From contig JAPLVZ010000013.1 in NCBI GenBank assembly GCA_026396805.1, positions 1 through 39,050 of the forward strand: a DNA stretch of 39,050 nucleotides. Reading direction: 5' to 3'. The stretch is from Candidatus Falkowiibacteriota bacterium. Lineage in GTDB: Bacteria > Patescibacteriota > Patescibacteriia > Patescibacteriales > UBA12465. Positions 1-39,050 of this stretch are shown here, in pieces; the first letter of the stretch is position 1; each line of letters opens with the position of its first letter. The translations under genes and the position numbers were made by a program. The notes beneath the pieces were generated by a model that saw only the letters and a list, made by a program, of their open reading frames with translations, was not told the origin of the DNA and did not search any database.

Positions 1-344
<344 letters not shown>

Positions 345-556
345 TTGATTGACTCTACTGAAAACTTGCGTTTTCGTATATGATTCCGTTTTTAAAACGG
401 ATAAATTTTTTTGTTGAATTGATGCTAATTAGCACCAAAATATAAACCATCACCATGATTGTTTATTATGAAATTTTTAAGGTCCCAAATAGACAGAAAA
501 AAACAGAGATATAAAACATATCTTGTTTTTATTTAAATATTCTGTTTTATTTTTAA
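345..556 (-). other. 16S rRNA leader
   Basis: About 210 nt separate the promoter from the mature 16S start, with no coding frame. It contains two compact hairpins next to the rRNA, GAAAAC/GTTTTC (360-375) and CCGTTTT/AAAACGG (386-400), and an AT-rich remainder. These are plausible precursor-processing structures. I do not see a convincing boxA-like antitermination element. Confidence 0.6.
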
Positions 557-563
557 TAACCTT

Positions 564-592
564 ATTTTATACTAATTAAATATGGCTGTCAA
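564..592 (-). promoter_or_regulatory. Sigma70-type promoter of the 16S rRNA gene
   Basis: On the minus strand a perfect -35 TTGACA (592-587) is followed after 17 nt by -10 TAAAAT (569-564). It points into the rRNA leader with the start expected near 557. It is back to back with the infC promoter about 30 bp away. Confidence 0.8.
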
Positions 593-619
593 GCCCCGCT
601 GTTTATGATTGGTTTTTGT

Positions 620-648
620 TTGACTTTTAGCGAATTTTGCGATATAAA
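620..648 (+). promoter_or_regulatory. Promoter of the infC operon
   Basis: TTGACT (620-625), a 17 nt spacer and TATAAA (643-648) lie 22 to 52 bp before the infC frame. The expected start near 655 leaves a leader of only about 15 to 45 nt, depending on which infC start is used. Confidence 0.75.
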
Positions 649-675
649 TATAGTATTAAATAGTGTTAAATTCAG

Positions 676-1254
676 TTGAAGAGACGAATCAATAAAACAA
701 TGCGCATTAAATTTCATCGAGTTGAAAGAAAAGAAGTTCCGAGCTTTTTATCCAACACCCAGATTCGAGTGCCGGAAGTATTTGTAATCGACGAGAACAA
801 TGATGCTCTGGGAAAAATGTCTACCGCCGAGGCTATTGCTAAAGCCCAAGACGCCGGCTTGGATTTAGTAGAGGTAAATCCTAAAGCCAATCCTCCGGTA
901 GTTAAGATCGTGAACCTCGGCCAATTAAAGTATGAACGGGAAAAATTGGCTCATAAGCAGAAAATGCAACAAAAAAAGACCGAGACTAAGAACATCCGCC
1001 TGTCTTTTCGAATCAGCGACCATGATTTGGATATGAGAGTCGTTCAAGCTGAAAAATTCTTGTCTAAGGACAATAAATTAAAAGTGGAACTTATCTTAAG
1101 AGGTCGCGAACGTCAATATCCTCAAAAAGCCGCGGAAATAGTCAGAGAATTTGTAGCCAAGTTGCAAGCAAACCCCAAACTTCCCATTGAAATTGAGCAA
1201 GCCTTGACAAATCAGGGCGGAAGATTTACTATAATATTGATAAATAAAAAGTAA
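676..1254 (+). CDS. infC: Translation initiation factor IF-3
   Basis: IF-3 binds the 30S subunit, prevents early joining of 50S and checks start-codon and initiator-tRNA choice. The protein shows the N-domain pattern NTQIRVPEVFVIDENN followed by the linker and the C-domain with KNIRLSFRISDHDLDMR and a glycine-containing LILRGRERQ segment, with length near the family norm. It heads the classical infC-rpmI-rplT order. The start is uncertain: TTG at 676 is listed, but the frame opens directly after a TAA with ATT at 670 and has an ATG at 700. None has a good Shine-Dalgarno. E. coli infC uses a rare ATT start for self-control, so a non-ATG start here is plausible but unproven. Confidence 0.95.
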   Translation: MKRRINKTMRIKFHRVERKEVPSFLSNTQIRVPEVFVIDENNDALGKMSTAEAIAKAQDAGLDLVEVNPKANPPVVKIVNLGQLKYEREKLAHKQKMQQKKTETKNIRLSFRISDHDLDMRVVQAEKFLSKDNKLKVELILRGRERQYPQKAAEIVREFVAKLQANPKLPIEIEQALTNQGGRFTIILINKK

Positions 1255-1266
1255 TAACCGTTAAAT

Positions 1267-1287
1267 CAGGTGTCTGCCTGTTTTTTT
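1267..1287 (+). terminator. Weak terminator or attenuator between infC and rpmI
   Basis: CAGGT, loop GTCT, GCCTG and seven T residues form a short intrinsic-terminator-like hairpin immediately after infC. With only a 5 bp stem it may act as partial attenuation between IF-3 and the two ribosomal proteins. Confidence 0.5.
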
Positions 1288-1300
1288 AATCAGGAAATAT

Positions 1301-1504
1301 ATGCCAAAAATTAAGACTCATAAAGCCACGGTCAAACGTTTTAAAAAAACCGGGAAGAATAATCTGACTCAGCGCAAGGCCGGTCAAGATCATTTTAATT
1401 CTCACGAATCGGGCAACACTACTCGCCAGAAGCGTAAGGATATTTCCGTTGATAAGACTTTTGCCAAAACCGTTAAAATTTTAACCCCTTATAACTATAA
1501 CTAG
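1301..1504 (+). CDS. rpmI: 50S ribosomal protein L35
   Basis: The 67-residue, very basic protein begins MPKIKTHKATVKRFKKTG, the standard L35 start, and keeps the family pattern of a basic hydrophobic-poor core (RKAGQDHFNSHES, then RQKR). L35 is a late-assembling large-subunit protein. AGGA at 1292-1295 sits 5 nt before the ATG, one of the clearer Shine-Dalgarno sites in the window. It lies between infC and rplT, as in most bacteria. Confidence 0.96.
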   Translation: MPKIKTHKATVKRFKKTGKNNLTQRKAGQDHFNSHESGNTTRQKRKDISVDKTFAKTVKILTPYNYN

Positions 1505-1546
1505 TCTTTTATAACTAGCCTTTATTTATAATTTGTAACCTATCAT

Positions 1547-1894
1547 ATGCCTAGAGTAAAACGCGGAATGGCCCATGTTAAGAAGAGACGTAAACTTCAC
1601 CAAGCGGTTAAGGGTTTTAAATGGGGGCGCAAGAATTTAATTAAAGTCGCCAAGACCGCCTTAACTAAAGCCGGCGCGCACGCTTATGTTGATCGTCGTA
1701 AGAAAAAGAGAGATATGCGCGGTCTCTGGCAAATAAAAATTAACGCCTTCGTCCGCGAACATGACCTTTCTTATTCTAAATTCATCGGCTTATTAAAAGC
1801 TAATAAAATTGAAGTTGATCGTAAGATTTTAGCTGATTTGGCAGTTAACAATAAAGAAGTGTTAGCGGCTCTCGTCGCTAGAATAAAGAAATAA
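1547..1894 (+). CDS. rplT: 50S ribosomal protein L20
   Basis: The 115-residue protein has the L20 signature: MPRVKRGMAHVKKRRK at the N-terminus, a long basic helix (KGFKWGRKN), then RRKKKRDMRGLWQIKINAF and the globular SYSKFIGLLKANKIEVDRKILADLA. L20 binds 23S rRNA early in 50S assembly and represses its own operon in several bacteria. No Shine-Dalgarno stands out, so translation may be coupled to rpmI 42 bp upstream. secG starts one base after its stop. Confidence 0.97.
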   Translation: MPRVKRGMAHVKKRRKLHQAVKGFKWGRKNLIKVAKTALTKAGAHAYVDRRKKKRDMRGLWQIKINAFVREHDLSYSKFIGLLKANKIEVDRKILADLAVNNKEVLAALVARIKK

Positions 1895-1895
1895 T

Positions 1896-2111
1896 ATGAT
1901 ATTTGAGATTAAAATCGCTCAAATCGTCGTGGCCATACTTTTAATGGTCGCCATCCTGATGCAAAGCCGAGGGGCCGGTTTGGGAGGAGTTTTCGGCGGA
2001 ACCGGCGGAGTATATCTCACGAAACGAGGTTTAGAAAAAAAACTTTTTATTGCGACTATTATTTTAGCCGCAATTTTCATACTCTTATCTTTAGGCGTTT
2101 TTATCTTGTAA
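1896..2111 (+). CDS. secG: Preprotein translocase subunit SecG
   Basis: SecG is the small accessory subunit of the SecYEG membrane channel. The 71-residue product has two hydrophobic helices (about 5-22 and 50-71) joined by the family loop LMQSRGAGLGGVFGG at about 21-35. The ATG is one base after the rplT stop, so it is probably translated by coupling within the infC-rpmI-rplT operon. It shares that transcript with the peptide-binding gene that follows. Confidence 0.93.
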   Translation: MIFEIKIAQIVVAILLMVAILMQSRGAGLGGVFGGTGGVYLTKRGLEKKLFIATIILAAIFILLSLGVFIL

Positions 2112-2124
2112 AAGCTTAAGATTT

Positions 2125-3903
2125 GTGGATTTACTTAAAAATAAAATTGTATCGCGCTGGCGGCGGATAAGGGCGACCTGGTCTTTTTTTGGTTTTTTTA
2201 AAAAAATTCCGGTTAGTCAAGAAGAGATAGACAAAAAGTTAGTCTATTCCTTGTCGCCGCGCAAGATTCCCACCGGCGATCAGATAAAACATATTAAGAA
2301 ATTTTTGAATCCGCGCGAATTTTTGATAGTCAAAATCTGCGCCTTAGTTATTTTGGTGAATGTCGTCTATCTGGGCGTTGTTTTTATCGCGCGGCATTTG
2401 GAGTATCTGCCTCTTTCCGGCGGCGAATACATTGAAGGAGCCATCGGTTATCCCAAGTCCATTAACCCTCTTTACGCCGCGAGTAGGAGTATCGATAGTG
2501 ATTTAAGCCGTTTAATCTATTCAAGTTTATTTAAATACGACCAGAATGGAAATTTGAGCGAAGATTTGGCCGCCGCCGTGGATGTAAGTGCTAACGGAAA
2601 GGAATATACTATCAAGATAAAAGATAATATCAAGTGGCATAACGGAGCTGATCTGACTATTGATGATGTCTTGTTTACCTTCAATTTAATAAAAAATCCT
2701 TCCTATCGGTCTCCTCTTCGGTCCGCCCTGGTTAATGTTAACGCGGCCAAGATAGATGATCGGACGATTAAATTCGTTTTATCCGAGGCTTATGCTCCTT
2801 TTAAAGAAATGTTGACTTTTGGCATTTTGCCTAAGAGTCTTTGGGAAAACATTAATCCTGATTCCGCCGTCTTGGCCGATCTCAATCTGAAGCCGATTGG
2901 TTCAGGCCCTTATAAATTTCAATCTTTGGTCAAGAATAAGAATGGCGAGCTGAAAGAGTATCATTTAACCGTCAACGAAAGTTATTACGGCCAGCCGTCT
3001 TATTTAAAAGAAATAAGCTTTAAATTTTTTGTTGATTATTCCGAGGCGGTAAAAGCCTTAAACGATAATCAGGTCGCCGGGTTGGATTATCTGCCTTTCA
3101 GCTATCGCAAGGAATTATTAGCTCGGGATTCTTTAAATTTCCATGAATTAGTCCAGCCCCAGATTGTTTCGCTTTTTTTTAATTATGAAAAGAATAAGAC
3201 TTTGTCCGACAAAGAGGTGCGCGTGGCGCTCGCTTCCGCTTTAGATAAGGACGGTCTCATAAATAAGGTGTTCGCGGGAATTTATCAGAGAGCCGATGGT
3301 CCGATTCTGGCCAGCAATTTCGCTTATAACGAGGCTATCACTAAATATAATTATTTTCCGGAAGCGGCCGCGACGACTATCAAGAGTAAACCTTTGACCG
3401 CGGTTTTAACCGTTGTCGATTCCGGTTCTAATGTGGCTGTCGGCGAACAGATCAAGGAATATTGGGAAAAGGCCGGGGTGAACGTAACTATCAGAGCGGT
3501 TTCCGGCGAACAGGCCGCTAATATCATTAAAGAGCGCGATTTTGAAATCTTGCTTTATGGCGAATCGGTCGGCGGCGATCCGGATGTCTATGCTTTCTGG
3601 CATTCCAGCCAAATCGGCGCCAAGGGTCTTAACTTGGCCGCCTATAATAACGCGGAAGTCGATCGGCTTTTAGTGGAAGGACGAACGGCTACAGACGTGG
3701 TCGAGCGTATAAATAAATATAAAAAGTTTCAAGAAATAATAACTAATGATCTGCCGGTCATCTGGCTCTATTCCCCGACATACACTTATGTTCAGGAACA
3801 TCAGCTCAAAGGTTTTTCCGGCACAACCATCATCGAGCCAGCCGACCGCTTTAATGGTGTCGGCAGCTGGTATTTAAAAACCAAGAAAAAGATAAATTGG
3901 TAG
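2125..3903 (+). CDS. Membrane-anchored oligopeptide-binding protein (SBP family 5)
   Basis: The 592-residue protein matches the DppA/OppA-type solute-binding fold: YPKSINPLYAAS, then a DLSRLIYSSLFKYD segment, LAAAVDVSANGKEYTIKIKD, WHNGADLTIDDVLFTF, and a C-terminal part with NDLPVIWLYSPTYTYV. It lacks a lipobox. Instead a cytoplasmic basic tail of about 65 residues is followed by one transmembrane helix (66-89), so it is probably tethered by an uncleaved anchor facing out. The start is GTG at 2125, 13 bp after secG, with no strong Shine-Dalgarno. No permease or ATPase genes are nearby, so the partners must lie elsewhere or the protein has another role in peptide capture. Family assignment is firm, ligand is inference. 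Confidence 0.9.
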   Translation: MDLLKNKIVSRWRRIRATWSFFGFFKKIPVSQEEIDKKLVYSLSPRKIPTGDQIKHIKKFLNPREFLIVKICALVILVNVVYLGVVFIARHLEYLPLSGGEYIEGAIGYPKSINPLYAASRSIDSDLSRLIYSSLFKYDQNGNLSEDLAAAVDVSANGKEYTIKIKDNIKWHNGADLTIDDVLFTFNLIKNPSYRSPLRSALVNVNAAKIDDRTIKFVLSEAYAPFKEMLTFGILPKSLWENINPDSAVLADLNLKPIGSGPYKFQSLVKNKNGELKEYHLTVNESYYGQPSYLKEISFKFFVDYSEAVKALNDNQVAGLDYLPFSYRKELLARDSLNFHELVQPQIVSLFFNYEKNKTLSDKEVRVALASALDKDGLINKVFAGIYQRADGPILASNFAYNEAITKYNYFPEAAATTIKSKPLTAVLTVVDSGSNVAVGEQIKEYWEKAGVNVTIRAVSGEQAANIIKERDFEILLYGESVGGDPDVYAFWHSSQIGAKGLNLAAYNNAEVDRLLVEGRTATDVVERINKYKKFQEIITNDLPVIWLYSPTYTYVQEHQLKGFSGTTIIEPADRFNGVGSWYLKTKKKINW

Positions 3904-3970
3904 ACGACCTTTCGGTCTGTCCGCCTCTACTCCAATCTTAATTAATGGGCTAGTCCCCATCTCATCAAAT

Positions 3971-5773
3971 ATGAATTTTAAACAAAATTTACCGGCGAGT
4001 AACGCCGGCGCGTATGGCGTTCGCGCCCGGTCCGGTCAAATGCCGACACAGCGGGCTGTCTTCAGGACTAAGCCGGCCGCTAAGTTACCTTTGCATCGTC
4101 CAACTTTCTCCGGACCGCATCGTCCGGCTTCTTCCGCTCAACCGCCTTTCTCCGGACCGCATCGTCCGGCTTCTTCCGCTCAACCGCCTTTCTCCGGACC
4201 GCATCGTCCGGTTTCTTTCGCTCAACCGCGAGCAGTTTTTTCTACTCAGCCCAGAGCGACTTTTTCCGCCCAGCCCCGAACGATTGCGGGCGAATCAAGC
4301 TTGAAGATCTATCCGCTCGGCGGGCAAGAAGAGGTCGGCCGTAATTGCACTGTTTTTGAATATGACGGCGATATTATTATCCTGGATATGGGGATGCAGT
4401 TTGCCGATGAGGATATGCCGGGCATTGATTATATCATCCCTAACGTTTCTTCCTTGCGCGGCAAAGAAAAGAACGTCCGCGGCGTCATCTTCAGCCACGG
4501 GCATCTTGACCATATCGGCGCGGCCCCGATTCTATTGGAGCAATTAGGCAATCCGCCAATCATCGGCCGGAAATTAACATTAGCCATGATCAAACACCGC
4601 CAGGAAGATTATAAGCGCGGTACGACCAAGAATTTAAAGACTATCACTATCAATTCCCTGGACCAGAAGATAACGTTGGGAAAATTCCAGATAAGTTTTT
4701 TCCAGGTGGAACATTCTATCATCGATGCGATTGGCGTCATTATCCAAACGCCGCACGGTACTGTTATCCATCCAGGCGATTGGCTGATGGAAGATAATCC
4801 CTTAGAGGGCCCGGTTGTCACCTATACACATTTATCGCGGCTACCGTCTCCTCGCATTTTAATGTTGGAAAGTCTCGGCGTTGCTTACTCCAAAGAAAGG
4901 GTACCGGACAAAACCACGATGGCTAATCTGGAAAGGATTATCAGCGAGGCGCCCGGTCGGGTTATTATCGGTACTTTTTCTTCGCAATTGGAACGCGTCA
5001 CTAATTTACTGGCCTATATTGAGAAAATCGGCAAGAAAGTCGCTTTGGACGGTTACAGCATGAAGATGAATGTGCATATCGCCCAAGAGCTTGGCTATAT
5101 ACCGGCCCATAAGAATATTCTTATTCCTATTGAGGATGTCAGTAAATACCCGGATGATCGGATCGTGATAATTTGTACCGGCGCTCAAGGCGAACCCAAT
5201 GCGGTTTTTTCCCGGATTGTGAATAGCAATCATCGCTCCGTGACCATCAAGAAGTCTGATGTCGTTATTTTTTCCTCTTCAGTCATTCCCGGAAACGAGC
5301 GCTCGGTCCAGAAAGTCAAGGATCAGATTTATCGCTTGAGCGATAACGTCATTCATAGCAGCATTATGGATGTGCACTCGGGCGGGCACGCTAACGCCGA
5401 GGACATAAAGAATATCCTGCATCAAATCAAGCCCGATTATTTCCTGCCGGTTTACGCCAATCATTATATGTTGGTAGAGGCTAAGAAGCTGGCTTTACGT
5501 GAAGGATTTCGCAACGACCAGATCTATGTCTTAGACAACGGGAATGTCATTAAATTCCAAAGAGGCCGGAGCCCCCTCGTTCTCAAGGAAAAAGTTAATA
5601 CCGACTATGTCATGGTTGACGGGCTCGGCATCGGCGATGTTTCTGAAATCGTGTTGCGCGACCGCCGCCTGATGGCTGACGATGGCATGATCGTCGTTAT
5701 TGCGACCATTGACGCCAAGACGGGAGCGATTATCGGTAACCCCGAACTGATTTCTCGCGGCTTGTTTATATGA
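3971..5773 (+). CDS. rnj: Ribonuclease J with proline-rich N-terminal extension; C-terminal domain in another frame
   Basis: RNase J is a metallo-beta-lactamase/beta-CASP nuclease for mRNA turnover and rRNA processing. Residues 1-108 are a basic, Pro/Ser-rich extension with three 14-residue repeats. The enzyme proper starts at about LKIYPLGGQEEVGRN (111-125). Metal motif HGHLDH is at 176-181, a further His at 248 (VEHSI), Asp at 270 (HPGD) and SGGH at 470-473. The usual PVHGE motif reads PVYAN (493-497), so the C-terminal metal-binding His is Tyr495, with a His at 498. The frame ends SRGLFI at a TGA, exactly where the family continues into its C-terminal domain, which is encoded in the -1 frame from 5770. 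No Shine-Dalgarno is obvious. Confidence 0.93.
   Translation: MNFKQNLPASNAGAYGVRARSGQMPTQRAVFRTKPAAKLPLHRPTFSGPHRPASSAQPPFSGPHRPASSAQPPFSGPHRPVSFAQPRAVFSTQPRATFSAQPRTIAGESSLKIYPLGGQEEVGRNCTVFEYDGDIIILDMGMQFADEDMPGIDYIIPNVSSLRGKEKNVRGVIFSHGHLDHIGAAPILLEQLGNPPIIGRKLTLAMIKHRQEDYKRGTTKNLKTITINSLDQKITLGKFQISFFQVEHSIIDAIGVIIQTPHGTVIHPGDWLMEDNPLEGPVVTYTHLSRLPSPRILMLESLGVAYSKERVPDKTTMANLERIISEAPGRVIIGTFSSQLERVTNLLAYIEKIGKKVALDGYSMKMNVHIAQELGYIPAHKNILIPIEDVSKYPDDRIVIICTGAQGEPNAVFSRIVNSNHRSVTIKKSDVVIFSSSVIPGNERSVQKVKDQIYRLSDNVIHSSIMDVHSGGHANAEDIKNILHQIKPDYFLPVYANHYMLVEAKKLALREGFRNDQIYVLDNGNVIKFQRGRSPLVLKEKVNTDYVMVDGLGIGDVSEIVLRDRRLMADDGMIVVIATIDAKTGAIIGNPELISRGLFI
4106..4231 (+). repeat. Three tandem 42-bp coding repeats in the RNase J extension
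   Basis: Residues 46-59, 60-73 and 74-87 of RNase J repeat the unit FSGPHRPASSAQPP, the third copy having drifted (PVSFAQPR). The first two DNA copies are nearly identical, which implies recent slippage or strong homogenisation. Two shorter degenerate units (FSTQPR, FSAQPR) follow. Adjacent copies without spacers and in-frame coding rule out a CRISPR array. Confidence 0.93.
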
Positions 5774-5958
5774 AAGAAAATCGCGATCTAATCGAGAAGA
5801 CTCGGACGAAAGTAAAGAAAATAGTGAAAGATAAGAATCCGATGACTCCGGCCGATGATGATTATATTAAGAATAAGATCCGCAATGAAATCGGCCAGTT
5901 CTTATTCACGGCTACTAAGCGTCGCCCCATGGTCTTGCCGGTAGTTATTAAGGTTTAA
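5770..5958 (+). CDS. Detached RNase J C-terminal domain
   Basis: The 62-residue frame opens with an ATGA overlap with the RNase J stop and encodes MKENRDLIEKTRTKVKK followed by a helix and IGQFLFTATKRRPMVLPVV. This is the normal end of RNase J, where [ILF]..[FY].KT.RRPM[VI].PV is conserved and which contributes to dimerisation. One extra T in the run at 5764-5766 would fuse both frames as SRGLFYMKENRD, which fits the family consensus. It is therefore either a true split gene translated by stop-restart coupling or a single-base deletion in the genome or assembly. Confidence 0.85.
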   Translation: MKENRDLIEKTRTKVKKIVKDKNPMTPADDDYIKNKIRNEIGQFLFTATKRRPMVLPVVIKV

Positions 5959-5988
5959 AATAATTTTAACCAATATTAAATAAAAAAG

Positions 5989-6013
5989 CCTAAGAAAAGT
6001 CTTGGGTTTTTTT
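5989..6013 (+). terminator. Intrinsic terminator after RNase J
   Basis: CCTAAGA, loop AAAG and TCTTGGG form a 7 bp stem followed by seven T residues, 30 bp after the last codon of the RNase J C-terminal frame. Confidence 0.88.
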
Positions 6014-6049
6014 GTGGTTAAAGTGTGGATAAAGAGGGGTGAAAAAGTA

Positions 6050-6078
6050 TTGACATGCTATCTATTATATGATATAGT
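6050..6078 (+). promoter_or_regulatory. Strong promoter of the small RNA
   Basis: Perfect TTGACA (6050-6055), 17 nt spacer, TATAGT (6073-6078). No credible open frame follows, only the structured segment ending in a terminator at 6234. The start is expected at 6084-6086. Confidence 0.85.
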
Positions 6079-6083
6079 AATGA

Positions 6084-6234
6084 GTTGTTTTAAAAAAACA
6101 GATTTAGAAAAGACCGCTTTAAACGGGTCAGGCACGACAAGCATGGGGATTTTCTTGTTAGGATTTTTCCGGCTTTATGCTCGAAAGTGCCTAAAAGAAA
6201 TTTTCTTGCCTACCCGTTTAAGTCGGTCTTTTTT
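6084..6234 (+). ncRNA. Candidate structured small RNA, about 150 nt, possibly 6S-like
   Basis: The segment has its own promoter and ends in a T run. A long closing helix pairs 6111-6127 (AGACCG, C, TTTAAACGGG) with 6213-6229 (CCCGTTTAAG, T, CGGTCT): 16 pairs and one mismatch. Inside, AGGCAC (6130-6135) can pair with GTGCCT (6187-6192), and AGCAT (6140-6144) with ATGCT (6177-6181). The 3' side has an A-rich linker with a small hairpin (AAGAA/TTCTT, 6195-6207). A second TGCCT (6207-6211) could compete for AGGCA. A rod with closing stem, asymmetric bubble and a small 3'-side hairpin resembles 6S RNA, but I cannot confirm the family. The SRP RNA motif, the RNase P core and tmRNA features are absent. 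Confidence 0.72.
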
Positions 6235-6970
6235 ATTCAAACATCCGATCCTTCCCGACTATAATATTAACGTGATCTTTTAAGATACCGATTTCCACCG
6301 GGGTATTTATTTCCATGACGCCGTCAACAATTAATTTTTCATGTTGGTTGGAAATCTTAAGACTCTTGGCGCTCAAATAAGTCCTATCTTTTTTCCTGGT
6401 CCGAATAAGGACATCTAAGAGTCCGTCGTGGGGATTGGATTTTATGTCTTCACTTTTGTCTTTCAGAAGGTTGATTATTTTTATTTCTCCTCTGGCCGTC
6501 GTTTCCACGGAATAATCCCTTATTTCTAAGGTCGTTCCCAGGCTTTGGATCGAGGCTTCATTCAAGAAGTAATGATTGCCGGCCAGGCCCAGATCTATTT
6601 TTTCGACGCGGCGCGCCAATAATATATTGCAGGCGTCTTCCGGATTATTGATGCCGAAAGAAGCGGCGATAGAGTTATCTTCCCCTATCGGAATTATGCC
6701 CAGTAAAGTCTTTTTTTGGAAATCCCCATAGATATTATCATCAATAATTGCTCCGATAATCTTATTAACTGTCTGATTATTGCCGACGGCGACTATCGTT
6801 TTCGCGCCCAGTCTAATTTCATTCTGAATAGCCGCCTTGATATTTTTTATTCCGGCTAAGCGTAATATTTTTCCGTTTAAACCCAAATCAGTCAGCCGGA
6901 TTTCTACTCGGTTGATTATTCGATTGAATTTATTCTTATTAAGATAGTCGTCGTAAACGTAAACATGCAT
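6233..6970 (-). CDS. Diacylglycerol-kinase-like protein with altered catalytic motif
   Basis: The 245-residue protein has the order of a DAGK_cat/YegS-type lipid kinase: beta-strand TIVAVG, a turn, TVNKIIGAI, then LLGIIPIGEDN and a C-terminal beta domain. The catalytic loop GGDGT is GNNQT (63-67), and GTGN is GEDN (96-99), so the nucleotide-binding residues are changed. It may be an inactive relative, a regulator or an enzyme with different chemistry. It is transcribed with the bactofilin gene 18 bp upstream and its stop overlaps the T run of the small RNA on the other strand. Confidence 0.72.
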   Translation of the reverse strand: MHVYVYDDYLNKNKFNRIINRVEIRLTDLGLNGKILRLAGIKNIKAAIQNEIRLGAKTIVAVGNNQTVNKIIGAIIDDNIYGDFQKKTLLGIIPIGEDNSIAASFGINNPEDACNILLARRVEKIDLGLAGNHYFLNEASIQSLGTTLEIRDYSVETTARGEIKIINLLKDKSEDIKSNPHDGLLDVLIRTRKKDRTYLSAKSLKISNQHEKLIVDGVMEINTPVEIGILKDHVNIIVGKDRMFE

Positions 6971-6988
6971 AATGTTTTTCTTTTTCGA

Positions 6989-7408
6989 CTATTTTTCGGA
7001 TGAACTTTCGGTCTCTTCTTTAACTTTTTCATTAACTTTTTCATTACGCTTATGTTCCTCGGATAACATTATCAGCTGGCCATTTACGGAGGCGCCTTTG
7101 TCGATAGAGATTTCTCCGTATTGGATATCACCGAAAATTCGAGCGGTCCCGCCAATAATCAGATATCCTTTGGTTTTAATATTGCCGCGGACTTCGCCGT
7201 TGATGACGGCTCCCTTGGATTCAATATTGGCGACAATCTTGGATTGATTTCCAATAAATACATCCGAGGCGGTTTTCAGGGACCCCTCCAGAGCGCCTTC
7301 AATGATGATGTTTCCCTGCCCCTGGAAATTGCCCTTAACCTTGATAGAGGCGCCGATGATGGTTTCGGCGTCTTTAAACCTTTCTAGCTTGTTGTCTTTG
7401 CTAAACAT
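6989..7408 (-). CDS. Bactofilin, polymer-forming cytoskeletal protein
   Basis: Bactofilins form beta-helical filaments on the inner membrane and help position cell-wall enzymes. The 139-residue protein has the repetitive glycine-valine pattern of the beta-helix from about residue 18 (TIIGASIKVKGNFQGQGNI) to 112, with hydrophobic residues every few positions. It ends in a charged tail with a short repeat (NEKVNEKVKEE). The ATG is at 7408 and a good promoter lies at 7490-7462. It is first in a two-gene unit with the lipid-kinase-like gene. Confidence 0.9.
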   Translation of the reverse strand: MFSKDNKLERFKDAETIIGASIKVKGNFQGQGNIIIEGALEGSLKTASDVFIGNQSKIVANIESKGAVINGEVRGNIKTKGYLIIGGTARIFGDIQYGEISIDKGASVNGQLIMLSEEHKRNEKVNEKVKEETESSSEK

Positions 7409-7461
7409 ATTGTTTATATTAAGTAAAAAATAAATAGAGTTAGCGGAACAATCCTATGCTT

Positions 7462-7490
7462 ATTGTAATTTAATGCCCCGCCTTTGTCAA
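7462..7490 (-). promoter_or_regulatory. Promoter of the bactofilin unit
   Basis: Minus strand TTGACA (7490-7485), 17 nt, TACAAT (7467-7462), giving a leader of about 50 nt before the bactofilin ATG at 7408. Confidence 0.75.
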
Positions 7491-7511
7491 AGGGAAAAAA
7501 CGTCTATTTCA

Positions 7512-7540
7512 TTGTAAAAACAGAATTATTGTTATAGAAT
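7512..7540 (+). promoter_or_regulatory. Probable tRNA-Arg promoter
   Basis: TTGTAA (7512-7517), 17 nt, TAGAAT (7535-7540). The expected start is about 48 nt before the tRNA. Both boxes deviate from consensus. Confidence 0.5.
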
Positions 7541-7594
7541 AAAAGCGTCTTTTATTTCATCTTAAGCGCCTCTATGGAAGGTGGTAAAAAATAA

Positions 7595-7669
7595 GTCCTC
7601 GTAGTTCAACGGATAGAACGAGAATCTCCTAAGTTCTAAATCCCGGTTCAATTCCGGGCGGGGACACCA
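7595..7669 (+). tRNA. tRNA-Arg(CCT)
   Basis: The acceptor GTCCTCG pairs with CGGGGAC, the D arm is GTTC/GAAC, the anticodon stem AGAAT/GTTCT encloses CTCCTAA with anticodon CCT, and the T arm is CCCGG-TTCAATT-CCGGG. The discriminator A is followed by an encoded CCA. Confidence 0.95.
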
Positions 7670-7680
7670 ATTTTTGAGCA

Positions 7681-7709
7681 ATATTAAAATATTTTTGGTT
7701 TATTGTCAA
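7681..7709 (-). promoter_or_regulatory. Possible promoter antisense to tRNA-Arg
   Basis: On the minus strand TTGACA (7709-7704), 17 nt and TAATAT (7686-7681) form a near-consensus promoter 12 bp beyond the tRNA 3' end, pointing back across it. The -35 lies in a perfect inverted repeat TTGTCAA/TTGACAA (7703-7720). The region is very AT-rich, so chance is possible. Confidence 0.4.
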
Positions 7710-7749
7710 GTATTTGACAAAAAATCATTATTATTACTTTATTTCCCTC

Positions 7750-7777
7750 TTGACTTTTATTTTTACTCTAGTATTAT
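7750..7777 (+). promoter_or_regulatory. Promoter of tRNA-Ala
   Basis: TTGACT (7750-7755), 16 nt spacer, TATTAT (7772-7777). It gives a leader of about 100 nt that contains the stem-loop at 7819-7876. Confidence 0.7.
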
Positions 7778-7818
7778 GTAAATAGGTTTTTATAGTAGTT
7801 TTGGTTAGAAAATAGAGG

Positions 7819-7876
7819 TTGTTCTTTGAGGAACGATATTAAACGGGAATTATTTGGAATGTTCCTCGCAGAACAA
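7819..7876 (+). repeat. Long inverted repeat in the tRNA-Ala leader
   Basis: TTGTTCT-tt-GAGGAAC (7819-7834) is complementary to GTTCCTC-gc-AGAACAA (7861-7876): 14 pairs around a 2x2 internal loop, with a 26 nt AT-rich apical loop. The element ends 4 bp before the tRNA. It may guide 5' processing, or it may be a DNA-level site. Confidence 0.75.
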
Positions 7877-7880
7877 TTAA

Positions 7881-7954
7881 GGGCCATTAGCTCAGTTGGC
7901 TAGAGCGCTTCCATGGCATGGAAGAGACCAAGGGTTCAAGTCCCTTATGGTCCA
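7881..7954 (+). tRNA. tRNA-Ala(GGC)
   Basis: GGGCCAT pairs with ATGGTCC, including the alanine identity pair G3-U70. The D arm is GCTC/GAGC, the anticodon stem CTTCC/GGAAG encloses ATGGCAT (anticodon GGC), and the T arm is AAGGG-TTCAAGT-CCCTT. CCA is not encoded (the discriminator A is followed by CAA). Confidence 0.95.
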
Positions 7955-7965
7955 CAAACTAAAAG

Positions 7966-7996
7966 AACCTCACCTACGTGAGGTCTTTAAAGTTTT
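7966..7996 (+). terminator. Terminator after tRNA-Ala
   Basis: ACCTCAC, loop CTAC, GTGAGGT followed by CTTTAAAGTTTT. The T tract is interrupted, so termination may be incomplete. Confidence 0.65.
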
Positions 7997-7997
7997 A

Positions 7998-8006
7998 TGG
8001 TATAAT
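7998..8006 (+). promoter_or_regulatory. Extended -10 promoter of the nucleotidyltransferase-like gene
   Basis: TGG plus TATAAT (7998-8006) is a perfect extended -10 element without a good -35. It lies 48 bp before the ATG at 8054. Confidence 0.6.
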
Positions 8007-8053
8007 ATAAGAGGCTTTAGAGTTATTTATAATTTACTTGTTTGTTTTTAAAT

Positions 8054-8713
8054 ATGCTAAATAATATTGGGGAAATATTATCAAATTTAGTTTCTTTTAA
8101 ACCGGTTTCTGTTGTTAATACTGGTTCTTCAGCTTCAAACGAAGGCGGTAAAGAGAGCGATCGGGATATAATGGTGATATTTAAGGATAACGACTATGTA
8201 GAACGTAGTAAATTGAAAGATTTATGTTTTAATAAAGTTAGAATTTATCCATTTAGAATAAGTGAAATAAGAAAGATGATTTCCCCTACCCCATTTCCTA
8301 GAAAGTTTTACTTTTGGTGGATTTCAAGGAATTCAAAGGTCCTGTATGGGGAAAATGTTCTAAGAGATCTTAGAATTAAAATTACAAAAAAGGATTTGAA
8401 AGAGGTTATTTTTTTTGAAAGAGGCGTTGCTCTTTCGGCCATGCATTCATTCCGCAACGGGGACGAAAAGACAGCGAGAATATCTTTTTCCAAATCATGT
8501 CTTTTTGGAACAGTGGCCGGTATATGGTTATTAAATAATAAATTTATTTCCAAGTACGATGACGCCGTCAGAGAAGGTAAAAAAATATTTCCGAAGAATT
8601 ATAAGTTAATAAAAAAAGCGAATGATCTAAGAAAGGGAAATAGGAAACTGACGGAACAAGATGTTTTTAATAATATAAAGTATCTCCATAATATCAGCAT
8701 TAAAACAAAATAA
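8054..8713 (+). CDS. Nucleotidyltransferase-fold protein, orphan
   Basis: Near the N-terminus the 219-residue protein has GSSASNEGGKESDRDIMVIF (24-43 counted from the ATG at 8054). This matches the minimal nucleotidyltransferase pattern G-S followed by S-D-x-D-hydrophobic, with D36 and D38 as likely metal ligands. The remaining 170 residues are helical and basic and may be a HEPN-like or substrate-binding part. A TTG five codons upstream is possible, but the ATG has better context. The gene is clearly more AT-rich than its neighbours, stands alone between its own promoter and terminator, and follows two tRNA genes, which suggests acquired cargo. The substrate is unknown. Confidence 0.65.
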   Translation: MLNNIGEILSNLVSFKPVSVVNTGSSASNEGGKESDRDIMVIFKDNDYVERSKLKDLCFNKVRIYPFRISEIRKMISPTPFPRKFYFWWISRNSKVLYGENVLRDLRIKITKKDLKEVIFFERGVALSAMHSFRNGDEKTARISFSKSCLFGTVAGIWLLNNKFISKYDDAVREGKKIFPKNYKLIKKANDLRKGNRKLTEQDVFNNIKYLHNISIKTK

Positions 8714-8736
8714 ATTAATTAACATGGAAGCTAGAT

Positions 8737-8764
8737 AAGTCTACAATAATGTAGACTTTTCTTT
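8737..8764 (+). terminator. Terminator after the nucleotidyltransferase-like gene
   Basis: AAGTCTACA, loop ATAA, TGTAGACTT forms a perfect 9 bp stem followed by a T-rich tract. Confidence 0.85.
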
Positions 8765-8768
8765 ATAA

Positions 8769-8853
8769 TTTGGCTAATATTAAATAAATAACATATTTAG
8801 ACAAATTGTGGAAAAGTTGTTATTATTAAGAAAAAATTTGGCTAAAATTAAAT
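8769..8853 (+). repeat. Pair of 17-bp direct repeats upstream of trxB
   Basis: The sequence TTTGGCTAATATTAAAT at 8769-8785 recurs with one mismatch at 8837-8853, 68 bp apart centre to centre. Nothing else is visible in this AT-rich 260 bp gap apart from the terminator before it and the trxB promoter after it. The repeats may be regulator sites or chance. Confidence 0.4.
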
Positions 8854-8887
8854 TTAAGCATGACAAAAAATTCATAAAAACCTTCAT

Positions 8888-8916
8888 TTGCTTAAAGTAA
8901 AAAAAGTGATTATAAT
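8888..8916 (+). promoter_or_regulatory. Promoter of trxB
   Basis: TTGCTT (8888-8893), 17 nt, perfect TATAAT (8911-8916), with the start about 50 nt before the ATG. Confidence 0.7.
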
Positions 8917-8973
8917 TAAGATGAAATTAAAATAAAATTGAGAGCTTAAACGGCTCATTAATGATTTAAATTT

Positions 8974-9912
8974 ATGTACGATTTGATTATTATCGGTGCC
9001 GGACCGGCCGGGATGACGGCCGGAATTTATGCGGCCCGTCGAGAAATGAAGACCCTTATTATCGGGTCTGAAGTCGGCGGTCAAATGGTTTGGGCCAATG
9101 AAATTGAAAATTATCCCGGTTTCTCTAAGATCAGCAGTTTTGAGCTGATCGAAAATATGAGACAACAGGTCATTAATTTCGGGGCGGAAATGAAGATTGA
9201 AGAAGTGAAGAAGATTGAGCGTAACGACAAGGGAAACTTCTTAATTTATACCAGCCGTGAATCTTTTGAAGGCCAGGCCGTTATTATCGCCATGGGATTG
9301 TCTCCGCGTCGTTTAGCAGTTTCGGGGGAAACAGAATTTAATGGCAAGGGCATATCTTATTGCGCTAACTGCGATGGGCCATTTTTTAAGAAAAAGACCG
9401 TCGTCGTCATCGGGGGCGGGAATTCAGCCTTAGACGCGGCGGAAATGATGTCTAAAATAGCTTCTCAAGTTTATCTCATCCATCGCAATGAAAGTTTCAA
9501 GGCCTTTGACGCCTTATTGGATGAGGTTAAAAACCGCCCTAATATCGAAATACTTTTGAATTCTGAAATTAAAGAAATTTCCGGCAATGGCAAAGTCGAG
9601 CAGATAAAAATTTTTAATACTAAAGATAAGAGTGAGAGGGGAATAAAGACGGATGGTGTTTTTATTGAAGTCGGACGTATCGCCAGCACTGATTTGGTAG
9701 CTGATTTTGTTAATCGTAATGACAAGAACCAGATTATCATTAATGAAAACGGAGAAACAAAAACCCCTGGTTTATATGCCGCCGGCGATGTCACCAGTTG
9801 TGGAATTAAACAAATTACAGTCGCCGTCGGCCAGGCAACAATCGCGGCCCTTAGCGCTTATCAATATCTGCAGTTGAGAGGGAACGTTCATTTCGTAGAG
9901 AAAAAATATTAA
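8974..9912 (+). CDS. trxB: Thioredoxin reductase (thioredoxin-disulfide reductase family)
   Basis: This flavoprotein moves electrons from a pyridine nucleotide through FAD and a redox-active disulfide to thioredoxin. FAD-binding GAGPAG is at 8-13, the redox pair CANC at 130-133, the nucleotide-binding GGGNSA at 147-152 and the C-terminal FAD motif AAGDVTSCGIKQ near residue 270. At 312 residues it has typical length. The NADPH phosphate-binding HRR motif reads HRN (170-172) with Lys in place of the later Arg, so cofactor preference may not be strict NADPH. It has its own promoter. Confidence 0.95.
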   Translation: MYDLIIIGAGPAGMTAGIYAARREMKTLIIGSEVGGQMVWANEIENYPGFSKISSFELIENMRQQVINFGAEMKIEEVKKIERNDKGNFLIYTSRESFEGQAVIIAMGLSPRRLAVSGETEFNGKGISYCANCDGPFFKKKTVVVIGGGNSALDAAEMMSKIASQVYLIHRNESFKAFDALLDEVKNRPNIEILLNSEIKEISGNGKVEQIKIFNTKDKSERGIKTDGVFIEVGRIASTDLVADFVNRNDKNQIIINENGETKTPGLYAAGDVTSCGIKQITVAVGQATIAALSAYQYLQLRGNVHFVEKKY

Positions 9913-9917
9913 TATTC

Positions 9918-9926
9918 TGTTATAAT
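9918..9926 (+). promoter_or_regulatory. Extended -10 promoter of the glycosyltransferase-EamA-hydrolase unit
   Basis: TGT plus TATAAT (9918-9926) lies 47 bp before the ATG without a clear -35. A small CCGG/CCGG hairpin (9948-9960) followed by AATTTTT sits in the leader and could attenuate transcription or end the trxB message. Confidence 0.5.
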
Positions 9927-9972
9927 AGAAGGATAATATAGTTAGAACCGGGCATTCCGGAATTTTTAAAAT

Positions 9973-11250
9973 ATGTCGATGAAAAAAATCAATCTCGTCG
10001 CCGCCGATATGGGCTATGGCCATCAGCGCGCCGCCTATCCGCTAATGGATCTAAGCGCCGGAGAAATCATTACTGTCAATGATTATCCGGGGATAGCCGA
10101 TTGGGAAAAAGAGTATTGGGTTGACAGTCTTAATTCTTACGAACGGGTTTCTCGCCTGAAAAAAATTCCTTTTTTAGGCTCTTTAATCTTTGAAGTGATG
10201 GACGCTTTTCAGAAGATCCGTCCGCTTTATCCTTGGCGCGACTTATCGCAAACGACCGCTCAGCAAAGATATTTTTTTCGTTTCGTAAAAAAGGGTTTGG
10301 GGAAAAATTTGATTGCCGAATTGAACACCACTAATCTCCCATACGTAACTACTTTTTTTGTGGCCGCTTATATCGCGGAGTATCATAATTATCAAGGGGA
10401 TATTTATTGCATAATTTGCGATACCGACGCCTCGCGCGCTTGGGCGCCGCTTAGTCCGAAAGCGAGTCGAACTAAATTTTTAGTGCCGAGCGAAAAAGTT
10501 CGAGAAAGATTCCTGATGTATGGGGTGAAGCCGCAAAATATCATCGTTACGGGTTTCCCTCTGCCTAAAGAGAATATCGGGACGGAGAAAGAAATATTGA
10601 TCGATGATTTGGAACATCGCGTCGCTTTATTGGACCCGAAAGGGATATATCGCGATCATTATAAATCATTATTAAAAACTATCGCCCCGGACGCTTTGAA
10701 ACCGGAAGACCATCCGATCATTATTACTTTTGCCGTCGGCGGAGCCGGAGCTCAAAAAGAAATCGGCGCTTTAATTATGCGGAAACTAGCGTTTGCCGTC
10801 CGAGAGAAAAAGATAGTCTTAAATTTGGTGGCCGGCAACCGGTCGGAAATAAAAATTTATTTTGAAGAAGCGGCGGCGCTAAGCGGTTTACAGGTTGGGA
10901 AGGGAATTGAAATTATCTTTGCTCCCGACAAGATTGAATATTTTAAAAAATTTAATCAGTGCCTGCGCCGAACGGATATCCTTTGGACTAAGCCCTCCGA
11001 GCTGTCTTTTTATTGCGCTTTGGGTTTGCCGATAATTATGTCCGCTCCTGTCGGCAGCCAAGAAGATTTTAACCGTGAGTGGCTGTTATCCGTGGGGGCG
11101 GGAATCGACAGTCTGGCGCCGGAATATGTTGATGAGTGGCTCCCGGATTTATTGGCCTCTGGTCGCCTGGCTCGCGCGGCGGTTGACGGATTTTTGAACG
11201 CGGAGCAGATGGGCATTTATAATATTGAGAAGTTATTAAGCCAGAAATAA
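9973..11250 (+). CDS. MGDG-synthase/MurG-like glycosyltransferase
   Basis: The N-terminus has DMGYGHQRAA (12-21), equivalent to the glycine-histidine loop of monogalactosyldiacylglycerol synthase and MurG-type GT-B enzymes. The C-terminal half shows IIITFAVGGAGAQKE and a donor-binding region TKPSELSFYCALGLPIIM. These enzymes add a sugar from a nucleotide donor to a membrane lipid acceptor. At 425 residues the protein fits a full GT-B fold and lacks transmembrane helices. It is first in a tight plus-strand unit with an EamA transporter (10 bp gap) and an anchored glycoside hydrolase, suggesting a glycolipid or cell-surface polymer route. Acceptor and donor are unknown. Confidence 0.8.
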   Translation: MSMKKINLVAADMGYGHQRAAYPLMDLSAGEIITVNDYPGIADWEKEYWVDSLNSYERVSRLKKIPFLGSLIFEVMDAFQKIRPLYPWRDLSQTTAQQRYFFRFVKKGLGKNLIAELNTTNLPYVTTFFVAAYIAEYHNYQGDIYCIICDTDASRAWAPLSPKASRTKFLVPSEKVRERFLMYGVKPQNIIVTGFPLPKENIGTEKEILIDDLEHRVALLDPKGIYRDHYKSLLKTIAPDALKPEDHPIIITFAVGGAGAQKEIGALIMRKLAFAVREKKIVLNLVAGNRSEIKIYFEEAAALSGLQVGKGIEIIFAPDKIEYFKKFNQCLRRTDILWTKPSELSFYCALGLPIIMSAPVGSQEDFNREWLLSVGAGIDSLAPEYVDEWLPDLLASGRLARAAVDGFLNAEQMGIYNIEKLLSQK

Positions 11251-11260
11251 TATATATTTT

Positions 11261-12196
11261 ATGAATTGGATAGCCGTGGCGCTATCGGCCTATTTGTTAT
11301 TGGCGGTCGCCAACTTATTGGACAAGTTTTTAGTTGATCATGTCTTAAAAAATAGTAAGGCCTATGCTTTCGCCGCCTGTCTTTTGGGCGTAATAGTTCT
11401 TCTGGCTTCGCCTTGGTTCTTGCGTTGGCCCGGCTGGCCTCTTTTTGTTTTTAACATTGTCAACGGATTCATTTTCGCCTTCGCTTTATGGATGCTTTAT
11501 GAAGCTCTGCGTCGGGGCGAAGTCGCTCGCATTTTAGTTTTTATCGGCGGAGTGACGCCGATTTTTTCGCTTCTTTTTTCTCTTTTATTCTTTAAGGAAC
11601 ATTTTACCGTAAGCCAATGGTTGGGGATGCTTTTTATTCTTATTGGAGTCGTTATTATAATTTTTTTGCCGACAGCAAACAGCTGTTTGGCGCGAGTTTC
11701 CAAAAAATTAAAGTTTGTCCAAAACTTTAAGCCCAGAGGCCTGGGCATCGCCTTGTTGTCCGCCCTTGCCTACTCGGTATATTTTTTGAGCACGAAACAA
11801 GCGTATTCTTTTCAACCGTTTGTCAGTGCTTTTATTTGGACTCGTCTCGGCGCCGCTTTGTTTGTTTTAATATTCTTGATTAAACGCGCCGACAGACAAG
11901 CAATCAGGGCATTCTGGCATAAATCCAGCCCGAACAAAAATAAATTTCTGGTTATTTTTAATCAGGCTCTCGGCGCGAGCGGTTTTATTTTACAGAATTA
12001 CGCGATTTATTTAGGGTCAGTCGTGCTGGTTAACGCTTTGCAGGGGGTCCAATATGCTTTTTTATTGGTTATCAGCACTATTTTGGCTTTTGGGGCCTCG
12101 CGACTCTTAAAAGAAACTTTTTCTTGGAAAATATTATTACAGAAAACGACGGCGGTTATCGCCATCGTCGCCGGTCTTTATTTTATCACTTTTTAA
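11261..12196 (+). CDS. EamA/DMT-family membrane transporter
   Basis: The 311-residue protein has about ten hydrophobic helices in two halves, each with the EamA pattern: first half ALRRGEVARILVFIGGVTPIFSLLFSLLFFKE, second half YLGSVVLVNALQGVQYAFLLVISTI. Family members export metabolites, and some flip lipid-linked sugars. It sits between a lipid-type glycosyltransferase and a glycoside hydrolase in the same operon, which makes a flippase role an attractive but untested inference. The next ATG is 2 bp after its stop. Confidence 0.88.
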   Translation: MNWIAVALSAYLLLAVANLLDKFLVDHVLKNSKAYAFAACLLGVIVLLASPWFLRWPGWPLFVFNIVNGFIFAFALWMLYEALRRGEVARILVFIGGVTPIFSLLFSLLFFKEHFTVSQWLGMLFILIGVVIIIFLPTANSCLARVSKKLKFVQNFKPRGLGIALLSALAYSVYFLSTKQAYSFQPFVSAFIWTRLGAALFVLIFLIKRADRQAIRAFWHKSSPNKNKFLVIFNQALGASGFILQNYAIYLGSVVLVNALQGVQYAFLLVISTILAFGASRLLKETFSWKILLQKTTAVIAIVAGLYFITF

Positions 12197-12198
12197 TT

Positions 12199-13302
12199 AT
12201 GGTTATCAGGGACAAAAACGCGGACAAGGATAAAGATAAGGAAATTAACGGGAATAAAGGAGATAATAAAATCTTTCCGAAGACTTTTAAGGGTTGGTAT
12301 CTTCGCCATCGGAATATTTGGCGAGCGAGTTTTATTTTGATTGCCGCTTTGGCTTTTTATTTTTTAAAATTAGTCGATTATTATCCGTTGCGGGTAGACT
12401 TAAAACATCGCCCTGATTTTTTTGGCGTTACTTTTTCGACTGAATTCTGCGATGAGCTGGAATTGGATTGGCGGGAGACTTACGCCGCCATGCTTGATGA
12501 ATTAAAAGTAAAATATGTCAGAATCCCGATTTATTGGGATGAAATTGAAAAGGAAGAAGGTATTTATGATTTTTCTAAATATGATTATCTTTTAGAAGAA
12601 GGTGCAAAACATGAAGTTAAATTTATTATCAGTGTCGGTCGCCGTCTTCCGCGTTGGCCGGAATGCCATAATCCGGCCTGGCTTAATCGTAAGGATGAAA
12701 TCGCCACGCGCGTCGCCACGTTGAAGACTATCAGGACCATTATTGAGAGATATCGTTCTTATGATAGCGTTGAATATTGGCAGGTGGAGAACGAACCTTT
12801 CTTAAGCACTTTCGGAGTTTGCCCGGATTTAGATCCGGAGTTCCTTCAGCAAGAGTTTGATTTAGTCAGATCTTTGGATAATCGCCAGATAATTATTACC
12901 GGTTCCGGGGAATTAGAGTTTTGGAACCGTCAGGCTAAAATAGGCGATATTTTTGGCAGTACTTTATATCGCGTGGTTTATAATTCTCGGTTTGGTTTTA
13001 TGAAATACCCGATTCCGACCGGTTATTATAATCTCAAGGCGAAGCTGGCCGGATTATCTCCGGAGCGTTTGATGATTTTGGAACTACAGGCCGAACCATG
13101 GGTGCCGCAAGGGAAAATGATGTATCAGAGCGAGCCAGAAACTAATAAAAGCATGGGCATTGAACAGTTTAAGGCGAATCTCCAATACGCCATTAATCTT
13201 AATTTTAGGCGTACTTATATTTGGGGCGTAGAATGGTGGTATTTTCAAAAAAAATACGGCAATCCGGAATATTGGCGGATTGCCGAGGGGTTATTTAACT
13301 AG
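12199..13302 (+). CDS. Membrane-anchored clan GH-A-like glycoside hydrolase
   Basis: The ATG at 12199, two bases after the EamA stop, is preferred to an in-frame start at 12124 inside the upstream gene. The 367-residue protein has a charged Lys/Asp-rich cytoplasmic tail, a transmembrane helix (about 43-62) and a TIM-barrel-like domain. YVRIPIYWDEIEKEEGIYDFS is typical of GH5/GH42-like barrels, WQVENEP (194-200) supplies the likely acid/base E199, and ELQAEPW (295-301) supplies the likely nucleophile (E295 or E299). The catalytic part should face outward. Substrate is unknown, possibly the glycan made by the upstream transferase. Confidence 0.82.
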   Translation: MVIRDKNADKDKDKEINGNKGDNKIFPKTFKGWYLRHRNIWRASFILIAALAFYFLKLVDYYPLRVDLKHRPDFFGVTFSTEFCDELELDWRETYAAMLDELKVKYVRIPIYWDEIEKEEGIYDFSKYDYLLEEGAKHEVKFIISVGRRLPRWPECHNPAWLNRKDEIATRVATLKTIRTIIERYRSYDSVEYWQVENEPFLSTFGVCPDLDPEFLQQEFDLVRSLDNRQIIITGSGELEFWNRQAKIGDIFGSTLYRVVYNSRFGFMKYPIPTGYYNLKAKLAGLSPERLMILELQAEPWVPQGKMMYQSEPETNKSMGIEQFKANLQYAINLNFRRTYIWGVEWWYFQKKYGNPEYWRIAEGLFN

Positions 13303-13333
13303 TTTTAATAGTTTTAACTCCGGCGTCTTTAGT

Positions 13334-14419
13334 CTAAATATTTTTCCCCTCCAGGACTCTGATAATTTTATCATTATATTTATCAACCCATTCCTTAAAA
13401 GCGCACAACGCCGCGTCGGAACGAGGTTTTTCTTTTTGATATATTAAGGATAAGTCGAAATTTTTAGATGTGAGCGCAATCCCCGCGCGTCCCGCGTCTT
13501 TGGCATTGCACTTTTGTTCGAAATGGTTTTTGGTCGGGATCATTAAAATATCTTTTTGTAAGTAAGCGGCCTCGGCGATTGATTCAAAACCGGCCGTGCT
13601 GACATAGGCGGCGCAATTAGCTAAGCGGTTCATGAATTTTTCTCCATGCAGGTCGTGGAAAATAAGGTTTGGGTTTGAGAAAGTGATTTCTGAATCCGGT
13701 TTATTCCAAAAAGCTTCTATCTTTACATCCGGATTTTTTTCACTCCAATTGATTATTTCTTGGCCGTAGCCGGCGTTCAATAGATAGATTAAGATAAAAT
13801 TTCCGTTAACCGGTTTTTGCCGTTTTAGGCTTTGACGGATAAGCGGCGGGCAGACGATTAGGCGCTGGCCGATTAAATCATCGGCGGCCGTGAAAGAAAG
13901 GGCTATTTTTAAAGCCTGGCGCGGTGCGGTTATCCAATTATAAAACTTTAATCCGAAACGTTCGCTAAAGCGGCCGGTCGGGAATTTAAAAATAGGGTGC
14001 CCGATAAAATATTGGTGGCCGATACAAAAAAGAGGGCGCTTATCACGGTAACAGCGGAAGTAAACACCGGCCAAGGGTTCGTAAAAATTAATAAGCGCGT
14101 CGGGATTTGTTTCCGCTATTATTTTTTTAATCTGTTTTAAAGATTGTCGGTAGCGGCGAAACTGGCCCAGAGTTCTTATGACGCTGGCCGGCATATTGAT
14201 TCCTTGACCGTTCTTATCGACGACGAATTTAGGACTGTAAATTCTGATTAGCTTGTCTTTGAATTGTTCTTCAAAAAAATCCGGTAATTTGGAATTAGGA
14301 TCCGGCCCGGCTATAACCGCCAAGATTTTGTGACCGCGTTTTTTCAACTCGGCGTAAAGAGTCAGCGCTTGAGTCAAGTGGCCGCGTCCTTCGCCCTGAA
14401 CGAAAAATAAATAAGTCAT
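13334..14419 (-). CDS. MurG-like (GT28-type) glycosyltransferase
   Basis: The 361-residue protein begins MTYLFFVQGEGRGHLTQA, a GT-B glycine-rich loop of the Glyco_trans_1_3/GT28 group, and has the donor-binding segment STAGFESIAEAAYL followed by IPTKNHFEQKCNA. These proteins transfer sugars to lipid or polyprenyl acceptors. It converges on the anchored hydrolase with a 31 bp gap and has no visible terminator in between. Its ATG lies only 7 bp from the 3' end of tRNA-Gly, so both probably share the promoter at 14565-14537. Confidence 0.85.
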   Translation of the reverse strand: MTYLFFVQGEGRGHLTQALTLYAELKKRGHKILAVIAGPDPNSKLPDFFEEQFKDKLIRIYSPKFVVDKNGQGINMPASVIRTLGQFRRYRQSLKQIKKIIAETNPDALINFYEPLAGVYFRCYRDKRPLFCIGHQYFIGHPIFKFPTGRFSERFGLKFYNWITAPRQALKIALSFTAADDLIGQRLIVCPPLIRQSLKRQKPVNGNFILIYLLNAGYGQEIINWSEKNPDVKIEAFWNKPDSEITFSNPNLIFHDLHGEKFMNRLANCAAYVSTAGFESIAEAAYLQKDILMIPTKNHFEQKCNAKDAGRAGIALTSKNFDLSLIYQKEKPRSDAALCAFKEWVDKYNDKIIRVLEGKNI

Positions 14420-14426
14420 ATAAATG

Positions 14427-14498
14427 AGCGGGTAAGGGGAATCGAACCCCTCTCATAAGGTTGGAAACCTTAGGTAATAACCACTATACGATACCCGC
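14427..14498 (-). tRNA. tRNA-Gly(TCC)
   Basis: On the minus strand GCGGGTA pairs with TACCCGC, the anticodon stem TAAGG/CCTTA encloses TTTCCAA (anticodon TCC), and the T arm is GGGG-TTCGATT-CCCC. The discriminator is U, usual for bacterial tRNA-Gly, and CCA is not encoded. Confidence 0.95.
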
Positions 14499-14536
14499 CT
14501 GATTATCGGCGAAACTGATTTTATTAGCGTTAAATT

Positions 14537-14565
14537 ATCTTATAAAAAAAGCCGACTAAAGTCAA
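14537..14565 (-). promoter_or_regulatory. Promoter of tRNA-Gly and probably the downstream glycosyltransferase
   Basis: Minus strand TTGACT (14565-14560), 17 nt, TAAGAT (14542-14537). The -35 box lies inside the stem of the terminator of the upstream MFS gene. Confidence 0.72.
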
Positions 14566-14566
14566 C
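14544..14566 (-). terminator. Terminator of the lgt-MFS unit, overlapping the next promoter
   Basis: On the minus strand GTTGA, loop CTTTAG, TCGGC and seven T residues follow the MFS stop. The same bases provide the -35 and spacer of the tRNA-Gly promoter. Confidence 0.75.
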
Positions 14567-14579
14567 CGAAACGCGCTTT

Positions 14580-15761
14580 TTATTTAGTGTCTTTGAGAGA
14601 TAGGGAAAACCCTAATCCGAACAGCATGATTATGGACATGACCAGGAAAAGATAATTGAGCGGCCAGAACATAAAGACCAGGATAGAAATACCCGGACCG
14701 ATGATGTAGGCCATCGGAGCGGTAAGACGGAAAATATTGATATAAGAAACATCCTCGGCGCTGACCGTTTTGAAAAAATAAGTCTCTCTCATCGCTTCAA
14801 CTAAGGCGGCGCCGACGCGCGAAAAGAAAAGAACCGCCATCCATATCCAGGCGTTTGGGACGCTGATGTAATAAAATAAGAATAAAGCGATAGCTAGGAT
14901 TATAAAGCCGATCGACATTATCTCTTTTTCACCGATATATTTATCGGCGATAAGACCGGCCGGGATTTCCAAGATTATGAAAGGAATAAGCATGACGGAA
15001 AATATCGGTCCGAGCGCTTTCCAATCCATGCCCAGGTTTTGGAAAAGATAGAGAGGAACATAGATGACGGCCGTGCTGTAGAAGAGCTGAAGCAAGAAAG
15101 CGACGAAGAAAATGCCACGGGTATTTTTTTTAGCCCAGATATTTTTTAAGGACGTTATGACGCCGACTTCTCGGTATTTGATCTTGTCTTTAAGATTCTT
15201 AGCTTGAAACAGAAAAATCAAGAAAACGGGAATTACCAGGAAACCGGCGATTAAAAATGATAAGGTATACTCGCCTTTTCCGATTAAATAGGTTGTTAGA
15301 AGCGGCGATAAGATCCAACCGGTATTGATGAAAGTAAAATAAGTCGTTCGCGTCTTTCCGGTCGAGGCGTTGGCGGAGAAGCTTTCTACCAGTACGTCCA
15401 TATTTATCCAGATAAGGTTAGAGGCGACGGAAAAAAGAATAATGGAGATAAGAGCCAAACCGGCGTTAGTCGCCAACGCTAGTCCGAGAAGAGAACTGGC
15501 ATAAACGATTAAGACGATCTTAGCCAGAAAGTAATTAGTCAGCTCTTTGATGAATTTCGGAAAGACCAGGATGGCGGCTACGGTCGCCAGATTAGCGGTC
15601 ATGAAGAACAAACTGACGGTGTTAAGAGAGACAAACTGCCTTAAAAAATTGGATTGTATATAAGCCGGTAAGGCGGTGGATACGGCCAAGAGTAACCCTA
15701 AAAAATATAGAGTCATCAGGCGTTTTTGATTATTTTTAGGACTGTTTTTGAGAGCGGGCAT
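14580..15761 (-). CDS. Major facilitator superfamily transporter
   Basis: The 393-residue protein has about twelve hydrophobic helices, a central cytoplasmic loop (FLFQAKNLKDKIKYREVG) and a second-half motif with GLIADKYIGEKE, which resembles the MFS loop 2-3/8-9 signature. The substrate cannot be predicted. The first ATG (15761) makes it overlap lgt by 26 bp. A second ATG 15 codons in would remove the overlap, and the Lys/Asn-rich first residues could be dispensable. It is the second gene of an lgt-MFS unit ending at the terminator at 14566-14544. Confidence 0.85.
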   Translation of the reverse strand: MPALKNSPKNNQKRLMTLYFLGLLLAVSTALPAYIQSNFLRQFVSLNTVSLFFMTANLATVAAILVFPKFIKELTNYFLAKIVLIVYASSLLGLALATNAGLALISIILFSVASNLIWINMDVLVESFSANASTGKTRTTYFTFINTGWILSPLLTTYLIGKGEYTLSFLIAGFLVIPVFLIFLFQAKNLKDKIKYREVGVITSLKNIWAKKNTRGIFFVAFLLQLFYSTAVIYVPLYLFQNLGMDWKALGPIFSVMLIPFIILEIPAGLIADKYIGEKEIMSIGFIILAIALFLFYYISVPNAWIWMAVLFFSRVGAALVEAMRETYFFKTVSAEDVSYINIFRLTAPMAYIIGPGISILVFMFWPLNYLFLVMSIIMLFGLGFSLSLKDTK

Positions 15762-16557
15762 GAGGAGAAAATAATAATAAAATGGCGGCGGCGATTATGG
15801 TCAGGCTGATAATCTGGGGCCAGCGCATTCCTAAGAAATAAGGAGTCGTGTCAATCTTAATAAATTCGAGCGTAAACCTCAATATTGAATATAATATCAT
15901 ATAAAGGCCGAGCGACCAAACATAAAACATTTTCGAAAATCGTTTCCGCTTTATCGCCCAAACATTAAGAAGAAAAAGAGCCAAAAATATCATTAAACAG
16001 CCCAAACTCTCATAGAAGAAGGTCGGATGGAAGTAGATGTCGTTTATATAGGCGGTCGGACGGTTTAAAATATTTATCGGGATTCCCCAGGACAAGCTAG
16101 TCGGCCGGCCGAATAATTCCTGGTTAAAATAGTTCCCCCAACGGCCGATAGCTTGCCCGAGAGCCAATCCCGGAACTAAAAGAGCGGATAATTTAAAAAA
16201 ATTGATATTTTTGCGGCGCGCGAATAGCCAGACTATCATAACTCCGGCTATAATCGCTCCGTGTATCGCCAGCCCTCCGCGCCAAATAGCCAGAATTTGC
16301 CCGGGATGTTCTAGATAATAAGGAAGTTCAAGCAGGACATCATAGATACGGGCGCTGACAAGCCCGCCGATGATAAGCCAAAAAGATAAATCAAAAACAG
16401 TATCGCGGGAGATTTCGTAATATTTTGCCAGGTAAAAACTGATAGAGAGAGCCGTCACCACTCCGGTCACCAAACAAAGACCGTACCAATAGATATTTAT
16501 CGGTCCGGCGCTAAAAAGAATGGCGGTCGGCTGGAAAGTATGAAACCAGTTAATCAT
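15736..16557 (-). CDS. lgt: Prolipoprotein diacylglyceryl transferase
   Basis: Lgt moves a diacylglyceryl group from phosphatidylglycerol to the lipobox cysteine of prolipoproteins. The 273-residue, seven-helix protein shows the Lgt signature GQAIGRWGNYFNQE, an upstream GGLAIHGAI segment with the conserved His, and YGLCLVTG near the N-terminus. Together with lspA at the right end and the lipobox protein at 28675-30051 it shows an active lipoprotein route. The promoter spacing predicts a leaderless message. Confidence 0.96.
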   Translation of the reverse strand: MINWFHTFQPTAILFSAGPINIYWYGLCLVTGVVTALSISFYLAKYYEISRDTVFDLSFWLIIGGLVSARIYDVLLELPYYLEHPGQILAIWRGGLAIHGAIIAGVMIVWLFARRKNINFFKLSALLVPGLALGQAIGRWGNYFNQELFGRPTSLSWGIPINILNRPTAYINDIYFHPTFFYESLGCLMIFLALFLLNVWAIKRKRFSKMFYVWSLGLYMILYSILRFTLEFIKIDTTPYFLGMRWPQIISLTIIAAAILLLFSPHARSQKQS

Positions 16558-16563
16558 AGTTAA

Positions 16564-16592
16564 ATTTTAGCAATTTTAGCCGGCGCTCGCAA
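16564..16592 (-). promoter_or_regulatory. Promoter of lgt, predicting a leaderless mRNA
   Basis: Minus strand TTGCGA (16592-16587), 17 nt, TAAAAT (16569-16564). The start codon ATG (16557-16555) begins only 6 nt after the -10 box, where transcription itself should begin. Confidence 0.55.
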
Positions 16593-16607
16593 CTTAACCC
16601 GGGTTAC

Positions 16608-16635
16608 AAAAAAAACAGGCCTAGACCTGTTTTTT
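16608..16635 (-). terminator. Bidirectional-type terminator after tRNA-Leu(TAG)
   Basis: AAAAAACAGG, a 6 nt loop and CCTGTTTTTT form a 10 bp stem with A and T tracts on the two sides, 5 bp from the tRNA-Leu 3' end. Confidence 0.85.
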
Positions 16636-16640
16636 AGCGG

Positions 16641-16722
16641 TGCGGACGGAGAGACTCGAACTCTCAAGGGTTGCCCCGTTTGGTCCTAAGCCAAGTGCGT
16701 CTACCAGTTTCGCCACGTCCGC
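16641..16722 (-). tRNA. tRNA-Leu(TAG)
   Basis: GCGGACG pairs with CGTCCGC, the anticodon stem CTTGG/CCAAA (terminal mismatch or wobble) encloses CTTAGGA (anticodon TAG), there is a long variable arm (GGG/CCC) as expected for leucine, and the T arm is GAG-AGTTCGAGT-CTC. The discriminator A is followed by CCG, so CCA is not encoded. Confidence 0.93.
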
Positions 16723-16755
16723 GCGTATTTCGATTATTTTTATCTTAAATGATTA

Positions 16756-16784
16756 TTCTTATAAAGTAAAGATTGTGTTATAAT
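16756..16784 (+). promoter_or_regulatory. Promoter of ppsA
   Basis: A perfect TATAAT (16779-16784) lies 30 bp before the ATG. The -35 at the right distance is weak (TTCTTA, 16756-16761). Confidence 0.5.
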
Positions 16785-16814
16785 TAAAACATAAAATTAA
16801 ATTAAGCTAGTTAT

Positions 16815-19226
16815 ATGTTAAAAAATAAATTTGTTCATTTTTTTAAGGAGCTGACTATTAAAGACGTACCCATGGTCGGCGGCAAAAACGCTTCGCTCGG
16901 AGAAATGTACGGCCGTTTATTGAAAAAAGGCGTCAAGATTTTAAACGGTTTCGCGACGACCGCCGCGGCTTATAATTATTTTTTAGATTCAACGGGATTA
17001 AAAAATAAGATCAAGGGAATCTTAAAAGGTTTGGATACGAGAAACGTCAAAGACCTGATGAGGCGGGGAGAGACTATCAGGAAATTGATTGTCGCGACGG
17101 AAATGCCTAAAGATTTTAAGAAAGCGATAGTTAAGGCTTATCGGGAATTATCCGCCGGATATAAGGTTAAAGATATTCATGTGGCCGTCCGTTCCAGCGC
17201 GACCGCCGAAGATTTGCCGGACGCCTCTTTCGCCGGCCAGCAGGAAACTTATTTGAACGTTTCCGGGGGAAAAGATTTATTACTGGCGGTGCGTAAATGT
17301 ATCGCTTCTTTGTTCACTGATCGCGCCATCTCTTACCGAGTGGATAAGAAGTTTGATCATTTTTCCATTGCCTTATCGGTGGGCGTCCAAAAGATGGTTC
17401 GGGCTGATTTGGGATCATCCGGCGTCATGTTTACGATTGATACCGAGTCGGGATTTAGGAATGTGGTGTTAATCAATTCGATTTTCGGCCTGGGGGAAAA
17501 TATCGTTCAAGGCCATGTTACTCCGGATGAGTTTTATGTCTTCAAGCCGACCGGTGCGATTATTTCTAAAAATTTGAGTCGGAAGAATGTTAAGATGATT
17601 TATAATTTAAAAGGAAAAAATCCGGTTAAAAATGTCGTGATTCCGGAGGCAGATCAGCTAAAAGCGTCTTTATCCGACAAACAGGTTTTACAGTTGGCGA
17701 AGTGGGGAATGTTGATTGAGGAACATTATAAACGTCCGATGGATATTGAATTCGCGGTTGACGGCCAGAGCGGTGAAACCTATATTACTCAAGCCAGACC
17801 GGAAACGGTCCAAAGTTTAAGGGCCGTTAATATTATTGAAGATTACAAATTAAATAAGAAGGGTAAATTAATTGTTTCCGGCCAAAGCGTCGGGAGTAAA
17901 ATTGGCGCGGGGATTGTTAACCGGATGATGGATGTCAAAGATATCAATAAGTTTAAGCCCGGACAAGTCTTGGTGACCGATATGACCGACCCTGATTGGG
18001 AACCGATAATGAAGATTGCCGCGGCCATCGTGACCGATAAAGGCGGGCGCACCTGTCATGCCGCCATTGTTTCCAGAGAACTGGGTATTCCTTGCGTAGT
18101 TGGCACCGGTAACGCCTCAATAAAGATAAAAAGCGGCCTGGCGGTCACGGTAGACTGTTCTGCCGGAGAAGCCGGATTTGTTTATGAAGGCAAACTCCCC
18201 TTTAAGATAGAAACGACCGATGTTAAAAATTTGAAACGACCGAAGACAAAAATCATGATGAATGTCGGTGAGCCGGATATGGCTTTTTCCAATTCATTTA
18301 TTCCTAATGACGGAGTTGGACTAGCGCGTTTGGAATTTATCATCAATAACTACATTAAAATTCACCCCCTTGCTTTATTGGATTTTAAAATTCTAAAAGA
18401 TCAGAAGCTGAAAGAAAAGATCTCTCAATTAACCGCCGGCTACGCCAATAAATCTCAATATTTTGTTGATCGTCTGGCTCAAGGAGTGGCCACGATTTGT
18501 GCGGCTTATTATCCGAAAGACGTGATTGTCCGTTTGAGCGATTTTAAGACCAATGAATACGCCAATCTTATCGGTGGGACCGCTTATGAGCCGATTGAAT
18601 CTAATCCGATGATCGGTTGGCGCGGCGCCAGTCGTTATTACTCGCCGCAATTCTTGCCGGCCTTTAAATTAGAATGCCAAGCTATAAAAAAAGTTAGAGA
18701 GGAAATGGGATTAAAAAATTTGAAGGTGATGGTGCCTTTTTGTCGGACTATTGAAGAGGGCAAGCGCGTCCAGGAAATTATGGCTGAAAACGGCTTGAAG
18801 CGCGGCCAGAATGGGTTAGAAATATATGTCATGGCGGAAATTCCGGCCAACATTATTTTGGCGGATAAATTTTGTCACATTTTCGACGGATTTTCTATTG
18901 GCTCCAATGATTTGACACAATTGACTTTGGGCATTGATCGCGATTCCGGCGGTAGCTTGAATGTTGCCGGCGTGTCTAATGAAAAGAATGAGGCAGTAAA
19001 AATTTTGATAGGGCAACTCATTAAAGTTGCCAAAAAATATCGGCGCAAAGTCGGTATTTGTGGCCAAGGGCCGAGCGATTTTCCGGACTTTGCCGAATTT
19101 TTAGTGGAAGAAGGAATTGACAGTCTGTCTTTGAATCCGGATACGGTCATCGCTACGACCATAGCAATATTGAAAAAAGAAAAAGAGATTCGTCGCAGTC
19201 GCGGGCTTTTAAATTTATTCTTTTAA
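16815..19226 (+). CDS. ppsA: Phosphoenolpyruvate synthase
   Basis: PEP synthase makes PEP from pyruvate and ATP, yielding AMP and phosphate, and serves gluconeogenesis. The 803 residues cover all three domains: the ATP-grasp part (VGGKNASLGEM near the N-terminus, VRSSATAEDLPDASFAGQQET, ITQARPET), the swivelling phosphohistidine domain with GGRTCHAAIVSREL (catalytic H415), and the PEP/pyruvate barrel ending in GICGQGPSD (catalytic C749). Length and motifs are complete. It is a single-gene unit with its own promoter and a strong terminator. Confidence 0.96.
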   Translation: MLKNKFVHFFKELTIKDVPMVGGKNASLGEMYGRLLKKGVKILNGFATTAAAYNYFLDSTGLKNKIKGILKGLDTRNVKDLMRRGETIRKLIVATEMPKDFKKAIVKAYRELSAGYKVKDIHVAVRSSATAEDLPDASFAGQQETYLNVSGGKDLLLAVRKCIASLFTDRAISYRVDKKFDHFSIALSVGVQKMVRADLGSSGVMFTIDTESGFRNVVLINSIFGLGENIVQGHVTPDEFYVFKPTGAIISKNLSRKNVKMIYNLKGKNPVKNVVIPEADQLKASLSDKQVLQLAKWGMLIEEHYKRPMDIEFAVDGQSGETYITQARPETVQSLRAVNIIEDYKLNKKGKLIVSGQSVGSKIGAGIVNRMMDVKDINKFKPGQVLVTDMTDPDWEPIMKIAAAIVTDKGGRTCHAAIVSRELGIPCVVGTGNASIKIKSGLAVTVDCSAGEAGFVYEGKLPFKIETTDVKNLKRPKTKIMMNVGEPDMAFSNSFIPNDGVGLARLEFIINNYIKIHPLALLDFKILKDQKLKEKISQLTAGYANKSQYFVDRLAQGVATICAAYYPKDVIVRLSDFKTNEYANLIGGTAYEPIESNPMIGWRGASRYYSPQFLPAFKLECQAIKKVREEMGLKNLKVMVPFCRTIEEGKRVQEIMAENGLKRGQNGLEIYVMAEIPANIILADKFCHIFDGFSIGSNDLTQLTLGIDRDSGGSLNVAGVSNEKNEAVKILIGQLIKVAKKYRRKVGICGQGPSDFPDFAEFLVEEGIDSLSLNPDTVIATTIAILKKEKEIRRSRGLLNLFF

Positions 19227-19266
19227 GTAAGTGTCCCCAACAGACGATTGGCCATTCTCAATAAAT

Positions 19267-19300
19267 AAAAAACATCTCGGAAGAACTGGGATGTTTTTTA
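19267..19300 (+). terminator. Terminator shared by ppsA and the convergent 3D-domain gene
   Basis: ACATCTCGG, loop AAGAA, CTGGGATGT (9 pairs with two G-T) is flanked by an A tract before and a T tract after, so it can work in both directions between convergent genes. Confidence 0.88.
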
Positions 19301-19318
19301 TTATATCAGTAAATCAAA

Positions 19319-19984
19319 TTATTCAATAACTTCGATGACCTGAATTTTGGCCACCTTGACTCCGAATTGAATCGCGTCGGATTTTTCCACCATCCAGACG
19401 TCAACGCGATTCGGGTGCTTTTTGTTCATGCGGTCACGGACAACGAAAATTCTGTCTCCGAAAAGTTCCGGAATCTTGACTTTGGTGTCAAATTTTAAAA
19501 AGTTAGCGGCGATAGTATCCTCTTCTCCATTGGCACAGACATCATAGCCGTTAGCGGTAATACAAGGAGAATCATCGGTCTGTCCTGCTTCAGAATTATA
19601 AGCGGTAATAGTATGGGTGCTGGTTCTGATAACCTTCATTTCCGTAGAAGAAGCGGTTATTGGCGTAGAAGAAGCTTCTGTCGAGATAGGAGAAGCAACC
19701 GCTGGAGCAGTAGAGGTAGCCACTAAGGTAGCTAATTTAGCGGCTTCTTCGCTCATTTCAGGCTCTTTAACTATAGAATCATTAGTAATAATGATATCAG
19801 CGTCATTAATCTGGATGTTGGCATAATTAGTCTGGGTTTTAGCCTTAATGACAGCCTCATCAGCCAGGGCTGGAGCGAAAAATAAGGCAAACTGGAAGAC
19901 ACAGGCAATGATTACTAATAAAACCACGTTCTGCTTTCTGCTTAGAGGAATGATTTCTTCGCCTAGTTTTTGTAGTATACTCAT
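19319..19984 (-). CDS. Exported 3D-domain protein
   Basis: The 221-residue protein has an N-terminal hydrophobic signal or anchor (about 18-40, ending APALADE), a Ser/Thr/Ala/Pro linker (about 80-115) and a C-terminal 3D domain. That domain has TAYNSEAGQTDDSP (127-140), FDTKVKIP (165-172), VVRDRMN (181-187) and PNRVDVWM, carrying the spaced aspartates that name the family. 3D domains are double-psi beta-barrels linked to peptidoglycan turnover (MltA, Rpf/YocH relatives). It is probably a cell-wall enzyme or wall-binding factor. Its message begins with a strong hairpin. Confidence 0.85.
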   Translation of the reverse strand: MSILQKLGEEIIPLSRKQNVVLLVIIACVFQFALFFAPALADEAVIKAKTQTNYANIQINDADIIITNDSIVKEPEMSEEAAKLATLVATSTAPAVASPISTEASSTPITASSTEMKVIRTSTHTITAYNSEAGQTDDSPCITANGYDVCANGEEDTIAANFLKFDTKVKIPELFGDRIFVVRDRMNKKHPNRVDVWMVEKSDAIQFGVKVAKIQVIEVIE

Positions 19985-20007
19985 ATTTGTTTAATATTAG
20001 TCAAATT

Positions 20008-20054
20008 AAAAATCCCTACTACAGTATATAAATATTATGAAAGCAGGGATTTTT
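20008..20054 (-). promoter_or_regulatory. Hairpin at the 5' end of the 3D-gene message
   Basis: On the minus strand AAAAATCCCT (20054-20045) pairs with AGGGATTTTT (20017-20008) across a 27 nt loop, with AT-rich sequence after it. It starts within about 5 nt of the predicted transcription start and ends in a T tract, so it may be an attenuator or an mRNA-stabilising cap. Confidence 0.65.
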
Positions 20055-20065
20055 GTTGACTGATT

Positions 20066-20094
20066 ACTTTAGCACTGGTTCACAAATAAGTCAA
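20066..20094 (-). promoter_or_regulatory. Promoter of the 3D-domain gene
   Basis: Minus strand TTGACT (20094-20089), 17 nt, TAAAGT (20071-20066). Confidence 0.68.
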
Positions 20095-20114
20095 GGCTGG
20101 CATGTGGATAAGGC

Positions 20115-20143
20115 TTGACCAATACTTTAAAATGTGATATGGT
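20115..20143 (+). promoter_or_regulatory. Promoter of the secreted coiled-coil gene
   Basis: TTGACC (20115-20120), 17 nt, TATGGT (20138-20143). The roughly 85 nt leader contains a small hairpin GAGCA/TGCTC (20181-20194). Confidence 0.65.
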
Positions 20144-20232
20144 ATTGGGACAGTCAAATAAGCAGGACTGGCGAAAATAGGAGCAAGTTTGCTCTTTAAA
20201 AAAATAATATTAACTATAAAAAAGGATAAGTC

Positions 20233-20922
20233 ATGAGAAAAATTGTTATTGGGTTTTTGGCCGTTATAATGGTCAGTAATTTGTTTGGTCAGACCAGACA
20301 GGAGAAAGGGCAGATGAATGCCCTGGATAATGAAATTAAAAGAACGAATAGAGAGATCTCTATTTTGGAGAATGGCCTTTTATCTGACAAATTAACTTCA
20401 GTTAATAAAACTGCTATTCTGTACAAGATTGATGGAAGGAAAGAAAAGATTGCTGATTTGAAGCAGGAAAGGGAAAATATTTTCCGCCGCTACGCAACTG
20501 CCAGCGATGTTCCTAAAGAACTAAGTCGTCGGGAATTGAATCGTCGCCAGAGGGCTTATGTTATAAGGAGAGAGGATCTAGTTCTTCAAAAAGTGGAAGC
20601 TAATATATCTTCTTCCGCGTCTCCCTCGATAAATCCTTCTAATTCCCCAACAACTAACGCCGGTTATAAAATTATTTTGGCTAACGATTATGTGTTGCCA
20701 ACTCTGTTCACAATTTCTCCTCTTAACGGAGGAGATAAAACGTCAGCATTAGTTGATCCTCGCCAGACGACGGAAATGTACCTACTCCCTGGTGTATATG
20801 AAGTTTCTTTCTTTAGTGGAAACAGTTTTTCTAAAGAAACTGACATTCTTAAAGTCGATGGAAGCAAACGAATTTTCCGCGGCAAAGAATATTTTGGGGG
20901 GGCCTATATGCCTCGCTTCTAG
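20233..20922 (+). CDS. Secreted protein with coiled coil and C-terminal beta domain, function unknown
   Basis: The 229-residue protein starts with a clear signal peptide (MRKIVIGFLAVIMVSNLFGQ). A charged helical region (about 22-125) with heptad-like spacing follows (LDNEIKRTNREISILENGLL, then IDGRKEKIADLKQERENIF). A Ser/Pro/Asn linker (about 127-147) leads to a beta-rich domain rich in Tyr/Phe/Gly. I do not recognise a family. It has one of the few good Shine-Dalgarno sites (AAGGAT, 8 nt before the ATG), its own promoter and a shared terminator, and faces the pilin array. It may be a surface or periplasmic structural protein. Confidence 0.8.
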   Translation: MRKIVIGFLAVIMVSNLFGQTRQEKGQMNALDNEIKRTNREISILENGLLSDKLTSVNKTAILYKIDGRKEKIADLKQERENIFRRYATASDVPKELSRRELNRRQRAYVIRREDLVLQKVEANISSSASPSINPSNSPTTNAGYKIILANDYVLPTLFTISPLNGGDKTSALVDPRQTTEMYLLPGVYEVSFFSGNSFSKETDILKVDGSKRIFRGKEYFGGAYMPRF

Positions 20923-20950
20923 AGGCTAAAATATGCTTTGGTAAAATACA

Positions 20951-20976
20951 AAAGGAGTATTTAAATACTCCTTTTT
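20951..20976 (+). terminator. Bidirectional terminator between the secreted protein and the pilin operon
   Basis: AAAGGAGTATTTAAATACTCCTTT is a perfect palindrome followed by T residues, with A residues on the other side. It ends both the plus-strand gene and the minus-strand pilin operon. Confidence 0.85.
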
Positions 20977-21013
20977 AATTTATCTATTTAATTTTTTTAT
21001 TTCCTCATAATTA

Positions 21014-21430
21014 TTAAAAAGTTTGCCCCTGCGGTCCTCCTCCTCCCCCGAAAGGCAGATTTCTAAAGATAAAATAAGTGATCGCGTAAGCGGCCAGGAT
21101 GATAACTAATCCGATAATCGTCGCCTTGATAGTCGCCTGGGCTTTTTTGACCTCTTCTTCATTTCCAGCCGCAGTCATCCAGCGGAATCCGGCCAGAATG
21201 GTTAAAATTAAGAAGATTATCGCTAAAAGACCTAAAACTATCTGAATGATTTTAGCGACCAGAACTTCGATTGTCACTTGTCCGAAATTCGCTTGAGTGG
21301 CGACGGTAGTGGTGAGGTTGTCGAGTCCGCCAGGATCAGAAGTATTGGTTAAAAGTTGAGCGGAAGCGACCTTCAAAAATAATAGCGGCGCGATAATCAA
21401 GACTAAGGACGTGGCAATAATCTTTTTCAT
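21014..21430 (-). CDS. T4SS-pilin family protein (copy 6 of the array)
   Basis: The 138-residue protein has a signal peptide (ending KVASAQ at about 25), a short exported stretch and two hydrophobic helices separated by the charged loop WMTAAGNEEEVKKAQ. This architecture resembles VirB2/TrbC pilins and the pilin family common in Patescibacteria. It is last in the six-gene operon and is distinguished by a glycine-rich C-terminal tail (GGGGGPQGQ). Its start is 2 bp after the previous stop, suggesting coupling. The role as pilus subunit is inference from family. Confidence 0.82.
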   Translation of the reverse strand: MKKIIATSLVLIIAPLLFLKVASAQLLTNTSDPGGLDNLTTTVATQANFGQVTIEVLVAKIIQIVLGLLAIIFLILTILAGFRWMTAAGNEEEVKKAQATIKATIIGLVIILAAYAITYFIFRNLPFGGGGGPQGQTF

Positions 21431-21432
21431 AA

Positions 21433-21846
21433 TTAATTGCTTAATAATATAAATCTTTGAAAGACAAAATTCCAGATACTATAGGCGGCCAAGGCGACTA
21501 CCATCCCGATAATCGCTTGCTTGATAATATTTTTTGATTTCTTGACTTCTTCCTCATTCCCGTCGGCCGCCATCCAGTTATAACCGGCGATAATCATCAA
21601 GACTAAAAATACCAAACCCAAGAACCCTAAGAAAGCGCCGATAACCGTACCGACGATTTTGGGAGTTGAAGCGATATTCGGATCGGTTTGGTAGCCGCCC
21701 TCTCCCGCTACATTTTGTAGTCTTTGCATAAGGCCGGTGGCGCTCGACGTAGTCGGAGGAGTCCCCTGCGCTAAAGCTAAGCCTGGCAAGAACAATAAAC
21801 ATCCCAGCCAAATAGCGCAAATTATTGATTTAATATTTTTTTTCAT
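21433..21846 (-). CDS. T4SS-pilin family protein (copy 5)
   Basis: The 137-residue protein has a signal peptide (LPGLALAQG), a variable exported segment (about 28-60) and the two-helix core with loop WMAADGNEEEVKKSK, then AIIGMVVALAAYSIWNFVF. The paralogues differ mostly in the exported segment before the first core helix, which would be the exposed part of a subunit. It sits between copies 4 and 6 with a 2 bp gap downstream. Confidence 0.82.
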   Translation of the reverse strand: MKKNIKSIICAIWLGCLLFLPGLALAQGTPPTTSSATGLMQRLQNVAGEGGYQTDPNIASTPKIVGTVIGAFLGFLGLVFLVLMIIAGYNWMAADGNEEEVKKSKNIIKQAIIGMVVALAAYSIWNFVFQRFILLSN

Positions 21847-21864
21847 ATCTCTTATCGCTTAAAA

Positions 21865-22263
21865 TTATTTCGTCAAGAGATTTCTAACCAATAGACCACT
21901 GAAGCCCGAGCTCAAGGCGTAAGCTATCAAGATTAAAACTACTCCGATTAGCAGATTTCTGACGGCAGTTTTCGCCTTTTTTACTTTTTCCTCGTTCCCG
22001 GCCGCTTGCATCCAATTGTTGCCTGTCCAGAACATCAAGACCAAGAATATTGCGCCCAAAACCGAAAGAGCGATGCGGATGATAGTGCTTATTCTGTTTT
22101 CCAGAGTAACGCTTGTATCATAATCGGTTTGGTTCGCCAGGGCGTTGATATTATTGTTGTATTCTTGGGTTTTATTGGCATTAATCAGGGCGGCTTCAGC
22201 CGGGCATAAAAACGGGATAAAGAGCAGTAATGAGAATAATAATGTTAAACCGACTTTTTTCAT
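21865..22263 (-). CDS. T4SS-pilin family protein (copy 4)
   Basis: This 132-residue protein has a signal peptide ending near CPAEAAL, an Asn/Thr-rich exported segment, helix IALSVLGAIFLVLMF, the loop NWMQAAGNEEKVKKAK and helix LLIGVVLILIAYAL. It is one of the closer matches to copies 3 and 5. Spacing to its neighbours is 18 bp downstream and 3 bp upstream. Confidence 0.82.
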   Translation of the reverse strand: MKKVGLTLLFSLLLFIPFLCPAEAALINANKTQEYNNNINALANQTDYDTSVTLENRISTIIRIALSVLGAIFLVLMFWTGNNWMQAAGNEEKVKKAKTAVRNLLIGVVLILIAYALSSGFSGLLVRNLLTK

Positions 22264-22266
22264 AAA

Positions 22267-22671
22267 TTATTGCCAAAAATAACTGATTAAGAAATAACTT
22301 AAAGCGTAAGCGGAGAGAGTGATTATCAGTCCTATTAAGGCGCTCATGATTATGTTATTGGCTTTTTTACTTTTTTCTTCATTTCCTTCCGCCGTCATCC
22401 AAGTGTAAGAACCGTAAATTATCAATCCGAGAAACAATAGACCCACTAAACTTAATAAAGTATAAATAGCGCGGCTGATCAAGGTTTCTAAAGAAGTCGC
22501 GCTCGCTCCAACGTCATATCCGGCGACGTTGGCGGAGGTGCCTAAGCCGCTTTTGTCTTTAAAGTTATAAGTCCCACCGGTATCCTGGGCCAAAACAGGA
22601 GAAGAAAAAATTAAAGATAGACAGATTATCAGGGCGGCCGAAATTAGGTTTTTAGAGATAATTTTTGGCAT
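22267..22671 (-). CDS. T4SS-pilin family protein (copy 3)
   Basis: The 134-residue protein shows a signal peptide (SSPVLAQD), an exported Gly/Ser-rich segment, helix YTLLSLVGLLFLGLIIYG, loop WMTAEGNEEKSKKAN and helix IGLIITLSAYALSYFLI. Its ATG overlaps the stop of copy 2 by one base (TAATG), which implies coupled translation. Confidence 0.82.
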   Translation of the reverse strand: MPKIISKNLISAALIICLSLIFSSPVLAQDTGGTYNFKDKSGLGTSANVAGYDVGASATSLETLISRAIYTLLSLVGLLFLGLIIYGSYTWMTAEGNEEKSKKANNIIMSALIGLIITLSAYALSYFLISYFWQ

Positions 22672-23066
22672 TATAGTAAGAGTTGAGTCCCCAAGAAAGT
22701 CGTCAATGCGTAAGCGGAAAAGACGATAATGATGCCGATAGCGGCGTTTACCAAAAGACCTTTAGCTTTTTTAATTTGTTCATCGTTGCCGCTGGCGGTC
22801 ATCCAAAGAATGCCGGCGTAAATCATCAGGATTAAGAAAAGAACGCCGACGAAAGAAAGAATAACCCCGATAATCAATCCGGCCTTAGTCGCTAAAAAAT
22901 CAGATCCGTAAGTATTACCTGTTTGGTTCTGAAAGGCCGGGACAATATTGGCGGTTTCGTTTAATCCTACGCCCGGGTCACTGATTATCTGCGCCTGCGC
23001 CCGGCTTAGCGAGAAAGACAAAGAAATAAAAGCCAAAACGAAAATAAAAAATATTTTTTTTACCAT
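22671..23066 (-). CDS. T4SS-pilin family protein (copy 2)
   Basis: The 131-residue protein has a signal peptide (LSRAQAQI), an exported segment with an aromatic/Gly pattern, helix IIGVILSFVGVLFLILMIYAG, loop WMTASGNDEQIKKAK and helix IGIIIVFSAYALTTFL. It is separated from copy 1 by a 94 bp gap that contains a long hairpin, whereas copies 2-6 are packed within 0-18 bp. Confidence 0.82.
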   Translation of the reverse strand: MVKKIFFIFVLAFISLSFSLSRAQAQIISDPGVGLNETANIVPAFQNQTGNTYGSDFLATKAGLIIGVILSFVGVLFLILMIYAGILWMTASGNDEQIKKAKGLLVNAAIGIIIVFSAYALTTFLGTQLLL

Positions 23067-23084
23067 AAAGAAACTCGTTTATTT

Positions 23085-23123
23085 ACTGTTCTAAACCGGA
23101 AAGTTTTTCCGATTCAGAGCAGT
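23085..23123 (-). promoter_or_regulatory. Long intercistronic hairpin after the first pilin gene
   Basis: Reading the minus strand, 23123-23106 pairs with 23102-23085 around the loop AAC: 18 positions, of which 17 pair (two G-T) with one C-A mismatch. No T run follows, so it is not a normal terminator. It is placed to stabilise the upstream pilin message or direct cleavage. Confidence 0.85.
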
Positions 23124-23160
23124 GACCCCCATTCGGAAATGAGAATCACATATTTTTTGT

Positions 23161-23541
23161 TTAATTTACGGCAGTGTTAAGAGAGTTGATAACGAAGGTA
23201 GCTATTGCCCATGATGATAAGATAATCACTAAGCCGATAACGCCCGCGCCCAACAACTTTTTGGCTTCACCGGTCTTCTCTTCATTACCACCAGCGGTCA
23301 TCCATTTAAAGCCTCCCAATAAGATGATACCGACAGCAATGACACCCAAGAAACCTAAAGCCATGTTAATGATACGGCCGATGACAGTTCTCGGATCGGT
23401 GTTAGATAAAGAATTGTTTAAGCCGTTGCTAACCTGGTTTAGTCCCGGGTCGAACTGGGCGTTAGCCGTTAAGGTTAAGACAGGCACAACCAAAAAAGCT
23501 AAGATAGCCAAGGAGATTAAATGTTTAGAAATGTTTTTCAT
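23161..23541 (-). CDS. T4SS-pilin family protein (copy 1, first of the operon)
   Basis: The 126-residue protein has a signal peptide (TLTANAQF), a short exported segment rich in Asn/Gly, helix IINMALGFLGVIAVGIILLGG, loop WMTAGGNEEKTGEAKK and helix GVIGLVIILSSWAIATFVI. It has the best Shine-Dalgarno in the window (AAGGTGG at 23554-23548, 6 nt before ATG), the operon promoter directly upstream and the long hairpin just downstream. These suggest that it is made in the largest amount and may be the main subunit. Confidence 0.85.
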   Translation of the reverse strand: MKNISKHLISLAILAFLVVPVLTLTANAQFDPGLNQVSNGLNNSLSNTDPRTVIGRIINMALGFLGVIAVGIILLGGFKWMTAGGNEEKTGEAKKLLGAGVIGLVIILSSWAIATFVINSLNTAVN

Positions 23542-23590
23542 AATTCACCACCTTTCTAGTTTTTTAATAATTTAAAATTTTATATCTTTA

Positions 23591-23619
23591 ATTTTAGCAT
23601 ATTATTTATAACAAGACAA
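23591..23619 (-). promoter_or_regulatory. Promoter of the pilin operon
   Basis: Minus strand TTGTCT (23619-23614), 17 nt, TAAAAT (23596-23591). Its -35 overlaps the -35 of the divergent glycosyltransferase promoter. Confidence 0.68.
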
Positions 23620-23641
23620 ATAAATCCGGCCATGGTAAAAT
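23613..23641 (+). promoter_or_regulatory. Promoter of the divergent GT-C/GT2 pair
   Basis: AAGACA (23613-23618), 17 nt, TAAAAT (23636-23641), about 30 bp before the ATG. It shares five bases of its -35 with the opposing pilin promoter. Confidence 0.55.
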
Positions 23642-23672
23642 AAGAGAGGATTAGCTTATTTTAGCCTATTTT

Positions 23673-25286
23673 ATGAAAAAATTGTTTGGGACTAATCGTT
23701 TAATTTGGGTTTTGTGGGTTTTTTTCTATTTTTTTATATTTGCTCTGCTTTTAAAGGGGTCTTTCGGATATTTGGATCCGGATTTGGGCTGGCACCTGAA
23801 AGTCGGAGAGGAAATCGCTCAAACCGGCTCCGTTCCGGACGTCAATCATTACAATTATACTTTTACCGGCAATTGGATTGATCATGAATGGTTGAGCAAT
23901 TTTTTGGTTTACGGAATCTATAGCCATTGGGGTTATATCGCCCTATCTGTCTTATTCGCCCTGTTTATTGTCGGAGTTTTAATTATTCTTAATATTTGGG
24001 CGCGGCGGGCGTGTCCGGAAGCGCCACCGTTTTTTATTATTCTTTTTCAGCTTTTTGGCGTTTTCGCATCTCTTCCGCATTTCGGCGTGAGAATACAAGA
24101 AAGCGGCTTATTCTTTTTAACGCTTATCTTGCTGATTCTTTATCATTATAATAAATATAAAAACTGGAAATTGCTTTTAGTCCTGATTCCCATCATGTAT
24201 CTTTGGGCCTGCTTGCACGGCAGCTTTTTAATCGGTTTCGTCGTTTTCTTCGTCTGGATCGGGATTAAGATTTTTGAGAAGTTACTTTTTCATTATTATC
24301 AAAGAGATTGGCTGGATTTTTCCAGCGTTTTGAAGGGACGGGAAATTATGATTTTTTCCGGCGCGGCCTTATTGTCAATTGCCGCCACGTTTTTAACTCC
24401 TTATAAGTTGAAGCTTTATTCGTTCCTGAACGGTTATAAGGATAATTTTTATCAAGGGCATATTCAGGAATGGCTGCCACAATTTCATTATCCCTTTCAA
24501 TATCGCCAACTAGTTTACCTGGCTCTGGTTTTAATGGCGGTTTTTTTCTATGTTTATTATAGTCAAGGAAATAAAAGACATTGGCGTTTGAATTTATGGA
24601 CTCTCGGCTTGACAGCGCTATTTGTTTTTTTAAGTTTTAAATCGCATCGCCATTTCCCCTTGATGTTCGTGGCGACTTTTATTTTTTTGATCAGTGTTTT
24701 CAGTCATCTATTTAAGACTCCGGACGAAATGAAAATTTCGGAAAAATCTTGGTTGGAAAAGAATTGGCTGAAAGGGTATTTGTTGGTTTGCTTAATTTTG
24801 GCGGCCTTATTGCAATTAGTCTCGACGAATTTCACTTCTAACCCCTTTTTATCCTTCCGCCGCAATTATCCCGTCGGGGCGGCCGAGTTTCTAAAAATAC
24901 GGCCGCAATATGATTCCATCCGCCTTTTTAACGATTACGGCTGGGGCGGATATTTGATTTGGAAACTGCCGGATCGTCGTCTTTTTATCGATGGCCGTTT
25001 GCCGCAGGTAGAATATCAAGGGCGGACTTTTTTGGAAAAATATTTTGATTTTTTTCAAAAAGACGCGAATATTTCCCGGGAACTGTCTGATTATGATATT
25101 GGTTTGGTGCTTATACCCGTTAAGGACGAAGAAATAAAGGCTAAAAGATGGGAGCAGATATTATTTAGCCTTAGTAATCGGAATTTGGCCGGCCATAATT
25201 ACCTACGTGATTATCTGGCCGGTTCTGAAGCCTGGCGACCCGCCTATTACGACCGGACAGCGATAATTTATAAGCGAATTAAATGA
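23673..25286 (+). CDS. GT-C-type membrane glycosyltransferase-like protein
   Basis: The 537-residue protein has about 10-12 transmembrane helices. The first outer loop has LDPDLGWHLKVGEEI (34-48) with an acidic pair at D35/D37, then a WIDHEWLSNFLVYGI segment. This is the pattern of GT39/GT83-like enzymes that use polyprenyl-phosphate sugars, and a soluble C-terminal part (about 400-537) follows. A TGA stop and a one-base gap lead into a GT2 enzyme of the dolichyl-phosphate-sugar synthase type, which would make the donor. Together they could glycosylate surface proteins, and the divergent pilins are an obvious candidate target. That target is inference. Confidence 0.75.
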   Translation: MKKLFGTNRLIWVLWVFFYFFIFALLLKGSFGYLDPDLGWHLKVGEEIAQTGSVPDVNHYNYTFTGNWIDHEWLSNFLVYGIYSHWGYIALSVLFALFIVGVLIILNIWARRACPEAPPFFIILFQLFGVFASLPHFGVRIQESGLFFLTLILLILYHYNKYKNWKLLLVLIPIMYLWACLHGSFLIGFVVFFVWIGIKIFEKLLFHYYQRDWLDFSSVLKGREIMIFSGAALLSIAATFLTPYKLKLYSFLNGYKDNFYQGHIQEWLPQFHYPFQYRQLVYLALVLMAVFFYVYYSQGNKRHWRLNLWTLGLTALFVFLSFKSHRHFPLMFVATFIFLISVFSHLFKTPDEMKISEKSWLEKNWLKGYLLVCLILAALLQLVSTNFTSNPFLSFRRNYPVGAAEFLKIRPQYDSIRLFNDYGWGGYLIWKLPDRRLFIDGRLPQVEYQGRTFLEKYFDFFQKDANISRELSDYDIGLVLIPVKDEEIKAKRWEQILFSLSNRNLAGHNYLRDYLAGSEAWRPAYYDRTAIIYKRIK

Positions 25287-25287
25287 T

Positions 25288-26034
25288 ATGTTAGTTGATT
25301 TTTGCCTGCCGATAAAAAATGAAGCCCTTATTTTAGAAGTTAGTCTGAATAAGCTATTGACTTATTGCGGGCGGGCCGGTTTTAGTTTTTCCTGGCGTAT
25401 TATCGGGATTATTAACGGTTCCAGCGACACTTCCGCCGATATTCTATGGGATTTTAAGCGACGCTGGCCGGGCCAGATTGATTTTATTGAAGTGGTTGAA
25501 CCGGGTCGCGGCCGGGCGCTAAAAAGATATTGGTCAACGAGTACGGCCGATGTCCTCTGTTATATGGATTGCGATCTCGCCGTTTCTTTGGATAATTTAC
25601 CGGCGCTGATAATGCCTTTAATTAATAATGAAGCGGATTTGGCGATCGGATCGCGACTCACGTCTGGTGCCGCCGTCAAACGGTCGTTATTTAGGGAGTT
25701 TATTTCCCAAGCTTATAATTTATTGTCCCGCTTCTTATTGAATCACAAGATCGCCGATCTGCAATGCGGCTTTAAAGCCGTGCGTCGCGAAACTTTTCAG
25801 AGAGTTAGACCTTATCTGGTTGACGATTATTGGTTTTTTGATACGGAATTAACCCTCTTGGCTCTACGTTTCGGTTTTCGGGTTAGACAGGTACCGGTTG
25901 ATTGGCGAGAGAATCGTTATCAGCGCCGTCCGAGTACGGTTAAGATTTGGCGCGACAGCTGGGATTTTTTGAAAAACCTCATTGCTTTTAGGCGGCGTTT
26001 AAAAAAGATTAAAAAATATCCGGGTAGTGTCTAA
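25288..26034 (+). CDS. GT2 glycosyltransferase, polyprenyl-phosphate-sugar synthase-like
   Basis: The 248-residue GT-A protein has FCLPIKNEA at the N-terminus, GRGRALKRYW, the metal-binding DCD (94-96) in YMDCDLAVS, IGSRLTSGA, and LQCGFKAVRRETF in the acceptor region, as in DPM1-type enzymes. It has no C-terminal membrane helices. It follows the GT-C gene by one base, and its last 26 bp overlap the convergent yraN gene. Confidence 0.88.
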   Translation: MLVDFCLPIKNEALILEVSLNKLLTYCGRAGFSFSWRIIGIINGSSDTSADILWDFKRRWPGQIDFIEVVEPGRGRALKRYWSTSTADVLCYMDCDLAVSLDNLPALIMPLINNEADLAIGSRLTSGAAVKRSLFREFISQAYNLLSRFLLNHKIADLQCGFKAVRRETFQRVRPYLVDDYWFFDTELTLLALRFGFRVRQVPVDWRENRYQRRPSTVKIWRDSWDFLKNLIAFRRRLKKIKKYPGSV

Positions 26035-26368
26035 GGCTCGCCAATCGGGTCGTCCGGTCCACTGAAATGACGATTAAATCCAGACGGGTCCGGTCCAAAC
26101 GGATCCGATTTTTAAAACAATACTCAATGATAGCGTGTTTCAAGTTTTTTGTTTGTCGCCCGGTCAAAGGAGTTTCATTCTCGTCGGCTTTATTTTGGAA
26201 CCGCGTTTTTATTTCCAAAAATATCAACCGCTCGTTTTGTTGAGCGATGATATCTATTTCTAAACGCCACGAGCGATAATTCAGGGCGATTATCCGGTAA
26301 CCCGCTTTTTTCAAATATTCTTTAGCAATCGCTTCGCCGCGCTGGCCGATTTCTTTAGTTTTAATCAT
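26009..26368 (-). CDS. YraN/UPF0102 family nuclease-fold protein
   Basis: The 119-residue protein matches YraN: GQRGEAIAKEYLKKAGYRIIALNYR, then EIDIIAQQNERLIFLEIKTR, the PD-(D/E)XK-like core with E, D and ExK spacing, and a C-terminal LDLIVISVD strand. The family is widespread and poorly characterised, often near rnhB or lgt-type housekeeping genes. Its 3' end overlaps the GT2 gene by 26 bp on the opposite strand. It lies after the terminator of the upstream operon, so it probably has its own start site in the short gap. Confidence 0.93.
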   Translation of the reverse strand: MIKTKEIGQRGEAIAKEYLKKAGYRIIALNYRSWRLEIDIIAQQNERLIFLEIKTRFQNKADENETPLTGRQTKNLKHAIIEYCFKNRIRLDRTRLDLIVISVDRTTRLASLRHYPDIF

Positions 26369-26408
26369 AATGGATTAGCTCAAATTTTTTTCACGAGATT
26401 TATAAATA

Positions 26409-26437
26409 AATAACCCCTTAGGGGGAAGGGGTTATTT
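26409..26437 (-). terminator. Terminator of the 30051-26487 operon
   Basis: AATAACCCCTT, loop AGGGGG, AAGGGGTTATT is an 11 bp perfect stem with T/A tracts on both sides, located between the small membrane protein and yraN. Confidence 0.85.
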
Positions 26438-26486
26438 TATTAATCGATTATCAGGGCGCGGGCGGAATTATTTAACGAGAATAAAG

Positions 26487-26873
26487 TTATTTAGGCAGAT
26501 ATTTTTTCAACTCTTGTTCTTGCTCCCGCTCCTTCTTTTTTCGCGGAATAGTCTTTAAATTCCAGAGCACCGGAATTATCCAAGCGATCATTACTAGTCC
26601 CCAAAGACCTATCCAAAAGCGGGCCGATAAAAATGGTACGGATTCGTAGTCAAAGAATAAAAGGAGGAGCCCGATGACGGCGTTAGCCAAGCAGAAGGCG
26701 TACAAACGCTTAAAGAAGCCGCGGTAAATTCCACTTGAGCCTTTGGTGATGGCGATTAGTAAAGCGACGGCCGCCAGAGCGATTACCAGAGAAATAAACA
26801 ATTTTTGAGCCGGCGGTCCGAAAACTTCCGGCGCTAAGTTGAACCAATAATTAAGGGTTAATAGGTTTGACAT
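26487..26873 (-). CDS. Small membrane protein, function unknown
   Basis: The 128-residue protein has three clear hydrophobic helices (about 22-42, 56-74 and 82-106), a basic loop (KRLYAFC) and a charged C-terminal tail (PRKKKEREQEQELKK). I do not recognise a named family. It is the last gene of the operon, 2 bp after the methyltransferase, so it is probably coupled to it. Confidence 0.78.
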   Translation of the reverse strand: MSNLLTLNYWFNLAPEVFGPPAQKLFISLVIALAAVALLIAITKGSSGIYRGFFKRLYAFCLANAVIGLLLLFFDYESVPFLSARFWIGLWGLVMIAWIIPVLWNLKTIPRKKKEREQEQELKKYLPK

Positions 26874-26875
26874 AT

Positions 26876-27427
26876 TTATAATTTAGTTAAGACTAAGCCG
26901 TAATGATAAGGGCCGGCCTCAAATTCTTCCGTGATATTCAAGCCGATTTTTGGAATAGCCGATTTCAGGGATTCCAGTTTAACTCGCTTCTCCGGCGCCG
27001 GACCCAAGGGCAGATCCATGTTTTTCCATTCGACTATCAATAGTTTGCCGCCTCTTTTTAGGAGACGGATGGCTTCGCGCATTATTTCTATCTTTTTTTC
27101 CGATTGGTGGAGGACGTTTATTAAGAGGGCGCTATCTAGACTGCTGGTTTCAATATTCGTAGCCTTAAATATCTCCAGATTGCTCCAGATAGTAATTATT
27201 TGCGGCCAATTGTTTTTCTTCGCTTCTTTTCTTATTTCTTCTAAGGTCGGTTTTAAGATATCAACCGCGTAGACCTTGCCTTGGCGCCCGACTAGGCGCG
27301 CCAGAGGAAAGACAAAAAAACCGAAATTTCCACAGCCTAATTCCGCCACTCGTTGTTTCTCGTCTATGCCCATTTTACTCAAAATATTATTGATGTCAAA
27401 TAGGACGTTTTTTTTAATTTCCGGCAT
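26876..27427 (-). CDS. Class I SAM-dependent methyltransferase
   Basis: The 183-residue protein has SAM motif I VAELGCGNFGFF (27-38), an acidic residue at the end of strand 2 (AVD, 56), LLINVLHQ at motif IV and LLKRGGKLLIVEWK as motif VI. It is a compact Rossmann methyltransferase. The substrate is not predictable. The ubiquinone/menaquinone-like spacing is suggestive only of small-molecule enzymes. It lies between a RodZ-like gene and a small membrane protein. Confidence 0.88.
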   Translation of the reverse strand: MPEIKKNVLFDINNILSKMGIDEKQRVAELGCGNFGFFVFPLARLVGRQGKVYAVDILKPTLEEIRKEAKKNNWPQIITIWSNLEIFKATNIETSSLDSALLINVLHQSEKKIEIMREAIRLLKRGGKLLIVEWKNMDLPLGPAPEKRVKLESLKSAIPKIGLNITEEFEAGPYHYGLVLTKL

Positions 27428-27481
27428 ATATCTTTATTATAAATTTTTTTTCTGGTCTTTAAACTTTATCCGATTACAGCT

Positions 27482-28141
27482 TTATTCTACTAATATTTGG
27501 CGGGTTATTGATTGGGCGCGGCTATATTTTTTTTGAGCGCTGATAGTAAGGCTATTGAGACCCTTTTTTAGGTTGACGGTTTGGGAAAATACCCCTTTAT
27601 TATTATTAAGCACGATTTCGCCGTTGATTCTTACTTCCGCTTCCGGTTCGGTCTGGCCGAAAATAGTTATGACGCTGGCTTTGGTCAGGATATTCTTGTC
27701 CGGCTGAGTGATTGTCAGATCCGGAGCCGTAATTATGTTTTTGAAGTAAAAAATCAGATATAAGAAGCAGATGAGGATGGTGGCGGCGATAAGGATATTT
27801 TTGATTATTTTCGGCCACACTAAGAGTTTACGACTCTTTAATACTTTTTGCGAAAAAGGATTGCTGTTTTCCTCGCCAAATAATTTATCGTCCAAGTCTT
27901 TAAATAATTCTGGCGGTTTTAAGCCTAAGAACAAAGCGTACTCTTTCAAAAAATTTTTGCCGTATAATCCGGCCGGCAGCTTATCGAAACGTTCGTCTTC
28001 CATGGCCATTAAGTATTCGGCGCGGATTTTTAGCTTTTTAGCGATCGGTTCAATATTTAATTGGCGGTTATGCCGAGCTTGGCGGAGTTTCTCCCCGATA
28101 GTATCTTCCAGGGCTAATTTTTTCGGAGTGAAAGTCGGCAT
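27482..28141 (-). CDS. RodZ-like HTH membrane protein with Ig-like outer domain
   Basis: The 219-residue protein has an N-terminal helix-turn-helix of the HTH_25/RodZ type (IGEKLRQARHNRQLNIEPIAKK, 15-36, continuing through YLMAMEDERFDKLPAGLYGKNFLKEYA to about 72). One transmembrane helix (about 113-133) and an outward beta domain with FGQTEPEAEVRINGE follow. RodZ connects MreB or other scaffolds to the envelope. Its gene follows the seventh pilin by 5 bp, so an envelope or pilus-assembly context is likely. A bactofilin elsewhere in the window is the other shape-related gene. Confidence 0.88.
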   Translation of the reverse strand: MPTFTPKKLALEDTIGEKLRQARHNRQLNIEPIAKKLKIRAEYLMAMEDERFDKLPAGLYGKNFLKEYALFLGLKPPELFKDLDDKLFGEENSNPFSQKVLKSRKLLVWPKIIKNILIAATILICFLYLIFYFKNIITAPDLTITQPDKNILTKASVITIFGQTEPEAEVRINGEIVLNNNKGVFSQTVNLKKGLNSLTISAQKKYSRAQSITRQILVE

Positions 28142-28146
28142 TGATT

Positions 28147-28626
28147 TTAATTTACAGTGGTTGTTAAGGCCGAGAGCGGTTTTGGCACTACCGGTTTGCC
28201 TGTTTTATCGATCGCTTCTCCGTTCCAATCCAGCCCCATCGATCCCATAACAAATTTGATTATCAAAAAGCTGGCAAAGACGATAATTAAGCCGATAACG
28301 GCCGCGACGATTACTTTTTTACCTTGGTTGATTTTAGTTGATTTTCCACCTTCAGTTAAAATGTTTTCTCCTGACATTATCATTAGGAATCCTCCATAAA
28401 TAAACATTAGTAACGCTAGTGATCCGACTATCCCCAAGATCCATTTGGAAACGTTAATGGCGAGGGAGACAAAATCATTGAGCTCATAGTTGCCGCAATA
28501 AGTGGCGTCTCCGCCGGCACATGATTTTCCGGTCGCCTGTGGAACAATCCCCTGGCCATAAGCCAGTGAAATATTAAAAACGAATAAGCCCAGAAAAATT
28601 ATCAGTAAAATATTTTTTTTAAACAT
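28147..28626 (-). CDS. T4SS-pilin family protein, seventh and divergent copy
   Basis: The 159-residue protein has a signal peptide (NISLAYGQG), an exported cysteine-containing segment (SCAGGDATYCGNYE), helix ILGIVGSLALLMFIYGGF, a longer loop (MSGENILTEGGKSTKINQGKK) in place of WMTAxGNEE, and helix VIGLIIVFASFLIIKFV. The architecture matches the array at 21014-23541, but sequence has diverged, and it carries two extra Cys that could form a disulfide. It is in an operon with a binding lipoprotein and the RodZ-like gene. Confidence 0.8.
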   Translation of the reverse strand: MFKKNILLIIFLGLFVFNISLAYGQGIVPQATGKSCAGGDATYCGNYELNDFVSLAINVSKWILGIVGSLALLMFIYGGFLMIMSGENILTEGGKSTKINQGKKVIVAAVIGLIIVFASFLIIKFVMGSMGLDWNGEAIDKTGKPVVPKPLSALTTTVN

Positions 28627-28674
28627 AGAGATTTTATTGTTTATTTAAATCAGGCTTATTAATTAACAGTCCGC

Positions 28675-30051
28675 TCAGTTGACGGTCTGTTGGATCTTAG
28701 CGACGGCCGTGTCAATTATATCTTGAATCTTTTCATTGGTATTATTAACAACGGCGTCAATCATTTCTTTAATGGCGTCTTCGGCCGCTTGAGCGTTTTT
28801 GCCTTTATACCAACTTTTGGCCGTCAGAACTTGGTCAGCGAAGACTCCGATGGCGTCGTTAATCCTTTGAGAAGCAACGAGCGAACGCAAGGCGGTCGGC
28901 TTTTGGGTTTTTTCCAGATAGCTCTTAACCTGCTCTTCCTTGGTTATGAATTGAATAAAATCCCAAGATTCGGCCGGATGCGCGCTTTTCTTAGAAACCA
29001 CCTCCACCCAATAATTAGCGAAATTAATGTTAGTCGGCGGAGTCCCCTCTATCTGAGGCAGTTTGGCAACGGAGAAATTAAGTTTCGGCGCCTGGGTCTT
29101 AATAGTTGGCAGGTCATAAGCATAACCGAAATAAATCGCCAATTTGCCGCTAATGAACATTTCCAGGGAATTTGGAAGCGCGTTGTTCCAGGAATAGGAT
29201 TCTTTGCCGGAGTTAGAGAAGTCGGTATAGAAGCGCAACGCTTCCAGCCCGGGGTTATAGTTTGTGTCTTTGGAGGCGGACGGAACAAGGTTAAATAGAA
29301 CTTGATTATTTTCCATCATGACGGCGCCATTTTGCATCATTAAGACAGAGAGGATATCGCTGAAACGGTTGATATTAGCCGATCCGCCTAAAGCTACCCC
29401 GGATTGGATCAGTTCTTTTTTCGGGTCTTGTTTGGTCAGTTTTTTAATGTCCTGTAAGAATTCTTTATTCCAATATTGAGGGACTTGGCTGATGCCGACG
29501 TTGTTGAAAAGATCTTTATTATAAAACATCGCCAAGGTATCGACTGATAAAGGCAGGCCGTAAACCTGGCCGTCGCTGTCAATTATGTCATAACTGACGG
29601 CATCCACGAAATTATCCCTTATTTCTTTAAGAGTCGGACTGTTCGTCGTGCGCAGTTCGGAGATGACTTCTTTTTTAACAGTTCCGGTCACTACCGGATA
29701 GGCCATGGTAATCGTGGCTGGCATCGGAATTATCTTCGATTGATATTTTTTTATCCAGGTATTATGGACGGAAAAGATGTCCGGGCCGCGGTCTTCGGCC
29801 AGAGCGTTAAGAAGTTCTTTTTCGTACTCTTCATAGCGCAGTTTTCTGTATTCAATAGTGATATAAGGATGAAGGATTTTGTATTTAGTGATTATCTCTT
29901 GGAAGGCGTCACTGTCGTCAAAGACGCGCCAATAGGTTAGGGTAATGGGTTGCATCGCCGCTTTTGTTTTGGAATCGGTGATTTTACAACCGAAACCGGC
30001 GCTAAGGAGAAAAACCGCCAATAAGGAGAGAACTGTTATTTTTTTGAACAT
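28675..30051 (-). CDS. ABC-type substrate-binding lipoprotein (SBP family 1)
   Basis: The 458-residue protein has a lipoprotein signal peptide with the cysteine at 22 (LSAGFGC). It then shows the family 1 binding pattern: ITLTYWRVFDDSDAFQEII, PYITIEYRKLRYEEYEKELL, GPDIFSVHNTWI, and YGLPLSVDTLAMFYNKDLF. Such proteins usually bind sugars or glycerol phosphates. No permease or ATPase is adjacent. It would be processed by the Lgt and LspA encoded in this window. It leads the operon with pilin copy 7 and the RodZ-like gene. Confidence 0.92.
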   Translation of the reverse strand: MFKKITVLSLLAVFLLSAGFGCKITDSKTKAAMQPITLTYWRVFDDSDAFQEIITKYKILHPYITIEYRKLRYEEYEKELLNALAEDRGPDIFSVHNTWIKKYQSKIIPMPATITMAYPVVTGTVKKEVISELRTTNSPTLKEIRDNFVDAVSYDIIDSDGQVYGLPLSVDTLAMFYNKDLFNNVGISQVPQYWNKEFLQDIKKLTKQDPKKELIQSGVALGGSANINRFSDILSVLMMQNGAVMMENNQVLFNLVPSASKDTNYNPGLEALRFYTDFSNSGKESYSWNNALPNSLEMFISGKLAIYFGYAYDLPTIKTQAPKLNFSVAKLPQIEGTPPTNINFANYWVEVVSKKSAHPAESWDFIQFITKEEQVKSYLEKTQKPTALRSLVASQRINDAIGVFADQVLTAKSWYKGKNAQAAEDAIKEMIDAVVNNTNEKIQDIIDTAVAKIQQTVN

Positions 30052-30077
30052 ATAAATAATTTTATTTCACTGGTTGT

Positions 30078-30107
30078 ATTATAGCAAAAAATAAGCAGAT
30101 ATTCCAA
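30078..30107 (-). promoter_or_regulatory. Promoter of the binding-lipoprotein operon
   Basis: Minus strand TTGGAA (30107-30102), 18 nt, perfect TATAAT (30083-30078). Confidence 0.6.
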
Positions 30108-30141
30108 TTAATAACTCCCCTTCTAATTAACAGGGTCGAGT

Positions 30142-31653
30142 TTAATCCAGTTTCGGCCGATATTGCAAAGCTTCGGCAATATGTTCGGGAAGGATGTTTG
30201 ATTTCTGGTTCAAATCGGCGATAGTGCGGGCCAGTTTTAAGATTTTAAAGTAAGCGCGAGTGGACAACTTCATTTTTTCGCTCGCCTCATTGAGCAAGGC
30301 CTCCCCGCTTTTATTAAGAGGGCAAAAGTTTTTGACAAACGGGCTCGGGATTTCCGCGTTGGTCAGCCACTGGTAGTTTTTAAAACGCCGGCTTTGTATT
30401 TTTCTGGCAATTTCTACTCGGGTTTTTATTTCGGTCGAACTATCGCCCGTGTTTTCTCCGGTCAGCTTTTCCCAGGGAGTTCTGTCAACCGTGGCGTGAA
30501 GATCAATTCTGTCCAGAATCGGTCCGGATAAGCGCCGCCGATAAACGGTAATCTGCCTGTCCGCGCAGCGGCAAGGTTTTTCTTTAGATCCAAAATATCC
30601 GCAAGGACAGGGGTTCATGGCCGCTAAAAGCGTGAAACGAGCGGGGAATTTTAAATGGGCGGCGGTCCGGTTTATATGGATAAAGCCCTCTTCCAAAGGT
30701 TGGCGCAGATTTTCCAGAACTGAACGCGAGAATTCCGGAAATTCGTCTAGAAATAGAACGCCGCGATGAGCCAAGGAAATTTCACCCGGCCGTGGCCAAG
30801 CGCCGCCGCCAATCAGAGAATTAACGGAAGCGCTATGATGCGGAGAGCGGAAAGGGCGCCGGTTGATTAGTGTCAGATCCTTTAACTCGCCGGCGGCACT
30901 ATAAATTTTGGTTATTTCCAATTTTTCTGCAGATACCAAATCCGGTAAGATGCCCGGCATGGCGCGGGCGAGCATTGTCTTGCCTGATCCGGGTGGTCCG
31001 CAAAATAAGAGGTTGTGTCCGCCCGCCGCGGCAATTTCTAGGGCGCGCTTGGCTTTTTCTTGCCCCTTGATATCGTTAAAATCAAAACAATTATTTTCCG
31101 GTTCCAGTTTAATTTCCGGCGCTTTGAACTCGGGAATAAGAATTTTGTTTTTCAGATGTTGAATCGTTTGCTGCAAGCTGACGACCGGAAAAATTATCAA
31201 ACCGCCGATAAGCCCGGCTTCAGCCGCGTTATCATAAGGAACGAATAAAGTCGATAGGCCGGCTTGTTTGGCGGCCATCGCCATTGAGAGGACGCCGTTT
31301 ATCGGCCGGATTTCGCCGCTTAAAGATAACTCGCCGACAAGCAGGAGACGGGAAAAGTCGGTGGCAAATTTATTGTTCAGAGCCAAGATACTGATGGCAA
31401 TCGGCAAATCATAAGCCGGGCCGCGTTTTTTTAAATCGGCCGGAGCGAGATTGACGGTAATTTTTCGGCGCGGGAAAGGCAGGCCGCAATTGCGCAGAGC
31501 GCTTCTGACTCTTTCTTTGGATTCGGAAACAGCCATATCAGGCAGGCCGACAATAGTTATTTGCCCAAAATCGCCGCCGCCGGAGTCGGCTTCCACGGCG
31601 ATTATTTTAGCGTCCAGACCGTTTAGGGCCGCCGACCAGATTTTCGTAGACAT
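30142..31653 (-). CDS. comM: ComM/YifB Mg-chelatase-like AAA+ ATPase
   Basis: ComM is a hexameric helicase that extends branch migration during natural transformation. The 503-residue protein is full length: N-terminal Lon-like fold (VEADSGGGDFGQITIVGLPD), Walker A GPPGSGKT (219-226), RPFRSPHHSAS, Walker B LFLDEF (300-305), the NPCPCGYFG and CRC cysteine cluster (347-363) and a C-terminal Mg-chelatase helical domain with STRAYFKILKLARTIADL. Its presence near an array of pilins fits a DNA-uptake lifestyle, though uptake genes proper are not in the window. Confidence 0.95.
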   Translation of the reverse strand: MSTKIWSAALNGLDAKIIAVEADSGGGDFGQITIVGLPDMAVSESKERVRSALRNCGLPFPRRKITVNLAPADLKKRGPAYDLPIAISILALNNKFATDFSRLLLVGELSLSGEIRPINGVLSMAMAAKQAGLSTLFVPYDNAAEAGLIGGLIIFPVVSLQQTIQHLKNKILIPEFKAPEIKLEPENNCFDFNDIKGQEKAKRALEIAAAGGHNLLFCGPPGSGKTMLARAMPGILPDLVSAEKLEITKIYSAAGELKDLTLINRRPFRSPHHSASVNSLIGGGAWPRPGEISLAHRGVLFLDEFPEFSRSVLENLRQPLEEGFIHINRTAAHLKFPARFTLLAAMNPCPCGYFGSKEKPCRCADRQITVYRRRLSGPILDRIDLHATVDRTPWEKLTGENTGDSSTEIKTRVEIARKIQSRRFKNYQWLTNAEIPSPFVKNFCPLNKSGEALLNEASEKMKLSTRAYFKILKLARTIADLNQKSNILPEHIAEALQYRPKLD

Positions 31654-31668
31654 ATATTTTAATTAAAA

Positions 31669-31691
31669 AACCGCTCCGTTTAGGAGCAGTT
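31669..31691 (-). terminator. Terminator after the SMC gene
   Basis: On the minus strand AACTGCTCC, loop TAAAC, GGAGCGGTT and T residues form a strong stem between the SMC stop and the comM start. Confidence 0.85.
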
Positions 31692-31766
31692 TTATATTAA
31701 AGGATAGGAGCTGAAGAAAAATTAAATTTTTTCTAAACAAAATCTTTATTTTGGCGCCTGGTATTT

Positions 31767-34700
31767 TTAACGGTCGGTGTTTTTTAAGTCATCCAGCTTG
31801 ACACTTAATAATCGGCTGATTCCATCTGCTTCCATGGCGACGCCGTATAAGATGCTGGCCTTACGCATGGAGGCGCGATTATGGGTGATGATGATAAATT
31901 GGGTCTTATTGGACAAATCATCCAAGATACGAGCCAGACGTTCGGAATTAGCTTCATCTAAAGCGGCGTCGACTTCATCCAACACGACGAAGGGAGAGGG
32001 GTTGGCGCTGATAATGGCGCAAATAAGCGCGATAGCGGTCAAGGCGCGTTCGCCGCCGGAAAGCATAGTGACGGTTTGAATTTTTTTGCCCGGCGGGGTC
32101 GCCTGGACTTCCACGCCGGCTAAATCGACGGCGTTATGTTTCTTAAGGAATTTTATTTTTTTTAGTTTTTCATCGGTTCGGTTCTTTATTTCCGCTTCCG
32201 CCGGAGTCAATCCCCCTATTTCCGATTTGACGGCAGGGCCATTCTTCATTTCTTCTTTTTCCAGATCTTCCGTCATCAGCTTATAGATTTTGGCGTTACC
32301 GCCATTAAACAAGATTTTAAAATATTCGTTGAATTTTTCGGAAATAACTTTAAACTCCGCGTCAAAGCGATTTTTGATATTTACATCCAGTTCATAGATT
32401 ATTTCCTCCAAAGACTTAATGGCGCCATCAAGGTCATTCATTTGGCCGCTTAAGAAATCATAGCGCTCTTTAGTCTCTTGATATTCTTTCTCCGCCTCCG
32501 GATCAATGCCACCGATTTGTTCCAGCTGGCTCTTATTACTGGACAAATGTTTTTGCAAAAGGTTAATATCGATAATTTCTTCGCTCAAGCGGTATTCCTT
32601 GATTTCGGAAATATTCAGTTCTTCGCCGCGAATATTGGCTTCCAAATCTTCTAATCTAGTTTCTTGGCGCGTCGCTTCTATCTTTAGGCCGCTAAGTTCT
32701 CCGGAAATTTCATTCACTTCCGCTTGCCAGGCCTGGATATTCTTTTGGTATTCGAATAATTGCGCCTTTTCTTTATCTTTGGCACGGTTTAATTCTTCTA
32801 ATTCGTTTTCCAGTTTTTTTATGGCCGCGTTCAAGCCGTCTAATTTTTCAGTGATTTCTTCCTTTTCTTTTTTAATGCCGCCGGCGTCAAATTTCAGCTG
32901 ACTTTTAGATATTTTAATTTTAATATCTTCAATTTCTTTGGTGCTTTGGATCTTTTTGGTGTTTAATAAGCGCAGGCGTTCGCTTCGAGCCGAAGCTTTA
33001 AGACGATAATCCTGGATTTTGGACAGAACCGTCTGCCGGGCGTCATTTAATTCCGCCAGGCGGTCGTTTTTCGATAGCGCGTTTATTTCTTTTTCTAAAG
33101 CCGCTATCTTTTTATTGATTTCTGATTTTTCGTCGGCAATTTTTGAAGCGTCAAATTTTGTCTGGGCTCTATCTAACCTAGCTATAATATCGGTTATTTC
33201 CCAGTTTGTCTGTTTTTCTTTTTCTTCTAAGAGGCGGCGGCGTTCGTTAATGGTGGCCAGGCGTAATTTTTCTTCATTTAAGCGGTTATTGGCGCTCTGG
33301 CGGTCTTCGGTGAGAGAAATTATTTCCGTTTGGATATCTTTTATCCTCTGAATATCATCGCCATTTCCGCCGGAAATGAGCGCTTGAATCTTATTTTGGA
33401 AATCGGTTTTGGCCGCGGCGATCATTTTTTTTATTCTGTTTAAATCGCTTTCCTGGCCGATAACATCCAACTGTTTCAGAAGTTCGTCGATCACTCGACT
33501 GATCTCTTCGTTTCTGTCGCCGGCCGCGCTAGTTCTTTTCAATTCTTTGTTTATTTTATTTATTTCTTCGTTTAAGCGGCCTAATTTTTCTTGAATGGCG
33601 CCAAGTTTATTCTCCAGATTTATTTTTTCCGTCTGGTTATTTTCTGAGCGGAGCTGATTAATTTCTTGGGACAGCTTTTCCAATTCGCCGCTCAATTCCT
33701 CTTTTTTATTATTCAGCCAAGAAACGTCAAATTGCCCCTGGATCTCCAAGTTGGCCTCTAAAATCGCTTCCAGTTTAGAAATCTGTCTCAAATATTGATC
33801 TTTAGCTATGTTCAATTGATTTATTTTTTTGGTTATCTCGTTAGCCTTGGTTATTTCCTGATTGATGAATTTTAACTCGTCGTTAAGAGATTCTTCCTCT
33901 TTTGAAGAATTACCTTTTTCATTGGCGGCGATCTCGGCTTGGACATTTTCCAGTTCGGCGCTTAACTCCCCTTGTTTATTATTTAACCAAGAAACATCGA
34001 ATTGCCCTTGAGCTTCAAATTGGACTTCTAACTCCGCTTGCAGTTTGGCCAGCTGTTTCAAATATTGGTTTTTTTGGGCCTCCAAGTCTTTAAGGCGCGG
34101 GGTCAATTCATTTATTTCTCGAAAATTATCAGTGTTCCTGATTTTATTTAATTCTTCGTTGAGCTTATTAAGTTTTTTTTCGCGTTCCAATTTTAATCGC
34201 TCGCCGGCCAAGAGACGCGTGTTAAAAGAGTCTAATTTTTTATTGATGTCCTGCCAGAGATAACCGTAATAATTCAATTGGTCGCCTTTCAGCTTATTTT
34301 CTATTTCGCCGCGGCGTTTTAATTTTTCCACTTGCCGAGTCAGGCTCTTGAGGCGCGGCTTGATTTCCGCGAGCAGCATATCAACCTGCTGGAGATTTTC
34401 ATAGCTGTTTTCCAGCTTGTTTAAAGAGGAGTCGCGTTTTATCTGGAATTGCTTGACGCCGGTCGCTTCATCAAAAAAATCTTTCCTGTCCGCGGCCGAA
34501 GAGCTGAGAAAATTTTCGACCATGCCTTGGCCGATAACACTATAAGTTTTTTGTCCGAAGTTAGCTTTAGCCAGAAGCATCTGAATATCGGCTAAGCGGA
34601 CGCGGTTATTATTCAGCAGGTATTCGCTTTCACCGTTTCGATATAAACGACGGGTGATGATAATTTCGGCGCCGCCGAGGATGAGCTGGTCTAAGTCGCT

Positions 34701-35030
34701 TTCTTTTTCTATAGTTTCCGGCGCGGCCGTTTTATTTTTGTTTGCTTCGGCATTATTTAAATATAAAGACACCTCGGCTAAGCTGAGCTGGCTTTTCTGG
34801 TCGGAACCGGAAAAGATGATATCTTCACTTTTTTTGCCGCGCAGAACCTTTAGGCTCTGTTCTCCTAAAGCCCAGCGGATAGCGTCGGCGACGTTTGACT
34901 TTCCGGAGCCGTTAGGACCGACGATTGCCGTTAAGCCTCGTTTTTGTCCGTCAACCAAGCCGGAGAAGATAAGCTTATTCTTATTAGCAAAGGATTTAAA
35001 ACCCTGAACTTCCAGTTTTTCTAGATACAT
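31767..35030 (-). CDS. smc: SMC-like chromosome segregation ATPase without a recognisable hinge
   Basis: The 1087-residue protein has a complete split ABC head: Walker A GPNGSGKS (38-45), signature LSGGE (990-994), Walker B FVVLDEVDAALD (1014-1025) and the H-loop ITHNRASM (1048-1055). Between about 200 and 900 it is nearly all coiled coil. The globular hinge (about 150 residues with conserved glycines) normal for SMC is not visible. The middle (500-560) is a short helical stretch with LDVIGQESDL at 521-530 and SGGNGDD at 553-559. Four copies of a motif near [QK]FD.S.[LI] have their Phe at 344, 434, 626 and 714, symmetric about residue 529-530. It is transcribed away from the kinase gene. The head makes the SMC/Rad50-type assignment secure, but the rod and dimerisation are unusual. 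Confidence 0.92.
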   Translation of the reverse strand: MYLEKLEVQGFKSFANKNKLIFSGLVDGQKRGLTAIVGPNGSGKSNVADAIRWALGEQSLKVLRGKKSEDIIFSGSDQKSQLSLAEVSLYLNNAEANKNKTAAPETIEKESDLDQLILGGAEIIITRRLYRNGESEYLLNNNRVRLADIQMLLAKANFGQKTYSVIGQGMVENFLSSSAADRKDFFDEATGVKQFQIKRDSSLNKLENSYENLQQVDMLLAEIKPRLKSLTRQVEKLKRRGEIENKLKGDQLNYYGYLWQDINKKLDSFNTRLLAGERLKLEREKKLNKLNEELNKIRNTDNFREINELTPRLKDLEAQKNQYLKQLAKLQAELEVQFEAQGQFDVSWLNNKQGELSAELENVQAEIAANEKGNSSKEEESLNDELKFINQEITKANEITKKINQLNIAKDQYLRQISKLEAILEANLEIQGQFDVSWLNNKKEELSGELEKLSQEINQLRSENNQTEKINLENKLGAIQEKLGRLNEEINKINKELKRTSAAGDRNEEISRVIDELLKQLDVIGQESDLNRIKKMIAAAKTDFQNKIQALISGGNGDDIQRIKDIQTEIISLTEDRQSANNRLNEEKLRLATINERRRLLEEKEKQTNWEITDIIARLDRAQTKFDASKIADEKSEINKKIAALEKEINALSKNDRLAELNDARQTVLSKIQDYRLKASARSERLRLLNTKKIQSTKEIEDIKIKISKSQLKFDAGGIKKEKEEITEKLDGLNAAIKKLENELEELNRAKDKEKAQLFEYQKNIQAWQAEVNEISGELSGLKIEATRQETRLEDLEANIRGEELNISEIKEYRLSEEIIDINLLQKHLSSNKSQLEQIGGIDPEAEKEYQETKERYDFLSGQMNDLDGAIKSLEEIIYELDVNIKNRFDAEFKVISEKFNEYFKILFNGGNAKIYKLMTEDLEKEEMKNGPAVKSEIGGLTPAEAEIKNRTDEKLKKIKFLKKHNAVDLAGVEVQATPPGKKIQTVTMLSGGERALTAIALICAIISANPSPFVVLDEVDAALDEANSERLARILDDLSNKTQFIIITHNRASMRKASILYGVAMEADGISRLLSVKLDDLKNTDR
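33681..34067 (-). repeat. Duplicated 90-residue coil segment inside the SMC gene
   Basis: Residues 322-360 (34067-33951) and 412-450 (33797-33681) of the SMC protein are near copies: both have QYL.Q...L.A.LE...E followed by the identical QGQFDVSWLNNK and then ELS.EL. The offset is exactly 90 residues (270 bp). Confidence 0.9.
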
Positions 35031-35102
35031 GTGTATTTTCTTAGATTAATTTTGTATACTATATATAATAGACAATAATTATAAAAAAGTAAAAAAATCA
35101 CT

Positions 35103-35672
35103 ATGATCATTTCTTTAAGCGGAGCGCCGGGATCGGGTAAAAGCACTATCGCGCAGAGGCTGGCCGATAAATTAGGCTGGCCGCGGTATTATATCGGCGG
35201 GTTGCGGCGCGAAGCGGCAAAAAAGAGAGGCTTGAGCCTGGCCGAGTATAATACATTGGGTGAAAACGATATTAATACTGATAAAGAAGTGGACGAATAC
35301 CAGCGTGAACTGGGGAAAAAAGAGGATAATTTTGTGATTGAGGGGCGGACTTCTTGGCATTTTATTCCTCATTCCTTGAAGATTTATTTAGATGTGGCGC
35401 CGGAGGAGGGCGCCAAACGTATTTTCGGCAGTTTACAGCATCAAAATAATCGCAATGAAGATGAACATTTAGCGACCTGGCAAGACGTTTTAGCTAGTAC
35501 TAGCAAAAGAATAGCCAGTGATAAGCGCCGTTACCGCCAGTATTATAATATTGAGGTTTATGATAAAAAGAACTATGATTTCTGCTTGGACACGACTGAT
35601 CTAACGGCCGATCAGGTTTTTTTTGAGGTTTTTAAATGGGTTCAAGAAAGGCTTGACAATACGAAAAATTAA
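35103..35672 (+). CDS. Cytidylate-kinase-like P-loop kinase
   Basis: The 189-residue protein begins with Walker A GAPGSGKST (7-15), has GGLRREAAKKRGLSLAEYN, as in archaeal-type CMP kinases, FVIEGRTSWHF (an acceptor-side acidic/Arg motif) and LDVAPEEGAKRI before the lid, followed by an Arg/Lys-rich lid region. Probable role: phosphorylation of CMP/dCMP or a related nucleotide. It is divergent from the SMC gene with a 72 bp AT-rich gap holding a TATAAT at 35064-35069. The rplS promoter overlaps its last codons. Confidence 0.82.
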   Translation: MIISLSGAPGSGKSTIAQRLADKLGWPRYYIGGLRREAAKKRGLSLAEYNTLGENDINTDKEVDEYQRELGKKEDNFVIEGRTSWHFIPHSLKIYLDVAPEEGAKRIFGSLQHQNNRNEDEHLATWQDVLASTSKRIASDKRRYRQYYNIEVYDKKNYDFCLDTTDLTADQVFFEVFKWVQERLDNTKN

Positions 35673-35681
35673 TTATAATAT
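35653..35681 (+). promoter_or_regulatory. Promoter of rplS, inside the end of the kinase gene
   Basis: Perfect TTGACA (35653-35658) within the kinase coding region, 17 nt, TAATAT (35676-35681), with an overlapping TATAAT at 35674-35679. Confidence 0.7.
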
Positions 35682-35714
35682 TAGACAAGATTTGCCTTAT
35701 TATTAAGCATTCAA

Positions 35715-35739
35715 AAACGAGATTCTGGTAATCTCGTTT
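35715..35739 (+). promoter_or_regulatory. Stem-loop in the rplS leader
   Basis: AAACGAGATT, loop CTGGT, AATCTCGTTT forms a perfect 10 bp stem 17 bp before the rplS ATG. It is followed by TATATAATT, not a T run, so it may be a ribosomal-protein leader rather than a terminator. A weak terminator of the kinase gene is the alternative. Confidence 0.65.
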
Positions 35740-35756
35740 ATATAATTATAAACCAT

Positions 35757-36083
35757 ATGGTTGAGACTAAAAGCGAATTAAAACCCGGGATGACGGTCAG
35801 GGTTCATCAAAAAATTAAAGAATTGAATTCTAAAGGAGAAGAAAAAGAAAGAATTCAGTATTTTGAAGGGATGATTATCGCGCGTAAGCACAATAAAGAA
35901 GCGGGAGCAACTATCACCGTCAGAAAAATTTCCGAAGGTGTCGGCGTGGAGAAAATTTTTCCGTTGAATTTACCGACGATTACCAAGATTGAAATCAAGA
36001 AAATAGCCGTGGTTAAGCGCGCCAAACTTTATTATCTCCGCGGTAACTACAAGAAAAAAATAAAAGAAAAAGTCGTTAAATAA
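35757..36083 (+). CDS. rplS: 50S ribosomal protein L19
   Basis: L19 sits at the 30S-50S interface. The 108-residue protein shows [13 protein letters not shown], the family core [38 protein letters not shown] and [10 protein letters not shown] near the C-terminus. No Shine-Dalgarno is visible, and the upstream hairpin may regulate translation. Its stop codon lies in the stem of the terminator that follows. Confidence 0.96.
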
Positions 36084-36096
36084 TTAACGATTTTTT
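36074..36096 (+). terminator. Terminator overlapping the rplS stop codon
   Basis: CGTTAA, loop ATAA, TTAACG followed by A and six T residues. The rplS TAA (36081-36083) lies in the loop. The next tRNA begins 5 bp after the T tract. Confidence 0.75.
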
Positions 36097-36101
36097 CCGT
36101 C

Positions 36102-36188
36102 GGGCGAATGGCGAAACTGGTAGACGCGCCACCTTGAGGTGGTGGTGCCCGCAAGGGTTTGGAGGTTCGAGTCCTCTTTCGCCCACCA
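36102..36188 (+). tRNA. tRNA-Leu(GAG)
   Basis: GGGCGAA pairs with TTCGCCC, the anticodon stem CCACC/GGTGG encloses TTGAGGT (anticodon GAG), a long variable arm (CCC/GGG) is present, and the T arm is GGAGG-TTCGAGT-CCTCT. The discriminator A is followed by an encoded CCA. No separate promoter is visible, so it may be read through from rplS. Confidence 0.95.
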
Positions 36189-36202
36189 AACGCTTATAGT
36201 CA

Positions 36203-36218
36203 TGGCGCCCGGGCGCCA
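36203..36218 (+). repeat. GC-only palindrome between two tRNA genes
   Basis: TGGCGCCCGGGCGCCA is a perfect 16 bp palindrome, very GC-rich against an AT-rich background, 3 bp before the tRNA-Val flank. It could be an RNA processing hairpin or a restriction/recombination site. Confidence 0.7.
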
Positions 36219-36221
36219 AGA

Positions 36222-36295
36222 GGGCGCATAGCTCAGCTGGTTAGAGCACTTCGTTTACACCGAAGGGGTCCAGGGTTCGAATCCTTGTGCGCCCA
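36222..36295 (+). tRNA. tRNA-Val(TAC)
   Basis: GGGCGCA pairs with TGCGCCC, the D arm is GCTC/GAGC, the anticodon stem CTTCG/CGAAG encloses TTTACAC (anticodon TAC), and the T arm is CAGGG-TTCGAAT-CCTTG. CCA is not encoded (A followed by CAT). Confidence 0.95.
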
Positions 36296-36298
36296 CAT

Positions 36299-36335
36299 AA
36301 CAATAAAACTCACCTTTGGGGTGAGTTTTATTGTT
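36299..36335 (+). terminator. Strong terminator after tRNA-Val
   Basis: A perfect 16 bp stem (36299-36314 with 36320-36335) around TTTGG has a T-rich 3' arm. It ends the rplS-tRNA region before tsaE. Confidence 0.85.
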
Positions 36336-36386
36336 ATTGCCGAGTCGCCCTTTATTTTTTAGCTGAAATCCTTTAGACTTTTAATT

Positions 36387-36824
36387 ATGAAGAAGACAAT
36401 CACTAAAAACGAAACAGAAACTTTTAATCTCGGCCAGAAATTAGGCGAAAAATGCCGCGGTGGGGAAGTTTTTGCTCTTATCGGCGAATTAGGCGCCGGT
36501 AAGACAAAATTGCTTCAAGGGCTGGCTCAAGGTCTGGGCGTTAAAGCCAAAGTCAATAGCCCGACTTTTAATATAATGAAAGTTTATCCTATTAAGAGAG
36601 CGGACGCCAATCGAAAGCTTAAAATTTTTTGTCATATCGACGCCTATCGCTTAAAATCCGCCCAGGATCTTATTTCTTTGGGAGTTGAAGAGTTTTTTAA
36701 TTCCCCAGACACAGTCACGGCGATTGAATGGGGAGAGAAGGTTAAGGAAATATGGCCCAAAAAAGCGACTGTGATTAAAATTAAAATGTTGGGTAAGAAT
36801 ACTCGTTCGATGTCGATTATTTAA
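36387..36824 (+). CDS. tsaE: tRNA threonylcarbamoyladenosine biosynthesis ATPase TsaE
   Basis: TsaE is the ATPase that resets the TsaBD complex during t6A37 synthesis on ANN-decoding tRNAs. The 145-residue protein has Walker A GELGAGKT (33-40), KVNSPTFNIMKVY, HIDAYRLKS and AIEWGEKV, all family hallmarks. It is alone between two terminators; TsaB, TsaC and TsaD are not in the window. It lies next to tRNA genes, which is probably coincidental. Confidence 0.93.
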   Translation: MKKTITKNETETFNLGQKLGEKCRGGEVFALIGELGAGKTKLLQGLAQGLGVKAKVNSPTFNIMKVYPIKRADANRKLKIFCHIDAYRLKSAQDLISLGVEEFFNSPDTVTAIEWGEKVKEIWPKKATVIKIKMLGKNTRSMSII

Positions 36825-36874
36825 TGATCATTTTTACTGTCGCCAAGCTATCGCTAGATTTTTAGAAAATGAAA

Positions 36875-36903
36875 AGGGGCTAAACTATTTCTGTTTAACC
36901 CCT
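36875..36903 (-). terminator. Terminator between tsaE and the zinc-ribbon gene
   Basis: AGGGG and CCCCT arms with inner AAAC/GTTT pairing (one mismatch) form a 10-11 bp stem. The T run follows on the minus strand, so it mainly ends the zinc-ribbon gene and may also serve tsaE. Confidence 0.7.
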
Positions 36904-36904
36904 G

Positions 36905-37180
36905 TTATATTGTTTTTAATTTAATAACTAACTCCTCTCGCCGTTGATTACGGCATCTTTTGCAATGACTGACTTCAAAATAATATTTTTTGAAATCTTT
37001 TTCATTGTCGAGGATGACTTCTGGAAAATGCCCCAACATTTCCATAACTCTAATAAATTTTTGCGTAACGTTCAAATTTATTTCTGAAATATGCCCGCAT
37101 CGCGTGCATTTATATCGAGTTACGGAAGTTAGTAATCTGAAAGGTGATTTCAGATTATCTGAAATATGTTTTCCGTTCAT
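36905..37180 (-). CDS. Small zinc-ribbon protein, function unknown
   Basis: The 91-residue protein has two CxxC pairs, C25-C28 (YKCTRCGHISE) and C73-C76 (SHCKRCRNQRR), spaced 44 residues apart, which should bind one zinc. The central part is helical and basic. I do not recognise a specific family. It is AT-rich and follows the 238-residue hypothetical gene by 30 bp on the same strand. Confidence 0.72.
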   Translation of the reverse strand: MNGKHISDNLKSPFRLLTSVTRYKCTRCGHISEINLNVTQKFIRVMEMLGHFPEVILDNEKDFKKYYFEVSHCKRCRNQRREELVIKLKTI

Positions 37181-37210
37181 TTTTCAATTTTTAAAGTTAA
37201 TATTTTAAAA

Positions 37211-37927
37211 TTAAGAATTTTTTTCGGCCGAGCTTTGGTAGTTTTCTATTAAAGCTTCGGTTATCATTTTTGAGAATTCATCAATTTTTGAATCAAAGAA
37301 TTCCTTGTCAAATTTTTTGTTGCTCGAGCTGGTGTCGTATTTTTCCTTTTCGCTCGGGTCAATATATATTAAAACATCGGCACGAGAGCTGTTCTTAGTC
37401 GAGTTCCCGGTTAGATCAAATGTAGCCGTTGCCAATTCTTGACCGTTCTCCTTAAGATATAATTTAAAAAAACCATCAACTCCGTGAACGACATCCAGAT
37501 GAGTTCCGCCGGTAGCTGCAAAAAATTTCAGGATATATTTATCTTCAAAACGTTTTTTTATATTATTGTATAAAGCGCCGCTGAAAAATCGGTTCGGTCT
37601 CTCGGGATTTCCTGGCTGTGATTGTTCTACTAATTTTACGGAATTTTTAAAATCAATATATTTACTTCGATCCGCCAAGTCTAAGGCGTTTTCAAATTCT
37701 TTTTGCGCGGCTTCTTTAATTTTTATCATCTGTCCGAATTTTTCGTCCGGAGTCTTAGCTTTCGCCATTTCTTCTTTAATCTCCTCGCTATGTAAAAAAT
37801 TATAGGCCAGTTTTTTATACTGGGTGCCATCTACTTCGCCGATAAATTCAGACTCTAAACGAGTGCCGGTATTATCCGGAGAAGTACGTCCTTTTTCTAT
37901 TGTATTGGCAGACAAGCCGTTAAACAT
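37211..37927 (-). CDS. Uncharacterised protein with LDxxHGVDxFF motif
   Basis: The 238-residue protein has a helical N-terminal half and a conserved-looking core THLDVVHGVDGFFKLYL (133-149 region) followed by ATATFDLTGNSTKNSSRADVLIYID. The order D, then acidic strand, then K resembles a PD-(D/E)XK nuclease core, and I associate the LDxxHGVDxFF pattern with uncharacterised Patescibacteria proteins, but this cannot be verified here. It lies directly after lspA (1 bp gap) in the dksA-lspA unit. Function is unassigned. Confidence 0.65.
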   Translation of the reverse strand: MFNGLSANTIEKGRTSPDNTGTRLESEFIGEVDGTQYKKLAYNFLHSEEIKEEMAKAKTPDEKFGQMIKIKEAAQKEFENALDLADRSKYIDFKNSVKLVEQSQPGNPERPNRFFSGALYNNIKKRFEDKYILKFFAATGGTHLDVVHGVDGFFKLYLKENGQELATATFDLTGNSTKNSSRADVLIYIDPSEKEKYDTSSSNKKFDKEFFDSKIDEFSKMITEALIENYQSSAEKNS

Positions 37928-37928
37928 A

Positions 37929-38423
37929 TTATTTTTTTGTCTTTAATGTTTTTATTATCAAGATTATCGTTCCCCCGCTAATCATTATATCGGCTAAGTT
38001 AAAAACCGTAAAATATTTAAGTTCTAGGTAATCGATAACATAGCCATAAATCAGGCGATCTTGTATATTACTTATAGCACCAAATAAAATAATTGTCAAC
38101 AGTATTAGGGTGATTTTACGGTCAGAATGGTTTAAGGATAGATTTTTTTTGTTTAATATTAAGTAAAAAATATAATAAATTAAGCCGATTATTATTAAAA
38201 TTATTGTAATATTTAACAAAATTCCGCTAACAGGGAGGGAAAATGAAATATAGGGGTTGGGAGTAAAGCGGAAAAGAAACCAGTCGCCCAGAAGCCTAAA
38301 ATAGGTTTCAGAACCATTGTTTTGGGCGAAGATCTTTAGTCCGCGGTCGGCTATAAAAAATATAGCTATCCCAAAGGCAATAGCTATATTTTGAAATTTT
38401 ATTTTTGAAAACAGTTTATTCAT
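37929..38423 (-). CDS. lspA: Lipoprotein signal peptidase (signal peptidase II)
   Basis: LspA removes signal peptides from diacylglyceryl-modified prolipoproteins. Counting from the ATG at 38423 the 164-residue protein has four helices, FIADRGLK (23-30), FTPNPYISFSL (53-63), SNIQDRL with catalytic D122 and VFNLADIMISG with catalytic D145. A much longer frame back to 38570 exists but would overlap the DksA gene, is Arg/Pro-rich and does not belong to the family. The ATG overlaps the DksA stop by 8 bp, implying coupling. It complements lgt in this window. Confidence 0.93.
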   Translation of the reverse strand: MNKLFSKIKFQNIAIAFGIAIFFIADRGLKIFAQNNGSETYFRLLGDWFLFRFTPNPYISFSLPVSGILLNITIILIIIGLIYYIFYLILNKKNLSLNHSDRKITLILLTIILFGAISNIQDRLIYGYVIDYLELKYFTVFNLADIMISGGTIILIIKTLKTKK

Positions 38424-38799
38424 TTTCTTGGAGTTCAGTCTTACAGCTAACGCAAGAATTCGCCGTCGGACGGGCCAATAAGCGTTTGGGCGCAATCGGG
38501 TTGCCGCAGTATTTACAGGTTCCATAGGTGCCGTCCTTGATGCGTTCCAAGGTTTTTTCAATATCCTCAAGGCTTTTTTCCAAAACCTTTTCAGTCATGA
38601 TTTCCGTAGAATAATCAGTTATTTCTTGGGCATTCTCATCCGGTTTATCTCCGTATTCCGGGAATTTAGCGGTCCTATCATCAGCTTCATGAGAGTCTTG
38701 GCGCGATAACTCCTTCAGATCATTCATGATTTGTTTTTTTTGGATCAAAAGCTGTCGCTCTATCTCCTTGATTGTTTTAACATCTAATCCTTTATCCAT
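38416..38799 (-). CDS. DksA/TraR C4 zinc-finger family protein
   Basis: The 127-residue protein has an N-terminal coiled-coil pair (IKEIERQLLIQKKQIMNDLKEL and the region 70-90) and a C-terminal zinc finger C95-C98 (CKYC), C116-C119 (CVSC) with the RLLARPTANSC pattern of DksA-like regulators. Such proteins act in the RNA polymerase secondary channel or have related roles. It is first in a unit with lspA and the LDxxHGVDxFF gene. Promoter and operator-like palindrome lie just upstream. Confidence 0.9.
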   Translation of the reverse strand: MDKGLDVKTIKEIERQLLIQKKQIMNDLKELSRQDSHEADDRTAKFPEYGDKPDENAQEITDYSTEIMTEKVLEKSLEDIEKTLERIKDGTYGTCKYCGNPIAPKRLLARPTANSCVSCKTELQENE

Positions 38800-38812
38800 A
38801 TAAGTATATATT

Positions 38813-38837
38813 AAAAAAGCTATCTAGTAGCTATTTT
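38813..38837 (-). promoter_or_regulatory. Attenuator-like hairpin in the dksA-lspA leader
   Basis: Minus strand TAGCTA-type arms (AGCTA/TAGCT plus outer AAAA/TTTT) around CTAGA are followed by a T run, 13 bp before the ATG. It begins at the predicted transcript 5' end, as does the hairpin of the 3D-domain gene. Confidence 0.6.
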
Positions 38838-38847
38838 GACTGATTTA

Positions 38848-38876
38848 ATTATAGCGAATATCGCTATTTATGGCAA
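38848..38876 (-). promoter_or_regulatory. Promoter of the dksA-lspA unit with palindromic operator candidate
   Basis: Minus strand TTGCCA (38876-38871), 17 nt, perfect TATAAT (38853-38848). A palindrome ATAGCGA-ATA-TCGCTAT (38851-38867) fills the spacer and half of the -10 box, the usual place for a repressor site. Confidence 0.7.
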
Positions 38877-38931
38877 GGTTTTTAGATGTTTTTGAAGAGC
38901 GGCGGGAGTTTGCGCAAGTCCATGAACATAC

Positions 38932-39048
38932 TTAACACCCCGATAAATAATTATTAGCCAATCTAAGGTCTATCTGCTCCATCATTTTGGCGATTTTTTC
39001 CCGCCCCCTTATCTTCCTGGAATTAGCCAGCCGCCGACTCTGTTTAAG
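38932..39048 (-). CDS. C-terminal end of an unidentified gene, cut by the window edge
   Basis: A minus-strand frame open from the right edge ends at TAA (38934-38932) after about 38 residues. It is basic and helical (LKQSRRLANSRKIRGREK, then AKMMEQIDLRLANNYLSGC). No family is recognisable from this fragment. The remaining 55 bp to the dksA promoter hold no clear feature. Confidence 0.45.
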   Translation of the reverse strand, partial: LKQSRRLANSRKIRGREKIAKMMEQIDLRLANNYLSGC

Positions 39049-39050
39049 CA

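Follow-up and report, generated by a model that had tools for sequence, protein, structure and literature searches.

The interval 6108–6234 on the forward strand is, judged from its conservation and covariation, a real structured-RNA gene. It lies in a window of 39,050 nt, the whole stretch of DNA analysed here, from Candidatus Falkowiibacteriota bacterium (assembly GCA_026396805.1, contig JAPLVZ010000013.1, positions 1 to 39,050 of the forward strand). The RNA appears to be a stand-alone gene with a constitutive-looking promoter, and it recurs across a bacterial class. We found no record of it in Rfam 15 or in the open-access literature searched. By analogy, and with about even confidence, we regard it as a housekeeping RNA of the whole class, so far unrecorded, whose probable mode of action is that of 6S or Ms1, through binding of RNA polymerase. 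Few RNAs are so strictly kept across a whole bacterial class and yet unrecorded. The genomes concerned are under 1.5 Mb and lack many standard systems, and their transcription regulation is almost undescribed.

Locus, promoter and 3′ end

The RNA locus is adjoined upstream by an RNase J gene (3971–5773, the last domain reaching 5958 in a second frame) and downstream by a small, convergent DAG-kinase-like gene (6233–6970). The sole same-strand open reading frame overlapping the locus is a 93-aa frame starting at TTG, and the loci of relatives differ from one another through compensatory pairs and indels; the absence of a plausible gene, proposed when the sequence was read without database searches, holds up. 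A terminator-like hairpin (AAAAAAGCCTAAGAAAAGTCTTGGGTTTTTTT, about 5987–6013) closes the RNase J unit ahead of the RNA promoter. The RNase J gene is itself split in two frames, its C-terminal domain ending at 5773 and resuming in an ORF at 5770–5958 (+) (Pfam RNase_J_C 1–38 and 41–102). RNase J is a single intact frame in 13 relatives of the genus, which suggests that a one-base error or a recent frameshift has split the gene in this genome.

The near-consensus promoter noted by the sequence-only reading is borne out: TTGACA-17-TATAGT scores 11/12 with an extended −10 (TG), and it is conserved in relatives. A hexamer pair scoring at least 10/12 is present in 77% of 172 distinct relative loci, against 4.5% of shuffles, and TG precedes the −10 in 144 of 151. 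Transcription would be expected to start near 6085. At the other end, the 3′ arm of the closing helix runs into UUUUUU, in agreement with the terminator proposed there; at least six T within 8 nt mark the stem end in 120 of 172 relatives. A 34-nt stretch elsewhere in the same genome (G000:C14:45960–45993, minus strand) matches the RNA's promoter region (query 19–52, window about 6048–6081) at 97% identity, and similar promoter-sized matches occur in several relatives.

Fold and anatomy

The segment 6084–6234 folds at −58.1 kcal/mol, whereas 200 dinucleotide shuffles average −32.2 ± 4.0 (z = −6.5; 0/200 as good), and six class-level members fold at z −6.6 to −10.1. The predicted fold is a single rod with a one-sided 5′ bulge (Table 1); the small 3′-side hairpin of the earlier reading has no separate counterpart in it. 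The 16-pair closing helix of that reading is real but longer, with 22 pairs including one mismatch, followed by AGGCA:UGCCU. The RNA measures 127 nt plus a putative leader of about 23 nt, and is 120–130 nt long in most relatives.

Between the two helices lies a core of 14 nt, CACGACAAGCAUGG, containing a 5′ bulge of about 10 nt opposite a 3′ strand that is fully paired or has 2 nt free. The core's first C is paired to the final G of UCUUG (swapped to G–C in two sequences), so the 3′ strand has almost nothing free. Two pairing options exist at the bulge edge, G12–G14 with UUC or G3–A4 with UC; the letters involved do not vary. The terminal helix begins with a weak, G·U-rich segment (GGG:UUC), which could open, and extends for ~25 pairs, placing the GGC/GCU tip 23–27 nt from the bulge in most relatives. 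Apical insertions of about 30–100 nt beyond this tip occur in some members of the RNA's own family and in a few others. An extra apical hairpin beyond the conserved tip is seen at L020, L023, L025, L030, L033, L034, L045, L057 and L064.

Table 1 Features of the RNA locus (window coordinates)
Feature	Position	Strand	Basis or remark
Promoter: TTGACA (6050–6055), 17-nt spacer, TG at 6070–6071, TATAGT (6073–6078)	6050–6078	+	
5′ leader of transcript (putative)	6085–6107	+	Position deduced from the −10; length differs among relatives
Conserved RNA, whole length	6108–6234	+	R1 model match, 134 bits; folds
Closing helix, 5′ arm, ending AGGCA (6130–6134)	6108–6134	+	Pair counts; class-level alignment
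Core CACGACAAGCAUGG, nearly invariant	6133–6146	+	165–171 of 171 distinct sequences identical per position
One-sided 5′ bulge CGACAAGCAU inside core	6135–6144	+	171-sequence comparison
Terminal (apical) helix, 5′ arm, starting GGGGA	6145–6169	+	Folds; class-level alignment
Apical motif GGC-loop-GCU	6171–6181	+	GG and CU invariant in alignment
Terminal helix, 3′ arm	6182–6205	+	Folds; class-level alignment
Conserved UCUUG facing core on the 3′ strand, essentially no unpaired loop	6204–6208	+	Class-level alignment
Closing helix, 3′ arm (UGCCU, ACCCGUUUAAG, CGGUCU)	6207–6230	+	Pair counts; class-level alignment
U-run after closing helix, terminator-like 3′ end	6229–6234	+	Sequence

Conservation and covariation

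A DNA search with 6030–6240 located the RNA in 86 of 98 relatives down to the level of order. An alignment of 60 members (A1) was used for an RNAalifold consensus, giving 31 pairs, 20 of them with compensatory changes. In the closing helix, taken as 21 pairs, pairing holds in 97.1% of cells and 15 pairs have changed on both sides, values that none of 500 shuffles reached on any measure; sliding the partner by 1–3 columns lowers pairing to 26–58%. These controls on the 60-sequence set leave relatedness in, and the result recurs in a far more diverged class-level set. In that set, of 86 distinct sequences from outside the RNA's own order, the closing helix beside the core is paired in 81–86 of 86 at positions 0 to −7. 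All pair types are used, as at position −1 (GC 23, AU 21, UA 18, CG 17, GU 7). The terminal helix covaries too, and sliding the register drops pairing from 94% (closing helix) and 88% (terminal helix) to 33–57%. Compensatory change in relatives, which the sequence-only reading had named as a check, is therefore present, and together with conservation and the RNA's own promoter it strongly supports a free-standing structured small RNA.

That reading had also suggested two alternative folds, with two GCCT elements competing for the same AGGC. The outer GCCT is paired with AGGC in 56–60 of the 60 sequences. The inner one (6189–6192) lacks conservation: 11 of 60 sequences form its C:G pair, and its four pairs behave like shuffles. 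The alternative AGGC:inner GCCT fold is thus refuted by the relatives.

Distribution

We built a covariance model, R1, from the 60 aligned members; its E-values are rough and genome completeness varies, and on this footing it matches 208 of 240 genomes of the class, representing 179 of 203 genera. Among 240 genomes drawn from the whole phylum there are 16 with matches, 13 of which belong to the class. An exact scan for GGCACGACAAGCATGGGGA over 84,980 species returned 89 stretches, titled Falkow-, Kerfeld-, Uhr-, Komeili-, Jackson- or unnamed Parcu-/Patescibacteria, plus a few evident mislabels. The named groups together we take to be GTDB class ABY1. The core is also found in records titled Planctomycetota (L202, JALOQQ010000003.1) and Chloroflexi (L140, JAJYOU010000002.1), the Planctomycetota title being probably wrong. 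A viral origin was searched for in 2.9 million viral contigs, which gave two pattern matches, neither with the RNA.

Most genomes carry one copy. Two copies stand in tandem, about 220 nt apart, in family f51 (L109, L274 and others), and about 2–2.6 kb apart in family f4 (L075, L076). A VanW-like gene lies convergent downstream of the RNA in 74 loci of relatives, its place being taken by the DAG-kinase-like gene in the window's genus; the genes upstream vary.

Comparison with 6S and Ms1 RNAs

The sequence-only reading had called the RNA a possible divergent 6S RNA. Two long arms around an unpaired centre do stand; the RNA has no RF00013 match, its bubble is one-sided and it is too short. Rfam release 15 places no family at the locus, either in a scan of the window or with relaxed thresholds on the locus and its distant relatives, and the covariance search suggested by that reading, 6S and SRP models included, gave no match there. 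The 6S model finds nothing on 5960–6280 at E ≤ 10. RF00013 is likewise without a match in 40 order relatives, in 27 targeted genomes and in 22 class members that also lack an R1 match. In the phylum draw of 240, with control genomes positive, 22 genomes match RF00013, none of them in the class; 16 carry the R1 RNA and none carries both, a weak separation, as the non-overlap follows the tree and about 1.5 overlaps are expected by chance. R1 and the 6S models do not find each other. R2, a model made from 14 phylum 6S RNAs, finds neither the class RNA nor the bridge candidates described below; its 22-pair structure is poor, so its negatives are weak evidence.

6S RNA is defined by a length of about 160–200 nt and a central bubble with a −10-like element in the bubble's 3′ strand (PMC8876501, PMC9130861), the shortest known being ~160 nt (PMC9130861). 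The class RNA has the long closing and terminal helices around a central unpaired region; it lacks the two-sided bubble with a −10-like 3′ strand, that strand being nearly absent, and its 127 nt plus putative leader fall outside the length range. Set beside the 6S RNAs of other Patescibacteria (RF00013), which are 143–160 nt long with a bubble open on both strands and, on the 3′ side, a hairpin CCCACCUNNNNAGG, the class RNA is ~127 nt with a 5′-only bulge and without the 3′ hairpin. The bubble sequence varies freely in those recognised 6S RNAs, whereas the bulge is nearly invariant in the class RNA. Common to both are a stand-alone gene, a long rod, a closing helix, a central unpaired segment and usually one copy, as well as, by our own comparison, a terminal helix of roughly 25–30 nt per strand with a conserved apex. 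Each is found in genomes where the other is undetected.

Neighbourhoods differ as well. Other Patescibacteria encode 6S-like RNAs, mostly below the Rfam cut-off; in 14 of 20 such loci (L117–L136) an M50 (site-2-protease-like) gene precedes the RNA by about 50 nt. The class RNA does not share this neighbourhood, being convergent with the VanW-like gene in its 74 loci. In the class, other genes, often rpsL, come after the M50 gene in the cases that are readable, and Rfam detects no 6S in 20 M50-side loci. Gene neighbourhoods of 6S vary, so this difference is a weak argument against 6S. Membership of the class RNA in 6S is not established: it fails on three tested points.

Ms1 of Actinobacteria offers a second comparison: it has the shape of 6S without being one, and it binds the core enzyme of RNA polymerase (PMC4191392, PMC9130861). 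It provides a precedent for a lineage-wide, 6S-shaped, non-6S RNA in a lineage without recognised 6S. Ms1 is a rod of about 300 nt with extra hairpins, whereas the class RNA is far shorter at ~127 nt; their sequence relation, judged by the Rfam scan alone, shows no match.

A possible RNA polymerase decoy

On the reading to which we give about even confidence, the RNA would be a decoy for RNA polymerase like 6S or Ms1. The bulge CGACAAGCAU would take the place of the exposed template strand in an open promoter, with the closing helix standing in for the downstream duplex and the terminal helix for the upstream duplex, so that the apical motif would sit about where the −35 element meets sigma. 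RNA polymerase might copy the bulge into a short product RNA, starting perhaps at the U of GCAU (5′-AUGCUUGUCGUGCC...), with the predicted product beginning AUGCUUGUCG or nearby. This product could open the closing helix and release the enzyme.

Speaking for such a 6S-like role are the two long arms around an unpaired centre, the terminal arm of near-fixed length with its apical motif in most members, the absence of a recognised 6S anywhere in the class genomes examined, and an M50-side neighbourhood without 6S. Against it stand the one-sided, strictly conserved bulge, the short length, the lack of an Rfam match and the mutual blindness of the models. The near-invariance of the bulge argues that its sequence is read specifically, whether RNA polymerase or a different protein does so. 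If the RNA is the 6S analogue of the class, a polymerase decoy can have a one-sided bubble of fixed sequence, and transcription control in these uncultivated bacteria becomes testable; if it is not, it would be a conserved RNA machine of a new kind. In both cases it qualifies at once as a candidate Rfam family, since its covariance model works and its members number in the hundreds.

Alternative explanations

A tentative but serious contender is a new ribonucleoprotein RNA without a role at RNA polymerase, in which a protein of the class would read the CACGACAAGCAUGG bulge and the GGC/GCU tip while the helices serve as ruler and scaffold. The bulge hardly varies among 171 distinct sequences although the helices on either side covary, its spacing to the apical motif is near-fixed, its one-sidedness is unlike 6S and there is no complementary target. 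Weighing on the other side, no candidate protein partner has emerged and there is no operon link, the conserved VanW-like neighbour being convergent. Outside the class, families f139 and f154 keep the rod, or a form related to it, and the bulge there is much shorter. Phrased more broadly, as a new housekeeping RNA in most of the class whose 14-nt bulge is read by a protein or machine and which is functionally unrelated to 6S, SRP, tmRNA and RNase P, we consider such an RNA possible, with more doubt than conviction.

A guide or antisense RNA, its exposed bulge pairing with helix 34 of 16S rRNA, with some other conserved RNA or with an mRNA, is improbable. The bulge is single-stranded in the model, and 11 of 12 core bases are, as we take it from inspection by eye, complementary to the universal 16S helix 34 sequence GCAUGGUUGUCGUC; a relative's contig that bears the RNA (L199) also contains the 16S segment GCAUGGUUGUCGUCAGCUCGUG. 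However, the internal G·G mismatch to 16S is invariant in 171 sequences, which argues against pairing, as selection for it should have mended the mismatch, and the 16S site itself lies within a helix. Within one mismatch, the only recurrent site complementary to the core in 30 relatives is the RNA gene itself. With no other conserved near-complement there, a protein partner is likelier than a base-paired target.

It is very improbable that there is no independent RNA and that the stretch separating RNase J from the convergent gene holds only a long terminator or 3′ UTR. The intergenic position and U-run end would suit this, but the RNA has its own conserved promoter and an invariant unpaired core, needless in a terminator; it is kept behind many different upstream genes, and the hairpin at about 5987–6013 already follows RNase J.

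Least probable of all is a divergent signal recognition particle RNA: the RNA is rod-shaped, single-copy and class-wide, and the SRP model RF00169 is silent in 40 relatives and 240 phylum genomes (controls positive in 12–13 of 14), but identity with SRP RNA is rejected by the lack of an RF00169 match, of a GNRA-capped helix 8 and of helix-8 loops, by a tip that varies in length and sequence, and by the absence of the Ffh M domain (PF02978) from 30 order relatives, with 14/14 controls positive. As a separate observation, with neither SRP RNA nor the Ffh M domain detected, these bacteria may lack an SRP or have a very divergent one.

Related rods and possible intermediates

Some related rods bear on the 6S-like reading. 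When VanW genes were followed across the phylum, the RNA was found outside the class in f139 and f154 only; these keep the rod, or a related form, with a convergent VanW gene and a bulge of a few nucleotides. L235 (family f182) matches R1 with E 1.7e-6 and no Rfam family; it is 154 nt long, with a 3′ hairpin CUCCCACUUUGGGA and unpaired stretches on both strands. L333 (family f162) is a VanW-convergent rod with a two-sided bubble, and has no R1, RF00013 or other Rfam match. L235 and L333 look intermediate between the class RNA and canonical 6S, a likeness that is suggestive only. Together with the short-bulge rods of f139 and f154 they could form a graded series, a path from or to 6S.
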